The notes under the pieces: generated by a model
Told to the model about the DNA's origin: nothing
Databases searched by the model: none
The model's input: the letters and a program-made list of their open reading frames with translations, nothing else
Shown here: piece by piece, positions 1 through 35,992 of the stretch
Position numbering within the stretch: the stretch's first letter is position 1
How the letters are laid out: each line of letters opens with the position of its first letter
Origin: Bacillota bacterium
Lineage (GTDB): Bacteria; Bacillota; DTU014
Direction: 5' to 3'
Assembly (NCBI GenBank): GCA_012719595.1
Contig: JAAYAB010000087.1
Coordinates: 1 to 35,992 of the forward strand
DNA length: 35,992 nt
Translations under genes and position numbers: made by a program

Positions 1-636
1 ATGTGAGCCGATGCGCTTCATCTTCTTTCGGAGAGACGATATATGTGCTTCTACCGCATTGTACATTACGTCGCTGTCAAGGGGCCAAATCTTTGAGATG
101 ATCGCTTCCTTCGTGAACACATGTCCAGGATTGCTCATGAAGAGATGGATCAGATCGAACTCCCTGGAGGTCAACTGGACCGATCTACCCTCACACTGCA
201 GTTCCACAGTCGATTCGTTGAGTGAAATGTTGGAGAAAGCGATGATATTGGTCCTAAGGGCCTGAGGTTTTCATCTATACAGTGCCCTCAGTCTCGCCAT
301 GAGCTCACCAGGAGCGAACGGTTTGGTGAGATAGTCGTCAGCGCCCTTATCTAGGCCGCTGATCTTGTCGTTGGGGCTTTTCTTTGCGGTCAACAACAGG
401 ACAGGCACTGTGCTGCCGCGTTCACGTATGCGTGTCAGCACCTCAATCCCATCCATCCCGGGCAACATGATGTCCAGCACTACCACGTCATAGGCGTCAG
501 TCATGATGTAGTCCTCGGCAGACACTCCATCGTGGACATAATCGACACTGCAGTTTTCTGCCTCAAGCAGCTCCTTCAATGATTCGCAGAGCTGCACCTC
601 ATCTTCGACTATCAGCACCTTCATGTGATATCTCAT
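1..636 (-). pseudogene. OmpR/PhoB-type response regulator, receiver plus winged-helix domain, interrupted by an in-frame TGA at 271-273; 3' end runs off the window
   Basis: Receiver ORF 271-636 (MKVLIVEDEVQLCESLKELL...DVVVLDIMLPGMDG...LLLTAKKS...GADDYLTKPFAPGELMARLRALYR*). The same minus frame past the TGA reads KPQALRTNIIAFSNISLNESTVELQCEGRSVQLTSREFDLIHLFMSNPGHVFTKEAIISKIWPLDSDVMYNAVEAHISSLRKKMKRIGSH, a Trans_reg_C domain. RBS ggagg upstream of ATG 636. Confidence 0.85.
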
Positions 637-825
637 CTTGCGCCTCCGTCAGGACGTGGGAGATGCCCAGCGCCTTCGCAGGGACTCTGCGCTTGTTACA
701 GCAGTGCCATTGCAGGGTCTTCGGCACCTGTCTCCTCGAATCCTTCAGTGCTAGCTCAGCTGACGGATGGTAAGATCGACCTTGATCGCTAGAGGGGTCG
801 ACGGTTCTGTGCTATCAGTAAGTGC

Positions 826-1251
826 TCAATCGGGAGTTCCACTCTCTGCAAGGTGATCACCATGATGGCAACTCTGCAACAGATCCAGGCTGCTCTTTTC
901 GAAGTCGAAGTAGGCGATCTTCCACCCGGTCGGAGCGACAAAGGGAGTGCCCACATACACACTCTTGTTCCTAAGCTCGTCAATTCCTCTTGAGATGTCT
1001 CGCATGGCAAAGGCAACGTGATGCAAGCCTGGCCCGTGCTCTTCAAGAAATTGCATGAGCTGCGGATGGTTGATCGGCCGCATCAGCTCTATCAACGTCG
1101 CACCGCTTTGAAATGTCGCGATCTCCACACTGCTCTTGCCCTCGAGGACTCGGCGGTCGCTCAACGGCAGTTCGAAGACATCGCGAAAGATGCGAATTGC
1201 ATCCTCCATATCATTGACTACATAGGCCACGTGATGAACTCCCTCAAACAT
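826..1251 (-). CDS. VOC family protein (glyoxalase / methylmalonyl-CoA epimerase-like)
   Basis: MFEGVHHVAYVVNDMEDAIRIFRDVFELPLSDRRVLEG...GATLIELMRP...HGPGLHHVAFAMRDI; VOC repeat pattern. Confidence 0.8.
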   Translation of the reverse strand: MFEGVHHVAYVVNDMEDAIRIFRDVFELPLSDRRVLEGKSSVEIATFQSGATLIELMRPINHPQLMQFLEEHGPGLHHVAFAMRDISRGIDELRNKSVYVGTPFVAPTGWKIAYFDFEKSSLDLLQSCHHGDHLAESGTPD

Positions 1252-1339
1252 GAGTTCTCCCTCCAGGCTATCTTGCAGATAAGACGTCGCTATGCCGACT
1301 CAGTCTATCACTGGCTATCACACTTGCGGTTTGGGTTGC

Positions 1340-1855
1340 TTACGGGCCGCACTCACCGCTCTGCTGTGCGGAGTTGTGACCACTCTTGACAAACGTCTCT
1401 TCGGCAAGTCTCTTGAAGTTCTTGTTATACTGTTGGACAGTCTTTCGAAATGCCCACTGAAACAGCAATCTGTCCATCAAGACTCCAATGATCCAACCTG
1501 GCAGTCTATAGTCCATTACCCAGTCGACATGGGTCATTTGTTGACCAATGCGCCGCATTGCTGTGCATGACCTGAAGTAACCTCCCAATGGCGTCTGTCC
1601 GATTGTCTCTATGGTCAAGTTTTCAGGCTCGTAGCGGGATACTTGGACGGGACTGTTCAGGAGAACCCCTGCCTTCTTGTAGACCAGAGTGTATGTGGTT
1701 CCCTTCCGGTCGATCGAGCCATCGATTCCCTTTACCGCAACAACGTCAAACTGCCATTCGGGAATCCTCTCAGCCTGCAATCCGAAGCTCCAAACATGCT
1801 CAACCGGAGCAGCGACGTCAAAATCTAGCTTTATAGACCCCACTCTGTTGCTCAA
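1340..1855 (-). CDS. SRPBCC (START-like/polyketide cyclase) family protein
   Basis: KLDFDVAAPVEHVWSFGLQAERIPEWQFDVVAVKGIDG...GTTYTLVYKKAG fits a SRPBCC N-terminal half. Confidence 0.7.
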   Translation of the reverse strand: MSNRVGSIKLDFDVAAPVEHVWSFGLQAERIPEWQFDVVAVKGIDGSIDRKGTTYTLVYKKAGVLLNSPVQVSRYEPENLTIETIGQTPLGGYFRSCTAMRRIGQQMTHVDWVMDYRLPGWIIGVLMDRLLFQWAFRKTVQQYNKNFKRLAEETFVKSGHNSAQQSGECGP

Positions 1856-2402
1856 CTCCGTATAGGACTACTTGGCGAATACTGTATGTCATGTAACCAT
1901 ATCGGCCCGAAATCTGCAACACCCTCTATTCCCTATTCTCTACCATCAGCGAGCCCATGCGCCGACCAGCGAAGCAGAGTACATTCGTGCGCCTTGGGAC
2001 GCACCGTTAGGTGCGTCCATGCGCCCAAACCCGCGCTGATAGGATGTCGCCGTCTGATGGGTCCCTCTCCAAGAGCGATCGAAGTCCTCCAGCGACTGAC
2101 GAGCGAGCCAACATGGGCAAGGCCGACATAGTGATAGCGCTAGTGCTGAGGCTGACTCTCTACGATGAGTTCGCGGAGGACTAGTCAAGGCGCGCAATAT
2201 AGGTCATAATCGGACTGGAGACGCACCACCGCGTCCATGAGGCGCGGGTCGCAGTTTCCACGACGCAAGGAGTCACGGCATCGATCCGGCCAGTAGGCCA
2301 GGGCGTCGATGACTCGCGTAGGTCGCAGCATCGATTGCACAACGGGTCGATGTGGGCGCTCCTGGGTGCATTCACGAGCCCAGGCTACGAGGAGATGGAA
2401 CC

Positions 2403-2867
2403 ATGAACATAGGGATCATTGTGTATTCCCACAGCGGAAATACTCTATCAGTTGCTCAGAGACTCGAGAAGGCCATGACAGCTGCCGGGCATACTGTGAC
2501 CATCGAACGGGTAGAACCGGTCAACGACGATCCGAACTCGAACGCCCCAGTGCAGCTCAAGTCAGCCCCTGACATCCGTCCATATGACGCTGTTGTCATC
2601 GCATCACCGGTGCATGCGTTTTCTCTGCCACGGATCATGAAGCTCTATCTATCTCAGATATCAGACATGACAGGCAAGAAGGTATCCTGCTTTGTGACGC
2701 AGCACCTTAAGCAATCATGGCTGGGCGGAAGTCGTACAGTGCGACAGATCCAGTCCGCCTGCAGAGCCAAGGGAGCAGAAATCATGTCAAGTGGTATCGT
2801 CCACTGGTCTGCTGCGACGCGGCAGGATCAGATAGACGACGTTGTGAGGAGGCTAAGCGCGTTCTGA
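2403..2867 (+). CDS. Flavodoxin-like protein
   Basis: MNIGIIVYSHSGNTLSVAQRLEKAM...YDAVVIASPVHAFSLPRIMKLYL; FMN phosphate-binding loop SHSGNT. ATG 2403 preceded by gaggagat. Confidence 0.8.
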   Translation: MNIGIIVYSHSGNTLSVAQRLEKAMTAAGHTVTIERVEPVNDDPNSNAPVQLKSAPDIRPYDAVVIASPVHAFSLPRIMKLYLSQISDMTGKKVSCFVTQHLKQSWLGGSRTVRQIQSACRAKGAEIMSSGIVHWSAATRQDQIDDVVRRLSAF

Positions 2868-3065
2868 CATGCCCTTGAGCAGCTCGTTGAGGTCAGCACT
2901 TGACGACGAGGCCAGAAGCCTTGCTGACTCGAGTTGGGCGTCATAGTCGGCTCCGCGCCGAACGATGTCGTCAGTGATCTCGCTGTAGAGTTCCTGCAGC
3001 TGCTCTCTGACAAGACCTCCATACCGACGCCCCATTTGTCGCCAAGTGCCAGTCAGGCTAAGCAC
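2853..3065 (-). pseudogene. Short N-terminal-like fragment resembling C45 / acyl-CoA:6-APA acyltransferase (linear amide hydrolase) proteins
   Basis: VLSLTGTWRQMGRRYGGLVREQLQELYSEITDDIV resembles the N-terminal motif of C45 hydrolases, but the ORF stops after about 70 aa and abuts the convergent flavodoxin gene. Confidence 0.4.
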
Positions 3066-3152
3066 CCAATAGACGTCATCGCTGGTTTTGTAGGATCGAG
3101 CCCCTCAAGAGCACACTGTTGTTTCTACGGTTTTCCTGTGTATCCTTGCAGA

Positions 3153-3190
3153 CAAAAACTAAGGAACCCCCAGTTATCCGGAGATTCCTT
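3153..3190 (-). terminator. Rho-independent terminator downstream of the tRNA pair
   Basis: Minus strand AAGGAATCTCC-GGATAACT-GGGGGTTCCTT-AGTTTTTG: GC-rich stem then T-run. Confidence 0.8.
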
Positions 3191-3192
3191 CT

Positions 3193-3267
3193 TGGAGCCG
3201 ATGGTGGGAGTCGAACCCACGACCTGCTCATTACGAGTGAGCTGCTCTACCACTGAGCCACATCGGC
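3193..3267 (-). tRNA. tRNA-Thr (anticodon CGT)
   Basis: GCCGATGTGGCTCAGTGGTAGAGCAGCTCACTCGTAATGAGCAGGTCGTGGGTTCGACTCCCACCATCGGCTCCA; full cloverleaf, encoded CCA, loop CTCGTAA. Confidence 0.95.
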
Positions 3268-3279
3268 AAGGGCACAAAA

Positions 3280-3354
3280 TGGAGCGGACGACGGGATTCG
3301 AACCCGCGATCCTCGGCTTGGGAAGCCGATGCTCTACCGCTGAGCCACGTCCGC
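3280..3354 (-). tRNA. tRNA-Gly (anticodon CCC)
   Basis: GCGGACGTGGCTCAGCGGTAGAGCATCGGCTTCCCAAGCCGAGGATCGCGGGTTCGAATCCCGTCGTCCGCTCCA; full cloverleaf, encoded CCA, loop TTCCCAA. Confidence 0.95.
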
Positions 3355-3483
3355 ACCTGTTTCAAGGGATGCAGCTTTGGCTGGCCTCAAATCGAAAGCG
3401 ACACAACCCAAAGCTCCTTGTGGAAACATGATAGCACGGAAGCCACAGAGATGTCAACCGCAGTTGCACCCGCTGCGGATCTG

Positions 3484-4035
3484 TCAGTCGCCGCTATACT
3501 CGTTGCCTACCACTCCGATCGAGGACAGCGGGTAGTATCTGAAGACCACCCTTCCCACGATCCGGTCGATGTCCAGAAAGCCTACCGTCCCTCTGCTGTC
3601 ATCGCTATTGTTGCGATTGTCTCCCAGCACCCACACTGCGCCCTCAGGAACCGTCCGCTTTGGGATGTCTCCTCCACGCCTGATGATATCCTTCACATAG
3701 TCCTCTTGCAGGCGGCGTCCATTGACGTATACCAGCCCGTTCTCTGACCAGACCTGCTCTCCCGGCAGCGCTATCACGCGCTTTATGTACCTTCCCTGGG
3801 GAGTATCAAAGACGACGATGTCTCCACGCTCGGGCCCGCGGAACCTGTACGTCAGCTTGTCGAGCCAGAGACGATCTCTGTCTCTCAGGGTCGGCTCCAT
3901 CGAACTCCCATCTACGACTGTACTCCTCCCGATGAACACCATCACAAACGCTGCGATGGCCACTGCTATACCGATGCACTTGATCCACTCGTAGATCTCT
4001 GTCTTTGCCTTCTTTGAGAGTACAGGCATAGCCAT
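3484..4035 (-). CDS. lepB: Signal peptidase I
   Basis: N-terminal TM; DGSSMEPTL (catalytic Ser), RGDIVVFDTPQGRYIKRVIALPGE (catalytic Lys), VLGDNRNNSDDSR. Confidence 0.95.
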   Translation of the reverse strand: MAMPVLSKKAKTEIYEWIKCIGIAVAIAAFVMVFIGRSTVVDGSSMEPTLRDRDRLWLDKLTYRFRGPERGDIVVFDTPQGRYIKRVIALPGEQVWSENGLVYVNGRRLQEDYVKDIIRRGGDIPKRTVPEGAVWVLGDNRNNSDDSRGTVGFLDIDRIVGRVVFRYYPLSSIGVVGNEYSGD

Positions 4036-4100
4036 CGAATCATATCACTCCCAACTCGCTCGCCCCGATGATCTGAACCGCTGACCTGCACTGCCAGCGG

Positions 4101-5417
4101 TTACACTCCATCCATGACCGACCGTGATCGGACAGACCCATCAGTGTCGCCGTCAAGTACTAGACGCAGAGAGGCCAAGTCTGGTTCCTCTGACAACACG
4201 GTCCCACCAGTGACAGTCACATCCACACGCACGCTCGTCCTCCTGTGTCCCTCGGCCATCAGAGACAGGTCCCATACCCCGCTCGCTATGTTCAGCACGA
4301 ACATGCCAGATTCATCAGTCGATACGGTTGCGACCCAGTCTCTCGAATCCGGTCTAGTCACCTCGATCCACACATTGGACACAGGCTCACCGGCGTGGTC
4401 GACCACCATCCCGGAAACGCGAGCATCAGAGGGCAACAGGGCTATATCCTGAATGATCTGCGATCTGCCATGGTCCACAGCCACCTGCACGCCTATGTGA
4501 GTCCATCCGTTCTTCCAGGCTTTGATCTCCCAACTGCCTGCAGGCAGGTAGAGGGAGTAGTATCCGTTCGAGTCCGACAGCGTGCTGCCCACAAATCTGC
4601 CTTCCTGAGTGTATGCACACAGCTTGACATCAGGAACCACTCCACCCTGGGTGTCCAGCACTCGGCCTGTGATCCTGACATCCGCGGGCACTCCGGCCAA
4701 GACAACGTCTACTCGCTCGTTCGCGCTTACCTTCGTCAGCTGCGGCCTAAACACAGAGTCGGAAGTCCAGGCACTGACAACATAGTCCCCGCCGGCCACG
4801 CTGAACTGGAAAGAGCCATCGCCGCCAGTCTCGGTCGATGCTACGCAGGCGCTCTCAGTTTGGCTGAACAGAACAACTCGGGCACGTTCCACTGGAATGC
4901 CTACCGGATCGACAACTGTGCCACGAATGACTGATGTCGCCTTTCTCATCACGACGTCGAGGAGATGCCACCGTTCAGATGCAGTTGACACTGTCTGTAA
5001 CGTAGGGTGAAAGCCTGGAACCTCAAACCTGAGCAGCCAGATTCCAGGGTCACTCTGGACTCTGTAGGTGCCATCCTCATGTATCTGATCCACTGTAACG
5101 AGGCCGTAATCGCTGGAAAACAAGCTTACGACACCGGGACCGACAGCAACGCCGTCCTCGTCGACGACGGCGCCGATGATGACCGACGATCCATCGACTA
5201 GGGGCAATCCAGCGATCTGGTCAGCTGCAGCCGCTGTGAGCAGTACGCTGGCCACGATTCCAGCTGCAAGGCACACTGCCCACAGGATCAGCGCAAGACT
5301 TCGACGCCTGAGTCTGCGCTGTTGCTCGTCTCCGGCTCTGCCGACTGCCCACCCTGAGCTTGCACAGTTTTCAGAATATACTCTCGATTCAGGTGATAGA
5401 GACCTCGACATAATCAA
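4101..5417 (-). CDS. Membrane-anchored protein with tandem carboxypeptidase-regulatory-like (CarboxypepD_reg/Cna-B-like) domains
   Basis: N-terminal TM plus repeats of the type IRGTVVDPVGIPVERARVVLFSQT..., ITGRVLDTQGGVVPDVKLCAYTQEG..., VSGMVVDHAGEPVSNVWIEVTRPDS.... Confidence 0.8.
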   Translation of the reverse strand: MIMSRSLSPESRVYSENCASSGWAVGRAGDEQQRRLRRRSLALILWAVCLAAGIVASVLLTAAAADQIAGLPLVDGSSVIIGAVVDEDGVAVGPGVVSLFSSDYGLVTVDQIHEDGTYRVQSDPGIWLLRFEVPGFHPTLQTVSTASERWHLLDVVMRKATSVIRGTVVDPVGIPVERARVVLFSQTESACVASTETGGDGSFQFSVAGGDYVVSAWTSDSVFRPQLTKVSANERVDVVLAGVPADVRITGRVLDTQGGVVPDVKLCAYTQEGRFVGSTLSDSNGYYSLYLPAGSWEIKAWKNGWTHIGVQVAVDHGRSQIIQDIALLPSDARVSGMVVDHAGEPVSNVWIEVTRPDSRDWVATVSTDESGMFVLNIASGVWDLSLMAEGHRRTSVRVDVTVTGGTVLSEEPDLASLRLVLDGDTDGSVRSRSVMDGV

Positions 5418-5481
5418 CCCCTCCCATCCACAGTCCAGTATGAACCGGACGGGAGAGGCCTATACATCGGGTCGCTTGCCC

Positions 5482-5598
5482 TATGCCACTGCTGCCAGGG
5501 TTCCGGCCACCATGTTCTGTTATGCCGTCACTGCCAGAATCCCCGCAGCGGCCTGTCGATAGGCCATCACTGCCAGAATTTCCACCAGGGCTTCTTGT
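5482..5598. repeat. Three degenerate 39-bp tandem units, the third containing the 3' end of the 5567-6346 gene
   Basis: 5482 tatgccactgctgccagggttccgg..., 5521 tatgccgtcactgccagaatccccg..., 5560 taggccatcactgccagaatttccac...; period exactly 39. Confidence 0.65.
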
Positions 5599-6346
5599 TC
5601 TGGCTCAACAGCTCCTTGATCCTCTCCTCAGTCTGCTTGTAGTATTCCCTCTGCTCGCGGTCTCGTCTGGCTTCCATTATGCGTCTCTTGAGATCGACGG
5701 CTTCGTGCAGCTTTCTAAGCTCCTCCAGCTGAGACTCGAGGGTCTTGATCTGGTTATCTCTTGAGACAAGGGTCTCAAGAGCGCTCGCGGTGCGCTCGAG
5801 GACTGCAGATTCCGGCCGCGCTCCACCGTCTCGGGCCAGTTCAGTGACAGCGTCCGCAATCGAACGGAGGGCGCGCGGCTCCTCCTTTTCTGCTAGCTTC
5901 GTCAATGCGTCAGCCGTTTTCTTGAACGCCGCGAGCTCTTCTTCGCGGGAGGACAGCTTTTCCACCGAGTCGGCCAGCCTCTCCATGGCCTGGGTCTGGC
6001 GAACCAACACCGGCAATACAACGCCAGCAAGCTGTTGGGATAATGCTGTGGTCTCCGCTCTCAGCACCTCCACAAGCTCGGTTCCGTCATCCACCCGAAC
6101 GGTCCTCGGATACAGGCGGGCCAATCGAGCCTCGATCTCCGATGGTCTCTGGTCGCTGGAGAACAGGCTATGGATCATCCGTACGATCTCCACTGCCTCC
6201 GGGCGGTAGACTACCTCCCCATCGACCTCGAGGCTCGGGATGTATGCTTCAAACCTCTCGATATAGAAACGGACTGAGCTCTCGGGGATCCCGAGGCGAT
6301 CAGCTATGTCGGGCAGTGTAAGGAAATCGTTCTCCATTCGGCACAT
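5567..6346 (-). CDS. MerR-like HTH protein with long coiled coil and aromatic/basic C-terminal tail (RacA-like architecture)
   Basis: DFLTLPDIADRLGIPESSVRFYIERFEAYIPS...YRPEAVEIVRMI, then coiled coil, ending LLSQNKKPWWKFWQ. Confidence 0.75.
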   Translation of the reverse strand: MCRMENDFLTLPDIADRLGIPESSVRFYIERFEAYIPSLEVDGEVVYRPEAVEIVRMIHSLFSSDQRPSEIEARLARLYPRTVRVDDGTELVEVLRAETTALSQQLAGVVLPVLVRQTQAMERLADSVEKLSSREEELAAFKKTADALTKLAEKEEPRALRSIADAVTELARDGGARPESAVLERTASALETLVSRDNQIKTLESQLEELRKLHEAVDLKRRIMEARRDREQREYYKQTEERIKELLSQNKKPWWKFWQ

Positions 6347-6603
6347 CGCTCCCTGGCTATCGGCCTAGCTGCAGACCAACACAAGGCACCTAGACTTTTG
6401 CAATACATTCTACATTCACCCTCTCGATGTCCTTCATCGCTGCTCATCGATTTCAGTAGCTGCGGTCTCAGCGATGCTCCCGAATAAAGACAGGATTACA
6501 GGGCCAAGCTAAACCTGTGGTCTGCCTGCGCTGGAAAGAATGAGCGTGACAGGCCGGTTCGCAGGAGGCAATCCTTCGATTCTCGCCACACAACTCCACC
6601 GCA

Positions 6604-8607
6604 GTGGACTGGAGCCGATCTAGCAGAATGGCCGCTCAATTCCACTTCTCACCGAGGCCCAACCGAGCACACGAGATTCGTTGGCGCGCCTTTGAGCCAC
6701 AGGCTTTTGAAGAGGCCGTTCGTCAGCACAAATTGATCCTGCTCAGCATCTCAGCGGTTTGGTGCCACTGGTGCCACGTGATGGACGAGACCACCTACTC
6801 CGACCAAGAGATAATAGACCTGATTAACTCCAGTTTCGTCCCGATCAGGGTAGACACAGACCAAAGACCCGACGTCAACTCCCGGTACAACATGGGCGGA
6901 TGGCCGACGACAGCGTTCCTGACTCCTGACGGGAAGATACTGACAGGCGGGACCTACATCCCCGCGTCGCGCATGAAGCGTCTATTGAGAGACGCGGCAG
7001 CTGCAGTCTCCCGAGGAGCAGTCGAAATGAGCACCCGCCCCCTGGTTGACGACGAGCCTGATGACGAATCCGAGGATGGACCCGAGGAGAGTCCTGCGCT
7101 GGCGGACGAACCCCAGGTACGGGTCGATGACTCAGACCTCTGGGATACCTATGAGTGGATCAGAGATGACCTCATCAATGATTACGACGCGGACTTCGGC
7201 GGGTTCGGTGCGCAGCCCAAATTCCCGATGGCCGAGGCGCTGAGATTCGCAATCCACGATCATGTCCTCACCGGCAACCCGGTGATGGAGACGATAGCAA
7301 CCCACACCCTGAGGTCGATGATCCGCGGCGGAATATATGACCAGGTAGAAGGCGGGTTCTTCCGTTACTCCACAACCAGAGACTGGGGCATCCCTCACTT
7401 CGAGAAGATGCTGGAGGACAACAGCCAACTGCTGGATGTGCTCGTGGATGCGTACAAAGTGACACGCGATGAGACGTTTCTGAGAACAGCACTGGATATC
7501 CTAAGGTACCTCGAGGTTCGGCTGTTTCAGCAAGATCCTCCCGCATTCTCGGGATCACAGGATGCAGACGAGGCCTACTACTCCATGGATGCGTCAGGAC
7601 GCCGCACCCTTACTCCTCCGTACATAGACCGCAACATCTACTGCACGTGGAATGCTCTTGCAGTCCAGGCCATCCTCAACCTGTGGACTGTGACCGCAGA
7701 GGAGTCGCAGCGAGCTTTGGCTATGTCGGTCGCGGAGACGCTGAAGTCCAGGCTGTACGACCCAGACGAGGGCGTCTATCACTACCTCGACAGCGAGACC
7801 CGCGAGCCGGCGCTTCCGGGCATGTTGGACGACCAACTCCGGTTCGCAGAGATGTCTCTCCGAGTGTACAGCATGACGGGCATGACGAGCTGGCGGACAC
7901 TTGCCGGTCAGCTTATTGATCGCACATTAGGCCTGTACCGTGGAAAACGAGGGTTGTTGTCGGACGTCCTGACCGATCGCAGTCTGCCGGGGCAGTTGTC
8001 TCATCGACTGTATGACTTCAGCGAGAACGCTCGTGCCGCTTCACTCCTAGCCTGGGCAAGCGTAATCCTTGATCGTGACGACCTGCGAGACGCCGGGTTA
8101 CGGATCGCACGAGCGCTTAAGCCTCGGGCAGCGTCACATGGTCCATTTGCAGCGGGATTCGCCCTTGCAGTTGCTGATCTGCTGCGTGCATGGACGCGCG
8201 TGACCGTTGTCGGCGAGCTCGCTCCTCTCGACGGGAAGTCGATGACAGAGTTTCTCAGAGTCCTCCACTCCGACGTGCGGCCGCAGCTGGCGGTCATGCC
8301 ACTCGATGTCACCACCGACCGGCAAGAGATCGAGCGCATCGGTCTGCCTACTGACCAGCTCCCCGTGGCCATGGCATGCGCAGGAAGGAGATGTTTTCAG
8401 CCTCAGTTCGACGCACACTCGGTTCTCGGAATGCTAGATCAGATGAAGGAGGGCCGCAGCGGACCGAACCGCCATCAGAAGGAATACAACGAAAAGCGCA
8501 GGCAGGAGGTCTCCGACCTTGATCTTGGCCATACCGAGAAGGTTGATACCTATGCCGAGCACCAGCAATCCTCCGACGCCCTGCATGACATGGACAACCG
8601 GTGCTGA
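6604..8607 (+). CDS. Thioredoxin domain-containing protein of the YyaL / DUF255 (SPATA20-like) family; start may be 6628
   Basis: FSPRPNRAHEIRWRAFEPQAFEEA...WCHWCHVMDETTYSDQEIIDLINSSFVPIRVDTDQRPDVN..GGWPTTAFLTPDG...GGTYIP; QDADE and CTWNAL in the second domain. Confidence 0.9.
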   Translation: MDWSRSSRMAAQFHFSPRPNRAHEIRWRAFEPQAFEEAVRQHKLILLSISAVWCHWCHVMDETTYSDQEIIDLINSSFVPIRVDTDQRPDVNSRYNMGGWPTTAFLTPDGKILTGGTYIPASRMKRLLRDAAAAVSRGAVEMSTRPLVDDEPDDESEDGPEESPALADEPQVRVDDSDLWDTYEWIRDDLINDYDADFGGFGAQPKFPMAEALRFAIHDHVLTGNPVMETIATHTLRSMIRGGIYDQVEGGFFRYSTTRDWGIPHFEKMLEDNSQLLDVLVDAYKVTRDETFLRTALDILRYLEVRLFQQDPPAFSGSQDADEAYYSMDASGRRTLTPPYIDRNIYCTWNALAVQAILNLWTVTAEESQRALAMSVAETLKSRLYDPDEGVYHYLDSETREPALPGMLDDQLRFAEMSLRVYSMTGMTSWRTLAGQLIDRTLGLYRGKRGLLSDVLTDRSLPGQLSHRLYDFSENARAASLLAWASVILDRDDLRDAGLRIARALKPRAASHGPFAAGFALAVADLLRAWTRVTVVGELAPLDGKSMTEFLRVLHSDVRPQLAVMPLDVTTDRQEIERIGLPTDQLPVAMACAGRRCFQPQFDAHSVLGMLDQMKEGRSGPNRHQKEYNEKRRQEVSDLDLGHTEKVDTYAEHQQSSDALHDMDNRC

Positions 8608-9171
8608 GAGCACCGACTGCGCCAACGAAGCCAACAGCGTGATCGTTCCCTGATACACCAAGACAGCCACTGCCGAAAAAGCAACGCCGAGGCCCAGTGT
8701 CGAGGCAAAGGCAATACTGGCTGTCCCGTCGAGCACAGCCTTAGTTGCCAGTGTCCGGATGTCGCCGAGCAGGGCGTCATTGATCGACCCGACGATCGCC
8801 ATCGGACCTACACAGAACAGGAGACTGGCAACGACGAACCCCTGGGCGATCTGACCCCTTCCCGTCCTATTGGCATATCTCCTCTCGATCGCTTGTCCAA
8901 GAGCATCGAGCCTCTTCTCAATTCCCAATAGGCTGCCGACAATGGCTCCGACGAGCACACACACGAGTATGACGAGGACGCCGTCGACCACGAAATACGC
9001 ACTGACGGTTGGGAAGTCTGCTGACAGGGCCATCTGCAGCCCTATGAAGACCACGAACAGCCCCACGCCCTGCATGACAGTTGACAGGGCTTTCTCAGGG
9101 AGCTTGGTGTTGAACACCATGCCGATAGCGGATCCGATCAATATTGCAGCTACGTTGATCAAAGTACCCAT
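8434..9171 (-). CDS. DUF554 family membrane protein
   Basis: MGTLINVAAILIGSAIGMVFNTKLPEK...FCVGPMAIVGSINDALLGD...LDGTASIAFASTLGLGVAFSA, characteristic DUF554. Confidence 0.9.
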   Translation of the reverse strand: MGTLINVAAILIGSAIGMVFNTKLPEKALSTVMQGVGLFVVFIGLQMALSADFPTVSAYFVVDGVLVILVCVLVGAIVGSLLGIEKRLDALGQAIERRYANRTGRGQIAQGFVVASLLFCVGPMAIVGSINDALLGDIRTLATKAVLDGTASIAFASTLGLGVAFSAVAVLVYQGTITLLASLAQSVLSAPVVHVMQGVGGLLVLGIGINLLGMAKIKVGDLLPALFVVFLLMAVRSAAALLHLI

Positions 9172-9255
9172 CGCATCACCTAGTCTCATCTGCTCAGCCT
9201 ATGGCTGGAAGTCCGATGTTCGCTGGTGTCCGCACGCTCCCGCATGCACTGGTGC

Positions 9256-10599
9256 TCAGCCGCACCCGGCCTTCTGCCGCCTCTCAAAGAAGGCAAGCGC
9301 CTGGTCTGGGAACAAGATGTATGTCAATACGTCTTCCTCTTTGGTGATATAGCGCTTGATATCCTGCTCGGCTTTTTCCAGACCCGGCTCCAGGAGATCG
9401 GCCGGCCTGACTGTAATGACTTCTTCATCGCCTACCACGGACCTGCGAAACTCCTCGTCGATCGGCCCGGGCGGCGTTCCGTACAGGCCTTTCAGGTAGT
9501 CCTTCAGCTCTTTGGACCTGACCGCATACCTCTGACCGGTCACCACGTTGAGGACAGCCTGAGTCCCCACTATTTGGCTCATCGGAGTGACCAGCGGCGG
9601 GTATCCACATTCCTCTCGAACTCTGGGGACCTCCTCGAGCACTTCTCTCCATCTGTCCAGCATACCCTGAGCTGCAAGCTGTGAGCGGAGGTTGGACAGC
9701 ATCCCACCGGGGATCTGGTACGTGAGCACCGCGGGGTTCATTTTCAGAGGTGCGACATGCTCCCGGTCTGCCTCCTTGATCCGCTCGAAGTACTCCGCAA
9801 GCTCGTTGAGAAGGCTCAGGTCAAGGCCTGTACTGAACTCGGTCTCCGCAAGCGTCGCGACCATGACTTCCGTTGCGGGCTGGGAGGATCCAAATGCAAA
9901 CGGAGACAAAGCCGTGTCGATGACGTCGCACCCGGCCTCGATCGCCTTCAGGTATGTCATCGGAGCCATTCCGCTGGTGTAGTGACAGTGAAGCTGAACA
10001 GGGAGACTTGTGTCCGCTTTGATGCGCCGAACGATCTCGACGGCAAGTGCGGGACTCAGCAAACCGGCCATATCCTTGATGCAGATCGAGTCCGCGCCCA
10101 TCCTGCTGAGTTCCTTTGCCAGGCGGGCGTAGCTATCCACATCGTGCACCGGGCTGAGCGTAAAGGCGATGCAGGCCTGAACGTGTCCTCCCGCGTCTTT
10201 TGTCGCCCTCACTGCAACTTCGAGATTTCTCGTATCGTTGAGCGCGTCGAAGATCCTCACGATGTCGATTCCGTTCTCAACCGCCTTCTGACAAAACTTC
10301 CTCACGACATCGTCAGGATAGTGCCTGTACCCCACGAGGTTCTGTCCCCGCAGCAGCATCTGGAGCGGGGTTTTCTTGATGAAGGCCTTCAGGCGTCGAA
10401 GACGCATCCAGGGATCTTCGTTGAGGAACCTGAGACATGTGTCAAACGTGGCGCCGCCCCACATCTCGAGCGAGTGATAGCCAACCGAATCGAGCTTCTC
10501 TGCGACCTCGAGCATGTCGTCAGTTCGCATTCTGGTCGCCATCAGCGATTGATGAGCATCTCTCAGAATCGTCTCAGTGATACCGGTCTTGCGAGACAT
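9256..10599 (-). CDS. oadA: Oxaloacetate decarboxylase alpha / pyruvate carboxylase subunit B-like carboxyltransferase (lacks fused biotin domain)
   Basis: ITETILRDAHQSLMATRMRTDDML...SLEMWGGATFDTCLRFLNEDPWMRLR...LLRGQNLVGYRHYPDDVV; RBS ggagg before ATG 10599. Confidence 0.92.
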   Translation of the reverse strand: MSRKTGITETILRDAHQSLMATRMRTDDMLEVAEKLDSVGYHSLEMWGGATFDTCLRFLNEDPWMRLRRLKAFIKKTPLQMLLRGQNLVGYRHYPDDVVRKFCQKAVENGIDIVRIFDALNDTRNLEVAVRATKDAGGHVQACIAFTLSPVHDVDSYARLAKELSRMGADSICIKDMAGLLSPALAVEIVRRIKADTSLPVQLHCHYTSGMAPMTYLKAIEAGCDVIDTALSPFAFGSSQPATEVMVATLAETEFSTGLDLSLLNELAEYFERIKEADREHVAPLKMNPAVLTYQIPGGMLSNLRSQLAAQGMLDRWREVLEEVPRVREECGYPPLVTPMSQIVGTQAVLNVVTGQRYAVRSKELKDYLKGLYGTPPGPIDEEFRRSVVGDEEVITVRPADLLEPGLEKAEQDIKRYITKEEDVLTYILFPDQALAFFERRQKAGCG

Positions 10600-10703
10600 C
10601 TTGTCGCTGCCTCCTCCTTCACCCACTCGGTTCTGGCCTCGTCCCCGCTCGTACGGACTTACTGATACCGAGCCTGCCCGTCGCCAGACCCGACAGCCGC
10701 ACG

Positions 10704-11861
10704 CTACCCGTAGATCGACAGCAAGACCCCTGCGGCGATTGCGGAGCCGATGACTCCGGCCACATTCGGACCCATCGCGTGCATGAGCAAGAAGTTCGAC
10801 GGATTCTCTTCCTGTCCGACCTTCTGCACCACTCGTGCAGCCATTGGCACAGCCGACACTCCGGCAGCTCCAATCAACGGGTTGATCTTGCCTCCAGACA
10901 TCTTGTACATCACCTTGCCGAGGAGGACTCCGCCTGCGGTGCTGAGCGAGAACGCAGCTATTCCAAGGGCAAATACGCCGATCGTCTGAGGGTTCAGGAA
11001 CCTCTCAGCAGTAGCAGTGGCTCCCACGGAGACACCCAGCAGAATGGTGACAATGTTTATGAGCTCATTCTGAGCCGTCTTGAGAAGTCGGTCGACAACG
11101 CCGGATTCTCTGAATAGATTGCCCAGCATAAGGCAGCCTAGAAGCGCCGCCGCCTGAGGAACGAGCAGAATCCCGAGGATGGCGACCACTATCGGGAAGA
11201 TGATTTTCTCTGCGCGAGATACCGGCCTCAACTGCTCCATGACAGTCGCACGCTCTTCAGGCGTGGTGAGAAGCCTCATGATTGGGGGCTGAATGACCGG
11301 CACAAGTGCCATATATGAATACGCCGCAACGGAGACGGGGCCGAGAAGATGCGGGGCAAGTCGGGATGTAAGGAAGATCGCAGTCGGCCCGTCGGCGCCT
11401 CCGATTATTCCTATCGACGCGGCCTCCGCAGCCGTGAATCTAAGCAAGAGCGCGCCGACGAAGGTCGTGAATATTCCCAACTGAGCTGCAGCTCCGAGGA
11501 GAACGCTCCTCGGATTGGCGATCAAGGGGCCGAAGTCCGTGAGGGCCCCGATTCCAAGGAAGATGAGCGGCGGATAGACTCCCAGCTTGACTCCCTGGTA
11601 TAGATAGTGCAGGAGACCGCCCACTTCTCCGAAACCATCCGGCGCCGACATCAGTCCGGTAGGCCCGAGGTTGACCAGGAGCATGCCGAATGCTATCGGC
11701 ATGAGGAGAAGCGGTTCGTACTGTTTCTTGATGGCCAGGTACAGGAGCAAACAGGCCACGGCGATCATCACGAGCTCTTTCCATGCTCCCTGATTCACGA
11801 AGCCGTGGACGAAGTGAGCGTAGCCTGTTTCCCTGAGGAACTCCCCTATCTGGTCAAGCAT
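10704..11861 (-). CDS. oadB: Sodium ion-translocating decarboxylase subunit beta
   Basis: [24 protein letters not shown]...[20 protein letters not shown]...[15 protein letters not shown], highly characteristic. Confidence 0.95.
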
Positions 11862-12300
11862 TCTCTATCACGACCAACACCGCTCCAGCCTGTACATCCT
11901 GCCCTTCCCTGACTCCGACGTAACTCACGGTTCCGTCGGCAGGCGACTGGATCTCGTTCTCCATCTTGAGCGCCTCCAGGGTGACAAGCACATCCCCTCT
12001 CTTGACGTTGCTGCCAACCTGGACCTTGACCGAGAGAATCACGCCTGCCAATGGGGCTTTCACCTGTGTCCCCTGACCCGGCTCCGGGCCGGCCGTGATG
12101 CGAGATCCTACGCCGTGCCTCTGCCTCTCGCCAGCCTGGGATCCCTCTTGTACATCGAGAGCACCCGCATGAACCTGTGCCTTGACGTGTTGAGGCGCAT
12201 CCTGGCCTTGTGAAGTGCGCCCGACTGCCTGCTCGTCGAGCACCTCTTCCACCTCAACGTCATAGACGTTTCCGTTCACCGTGACCCTATATCGCCTCAA
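11854..12300 (-). CDS. Biotin carboxyl carrier subunit of the decarboxylase
   Basis: C-terminal biotinyl domain [67 protein letters not shown]; overlaps neighbours at both ends. Confidence 0.9.
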
Positions 12301-12632
12301 GCCTCTGTCCCCTCCTCAACCACCGCGGCACGTTGGCTGTCAACTCGCTTAACACTCCTCACTCTGACTCTGCCACCCGCACTGCCCTCTAGGGTCAATA
12401 CACTGGCAATCACTGCTGCGATCTCAGGCAAGTTTTCCCGACCTGCCTCCGCCTCTATCGCCGTCTCTGCGAATGGCCGCTGCGATTCATCCCGCCCATG
12501 CGGCGCCTGCGCAGCACGGGAAGCCACCTTCGCGAACAGGTGGAGTACATAATAGAGGGCACCGAGTGATAGGAACACCACACCCATGCCCAGAACGGTT
12601 GTCCTAAGTCCTTCGATCAGAACATCAATCAA
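12297..12632 (-). CDS. oadG: OadG family (decarboxylase gamma subunit)
   Basis: MIDVLIEGLRTTVLGMGVVFLSLGALYYVLHLF, single N-terminal TM; first gene of the operon. Confidence 0.8.
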   Translation of the reverse strand: MIDVLIEGLRTTVLGMGVVFLSLGALYYVLHLFAKVASRAAQAPHGRDESQRPFAETAIEAEAGRENLPEIAAVIASVLTLEGSAGGRVRVRSVKRVDSQRAAVVEEGTEA

Positions 12633-12661
12633 AGCTTTTCACCCCGAGCATGTGGGGCTAA

Positions 12662-12785
12662 GCCCACCCACGAGCAACAAGCCCGCAGCCGGCATGCGGA
12701 ACCGAACCCGCTCGCAAGCAGGGCATCGGCGGCCTGATACGTGAGGCCGGGCCCACTTACGAGCAGGAAACCCGCAGCCTGCACG
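12662..12785. repeat. Imperfect ~35-bp direct repeat pair upstream of oadG
   Basis: 12662 gcccacccacgagcaacaagcccgcagccggcatg versus 12751 gcccacttacgagcaggaaacccgcagcctgcacg. Confidence 0.6.
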
Positions 12786-12860
12786 AACAAGACCTAGTAT
12801 AGCACGAGTGGCACGGAACCTCAACCCAAGGCTTCCAGCCTGATCCTACTGCGCCGTCGT

Positions 12861-14243
12861 TCATCTCCTTGATAGCAGAGACTTGATCACTGTCTTTGAT
12901 GTGCTGACTGCGAGTCCCAGGGTATTCTTGTTGCGCGTCAGAGTCTCATCAAGAGCCTGCAAGAGAGCCTCGACATGGTTGCGATTCACTATCAATGGCG
13001 GCTCGACGCGTATGACGTTCGGATTGCTGAGCGTGTACGCTGTCACTATCCTGTGCTTGTTCATGAGTTCGCCTGCCACCAGTGCAGCCGCGTACTCTCT
13101 TGACAACTGGGATGCTAGTCCGCCGGTTAGCCTATCCAGCGCACCCTTCATCTCTGCAAACTCTATGCCGATCAGCAAGCCTCTCCCACGCACCTCCTTG
13201 ATGAACGCGTGCCGCTCGGCAAGCTCACTGAGGCCAGACAGCAGCAAGGCACCCATTTCGCGGGCGTTCTCGTCCACCTTCCGAGTCAGCGCGAGCTCAA
13301 TCGCCACCAGCCCTGCCACACATGCGAACGTGTTGCCGCCGAAAGTCGACGTGTGCAGTAGTGCGGTCTCGATCGAGCCATATGCCCTGTCCCAAATCTC
13401 CGGGGTCGTAACAAATGCCCCTATCGGGACTACGCCTGCACTCAGCGACTTGGAGAGGCAGATGATGTCGGGAGCGATCCCGTCTTCCTCGCAAGCAAAC
13501 ATGCGACCCGTTCGTCCGAATCCAGTCTGTATCTCATCGAGTATGAGCAAGACTCCGTATCGGTTGCAGAGTTCACGCGCGCCTCGCAGGTAGCCCGGAG
13601 GAGGTACGTTGATGCCCCCCTCGCCCTGTATCGGCTCGACTATGAAGGCTGCGATATTTCCCTGATTGAGGGCAAGTTCGAGTGAATCGAGGTCGCCGAA
13701 CGGAACTCTGTAGCACTCAGGCACAAGCGGTGCAAACCTCTCCTGATATTGCGGCCTTCCGGTCACTGACAGGGACCCCATACTCTTGCCGTGAAAACTG
13801 CGCTCGCAGTAGACGATGCCCGGCTTGCTTGTGGCTATCCTGGCAGTCTTTATAGCGCCTTCGATGGCCTCTGTACCGCTGTTGCAGAAGAATGAGCGCG
13901 ATAGCTCTCCTGGAAGGATCTGCGCAAGGTTGTGGGCCAAGGCAGCCGCAAACGGGTTGAGATCGAGCTTCACCAGGTTCGGACACTGCCTCACGCGCTC
14001 GATCGCGTCGAGAACCTCTGGAGGGTTGTGTCCGAAGTTCAGTGCCCCAAACCCGCCCAGGAAGTCGTAGTACTCGGCGCCATCCTCGTCCCAGATGCTC
14101 ACCCCGCTGGCCCTGACGAAGTGGCGGTCGATGTTTACCAGGCCCAGGAGCTTCACAAATCCCGGGTTTACGTAGTCCGAATATGTCTTTCTCAGCTCTG
14201 ATCTGGTCATGCTCAAGGCATCGTCAATGGTCATCAGCTTCAT
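12861..14243 (-). CDS. Class III PLP-dependent aminotransferase (putrescine/ornithine aminotransferase-like)
   Basis: FFCNSGTEAIEGAIKTAR, ERSFHGKSMGSLSVTG, FIVEPIQGEGGI, LILDEIQTGFGRTGRMFACE, CLSKSLSAGVVPIGAF; RBS ggaggg. Confidence 0.93.
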   Translation of the reverse strand: MKLMTIDDALSMTRSELRKTYSDYVNPGFVKLLGLVNIDRHFVRASGVSIWDEDGAEYYDFLGGFGALNFGHNPPEVLDAIERVRQCPNLVKLDLNPFAAALAHNLAQILPGELSRSFFCNSGTEAIEGAIKTARIATSKPGIVYCERSFHGKSMGSLSVTGRPQYQERFAPLVPECYRVPFGDLDSLELALNQGNIAAFIVEPIQGEGGINVPPPGYLRGARELCNRYGVLLILDEIQTGFGRTGRMFACEEDGIAPDIICLSKSLSAGVVPIGAFVTTPEIWDRAYGSIETALLHTSTFGGNTFACVAGLVAIELALTRKVDENAREMGALLLSGLSELAERHAFIKEVRGRGLLIGIEFAEMKGALDRLTGGLASQLSREYAAALVAGELMNKHRIVTAYTLSNPNVIRVEPPLIVNRNHVEALLQALDETLTRNKNTLGLAVSTSKTVIKSLLSRR

Positions 14244-14637
14244 GGCTTAACCCTCCAACACGTCTCACGGACGGCAGAAACCCGTCTATCTATGGGTGTC
14301 TCCGCTGCGATTCAGGACAGAACAGGGCAGAACGATTATATTGTAGGTTGCCCTGTGCTGGCAGTCAAACACGGTGTGCACACTTCTGAGCACAACGTCT
14401 TGCCCAACCGCTCCTATTCTCAGCGAATCTGTCTCCCTTGTATTCCCGCCGCACGACAGCATTTTACCTGCTAAAGCGACTTTTAGGCCAACACTTACCA
14501 GAGGGTGACTGGACAACCCTGTCGAATCACGTTATGTAAACCGATCCTGGCAATGACAATTGCCTACACCCGCACTGCAGCTACTCTAAAGCGAGGTTGC
14601 GGGAACCGTCATTTTTCATTTCATATGGAGGGGTTTG

Positions 14638-15591
14638 ATGGTGTTTGCACAGACCGGCAAGTGGGTACTGATCGCGGCGATGGCTCTGGCTATCGTGCTT
14701 GCGTTCGCATCGCCCGTATCGCTTGCCAGCCAGATGCACACGGTGCGACAGGGAGACACTCTATACAAGATCTCTCAAGCGTACGGCGTCTCAGTGAGCT
14801 CGATCAAACAGGTTAACGGGCTGACTTCGGACGTCATCTACCCGGGACAGACCCTGGTGATCCCAACTTCCGGCGGCTCGCAAGGCGGCAGCGCGTACAC
14901 CGTCAGGTCTGGAGACACGCTGTATCTGATTGCTCAGCGCCACGGGGTGAGCGTAAGCGCGCTCAAGTCTGCCAACGGGTTGTCCAGCGATGTGATCTAC
15001 GTCGGACAGACACTGGTGATCCCGAGCAGCAACGGAGGCGGTCAGAACGGCGGCCAGTCGTCTGTCCACACCGTGCGCAGCGGTGAGTCGCTCTACAAGA
15101 TCGCTCAGACGTACGGAGTCTCAGTCGCGAGCCTCAAGCAGGCCAACAACCTCAAGTCGGACGATATCTACCCAGGACAGAAGCTGACGATACCCAAGAA
15201 GGAATCGCCCGGCTCGGCACCGTCACAAAGCGATCGAGATCTTCTTGCCAGATTGGTACAGGCGGAGGCAGGTGCAGAACCGTACACCGGAAAGGTAGCA
15301 GTGGCTGCAACCGTTCTAAACAGAGTCCGCAGCTCCGCCTATCCTAACACGATCCCGGGAGTCATCTACCAGGTGATCGACGGCAAGTACTATCAGTATG
15401 AGCCCGTGCTGAACGGGACAATCAACCGGCCGGCGGGCAGTGAAGCCCTGAAGGCGACAGACGCCGCCCTTGGCGGGTGGGATCCCTCTCTAGGCGCGAT
15501 TGGGTTCTACAACCCGGCTAAGACGACCAATCAGTGGGTAAGGTCCCGCCCGGTAACAGTCAGGATCGGTAACCACGTGTTCTTCAAATAG
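14638..15591 (+). CDS. Exported cell wall hydrolase: three LysM domains plus SleB/Hydrolase_2 domain
   Basis: Signal peptide; HTVRQGDTLYKISQAYGVS, YTVRSGDTLYLIAQRHGVS, HTVRSGESLYKIAQTYGVS; then DLLARLVQAEAGAEPYTGKVAVAATVLNRV...GVIYQV. RBS ggagggg. Confidence 0.93.
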   Translation: MVFAQTGKWVLIAAMALAIVLAFASPVSLASQMHTVRQGDTLYKISQAYGVSVSSIKQVNGLTSDVIYPGQTLVIPTSGGSQGGSAYTVRSGDTLYLIAQRHGVSVSALKSANGLSSDVIYVGQTLVIPSSNGGGQNGGQSSVHTVRSGESLYKIAQTYGVSVASLKQANNLKSDDIYPGQKLTIPKKESPGSAPSQSDRDLLARLVQAEAGAEPYTGKVAVAATVLNRVRSSAYPNTIPGVIYQVIDGKYYQYEPVLNGTINRPAGSEALKATDAALGGWDPSLGAIGFYNPAKTTNQWVRSRPVTVRIGNHVFFK

Positions 15592-15632
15592 GTGGGGCGG
15601 GACTCCAACAAGAAGACGACACCCCCAGATCG

Positions 15633-15678
15633 GACAAGGGCAGGCAGCGGCTCAGTGCGAGCCCGCCTGCCCCTTGTC
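15633..15678. terminator. Hairpin between convergent LysM-SleB and Hsp20 genes; one arm overlaps the Hsp20 stop region
   Basis: gacaagggcaggc ... gcctgccccttgtc; no T-run, so termination is inferred. Confidence 0.5.
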
Positions 15679-16062
15679 TATCCTCAGCCTGACCGCGCGG
15701 CTGCGGCCCTGTTCGGCCTTTGGTACACGCACCTCCAGAACCCCATTTCTGCAAGAGGCAACAGCCTCGTCGTGCTTCACAGAGACCGGGAGTGGGATCA
15801 CCCGGTGGAAGGAGCCATACCGACGTTCGATCCTCCTGAACCCGCGCTCGTTGGTGTCCTGCTCTTGCCTGACTTCGCCTCTGATCGTCAGGGACTCGTC
15901 TGTGATTGTCACATCCAGATCGTCGGGATCGACGCCTGGCACGTCAGCAGTCACAATCACATGGGTGTCCGTCTCGCTGACATCGGCCGAGGGGAGTGAA
16001 TGGGTCCACTGCTCCGGCCAGCGCATAAGAAACCCCGGATTCCACTCGATCAGGTCCCTCAT
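15652..16062 (-). CDS. Hsp20/alpha-crystallin family small heat shock protein
   Basis: SETDTHVIVTADVPGVDPDDLDVTITDESLTIRGEVRQEQ...RRYGSFHRVIPLPVSVKHDEAVASCRNGVLEVRVPK; RBS aaggaggtg. Confidence 0.93.
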   Translation of the reverse strand: MRDLIEWNPGFLMRWPEQWTHSLPSADVSETDTHVIVTADVPGVDPDDLDVTITDESLTIRGEVRQEQDTNERGFRRIERRYGSFHRVIPLPVSVKHDEAVASCRNGVLEVRVPKAEQGRSRAVRLRIDKGQAGSH

Positions 16063-16153
16063 CCAGCTTCACCTCCTTGTTCATGATTCTCTCCAGCTGT
16101 AAGCTGCCTGAGTGCATCGTCGGACATGTTACCGGCTTCCGAAGTGAGTGTTG

Positions 16154-16585
16154 CTATATGTCTTTGGGCTCCGACGGACTTGACACGTCGCCAAGCGTGC
16201 GGGCGACCTCGACGTCGTATTTCCCGTGTGTCGCCAGGTCGCCCAGCGAGACTATGCCGACCAGCCTGTTCTCATCCACTACTGGCACGCGCCTCACCTG
16301 ATACTGGCTCATGATCTCCGCCGCCCGGCTGAGACTCATGTCCGGAGTCACGCTATGGACCTCTGAGGTCATAACCTCGCTGACTAGAGTGCTCGCGGCG
16401 TCTCTCCCATGGGCGATCCCCCTGACGACGATGTCACGGTCTGTGACTATTCCGACCAGTCCCTGGTCGTCGACGACAGGCACCGAACCTACGTTGTGCT
16501 TCTGCATGAGCTGCGCAGCCTGCTCGACAGAAGCGTCGGGGCCCACCCAAGCGACCCTGTCAGTCATTATGTCCTTGATCCGCAC
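16154..16585 (-). CDS. Tandem CBS-domain protein (GTG start)
   Basis: VRIKDIMTDRVAWVGPDASVEQAAQLMQKHNVGSVPVVDDQGLVGIVTDRDIVVRGIA...VRRVPVVDENRLVGIVSLGDLA; ggggggatgcgaaa before GTG. Confidence 0.9.
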   Translation of the reverse strand: MRIKDIMTDRVAWVGPDASVEQAAQLMQKHNVGSVPVVDDQGLVGIVTDRDIVVRGIAHGRDAASTLVSEVMTSEVHSVTPDMSLSRAAEIMSQYQVRRVPVVDENRLVGIVSLGDLATHGKYDVEVARTLGDVSSPSEPKDI

Positions 16586-16750
16586 TTTCGCATCCCCCCA
16601 GCCTGTTTTTCTTAGTTTCCCCCTGCTGCTCCGCCTCATTCGACAGGCGAAGATCTCGCTGCACTTGCGTTCTGTTCTGGTCACAACGGCTATTACGTGA
16701 TAGAATAAGTGATTGAAGAACCTGCGAGCCCGCTCCGATTACACTCCTAG

Positions 16751-16804
16751 CTGGAGCGCGTCTATCAATGGCATTGTCTGGAGCTCGTCTATCGCAGGTA
16801 CTGT
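16751..16804. repeat. 27-bp imperfect tandem duplication in the leuS upstream region
   Basis: ctggagcgcgtctatcaatggcattgt | ctggagctcgtctatcgcaggtactgt. Confidence 0.7.
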
Positions 16805-16845
16805 CTTTTGGCCAGCACAGACGCTGTCCGTGGAGGCGATCATTC

Positions 16846-19263
16846 GTGGAGTCTGGTAGTTACGTCCCTGCTGACATCGAACGGAAATGGCAACGGATCT
16901 GGGAAGAGGAAGGAACGTTTTTTGCCAAAGAAGACCCGAGCAAGCCGAAGTACTACGTACTAATAGAGTTCCCCTATCCGTCCGGAGAGGGGCTGCACGT
17001 CGGCCATCCCCGCAGCTACACTGCGCTTGACGTGGTCGCGAGGAAGCGGCGCCTCGAGGGCTACAACGTGCTCTATCCAATAGGCTGGGACGCGTTCGGG
17101 CTCCCCACGGAGAACTACGCGGTAAAGAACAAGGTGCACCCCGCTGAGGTCACAAAGAGGAACATCGCGAGGTATCGTCAGCAGCTCAAGTCACTCGGCT
17201 TTTCCTTCGACTGGTCCAGGGAGTTCTCTACTACTGACCCTGACTACTACAAGTGGACGCAGTGGATCTTCCTGAAGTTCTTCGAGAAGGGCCTGGCCTA
17301 CAAGGCCGAGATCCCGATCAACTGGTGCACCTCATGCAAGATAGGCTTGGCGAACGAAGAAGTGGTCAACGGAGTGTGCGAGAGGTGCGGCGGTGAAGTA
17401 GTCCGCAGAGTGAAGAGCCAGTGGATGCTCAAGATCACTGCCTATGCCGAACGGCTGCTTCGCGATCTCGACATGGTCGACTACATCGAGAAGGTCAGAG
17501 TTCAGCAGGAGAACTGGATCGGCAGATCGGAAGGAGCGGAAGTCCTCTTCCCCATAGCCGGCTCCGACCGCACGATCACAGTGTTTACCACCAGGCCGGA
17601 CACGTTGTTTGGAGCCACATACATGGTGCTTTCGCCCGAGCACCCTCTGATTGACGAGCTGAAAGCGCAAATAACCAACACTGACGAGGTAGAGGCATAC
17701 AGAGAACAGACAGCCAGGAAGTCGGACTTCGAAAGGACCGAGCTCGCACTGGAGAAGACCGGAGTCCCACTAAAGGGCATTTCTGCAATCAACCCTTGCA
17801 CGAAGAAAGAGATCCCGGTCTGGATATCCGACTACGTGCTCATGTCCTATGGCACTGGAGCTATCATGGCAGTTCCTGCTCATGACAGCCGCGACTACGA
17901 ATTCGCGAAGAAGTTCGGTCTGCCCATCGTAGAGGTCATCAGCGGCGGAGACATCAGCAAAGAGGCATATACGTCGGTTGACGAAGGAACGCTGGTCAAC
18001 TCGGGCTTCCTCAACGGGCTCAGCGTCAAGGATGCTGTGAGACGGATAACCGAGTGGCTCCAGGAACAAGGTATAGGCACTCCGAAGGTCAACTACAAGC
18101 TCCGCGACTGGGTGTTCTCGCGGCAGCGCTATTGGGGCGAACCCATACCGCTCGTGTCGTGCGACGACTGCGGCTTCGTGCCCGTTCCTGAGGACGAACT
18201 TCCAGTGAGGCTGCCCGACGTGCAGCACTACGAACCGACGGACACCGGAGAGTCGCCGCTCGCCAACATAGAGTCGTTCGTGAACACCACATGCCCTCGC
18301 TGCGGCAAGCCGGCCAAGAGGGAGACTGACACCATGCCCAACTGGGCGGGCTCTTCGTGGTATTTCCTGAGGTACACAGACCCTCACAACGACAAGGAGT
18401 TCGCCTCCTGGGACAAGGTGAGCTACTGGCTGCCCGTCGACTGGTACAACGGCGGGATGGAGCACACGACACTTCACTTGCTCTATTCGCGCTTCTGGCA
18501 CAAGTTCCTGTACGACTGCGGACTGGTGCCCACGCCCGAGCCGTACCGCAAGCGGACTTCGCACGGCATGATACTGGGCGAAGACAACGAGAAGATGTCG
18601 AAGTCGAGAGGAAATGTCGTAAACCCGGACGATTTGGTTAGAGAGTTCGGAGCCGACACATTCAGAGTGTACGAGATGTTCCTCGGTGCATTCGACCAGG
18701 CGTCTCCCTGGTCGCAACAGGGCGTCAGAGGATGCCGGCGCTTCCTCGACCGGGTGTGGCGGCTGCAAGACATGGTCGTAGACGGGGACGAGTACAGCCC
18801 TGAACTCGAAACGTTGATGCATCAGACGGCGAAGAAGGTCAGCGACGACATTGAGCGGATGAAGTTCAACACTGCGGTAGCTGCTCTGATGACCTTGGTG
18901 AACGCTTTCTACGAGCGCGGGCAGGCCCTCAAAGCCGAGTTCAGGGACTTCCTAATCCTCCTGAACCCCTTTGCACCCCACATTTCCGAGGAACTGTGGG
19001 AGAGAATGGGGTTTGCGGGCCGCATCTCAGGCCAGGAGTGGGTCCAGTGGGACGAGTCCAAGGCTCTTGAGGACACAATAGACATTCCAATCCAGGTGAA
19101 CGGCAAGATAAGGGGCACTGTGACAGTCGCACGCAGCGCTCAGAAGGAAGAGATTCGAAGCAAGGCCGAGGAGGACAAAGCGATCGCCAAGTTCATCTCA
19201 GACCGGCAGATCGTAAAGGAAGTCTACGTCCCAGGCAAGATCTACAGCATTGTTGTAAAGTGA
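16846..19263 (+). CDS. leuS: Leucyl-tRNA synthetase (GTG start)
   Basis: [75 protein letters not shown] ggagg 16832-16836 before GTG 16846. Confidence 0.95.
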
Positions 19264-19274
19264 CCGACCTAAGC

Positions 19275-19304
19275 GTACACCCCGCTCTGACCTGCGGGGT
19301 GTAC
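19275..19304. terminator. Perfect 11-bp stem hairpin between convergent leuS and the small charged ORF
   Basis: gtacaccccgc-tctgacct-gcggggtgtac; no clear T-tract on either strand. Confidence 0.55.
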
Positions 19305-19319
19305 CTGTCATCGTCGTCT

Positions 19320-19556
19320 TCACTTATCGTCGTCACAACATCTGTCATCGCGATCGTCCTTACGGTCGCGCCTTGCGCCCAGATCCTCTGCTGTCTCCAT
19401 TCGACGATCGTCCCTCGCGCGGCGGGCCCTGCGTGCGTCGAACTCCTCCGCTGCCTCCATGCTCGGTCTATTCTCATCACCGCGCTCATTGCGCAGTCTT
19501 CTGTCACCTCTGTCGTTTCGGCGATCAGCGTTCCTGTTCTTGTCGCGGTCCGGCAA
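19320..19556 (-). CDS. Small mixed-charge (Arg/Asp-rich) protein of unknown function, probable TTG start
   Basis: MPDRDKNRNADRRNDRGDRRLRNERGDENRPSMEAAEEFDARRARRARDDRRMETAEDLGARRDRKDDRDDRCCDDDK; GGAGG 8 nt before TTG 19556. Confidence 0.55.
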   Translation of the reverse strand: MPDRDKNRNADRRNDRGDRRLRNERGDENRPSMEAAEEFDARRARRARDDRRMETAEDLGARRDRKDDRDDRCCDDDK

Positions 19557-19684
19557 CCGAATCACCTCCAACAAATAATGTGCCCAAACGCACGAGCCAT
19601 AGCAATTCGGTTGCATGGAAAATGGTGCATAGCGGTCAGGTCATTCCGCCCGCACCAGCGCCGCTCTGCCAGACAAGGATTTTC

Positions 19685-20314
19685 CTAGTCGAGTTCGGCA
19701 GATCGCGATATCTCGAGGACCGATGATTCCTTGAGCACCACCATGGTGCCATCTGGAAACTGCAGAGTGGCGCTCGACCCTTCGCCAGTCTTCACCATGT
19801 CCAATGCGTACAGGAAAAACGGGAGTTCAGATACAAGCTCCCAGCTGAAGTCGGACGGGCTCTGCACTGACACCTCGCCGGTGGCTCCCGAGATCTTCGC
19901 AGCAGGCCAAGGACTCTTTCCCATCACCACCGGTCCGTCCCATGAGCTCATGCCGCGAGCGTAGTTCATGACACGTTCAAATCCCGCAGCGACTAGAGTC
20001 GACGCGGCGCGGGCGCTTCTGAAGCCGCTAAAGCAGATTACAAGGATAGCCTTGCTCCGGTCTATCTCTGTCAGCCTGCTCTCGAGCTGGCCGAGTGGAA
20101 TCGAAATTGCACCCTCTATGTGGCCCTCTTCGTACTCGTCAGGCTGCCTGACATCGAGCAACATCAGTTCATAGCGAAGATCGCCTGAGAGCAGCTCCTT
20201 TACTCGCTCCGTGTCTACATCAGTGTACCCAGGTGTCTCACTTCTGCCGACGACACCGCCGATCAGCAGAATGACCAAGATGGTCAGTACGACGACTGCA
20301 ATTCTACTGCGCAT
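19685..20314 (-). CDS. Membrane-anchored/exported rhodanese-like protein with possible FecR-like C-terminus
   Basis: N-terminal TM MRSRIAVVVLTILVILLIGGVVG; YELMLLDVRQPDEYEEGHIEGAISIPLGQL...AILVICFSGFRSARAASTLVAAGFERVMNYARGMSSW; C-terminus SATLQFPDGTMVVLKESSVLEIS. ATG 20314 preceded by gaggggga. Confidence 0.88.
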   Translation of the reverse strand: MRSRIAVVVLTILVILLIGGVVGRSETPGYTDVDTERVKELLSGDLRYELMLLDVRQPDEYEEGHIEGAISIPLGQLESRLTEIDRSKAILVICFSGFRSARAASTLVAAGFERVMNYARGMSSWDGPVVMGKSPWPAAKISGATGEVSVQSPSDFSWELVSELPFFLYALDMVKTGEGSSATLQFPDGTMVVLKESSVLEISRSAELD

Positions 20315-20379
20315 TGCGATTCCCCCTCGAAGTACAGTTATACTTCGATCGGCCGGTTCCTCCATGCAGAGCTCAAACG

Positions 20380-20826
20380 CTATCGAATCACGTGTCCCAG
20401 CATTCCCTCCAGCTGCATGTACAGTCGAACCCACATGTGCATCTCAGGATCGCAGCGATACTGAGGGAAGCTCTGCAGTCTTCGGATCCTATCCCGAACT
20501 CTTGCAGCTCTGGCTCTGATCGAATCCAGCCGGTCGCTCGCTTCGGGCCACCCATCGCTCACCTCCGGCCACCCGCCGCCAGCTTTAGGCCAGTCATCTA
20601 CGCCGCGCTGAGCTGCGGCCAACGGAGCACGTGCGAGCGATAGCCTGCGCCGCTCCTCCGCGCAGCACTCAGTCGCGTGTCGCCGATCGGCTGCGACTTG
20701 CCGCAGTGCCGGGTCTGAGTTCTGGTTTTCGTAGGAGTACCTTATGCAATGACGGGCGAGTCTCAACCGACCTGTACCATCGTTTCTGTACACGGCTATC
20801 CTGGAGATCTTCACTGCAATCCCTTC
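20380..20826 (-). CDS. Uncharacterised protein with a heptapeptide WP-repeat (start uncertain)
   Basis: VKISRIAVYRNDGTGRLRLARHCIRYSYENQNS...DDWPKAGGGWPEVSDGWPEASDRLDSIRARAARVRDRIRRLQSFPQYRCDPEMHMWVRLYMQLEGMLGHVIR. Confidence 0.5.
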   Translation of the reverse strand, partial: EGIAVKISRIAVYRNDGTGRLRLARHCIRYSYENQNSDPALRQVAADRRHATECCAEERRRLSLARAPLAAAQRGVDDWPKAGGGWPEVSDGWPEASDRLDSIRARAARVRDRIRRLQSFPQYRCDPEMHMWVRLYMQLEGMLGHVIR

Positions 20827-20953
20827 AAACATGCGGTGCGCACAGCACCGGGCACGCACCTGGTCGTATAGTATATTATGAACCACACAGGGGAATCACG
20901 CGCACTGCAGGGGAGCCTGACTGACTGACTGCGAGCTGATGGAGGTGCAGCTG

Positions 20954-21244
20954 ATGAACGAACCCAAGAGAAATGGATACGGCCTGCCACCGGGCTTTGT
21001 CGAGGCTGCTATGACGCCCGCTACCTGTGGCCATCAACCGTGCGGTCCGGCGTATGCGCCTGCGCATACCGCATTTGCCGGCGCAGCATACGAGACCGAG
21101 AAACACATGATGATGTGCGATGTCTGTGACATGCTCCACGACATCAAGTGCATCGTCTCAGACACCAACAGCATGGTGAAGCATATCCACCAGAAGTGCT
21201 TGAGGGATACACCGAGAGCCTTGGGTGAAGCCGAGAAGAAATAG
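20954..21244 (+). CDS. Uncharacterised small Cys/His-containing protein (96 aa)
   Basis: MNEPKRNGYGLPPGFVEAAMTPATCGHQPCGPAYAPAHTAFAGAAYETEKHMMMCDVCDMLHDIKCIVSDTNSMVKHIHQKCLRDTPRALGEAEKK; ggaggtgcagctg before ATG; followed by a terminator. Confidence 0.65.
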   Translation: MNEPKRNGYGLPPGFVEAAMTPATCGHQPCGPAYAPAHTAFAGAAYETEKHMMMCDVCDMLHDIKCIVSDTNSMVKHIHQKCLRDTPRALGEAEKK

Positions 21245-21266
21245 GTGAGCGGTAATCTAGACAAGG

Positions 21267-21303
21267 AAAAACGGGGCTACTCAGCTAGAGTGGCCCCGTT
21301 TTG
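21267..21303. terminator. Bidirectional Rho-independent terminator
   Basis: AAAACGGGGCTACTCAGCTAGAGTGGCCCCGTTTTG between convergent genes ending 21244 (+) and 21315 (-). Confidence 0.85.
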
Positions 21304-21314
21304 TTAGCTAAACA

Positions 21315-22613
21315 TCAACCCACGCACCGCTTGCACGTCGCACAATTCGCCTCACGAGAGCTTTCGAACTCCGAGAAGTCAAGGGTGGCGAAGTAGTCGT
21401 CCAACGACTCAGCCCGACGGATCATCTTGACAGTTCCGTCGGCCTTGAGGAGCAGTTCTGCACACCTGAGCCGCCCGTTGTAGTTGAACCCCATTGAGTG
21501 GCCATGGGCACCCGTGTCGTGGATCACAACGATATCGCCAACCTCGATCTCTGGCAGAGGCCGGTCTATGGCGAACTTGTCGTTGTTCTCGCACAAAGAC
21601 CCTGTGACATCGTAAGTGTGGTCGTGCGGCCAGTCCTCTTTTCCGAGCACGGTAATGTGGTGGTAAGCACCATACATCCCGGGCCTCATGAGATGAGCCA
21701 TGCAGGCATCCAGCCCCACATAGTCCTTGTACGTCTCTTTCTTGTGCAAGACGGTGGACACCAGGAAGCCATACGGCCCCGTTATGGCTCGGCCCATTTC
21801 GAAGTAGATCCCTCGCGGGCGGACCGAGTCGGGAACCGGCATGCAGTTGTACTCCTCTCGAATACCGGCTGATATCCCCTCATAGTCGATGGACTTGTCA
21901 CCGGGCTTGTAGGGTATCCCGACGCCGCCTCCCAGGTTCACAAACTCAAACTTGATACCGAGCTCATTGTAGAGCTCGGCCGCAACACCGAACAGCATCC
22001 TCGCAGTCTCAACGAAGTGCGTGGGGTCCAGCTCGTTCGACGCGATCATCGTGTGCAAGCCGAACCGCTTGACTCCCAGTTCTTTCGCAGACCGGTATGC
22101 CTCAGTCAGCTGAGGACGAGTGAGCCCGTATTTCGCCTCTCTGGGCTTGCCGATAATCGAGTTTCCGAAGCGCGCATCTCCTGGATTGTACCTGAAGCAC
22201 AGCATCTCAGGCAGGCCAGCATGTTTGATCAGGAAAGGCAAGTGAGAGATGTCATCCAGATTGATGATCGCTCCGAGCTCCATGGCCTTGCGGTACTCTT
22301 CGGCAGGGGTGTCGTTAGACGTGAACATGATGTCGTGGCCGGTCACGCCGACTCTCTCGCACAGCACCAGTTCTGCCAGTGAGCTGCAATCGGCACCGAA
22401 CCCCTCTTCGTGGAGCATCGCCACTATGTGAGGATTGGGAGTCGCCTTCACCGCGAAGTACTCGCGGAAGTCCTCGACCCACGAAAAGGCCGCCTTGAGT
22501 CTCCTTGCGTTTTCCCTTATTCCGCGCTCATCGTAAATGTGAAACGGGGTCCCAAACTGCTTGACTATCGTCTCTATCTGCGACTTTGTGAAGGGCAATG
22601 CCTTCTGCCTCAT
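21315..22613 (-). CDS. lysA: Diaminopimelate decarboxylase-like PLP decarboxylase (alanine racemase fold)
   Basis: FGTPFHIYDERGIRENARRLK...EYFAVKATPNPHIVAMLHEEGFGADCSSLAEL...FVNLGGGVGIPY; C-terminal tail CATCKRCVG. ATG 22613 with ggagg. Confidence 0.85.
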   Translation of the reverse strand: MRQKALPFTKSQIETIVKQFGTPFHIYDERGIRENARRLKAAFSWVEDFREYFAVKATPNPHIVAMLHEEGFGADCSSLAELVLCERVGVTGHDIMFTSNDTPAEEYRKAMELGAIINLDDISHLPFLIKHAGLPEMLCFRYNPGDARFGNSIIGKPREAKYGLTRPQLTEAYRSAKELGVKRFGLHTMIASNELDPTHFVETARMLFGVAAELYNELGIKFEFVNLGGGVGIPYKPGDKSIDYEGISAGIREEYNCMPVPDSVRPRGIYFEMGRAITGPYGFLVSTVLHKKETYKDYVGLDACMAHLMRPGMYGAYHHITVLGKEDWPHDHTYDVTGSLCENNDKFAIDRPLPEIEVGDIVVIHDTGAHGHSMGFNYNGRLRCAELLLKADGTVKMIRRAESLDDYFATLDFSEFESSREANCATCKRCVG

Positions 22614-22670
22614 TGTCAACCTCCATCACTGCTCCCTACTCCACTTCTATTCTGCGGCAACCGTACGGCT

Positions 22671-22719
22671 GCCTACTGACGTCTGCCTACCGACGTCTAC
22701 CTACTGCCTACTGACCTCT
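22671..22719. repeat. Short (~14-bp) tandem repeats between the threonine aldolase and lysA-like genes
   Basis: gcctactgacgtct gcctaccgacgtct acctact gcctactgacctct. Confidence 0.75.
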
Positions 22720-22723
22720 ATCT

Positions 22724-23764
22724 CTATCGTCGCCCCGCTGCTCTCCCCGCTGCCTCGACTGCGTACTCAATGTCGCTTCTATTGACGTCCAGGTGAGTGA
22801 CGGCACGAATCCGTGTGCGTCCCACCGGCACCATCCTGACCCCTTGCTCCAGCAGCTGCTCGCAGAACGCGGCAGCTGTGGTTCCCAGACCGCTGACATC
22901 AAAGAACAGTATATTGGTCTCAACCGGCTCGACGGAAATGCCCGGGATCTCGGCGAGGCCTCGTGCCAGAAGCCGAGCGTTGTGGTGGTCGTCCTTGAGT
23001 CTATCAACGTGGTGTCTCAGAGCATACACTCCTGCCGCAGCAATAATGCCTGCCTGGCGCATTGCACCTCCGAACTGGTGTTTGAACCGCCAAGCCTTCT
23101 TGATGAAGTCCTTGCTTCCGGCCAGCACAGCGCCAACCGGCGCGCCCAGACCTTTGCTGAGGTCCAGCCAAACCGAGTCAAAACCTTCCGCATATTCACT
23201 GGCAGAGACTCCTGAGGCTACCACTGCGTTGAGCAATCGGGCGCCGTCCATGTGGGTTGCCAGTCCGTGCTTGCGGGCGACTGCGCACACTTCCCTGATC
23301 GTGCCTATGGGCCAGACAGCCCCGCCTCCGAAGTTCGTCGTCTGCTCAACCGAGACCAGTCTGGTCCTGGGAGCATGGTTATCATCAACCGGTCGCACAG
23401 CAGCCTCCACCTGCTCGCCATTGAATATCCCCCGGACTCCCTTGACAGGGCATATCATTGCTCCGCTCAGAGCTGCCACTCCACCCGCCTCTGAGTGAAT
23501 CGGATGAGCGGTTTCATCCATGATGATCTCATCGCCATGGCTGCAATGCACGCGAAAGGCAATCTGGTTGCACATCGTGCCCGAAGGGAGGTAGACGGCG
23601 TCTTCCTTGCCTAGGAGTTCGCTGACCATCTCGACGAGCAGGTTCACAGTGGGGTCTTCCTGGTTCTGCTCATTGCCGACTTCAGCCTGAGCCATGAACT
23701 GCCGCATCTCTGCGGTAGGCTTGGTTATGGTATCGCTGTACAGATCAACTCTGATGCGTGGCAC
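22724..23764 (-). CDS. ltaE: Low-specificity L-threonine aldolase / beta-eliminating lyase family (GTG start)
   Basis: VDLYSDTITKPTAEMRQFMAQAEVGNEQNQEDPTVNLL...THMDGARLLNA...DSVWLDLSKGLGAPVGAVLAGS; ggagg before GTG 23764. Confidence 0.92.
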   Translation of the reverse strand: MPRIRVDLYSDTITKPTAEMRQFMAQAEVGNEQNQEDPTVNLLVEMVSELLGKEDAVYLPSGTMCNQIAFRVHCSHGDEIIMDETAHPIHSEAGGVAALSGAMICPVKGVRGIFNGEQVEAAVRPVDDNHAPRTRLVSVEQTTNFGGGAVWPIGTIREVCAVARKHGLATHMDGARLLNAVVASGVSASEYAEGFDSVWLDLSKGLGAPVGAVLAGSKDFIKKAWRFKHQFGGAMRQAGIIAAAGVYALRHHVDRLKDDHHNARLLARGLAEIPGISVEPVETNILFFDVSGLGTTAAAFCEQLLEQGVRMVPVGRTRIRAVTHLDVNRSDIEYAVEAAGRAAGRR

Positions 23765-23832
23765 AGGAATGCCTCCTATCTGTCGAGAAGGTCAGGCGGC
23801 CGGCTCGATTCGAATGGACAGCAGGCCGGTCG

Positions 23833-24153
23833 CTATCCATCCTTTCGAACGGATGTCGGAATTCGTATCTGCTGATAGGCATGTAGGCGAGGCTCCAGCA
23901 GCCCAGAGACGGACAAGATCTCAGGTATGACTAAGTGAGGGCTTTCCTCTGGTCGAAATCTCTGAGCTATTGACCATAGTGAGTCGCCGGGCTGCACTAC
24001 GTATGTCACGATCGTCTTGGCAGGTTCGGTGTATTCGAAATCGGGTCCGCTCGTAAAGTCGAGAGCCATGGCCACGATGAATGCCACAATCAAAACCTGT
24101 ACGCACACGGCCAGCGCCACAAGCCGCTTCTCCATGGGCTCGTCCATGCGCAT
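23833..24153 (-). CDS. Single-TM LysM protein (YneA-like layout)
   Basis: MRMDEPMEKRLVALAVCVQVLIVAFIVAMALDF...TYVVQPGDSLWSIAQRFRPEESPHLVIPEILSVSGL...LHAYQQIRIPT; ggaggt before ATG. Confidence 0.8.
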   Translation of the reverse strand: MRMDEPMEKRLVALAVCVQVLIVAFIVAMALDFTSGPDFEYTEPAKTIVTYVVQPGDSLWSIAQRFRPEESPHLVIPEILSVSGLLEPRLHAYQQIRIPTSVRKDG

Positions 24154-24280
24154 CTTGCGTACCTCCCGCGTCCAAACACGCTTCGTTCCCCACCGCCCAT
24201 TATATTCGCACCCGGTCGAGCAGTCAACTTGACCCAATGACCGGCCATTTGCGGTTGCTAGCTGGGGTTTCTTTAAGGAA

Positions 24281-24316
24281 CACGATAGCCGGAAGTGGCA
24301 CGATAGCTGGAAGTGA
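24281..24316. repeat. 18-bp tandem duplication
   Basis: cacgatagccggaagtgg cacgatagctggaagtga. Confidence 0.8.
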
Positions 24317-24327
24317 GCAGCGCTGCA

Positions 24328-24708
24328 TCATAGAACTGACTCGAGATTGAAAGCCTCTTTTTTCGGTATGTGATCTACCAGCTGCACTGCTGTATTAATC
24401 TCTACGAGGGACAAATGTGAGTCATGAAACCGGATGTGCTGCCGCAGGCGAACCAGCGAGTCTCGCACGCGGTCCATATCGTGGTGGTAGACAATCATAC
24501 ACCAGAACCTATCTGCACGATCCCATTGCTGCTCAACCTCAGTGAGAAAAGCCTCAGCCTCATCAAACCTCCCAGCCAGCACAGCAGCCTCCACCCTGTA
24601 GATCAACTGAAGGATGCGGTCGGCTTCCCTGTTCATCGCTTGCTCAAGCAGAATCCCGGTGACTACGAGGACGATCATCAGGATTGCTGCAGCCCAGACG
24701 AGCTTCAT
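24328..24708 (-). CDS. DUF4363 family protein
   Basis: N-terminal TM then EQAMNREADRILQLIYRVEAAVLAGRFDEAEAFLTEVEQQWDRADRFWCMIVYHHDMDRVRDSLVRL; start overlaps the DUF421 stop. Confidence 0.8.
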   Translation of the reverse strand: MKLVWAAAILMIVLVVTGILLEQAMNREADRILQLIYRVEAAVLAGRFDEAEAFLTEVEQQWDRADRFWCMIVYHHDMDRVRDSLVRLRQHIRFHDSHLSLVEINTAVQLVDHIPKKEAFNLESVL

Positions 24709-25391
24709 TGAGCTTCCCCCTTCTCCTTCACCTGATAGAACAGCTCGCCCTTTGTATTGAGAGTGGCAAGGATTACCTCTTTCAGGTTGTCAACTCCTCT
24801 GTCGGCCAACTGCCTCCTCAGCCACTGCTCGTCCAGGTTCACGAGTTGCAGGTTGTCGCTGTTAGGCTTGCCGTCAACAACCAAGGTGACAGGCAGGCCC
24901 TCGTAGCTGGTGTCTATGCCTAGGTCGGCCGGACAGACTGGCCGCCGCTGGGATTTCGGTATGACGCTCATCTGACCGCTCGTCTCGAGAATCGCATATT
25001 CGACGTCTGCGATGTCCGGATACCCCTTGATCCTGAGCTGCTCGGCCAGGTCATCTAGGTTGATCCTGGCGTCCCTCAGTTCCCTCCACATGATCTTTCC
25101 GCCGGAGATCAGCACACTCGGGCGGCCGGATATGATGGATCTGGCCACACTGCTTCGAAGGGTCAGGTAGGAGGCCAAGACCTCGGCGATCATCAAAACA
25201 AGGATAGGAATCGCCCCGTTTATCAGCGGTATGTCCTTGTCCTGCATCGGAACAGCGGCCAAGTCGGCCACCAGGATCGCGACGACTAACTCGGAAGGCT
25301 GAAGCTGACCAATCTGCCTCTTTCCCATGAGCCGCATCAACGTCACTATGAGCACGTACAGAATGAGAGTGCGTACAATCAGGATGAGCAT
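24705..25391 (-). CDS. DUF421 family membrane protein (YetF-like)
   Basis: YVLIVTLMRLMGKRQIGQLQPSELVVAILVADLAAVPMQDKDIPLINGAIPI...SGRPSVLISGGKIMWRELRDARINLDDL. Confidence 0.92.
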   Translation of the reverse strand: MLILIVRTLILYVLIVTLMRLMGKRQIGQLQPSELVVAILVADLAAVPMQDKDIPLINGAIPILVLMIAEVLASYLTLRSSVARSIISGRPSVLISGGKIMWRELRDARINLDDLAEQLRIKGYPDIADVEYAILETSGQMSVIPKSQRRPVCPADLGIDTSYEGLPVTLVVDGKPNSDNLQLVNLDEQWLRRQLADRGVDNLKEVILATLNTKGELFYQVKEKGEAQ

Positions 25392-25431
25392 CTACTGAAC
25401 CCTCCAGCACTGGATCCTCCGCGTCTGTGGG

Positions 25432-26802
25432 CTAGACGGAGTAGCTGTCTCTGAGGAACGCCAGGTATGAGCGGTTGGCCTTGTCGGACAGCCAATCGCG
25501 GATGGTGCGCCAGCCGTACAGCCTGAAGTACAGGTTTGGCAGGTCGAAGCGCATTGCGAGGTCTGCGCAGTGCCTCAACGAGTAGAAACGAGCCATTTCC
25601 TTCATGACCTGGTACTGCAATGCGTAAGCGCTCATCTGCGCAGGTTTGAACACGACGTGGTGTCCATCGAAGTACTGCCACTCGGTGGATATGAGTCTAC
25701 CCTGTTCTCTCAGAGTGTCGTAGTACGGAGTGCCTGGGATGGGTGTCAGCATCAGAAGCTGGATCGTGTCTATGCCGTGCCTCAGTGCGAAGTCCACAGT
25801 GCGGCGGGGAGTCTCTGCGTCGTCCGTGTCTGCGCCGATCGCGAACATACCATGGATGCGGATCCCGCAGTCATGGATGGCCCGTATTGCAGCGACAGTT
25901 TCTTTGACGCTCAAGTGCTTCTCATATGCTGCGAGTGTGGCGTCGTTTACACTCTCAAAGCCGATGTGCAGGATTCGGCACCCTGCCTCGTACATCAGCT
26001 CTAGGAGTCCAGGCTCCAGCACGGAGTCCGCCCGGACTTGGGCCGACCAGTAGGTGCGGACTCGCCGTTCGATCAATGCTTTCATCAGTCTGCGGGTCCG
26101 CGAGGGCAGTGCAACGAAGTTGTCATCGTAGAAGAAGAGATTGCGGTCGGACACCCGCGCGACCTCGTCGGCCACCGCCTCCACATCTCTGCATCGGTAG
26201 TCTCTGCCGAACATGCGTATGACTGAACAGAACGTGCAGCCGTGAGGACAACCCCGAGAGGTCTCTATCGGCACCAGGTTCATGCGTTCGTGCCCGCAAA
26301 TGGTGCTCAAGTCGGGAAAAGGCAGATCGTTGAGATTGACCAGCGGGGCCCTCGGCCCGATGCAGATGCGGTCTCCATAGCGGTACGCGAGACCCGGAAT
26401 CCCTCTGACCGGCGTCCCCTTTTCGAGACACTCTGCCAGAGCTACAATCGATTCCTCACCCTCGCCTATGACGCAGAAATCGGCATGACTAAGCGCCTCC
26501 TCTACGCAGAACGAGACGTGGGGCCCGCCCATTACAATCGGAACATCGCTCCTGAGCTTCTTTATCGAGTCGGCAAGCCAATATGCTCGAGGGGCAGTCG
26601 ATGTCGTGGCAGAGATGCCGATGAGGTCGGCATTCGCCAGGGAATCGACCGGCATGGGTTTGATAGATTCCACCACTACGCGGACATCGTATCCGCGGTT
26701 GCGCAAAATGGTCGCGATCAAGGGCAGTCCAAGCCTCGGGAGCTTGGTCCTGCTGAAGACATGCAGGCCTGGCGGCCTGGGCTCTATGAGGGTAATCTTC
26801 AC
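25432..26802 (-). CDS. B12-binding domain radical SAM protein (GTG start)
   Basis: VKITLIEPRPPG...LGLPLIATILRNRGYDVRVV...ETSRGCPHGCTFCSV (CxxxCxxC); ggagg before GTG 26802. Confidence 0.92.
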   Translation of the reverse strand: MKITLIEPRPPGLHVFSRTKLPRLGLPLIATILRNRGYDVRVVVESIKPMPVDSLANADLIGISATTSTAPRAYWLADSIKKLRSDVPIVMGGPHVSFCVEEALSHADFCVIGEGEESIVALAECLEKGTPVRGIPGLAYRYGDRICIGPRAPLVNLNDLPFPDLSTICGHERMNLVPIETSRGCPHGCTFCSVIRMFGRDYRCRDVEAVADEVARVSDRNLFFYDDNFVALPSRTRRLMKALIERRVRTYWSAQVRADSVLEPGLLELMYEAGCRILHIGFESVNDATLAAYEKHLSVKETVAAIRAIHDCGIRIHGMFAIGADTDDAETPRRTVDFALRHGIDTIQLLMLTPIPGTPYYDTLREQGRLISTEWQYFDGHHVVFKPAQMSAYALQYQVMKEMARFYSLRHCADLAMRFDLPNLYFRLYGWRTIRDWLSDKANRSYLAFLRDSYSV

Positions 26803-26825
26803 AGGCGAACCTCCACACTGGCCGA

Positions 26826-26880
26826 GACAGACCGGACCCGAAAGACTGTTCGTTTGCCCAAGTCTTGGGTCCGGTACTGT
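26826..26880 (-). terminator. Long imperfect hairpin in the serS-radical SAM interval (possible attenuator/terminator)
   Basis: gacag-a-ccggaccc-ga-aagact-loop-agtctt-gggtccgg-ta-ctgtc; no T-run. Confidence 0.4.
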
Positions 26881-26918
26881 CTTCACCTATAAGCATGGGA
26901 GATATCGCCTGTATTCAT

Positions 26919-28196
26919 TCAACGAATCACATCGACTCCGGTCCACTTGCGAAGTGGCTCGGGAACCACAACGCTCCCATCGGCCTGCTGGCACTGCTCT
27001 AGGATCGCAGGGAACAGTCTGCTCGTCGCCAAACCGGATGCGTTCAGGGTGTGGACGAGCTCCGTCTTTCCGGTTGCCTGCCGTCTGAAGCGCATTCCGC
27101 CTCTGCGGGCCTGGAAATCCTTCGCGTTGGAGGCGGAGCTGACTTCCTTGTATTCCTTCATGCTGGGTATCCATACTTCGATGTCATAGGTCTTAGCCAT
27201 CGACGCACTGACGTCGGCCGCGGCGAGCTTGGACACCCTGTGGTGAAGCCCGAGTCCCTGGACCAAGCGCTCAGCCTTGTGGATCATCTCTTCCAGCGCT
27301 GCTGCAGAATCTTCAGGTCTCGTATATTGGAACAGCTCCACTTTGTTGAACTGATGGCCTCGGATCATGCCTCTCTCCTGCGCCCTGTAGCTCCCCGCTT
27401 CCCTGCGATAGCACGGTGTGTAGGCGAAGTAGCGCTTTGGGAGATCGGACTCCTGCAGTATCTCGTCTCTGTGCAGGTTCACCAAGGCAGTTTCAGCCGT
27501 AGGCAACAGGAACTGCTGAAAACCGCGCCCCTCGTCAGCTTCGATGTGAAACACATCCTCGCTGAACTTGGGGAATTGGCCCGCAGTGTACCCGCAATCG
27601 TAGGTCAAAATGTGCGGCGGCAGGATGAACTCATACCCGTCGGCCAGGTGCGCCTCGACGAAGTAGTTGAGCAGCGCCCACTCCAACCTCGCCCCTTTTC
27701 CTGTATAGATCCAGAATCCATTGCCTCCCAGCTTTGCTCCTCGCTCGTAGTCGACGAGCCCGAGAGAAAGGGCAAGTTCGATATGGTCTTTAGCTGGGAA
27801 ATCAAACTGAGGCAGCTCTCCCCACACTCTGACGACCTCATTGCGCTCTTTGCCGCCGGCAACTACGTCGTCGTCAGGCATGTTGGGCAGACTGTCAAGG
27901 AACTGCTTGATCTGTGCCTCTATCTCCGTCAGTCTCGAATCGATCTCTTTGATCTGATCGGACACTGCCTTCATCTCTGCAAGGACTGAGCTCACGTCAA
28001 GGCCTTGACGCTTCATAGCGGGAATCTGGTCTGAGACGCGGTTCCGCTTCGACCGGAGCTCGTCACCCTGGCTGATCAGCGTTCTGCGCTCAGCATCCCA
28101 AGAGAGCAACTCGAAGAAATCGACCTCGAACTGCCGCTTCGCGAGTGCCTGTCTCACTGCCTCAGGATCCTGCCTGATGAGATTAATATCTATCAT
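26919..28196 (-). CDS. serS: Seryl-tRNA synthetase
   Basis: MIDINLIRQDPEAVRQALAKR...LPTAETALVNLHRDEIL...RYFAYTPCYRREAGSYRAQERGMIRGHQFNKVELF...SASNAKDFQARRGGMRFRR. Confidence 0.95.
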   Translation of the reverse strand: MIDINLIRQDPEAVRQALAKRQFEVDFFELLSWDAERRTLISQGDELRSKRNRVSDQIPAMKRQGLDVSSVLAEMKAVSDQIKEIDSRLTEIEAQIKQFLDSLPNMPDDDVVAGGKERNEVVRVWGELPQFDFPAKDHIELALSLGLVDYERGAKLGGNGFWIYTGKGARLEWALLNYFVEAHLADGYEFILPPHILTYDCGYTAGQFPKFSEDVFHIEADEGRGFQQFLLPTAETALVNLHRDEILQESDLPKRYFAYTPCYRREAGSYRAQERGMIRGHQFNKVELFQYTRPEDSAAALEEMIHKAERLVQGLGLHHRVSKLAAADVSASMAKTYDIEVWIPSMKEYKEVSSASNAKDFQARRGGMRFRRQATGKTELVHTLNASGLATSRLFPAILEQCQQADGSVVVPEPLRKWTGVDVIR

Positions 28197-28283
28197 TGCG
28201 CCTTCACCTCTTCGATCACAACACCCATGTTCACACCCGTGTTCGTACTATACCACTCCGGACAAAGTCTCGCAATGCATTAA

Positions 28284-28312
28284 CAGGCTGTCGGCCTCCA
28301 CCCGACAGCCTG
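28284..28312. other. Perfect 11-bp stem hairpin in the divergent serS / LysM intergenic region
   Basis: caggctgtcgg-cctccac-ccgacagcctg. Confidence 0.5.
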
Positions 28313-28428
28313 CCGGCTGCGAGACAGCCGCCTCCGACAAAGGCACGATATCGCAGGTAGCAGGCGACCGAATCAACAGTGAACATATACTGTAGTGACA
28401 GACGACCACGAAAGGAGTGAATTTCCTA

Positions 28429-28962
28429 ATGACTCATTGCGGCCCGAGCCACACGCCTCCTTGCCCAGGCGGCACTCTCTACAGAATACGGCCTGGAGAC
28501 TCGTATTTCAGCCTGGCACAGAGGTTCGGCACCACGATCGAAGCGCTATTTAGGGCAAATCCGGGAGTCGACCCGCGCAATCTGATGATCGGCCAGGTGA
28601 TCTGCATCCCGGTGCCACCTACGCCCGGTCCGTGCCCCGGAGGGTTCGAGTATGTGATAAGAAGCGGCGACACGTACTTCAGCATAGCCAGGAGATTCGG
28701 AACCACGGTTCAGGCGCTCATAGCTGCCAACCCCGGAGTCGACCCTGACAATCTGCAGATCGGCCAAGTGATCTGTGTACCCGCTCCTCCACAGCCATTC
28801 TGCCCCGGAGGCACGATCTATATAGTCAGACAGGGAGACACGATGTTCCTCATCGCCCAGAGGTTCGGCATCTCTCTGCAGCGGCTCATAGCGGCGAACC
28901 CACAGATAGCAGATCCTAATGTAATCCAAATCGGCGACAGGATATGCATTCCGCCGAATTGA
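28429..28962 (+). CDS. Three-LysM protein with CPGG-linked modules (spore coat/envelope-associated type)
   Basis: CPGGTLYRIRPGDSYFSLAQRFGTT..., CPGGFEYVIRSGDTYFSIARRFGTT..., CPGGTIYIVRQGDTMFLIAQRFGIS...; aaaggagtg before ATG 28429. Confidence 0.9.
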   Translation: MTHCGPSHTPPCPGGTLYRIRPGDSYFSLAQRFGTTIEALFRANPGVDPRNLMIGQVICIPVPPTPGPCPGGFEYVIRSGDTYFSIARRFGTTVQALIAANPGVDPDNLQIGQVICVPAPPQPFCPGGTIYIVRQGDTMFLIAQRFGISLQRLIAANPQIADPNVIQIGDRICIPPN

Positions 28963-29003
28963 CGCGAGTTTGGCCAAGTGCTTGAGAGCCCTGAAAGACG
29001 ACT

Positions 29004-29030
29004 GCGGCGGCCCACCAAATGGACCGCCGC
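29004..29030. terminator. Hairpin downstream of the three-LysM gene
   Basis: gcggcgg-cccaccaaatgga-ccgccgc; no strong T-run. Confidence 0.45.
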
Positions 29031-29095
29031 TTGTCGTGCAGCGCGCTTGCGAACCATGTTGAAAGAGAGTCATTGCAGACAGACCCACGCCGCGG

Positions 29096-31459
29096 CTAAC
29101 TGCCCAGCACCACCACTACTTCGTTTGTTTCCTTCATCACGGACAGTGGAATCAGATTGCCCGGGACTGCGACGCCGTTCACAGTCATGCTCTTGACCCC
29201 GCGGCACACCTTCTCCGGATTCCTGACAGTGATGTTGAGCCGTCTGCCTCTGAACTGCCTCGTCACCGTGTATTCCTCGAAGCTCTGAGGTATGCAGGGG
29301 TCCACGATCAATCCGTCATAGTCAGCACGAACGCCCAGGACATACTGGGAGATCGCCACGAAGCTCCACGAAGCGGTCCCTGTCAGCCACGAGTTGCGAG
29401 CACGCCCGAAGTGGTACGGGTGCTCCTTTCCCGTGATGAACTGGCAATACACGTAAGGTTCCATGCGGTACACGCGAGGATCGTCGTTCCTTGCGGCCGG
29501 CAGATAGGAGAGGTAGTAGTCGAAGGCACGGTCCCCTCTGCCGAGCATCGCCTCAGCAATAACAGCCCAGGTGTTCGTATGACAGAATATGCTCGAGTTT
29601 TCCTTCAGCCCGGGCGGGAAATCCGTTATCGCTCCGATCTCGATGTCGTGCTGGGTGTACGCAGGGTAGTTCAGCACCAATCCATGTTCAGTTGCCAGCA
29701 TCTCCTTGACGTTGTCCATCGCACGCTCTGCTCTCTCACCCGACGCAGCACCTGAGATAACCGCCCATGTCTGGGCATTGAGGAATATCTTCGACTGCTC
29801 GCTTTCCGCGCTGCCGAGCTTCCTGCCTGAGCCGAGGAACCCTCTCAGAAACCAGTTGCCGTCCCATGCGTATGTGTCCAGGCTGGATTTGACACTGTGG
29901 AGGTACGAACTGAAGTGCTCCACATCATCGTTCTTCCCCAGCCGCTTTGACAGCTCAATCTGCTCATTCAGCGCCTTGCAGAAAAGGAAGGTGCTGAACA
30001 CGCTCTCGCCGTTGCCCCTCAGGTTCAAACAGTCGTTCCAGTCCGCAGCCAGGCCAAGGAGAAGGCCGTGAGGACCTCGCTGGCTCCAGGAGAACTCAAG
30101 TGCTGCCTTGAGATGGTCGTAGACCGTGGCCTCGCCCTGGTCGGCATAGGGCACCACCTGATCGAGGAATGGCATGTCTCCGGTCTCCCTGAGGTATGAG
30201 GGGATCGAGAGAAGAAGCCACAGGTGATCGTCTGAGAAGATGCGCCCGTCCTCGGGCACGTTGTGCGGGCCCTGTGTCCACGTAAGCGGCTGAACCGAAT
30301 GCATCGCAGCCCCGTTCAAGAACTGACCTTTGAGCAAGTCAATGAGTCTGGCTCTAGACTGGCTTGGGACAGAGTGGACGACTCCCAGGATGTCCTGGTT
30401 CGTATCCCTGTACCCAAGTCCGTCTCTGCCGCCGGCCTCGATGAATGACGCAGACCGCGACCAGTTGAACGTCGTATGGCACTGATACTGATTCCACACA
30501 TTCACAACGTCGTTCACGAGTTGCGATGGGGTTCGGCATGTGTACTTGTTCAGCCGGACATCCCAGTACTCGCGCACCCTGGAGAACTCCCTCTCCACGT
30601 TGCGCGGATCAGAGTACTCCTCCCTGTAGCGCACTCCATCAGTCTTCGCGTCACCCGCTCCCACTACGTAGGTCACGTGCGCAGTCGCGCCGGGCGCCAG
30701 GACCACCCTGTTGTGAAGTGACGCGCAGGGATTGCCTCCAATCGCTATGGAGTCTGAGCACTCTCCTCTCTCGACGGCAATCGGAGAGCCTTCATGCCTG
30801 TACGGCCCGATGAACGCTTCTCGATCGGTGTCGAAGGTGACTACCGGGAGCGTAGACGCTGCGAACGCTTTGGGTTCTCGCTTCGGCCAAAGCACGATAG
30901 AGTAGTCGATCACGCCATCGTGGTATCCCATCCGGCAGGTGTAGAGTATGTACTGGAAGTTGCTCAAATCCTGCTGCATGTGCCAGAAACACCACTCGGT
31001 GTATGTGAAGAGCGAGAGCCTGCGCTCGGTGTCGGACGTGTTTGCTATCGTCACGTCCCAAACCTCATGGGGTCTGTCAATCGGAACGAAAATGCAGAGT
31101 TCTGAGCGAATCCCCTTGTACTCAGCGCTGAACTTGCTATAGCCCAGACCGTGCCGGCAAACGCATTTGTATGAATCGAGAGACAAGCCCACGGGCTGCC
31201 ACGAAGCTGACCAAAAGCGCCCGTCAGCTTCATCGCGAATGTACAGGTAGCGTCCCGGCCGATCCATAGGAACGCTGTTGAACCGGAACCTGGTCATACG
31301 CCCGAACATGGCTGACTTGTAGAAGGAGTAGCCGGAGGCATTGTTTGAGACAATGCTGCAGAACTCGTCGGTCCCGAGGTAGTTGATCCAAGACTCCGGA
31401 GTGTCGGGCCTCTCAATCACGTACTCCCGGGCGCACTCGTCGAAGTAACCGTAGCGCAT
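29096..31459 (-). CDS. GH94 family phosphorylase (cellobiose phosphorylase-like)
   Basis: MRYGYFDECAREYVIERPDTPESWINYLGTDEFCSIVSNNASGYSFYKSA...GRYLYIRD; GLGYRDTNQDILGVVHSVP; LAADWNDCLNLRGNGESVFSTFLF. RBS ggaggg before ATG 31459. Confidence 0.88.
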   Translation of the reverse strand: MRYGYFDECAREYVIERPDTPESWINYLGTDEFCSIVSNNASGYSFYKSAMFGRMTRFRFNSVPMDRPGRYLYIRDEADGRFWSASWQPVGLSLDSYKCVCRHGLGYSKFSAEYKGIRSELCIFVPIDRPHEVWDVTIANTSDTERRLSLFTYTEWCFWHMQQDLSNFQYILYTCRMGYHDGVIDYSIVLWPKREPKAFAASTLPVVTFDTDREAFIGPYRHEGSPIAVERGECSDSIAIGGNPCASLHNRVVLAPGATAHVTYVVGAGDAKTDGVRYREEYSDPRNVEREFSRVREYWDVRLNKYTCRTPSQLVNDVVNVWNQYQCHTTFNWSRSASFIEAGGRDGLGYRDTNQDILGVVHSVPSQSRARLIDLLKGQFLNGAAMHSVQPLTWTQGPHNVPEDGRIFSDDHLWLLLSIPSYLRETGDMPFLDQVVPYADQGEATVYDHLKAALEFSWSQRGPHGLLLGLAADWNDCLNLRGNGESVFSTFLFCKALNEQIELSKRLGKNDDVEHFSSYLHSVKSSLDTYAWDGNWFLRGFLGSGRKLGSAESEQSKIFLNAQTWAVISGAASGERAERAMDNVKEMLATEHGLVLNYPAYTQHDIEIGAITDFPPGLKENSSIFCHTNTWAVIAEAMLGRGDRAFDYYLSYLPAARNDDPRVYRMEPYVYCQFITGKEHPYHFGRARNSWLTGTASWSFVAISQYVLGVRADYDGLIVDPCIPQSFEEYTVTRQFRGRRLNITVRNPEKVCRGVKSMTVNGVAVPGNLIPLSVMKETNEVVVVLGS

Positions 31460-31564
31460 GTGCAGTCCCTCCATTCTGAATGCCGCTGGTGATGTAGTCC
31501 ATAATTCTCCACCATTCTCCAGTACCCTTCACTATTTGCCTCCAGTCCAGCGGCAACGACTTCC

Positions 31565-31783
31565 TCAGGCCTCCTTGCGATCCGCATCTGTCGCACATAG
31601 GATCTCATCTGCAGTAATGCGCAGTACATCGACGAGCCCCACAATGAGATCAGCTGTAAGCTTCTTTCGATCGTGCTCGAGATCGCTGTACTGGCTCGCC
31701 GAAAGGCCGATCTTCTGGGCCACGTACTTGGCCTTGAGACCGCGCTCGAGCCTCAGTGCTCGAATTCTTGCTCCGTAACTCAT
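31565..31783 (-). CDS. XRE family HTH regulator (72 aa)
   Basis: MSYGARIRALRLERGLKAKYVAQKIGLSASQYSDLEHDRKKLTADLIVGLVDVLRITADEIL. Confidence 0.88.
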   Translation of the reverse strand: MSYGARIRALRLERGLKAKYVAQKIGLSASQYSDLEHDRKKLTADLIVGLVDVLRITADEILCATDADRKEA

Positions 31784-31823
31784 TGCACCACCCCCAATGA
31801 CGCGTTCCGCTTAGTCCATATCC

Positions 31824-31852
31824 ATCATATGTAAGCGGATCGCTTATGTCAA
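31824..31852 (-). promoter_or_regulatory. Near-consensus sigma-A promoter with an inverted repeat in its spacer, upstream of the minus-strand XRE gene
   Basis: Minus strand TTGACA - TAAGCGATCCGCTTACA (17 bp) - TATGAT; palindrome TAAGCG-ATC-CGCTTA at 31832-31846; extra half-site cgcttag at 31808-31814. Confidence 0.8.
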
Positions 31853-31930
31853 GAGTTTTGTACGCGTTTTGCAGGATCGAAGTTCGCCATACCCGAAGAT
31901 GTGGTATAGTACTCCTGAAGGAGTGACGGA

Positions 31931-32356
31931 GTGTTGGAGTCTCTTGGTAAGCGAATCCAGTCCGTGCGCAAGAGCAGAGGTTGGACTCAAGCCAGGCTGG
32001 CCGAGGCTCTGGGCGTCAAGACAGGCACTCTATCTGGATATGAGCGCGGCTACCGACGGCCTGACGTGGTGATGATCGGCCGGATTGCCTCCCTCCTTCA
32101 GGTCTCTGTTGACTACTTGCTGGGGCGAGAGGCCGACGTCCTGCAAGAGGATTCGAAGGGCGAGGTTCACAAGAACGCGGCGGGCGAGAGTGCAGGTGCT
32201 GCCAAGCGCGATCCACTCGTCGATCTTGCGATCGAAGCCATCTCCGAGCTGTCCCCGGAGGGCCGGCAGGCAGTCGAGCGATTCCTCACATATTGCCGCG
32301 AGAGCGATCGTTTGAGGCGGGACGGGGTGAGTCAGAACATCAGGAAGTCCGACTAG
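31931..32356 (+). CDS. XRE family HTH regulator with C-terminal extension (141 aa)
   Basis: LGKRIQSVRKSRGWTQARLAEALGVKTGTLSGYERGYRRPDVVMIGRIASLLQVSVDYLLGRE; gaaggagtgacgga upstream. Confidence 0.9.
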   Translation: MLESLGKRIQSVRKSRGWTQARLAEALGVKTGTLSGYERGYRRPDVVMIGRIASLLQVSVDYLLGREADVLQEDSKGEVHKNAAGESAGAAKRDPLVDLAIEAISELSPEGRQAVERFLTYCRESDRLRRDGVSQNIRKSD

Positions 32357-32396
32357 GGCTCACAGGGGCGGATGCGCCCGTGCCCCTGCGAGCCCT
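32355..32396. terminator. Strong hairpin between the convergent XRE gene and microprotein 1
   Basis: agggctcacaggggc ... gcccctgcgagccct. Confidence 0.65.
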
Positions 32397-32414
32397 GCTG
32401 TCACCGGCAGGGTG

Positions 32415-32546
32415 CTACACGCCAGTGCAGGCTCCGCCCATAGTTCCCAGCAGCAGGAGTATCAGGACCAAGAAGATGATCCACGCCTGCCTCCATCCGA
32501 AGAACCCGCCGCATGTTCCGGAGCCCCCAGGAGTTCCTAGACCCAT
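32415..32546 (-). CDS. Single-TM microprotein 1 (43 aa), YjcZ-like layout; not in the ORF track
   Basis: MGLGTPGGSGTCGGFFGWRQAWIIFLVLILLLLGTMGGACTGV*; GGAGGG before ATG 32546; paralogous to 32842-32967 and 34436-34555. Confidence 0.8.
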   Translation of the reverse strand: MGLGTPGGSGTCGGFFGWRQAWIIFLVLILLLLGTMGGACTGV

Positions 32547-32747
32547 AGTCGCGCCCTCCTTCATAAGCCATGTGCAGTATAACCTATGTTGCTAACACAC
32601 ACCTCGACTCACGCCTGCCGCGAGTTGTTCCATGTGACCACGGAGGCCGCGCGTCGAACCATTCCCAGCCCCGAGACACACCCGGACCCCCAGACACGCT
32701 CAGGCCCCGAACAGCTCCCGCGCAGTAAGCGAGCTGTACAGACAGAA

Positions 32748-32774
32748 GGGTTCCGGCTGTGCATACCGGAACCC
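32748..32774. terminator. Perfect 9-bp stem hairpin downstream of microprotein 2
   Basis: gggttccgg-ctgtgcata-ccggaaccc. Confidence 0.5.
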
Positions 32775-32841
32775 GCAATCTGCCACACCAGCACAGAGAG
32801 AACGGCGGCCGCCTCAAAGCGACGCGGTCTGTCAGGCACGA

Positions 32842-32967
32842 CTACACGCCGAAGACCATACCTCCGAGGGTACCCATCAGCAGGAGGATCAGTATGAGGA
32901 ACAAGATCCACGCCTGCCTAGTGCCGAACAAACCCACACCAGGATCCGGATTCCTCTCTTCAGGCAT
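32842..32967 (-). CDS. Single-TM microprotein 2 (41 aa), YjcZ-like layout; not in the ORF track
   Basis: MPEERNPDPGVGLFGTRQAWILFLILILLLMGTLGGMVFGV*; GGGGGGTG upstream of ATG 32967; paralogous. Confidence 0.82.
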   Translation of the reverse strand: MPEERNPDPGVGLFGTRQAWILFLILILLLMGTLGGMVFGV

Positions 32968-33074
32968 TCTGTCACCCCCCTAAAGCGATTCCACCATATC
33001 GTATGCACTGCCGAGAGTGACAGAGACTGCGCAAGAGGAGTTCGTTCTCATTGCCCATGCCATCAACTTGCACA

Positions 33075-34001
33075 TCACTCGATGCGAACCTCCACCGTGA
33101 CTACGGCCGAGGAGAAGAACCCAGTTCCATCTGATATGGTGTATACGAAGGTGTCCAGTCCCTCGAACCCAACGGGCGGTGAGTAGTGGACATTGCCTTC
33201 GGGCCAGAACTCTATCACCTGACCGTACATCGGCTGGCTGACCGAAATCACCTGAACGGGATCGCCGTCGGCATCAAAATCGTTGCTGAGCAAGCCCATC
33301 AAGACTGCAAAGGGAGTGCCTTCCGGCGATACCGTTATGCTGAAGTATTCGTTTGCGGCGGTCGGAGCATCGGGTCTGGGCCTGACTGTGACCGTCACTG
33401 AGCCGGTTGCGGTCCCGCCATGGGGATTCGATACCGTGTATGTGAAGCTGTCTTCACCGTAGAAGTTCTCATTTGGAGTGTACTCGATCTTTTGATCAGG
33501 TGTGATGGTCGCAGTCCCGTTTGACGGCTGAGTCACATCGATGATCACGAAGCCATCGCCTTCTATGCCTGACAGAACGTCTACGACTACGGTTGAGTCT
33601 TCATCGATGCTGACCTCCTGATCAGCCACCGTCTCCTCGCCGCCTGGATCCGGATCGGGTGGCAAGTCGTCCTCGACCGTCACAGCGACAAAGGTCGCAC
33701 TGGTGGAGGTCGGCGACACGGTGCTCTGGCTCGGGGTGAAGGTCAGCCCTGTCGCGCTGGGAGTCACTGTCACTCTGCCCTGCAGGTAGCTCTTGAGCCA
33801 TCCCCCGTCCGCCCCGGTCTCAGCCGTGCCATAGCCGTCACTGAACAGAAGAGTGACGCCAGGAATGCCATTGTCGGCGCTGTCGACAACTCTTCCCGAC
33901 GCGTTGTACGGCAAGGGACTCACGCCGAAGACACCTCCGCTGCATCCTGTCAGAGTTGCAGCCAAGACGCAGTATAGAAGCAAACGCAGAGCGTTCCTCA
34001 T
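33075..34001 (-). CDS. Lipoprotein with Ig/cadherin-like (Big_9/VCBS-type) repeats
   Basis: MRNALRLLLYCVLAATLTGCSGG lipobox; repeats VTQPSNGTATITPDQKIEYTPNENFYGEDSFTYTVSNPHGGTATGSVTVTV and VSQPMYGQVIEFWPEGNVHYSPPVGFEGLDTFVYTISDGTG; aaaggagg before ATG 34001. Confidence 0.85.
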   Translation of the reverse strand: MRNALRLLLYCVLAATLTGCSGGVFGVSPLPYNASGRVVDSADNGIPGVTLLFSDGYGTAETGADGGWLKSYLQGRVTVTPSATGLTFTPSQSTVSPTSTSATFVAVTVEDDLPPDPDPGGEETVADQEVSIDEDSTVVVDVLSGIEGDGFVIIDVTQPSNGTATITPDQKIEYTPNENFYGEDSFTYTVSNPHGGTATGSVTVTVRPRPDAPTAANEYFSITVSPEGTPFAVLMGLLSNDFDADGDPVQVISVSQPMYGQVIEFWPEGNVHYSPPVGFEGLDTFVYTISDGTGFFSSAVVTVEVRIE

Positions 34002-34355
34002 GCTCAATCCTCCTTTCTCGAAGTGCGCTGAGAGTGGCGCAGAGTCGCCCAAACACTGTCGTCGCGCTGTACATACAATCAGCCGGTGACACAGCGTCTC
34101 AACCAAGACACTGAATCAACCGGCCAATCCCCACTCAGCAAAGCCTGGGGCTCGATCCGAGGGCCCCTGACAGGGATTCCCTCTCCGTGCCCGCGAGCAC
34201 GAGCCCTCTGCTGACAATCTAGTTCGCCTCAAGAGTGCAGAATCCTTCCTAAGCGCGCCTCGCAGCCTCGCGGTCCAGGTCCGGCCTTCAGAGACCTTCT
34301 TCGTGCCCCGATCGCTGCTCCTTCGTACCAATGGCACAAATCCTTGATCCCTGTG

Positions 34356-34384
34356 TTACAAAGCACAACGCTCAAGAGTATAGT
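34356..34384 (+). promoter_or_regulatory. Candidate promoter for microprotein 3
   Basis: TTACAA (34356-34361) - 17 bp - TATAGT (34379-34384). Confidence 0.5.
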
Positions 34385-34435
34385 GAAATGAGATCGCACG
34401 TTGCGAGCACTTGCATAGGCGAAGGAGGCAACCAT

Positions 34436-34555
34436 ATGCCTGAGGAGAGAATGGACGGCTGTGGGCTGTTCGGCACACGTTGGGCATGGATCATCTTCCT
34501 CGTGCTGATCCTGTTGCTCCTAGGCACCTGGGGCGGCCAGCTCTTCGGGGTCTGA
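34436..34555 (+). CDS. Single-TM microprotein 3 (39 aa), YjcZ-like layout
   Basis: MPEERMDGCGLFGTRWAWIIFLVLILLLLGTWGGQLFGV*; gaaggaggcaaccat before ATG 34436; near-identical to microprotein 2. Confidence 0.85.
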   Translation: MPEERMDGCGLFGTRWAWIIFLVLILLLLGTWGGQLFGV

Positions 34556-34615
34556 CGCAGCCGAACGAGTATCCTGACAGGTTCAGGTGGGAGCTATCCT
34601 CCCAAGCGAGCGAGG

Positions 34616-34636
34616 GTCCCGGCGATGAGCCGGGAC
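34616..34636 (+). terminator. Hairpin downstream of microprotein 3
   Basis: gtcccggc-gatga-gccgggac. Confidence 0.5.
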
Positions 34637-34664
34637 TCTGGCTCGTACGGCTGCATGTCACCTG

Positions 34665-34673
34665 TGATATAAT
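34665..34673 (+). promoter_or_regulatory. Extended -10 promoter element upstream of the SNase gene
   Basis: TGATATAAT; no clear -35 hexamer. Confidence 0.5.
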
Positions 34674-34831
34674 ACCTACTGGAGTACTGATCCAGTTGAC
34701 TCGTTGACACAGCACTGTAGGCTAGTCTGGCACGCCTGGCCTGTCTGAGGTGACGGTTGAGACCGAGAGGCGCGCCCGGAGAGTCCGGACTGAGGCTAGG
34801 CAGTCTTGGCGAGTTCTGCGGAGGTAAGGCG

Positions 34832-35638
34832 ATGAGAACCCGCTGCGGACAGGCGGTTGCCACAGACCCGAGTCGATCCGGCAAGTTGCAGCCGGTCTTG
34901 ATGGCTGCAGCCAGATCTCTTGTCACCGTCGTCCTGGCCATCGTGCTTGCCACGATCCTTATCGTCCCTGCCGACGCCACTGATGATTGGAGTCCTCCGC
35001 TCTCTCCTGTCACTATCACCAGAGTGGTGGACGGAGATACCGTCCAGGCGATTCTGAACGGGCTGGAAGTTACGGTCCGCCTGATCGGCGTGGACACTCC
35101 TGAGACTGTCCATCCGACAAAGGCTGTAGAGGCATACGGGAAGGAAGCGTCGGACTTCACTCGGCAGACTCTCGAGGGCAGAGACGCATGGCTTGAGTTC
35201 GACGTAGGTCAGCAAGATCGGTATGGCAGACTGCTCGCATACGTGTGGACTTCGCAGCCCGTCGATTGGTCTGACGCTGAGGTTCGGGAACACATGCACA
35301 ATGCCGTGATTCTTCTCAGAGGATATGGCCGGCTGATGACCATCCCGCCAAACGTGAGACATGTCGATGCCTTCAGAGTGTACGAGGCCGAGGCGAGGAG
35401 TCTCGGACTAGGGCTGTGGGGAGACGACTATGGTCTTGATGCAGCGCCTGAGGGGGTGAATCTCAACACGGCCTCCCTTGAGGAGTTGCAGCAGATCATC
35501 CACATAGGCCCTGCGAGAGCGCAGGCGATCATCGCAGGACGGCCATGGCATTCAGTAGATGAACTGTTGAGAATCAGCGGCATCGGGCAAGAGCGACTGG
35601 CGGACATCAAAGAGCAGGGCGTGGCATACGTTGAGTGA
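34832..35638 (+). CDS. Exported thermonuclease (SNase) fused to a ComEA-type helix-hairpin-helix domain
   Basis: N-terminal TM; VTITRVVDGDTVQAILNGLEVTVRLIGVDTPETVHP...DRYGRLLAYVW; C-terminal VNLNTASLEELQQIIHIGPARAQAIIAGRPWHSVDELLRISGIGQERLADI; gcggagg before ATG. Confidence 0.92.
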   Translation: MRTRCGQAVATDPSRSGKLQPVLMAAARSLVTVVLAIVLATILIVPADATDDWSPPLSPVTITRVVDGDTVQAILNGLEVTVRLIGVDTPETVHPTKAVEAYGKEASDFTRQTLEGRDAWLEFDVGQQDRYGRLLAYVWTSQPVDWSDAEVREHMHNAVILLRGYGRLMTIPPNVRHVDAFRVYEAEARSLGLGLWGDDYGLDAAPEGVNLNTASLEELQQIIHIGPARAQAIIAGRPWHSVDELLRISGIGQERLADIKEQGVAYVE

Positions 35639-35674
35639 CCGCGGCGGAAGCGGTCGGCGTGTTGCATTTCCATG

Positions 35675-35704
35675 TTGACACAGCAGGTTTCATTAAGATA
35701 TGAT
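35675..35704 (+). promoter_or_regulatory. Sigma-A-type promoter for the T-box leader
   Basis: TTGACA (35675-35680) - 18 bp - TATGAT (35699-35704). Confidence 0.75.
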
Positions 35705-35710
35705 CAAGGC

Positions 35711-35980
35711 TGATAGTGCTACCAGGCCGATGACAGGAAACAGTAAGACGACTCAGCCTCTCAAGAGAGCTGCCCGTCGGTGCAAGGCAGCGAGGACGCC
35801 GTCTGAACCCCTCCTGGAGGTGCCAACCGAAACCGATTGGGAGTAGACTTGGACGGGTTCCTCCCGTTACAGAGGATAGATATCGGTCTATGTACCCGTA
35901 TCGAACAATGGCGCAATGCAAGCGGAGTGTGTATGCGGAAGTCAAGGCTTTCGTCTCGGAAGAGGCGAAAGCCTTTTTCG
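35711..35980 (+). promoter_or_regulatory. T-box leader (tRNA-sensing), downstream gene outside the window
   Basis: Stem I elements agagagctgcccgtcGGTGCAAggcagc, specifier region gtctgaacccctcctggagg, gagtagacttggacgggttcctcccGTTAcagagg, antiterminator-like gcaagcggagtgtgtatgcggaag, then terminator. Confidence 0.82.
35944..35978 (+). terminator. Terminator of the T-box leader
   Basis: aaggctttcg-tctcggaagagg-cgaaagcctttttc. Confidence 0.88.
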
Positions 35981-35992
35981 TTACTGCGCTCC

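Follow-up and report, generated by a model that had tools for sequence, protein, structure and literature searches.

The window, by which we mean the whole 35,992-nucleotide stretch of DNA analysed here, encodes three microproteins, w1, w2 and w3, whose open reading frames, each with a good Shine-Dalgarno sequence, were found exactly where the sequence-only reading had placed them. The genes and their associated elements are listed below; G001 is the comparison genome, from another genus of the window organism's family and the only other genome of that family compared.

32415–32546, minus strand: microprotein w1, 43 aa, MGLGTPGGSGTCGGFFGWRQAWIIFLVLILLLLGTMGGACTGV; matched by the genome profile, with a syntenic counterpart on G001 contig C13
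32554–32560, minus strand: Shine-Dalgarno AAGGAGG of w1, seen in the sequence
32580–32588, minus strand: sigma-K-like −10 element of w1, CATAGGTTA, C at −42; weak score with the position weight matrix (PWM), chance 0.055 over the upstream region
32842–32967, minus strand: microprotein w2, 41 aa, MPEERNPDPGVGLFGTRQAWILFLILILLLMGTLGGMVFGV; matched by the genome profile, with a syntenic counterpart on G001 contig C13
32975–32981, minus strand: Shine-Dalgarno AGGGGGG of w2, seen in the sequence
32997–33005, minus strand: sigma-K-like −10 element of w2, CATACGATA, C at −38; PWM score 8.8, chance 0.002 over the upstream region
34422–34428, plus strand: Shine-Dalgarno AAGGAGG of w3, seen in the sequence
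34436–34555, plus strand: microprotein w3, 39 aa, MPEERMDGCGLFGTRWAWIIFLVLILLLLGTWGGQLFGV; matched by the genome profile, closest counterpart on G001 contig C5

The Shine-Dalgarno sequences lie 8–14 nt ahead of the ATG in each case. Two of the genes had been noted as missing from the ORF track, which is consistent with a 60-aa cut-off, as w1 and w2 fall below it; w3 sits within a 74-aa ORF that has an upstream ATG. Alignment of the three peptides gives 22 invariant positions among 43 columns, with 56–64% identity to w1. A profile built from them and searched against the organism's own genome (2.99 Mb in 313 contigs) recovers exactly w1–w3, at E values of 2e-26 to 2e-21, together with one further copy, w4 (C174:1294–1401, plus strand; MGWGGAAVGTQQAWIIFLVLILLLLGTWGGQIFGV), and the paralogy proposed earlier is borne out. 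Gene w4 is flanked upstream by a gene of ~343 aa and on its other side by one of ~471 aa, the product of which is read as TldD-like.

G001 likewise has four copies, and these pair 1:1 with w1–w4. Conserved gene order backs the pairs of w1, w2 and w4, the last of these on another contig pair, and w3 is paired by sequence with its closest counterpart, MPEDRTDSGCGGLFGGRWAWIIFLVLILLLMGTWGGQFFGV. The order common to both genomes runs from an SNase gene through w2, w1, an XRE gene, a small XRE gene, a 790-aa gene and a LysM gene to SerRS; the w1 counterpart adjoins the same XRE gene, and the syntenic w2 counterpart reads MPEERDPGGFFGSRQAWIIFLILILLLMGTWGGLFFGV. Codon comparison gives pN/pS values of 0.39 for w1, 0.20 for w2 and 0.12 for w3, the range over the four pairs being 0.12–0.39, and pooling all four yields pS 0.66, pN 0.16 and pN/pS 0.24 (Fisher P about 1e-22). 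By this measure strong purifying selection acts on the reading frames, and the synonymous bias in a related genome that had been suggested as a check of their reality is indeed present. Short, hydrophobic ORFs that are absent from protein family libraries might be spurious, but the selection on these frames, their Shine-Dalgarno sites, their conserved order and their membership of a genome-wide family all speak against this; the pooled ratio and its P value refute it, and we give it next to no credence.

The three-row profile of w1–w3 found 19 positive genomes among 101 relatives; a scan with it over wider genome contigs returned nothing confirmable, low-complexity masking probably hiding the helix. 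A broader, 25-row family profile (A2) was run on 300 genomes drawn from the phylum, of which 75 were positive, with up to 11 copies each and many tandem arrays. Members are roughly 22–50 aa long, with a single helix and the core A-[FW]-I-x-F-L-[IV]-L-I-L-L-[LF]-[LF]-G-[DTN]. This core, with a length of no more than 55 aa, is found in 169 of the 171 distinct peptides gathered, most of which are 25–39 aa. The helix core columns F, L, I, L, I, L and L are each conserved at 89–100%, with A-F before and [LF][LF]-G-D after in most. Glycine makes up 27% of the N-terminal flank; K or R stands directly before the helix in 55% of the gathered peptides versus 12% directly after it, and D or E follows the helix in 69%. 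The glycine-rich start and single hydrophobic helix described in the sequence-only reading hold for the family of the window peptides, and the MPEER...GLFGTR frame that it set apart as a possible separate subfamily does mark a real orthologue group, albeit only one group within a much larger family. Hosts recovered by a degenerate DNA pattern scan include Moorella species, Thermovorax subterraneus, Fervidicola ferrireducens, Desulforamulus, Syntrophaceticus, Desulforadius and Ammonifex. Profile searches of Pfam, NCBIfam and the PDB returned no match for the window peptides or the wider family, nor was any solved structure matched, and the core peptide was not found as a protein family in the literature searched. 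The family is large, multi-copy and unnamed.

SpoIVA is present in 250 of the same 300 phylum genomes. Among genomes at least 90% complete, all of the 69 that are microprotein-positive have SpoIVA, and none of the 39 without SpoIVA is positive (hypergeometric P = 3e-6, a value that ignores genome relatedness). The two positives without SpoIVA have a completeness of only 75% and 61%, and sigma-K scores over the model cut-off in each; sporulation genes are present in 75/75 positive genomes, and in the window organism's own genome Spo0A, SpoIVA and sigma-K all score over cut-off. Judged by gene content, these data show the family to be confined to spore-formers within the sampled phylum. It is not a universal part of sporulation, since only 69 of 229 good-quality spore-forming genomes carry it. 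The Spo0A C-terminal domain was not found in G001 (assembly 96% complete), which may reflect an assembly gap or a true loss; retention of the microproteins without sporulation, which the missing Spo0A brought into consideration for this genome, is countered by the presence of SpoIVA and sigma-K.

A promoter signature was sought in 128 regions upstream of copies outside tandem arrays; related sequences are pooled here, since thinning was done only at 70% identity. In an unbiased search of 1024 XXXXnnnX patterns, with no prior motif and dinucleotide shuffles for comparison, CATAnnnT was the most enriched pattern, occurring in 87/128 regions versus 13.7 +/- 3.4 in shuffles, or in 66% of family regions versus 5% of 132 control ORFs. 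The element CATANNNT lies most often about −40 from the start codon. When the regions are aligned on CATA a second element, GTAACC, appears, with its AC 17 nt before CATA in 48/80 aligned regions. The B. subtilis sigma-K consensus consists of a −35 element KCACM and a −10 element GCATANNNTA (PMC3416734), separated by 15 +/- 1 bp (PMC517825). Because a distance of 17 nt from AC to CATA equals an element gap of 15 bp, the family promoter has the sigma-K layout, and both elements at a spacing of ~15 bp are found at the level of the family. Motifs for sigma-E, sigma-G, sigma-F, sigma-H and sigma-A were each present in 0–3 of the 128 upstream regions. These data show that most family members carry a promoter of predicted sigma-K type.

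Among the window copies, w1 and w2 have the −10 element (2/3), and in w3 it is weak or absent. Across the two genomes of the window organism's family, CATANNNT occurs in five of the eight copies, always at −37 to −42 and in each case with a C at −18; the shuffle mean is 0.68, and 0/3000 shuffles reached five. The AC of the −35 element is reduced to xC in most of these eight copies. Using a PWM trained only on the genomes of other families, without these two, the w2 −10 site is the second-best of 71,910 window positions on both strands, and the element is kept in G001 as CATAGGATA. Gene w1 shows the −10 element only; w3 has no CATANNNT, its best PWM site having a chance of 0.04, and w4 is also without a clear CATANNNT and has a weak PWM site.

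The sequence-only reading likened the peptides to the YjcZ-type small sporulation proteins of Bacillus. The link to sporulation is upheld by the sigma-K-type promoters and the restriction to spore-formers, but membership of YjcZ is not. The resemblance to the YjcZ family (PF09680, YjcZ_2) is considerable: both are very short, have a glycine- and aromatic-rich start and one hydrophobic helix, occur in multiple copies and are tied to sigma-K, by predicted promoter type here and by regulon membership in B. subtilis, where yjcZ belongs to the sigma-K regulon (PMC517825). They differ in the core A-[FW]-I-x-F-L-[IV]-L-I-L-L and the often acidic C-terminal end of the present family, and in its hosts, Moorella and Thermovorax among them, which are Clostridia that live anaerobically and in many cases are thermophilic. 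The peptides could nonetheless be remote YjcZ members that have diverged past current models, a reading that fits sigma-K control and differs from ours in ancestry. In its favour are the shared size, Gly/Tyr-rich start, single helix, copy number and sigma-K control (predicted here; PMC517825 for YjcZ), and some relatives (MSYGYGGCYDSCAFIIFLILILLLLGGSGYGYGCNSK) are very YjcZ-like in composition. However, none of the window peptides matched the YjcZ models, none of 42 diverse members matched PF09680 or the NCBIfam sporulation models, YjcZ included, at E <= 10, their few weak matches being to unrelated membrane proteins, and PF09680 had no hit over its cut-off in any of 61 genomes from the group, in a search that did find its B. 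subtilis control target. With 0/42 members matching YjcZ or another sporulation model, we do not file the family as YjcZ, and we think a shared ancestry unlikely, if worth keeping in view.

Other small peptides offer further points of comparison. SpoVM and CmpA are proteins of tens of residues that are made in the mother cell and act at the forespore surface; they are under the earlier sigma-E control and single-copy, and SpoVM is amphipathic rather than membrane-spanning. The present family is like them in its small size and differs in those respects. The YhzE family of B. subtilis, which includes SscA, also consists of tiny hydrophobic peptides with many paralogues. YhzE is equated with SscA, small spore coat assembly protein A, which acts in spore coat assembly. 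SscA has been described as a coat component (PMC12368082). The Bacillus YhzE family has also been listed among putative type I toxins, with confirmation awaited (PMC6562991). That listing lends something to the idea that the microproteins are type I toxin-like or holin-like, for example permeabilising or lysing the mother cell as sporulation ends, as does their likeness to TxpA, Ldr and Fst, which are also short, with a single hydrophobic helix and duplicated genes; tandem copies add to the resemblance. Unlike such toxins, however, the family has a consistent sporulation promoter and a near-invariant helix, and no antisense RNA was found by Rfam within the window. The flanks of orthologues hold nothing conserved beyond the promoter, the Shine-Dalgarno sequence and one terminator hairpin (downstream of w4); since orthologues do not otherwise share their downstream DNA, there is no conserved antisense gene. 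Nor is there an excess of sigma-70 sites. These indirect comparisons lend no support to type I toxin status, and we regard a toxin or holin function as improbable, a lysis role that needs no antitoxin being the form in which it might hold. Less persuasive again is a role unrelated to sporulation, in which w1–w3 would be independent hydrophobic microproteins controlled by the XRE regulators or connected with the neighbouring lipoprotein. XRE genes do adjoin w1 in both genomes, but w1 and the XRE gene converge in both, and the place of the lipoprotein is taken in G001 by a methyl-accepting chemotaxis-like gene. With a convergent XRE gene and no lipoprotein gene at the matching position, this comparison of gene order rules them out as functional partners on present evidence; the promoter and the distribution of the family also argue for another role, and we consider this one very improbable.

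The best explanation is that w1–w4 are genuine genes for single-pass membrane microproteins made in the mother cell under sigma-K late in sporulation, and from the sequence evidence we think this likely. The restriction of the family to spore-formers and its late-sporulation promoter signature together argue that w1–w3 are real genes, probably for building the spore, and control of the family by sporulation and sigma-K is the part in which we place great confidence. In the window organism w1–w4 would be expected late in the mother cell, each peptide inserting through a single short helix, some 17 residues long. From the positive-inside rule and the excess of K/R before the helix over that after it, we infer an N-in orientation, in which the Gly/Arg-rich N-terminus would be cytoplasmic and the C-terminus, which is short and either Gly/Asp or aromatic in character, would lie outside, presumably in the mother-cell membrane or the outer forespore membrane. 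The near-invariant helix residues suggest helix–helix packing, by self-assembly or with a fixed partner, over plain anchoring, and such packing may build or stabilise the outer spore layers. By analogy with the sigma-K-dependent YjcZ and YhzE(SscA) peptides of Bacillus, the microproteins would act as small structural or adaptor parts in assembling these layers, a role that we hold as a serious possibility without quite favouring it. Our best reading is that the family works like YjcZ and YhzE(SscA) while constituting a separate sequence family.

These genes are of interest because such short genes escape annotation: a family without an entry in the libraries searched nevertheless occurs in roughly one in four of the phylum genomes sampled. 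For Moorella-like bacteria it provides a marker set and a candidate for spore envelope assembly, and it offers a second lineage in which to ask what YjcZ/YhzE-type peptides do.

Several observations concern loci in relatives. In Moorella thermoacetica (G132 C14; L166, L191) a copy is found on the upstream side of sigK, about 0.25 kb away and divergently oriented, an arrangement that does not apply to the window copies. At loci L172, L069, L050, L006, L159 and L177 there is a conserved cluster that comprises a patatin-like phospholipase, an unassigned ~120-aa protein (YDExALxVxxSLRPYLGPxGNGCLxALESLLELL), a YbaB/EbfC-type protein and microprotein genes, together with a ~100-aa protein ending in ANPFTLFLILILLLLSDF, which is the same helix fused to another domain. 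Another neighbourhood that recurs, at loci L010, L013, L058, L059, L066 and L128, has a YbaB-type protein and an unassigned protein containing LLxLLSLTNLLGIVSYLN beside microprotein copies. The patatin/YbaB clustering and the fusion to the ~100-aa protein suggest that the helix may be a reusable membrane module, a reading drawn from these other genomes that does not apply to the window copies. A more speculative synthesis, which taken as a whole we find doubtful, would have an unnamed, non-YjcZ superfamily of sigma-K-controlled transmembrane microproteins as a principal component of the spore envelope, present in multiple copies, in a large group of anaerobic Clostridia, its near-invariant helix assembling in ordered fashion within the outer forespore membrane, and some lineages fusing the helix to other small proteins in the patatin-like lipase/YbaB cluster.

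Within the window, the best PWM site of all (31831, minus strand) was rejected as a sigma-K promoter; it is located ahead of the small XRE gene, and its sequence is that of a sigma-70 promoter, TTGACA-17-TATGAT. The near-consensus sigma-70 promoter of the 72-aa XRE gene (window 31783–31860, minus strand) overlaps an inverted repeat, AAGCGATCCGCTT, possibly an autoregulatory operator. The window also encodes two LysM-type proteins (28417–28962 and 14635–15591), the 181-aa one with three LysM domains, a layout common among spore coat and cortex-associated proteins, and an adjacent pair of tRNA genes on the minus strand (3196–3267 and 3283–3354) identified by Rfam match.
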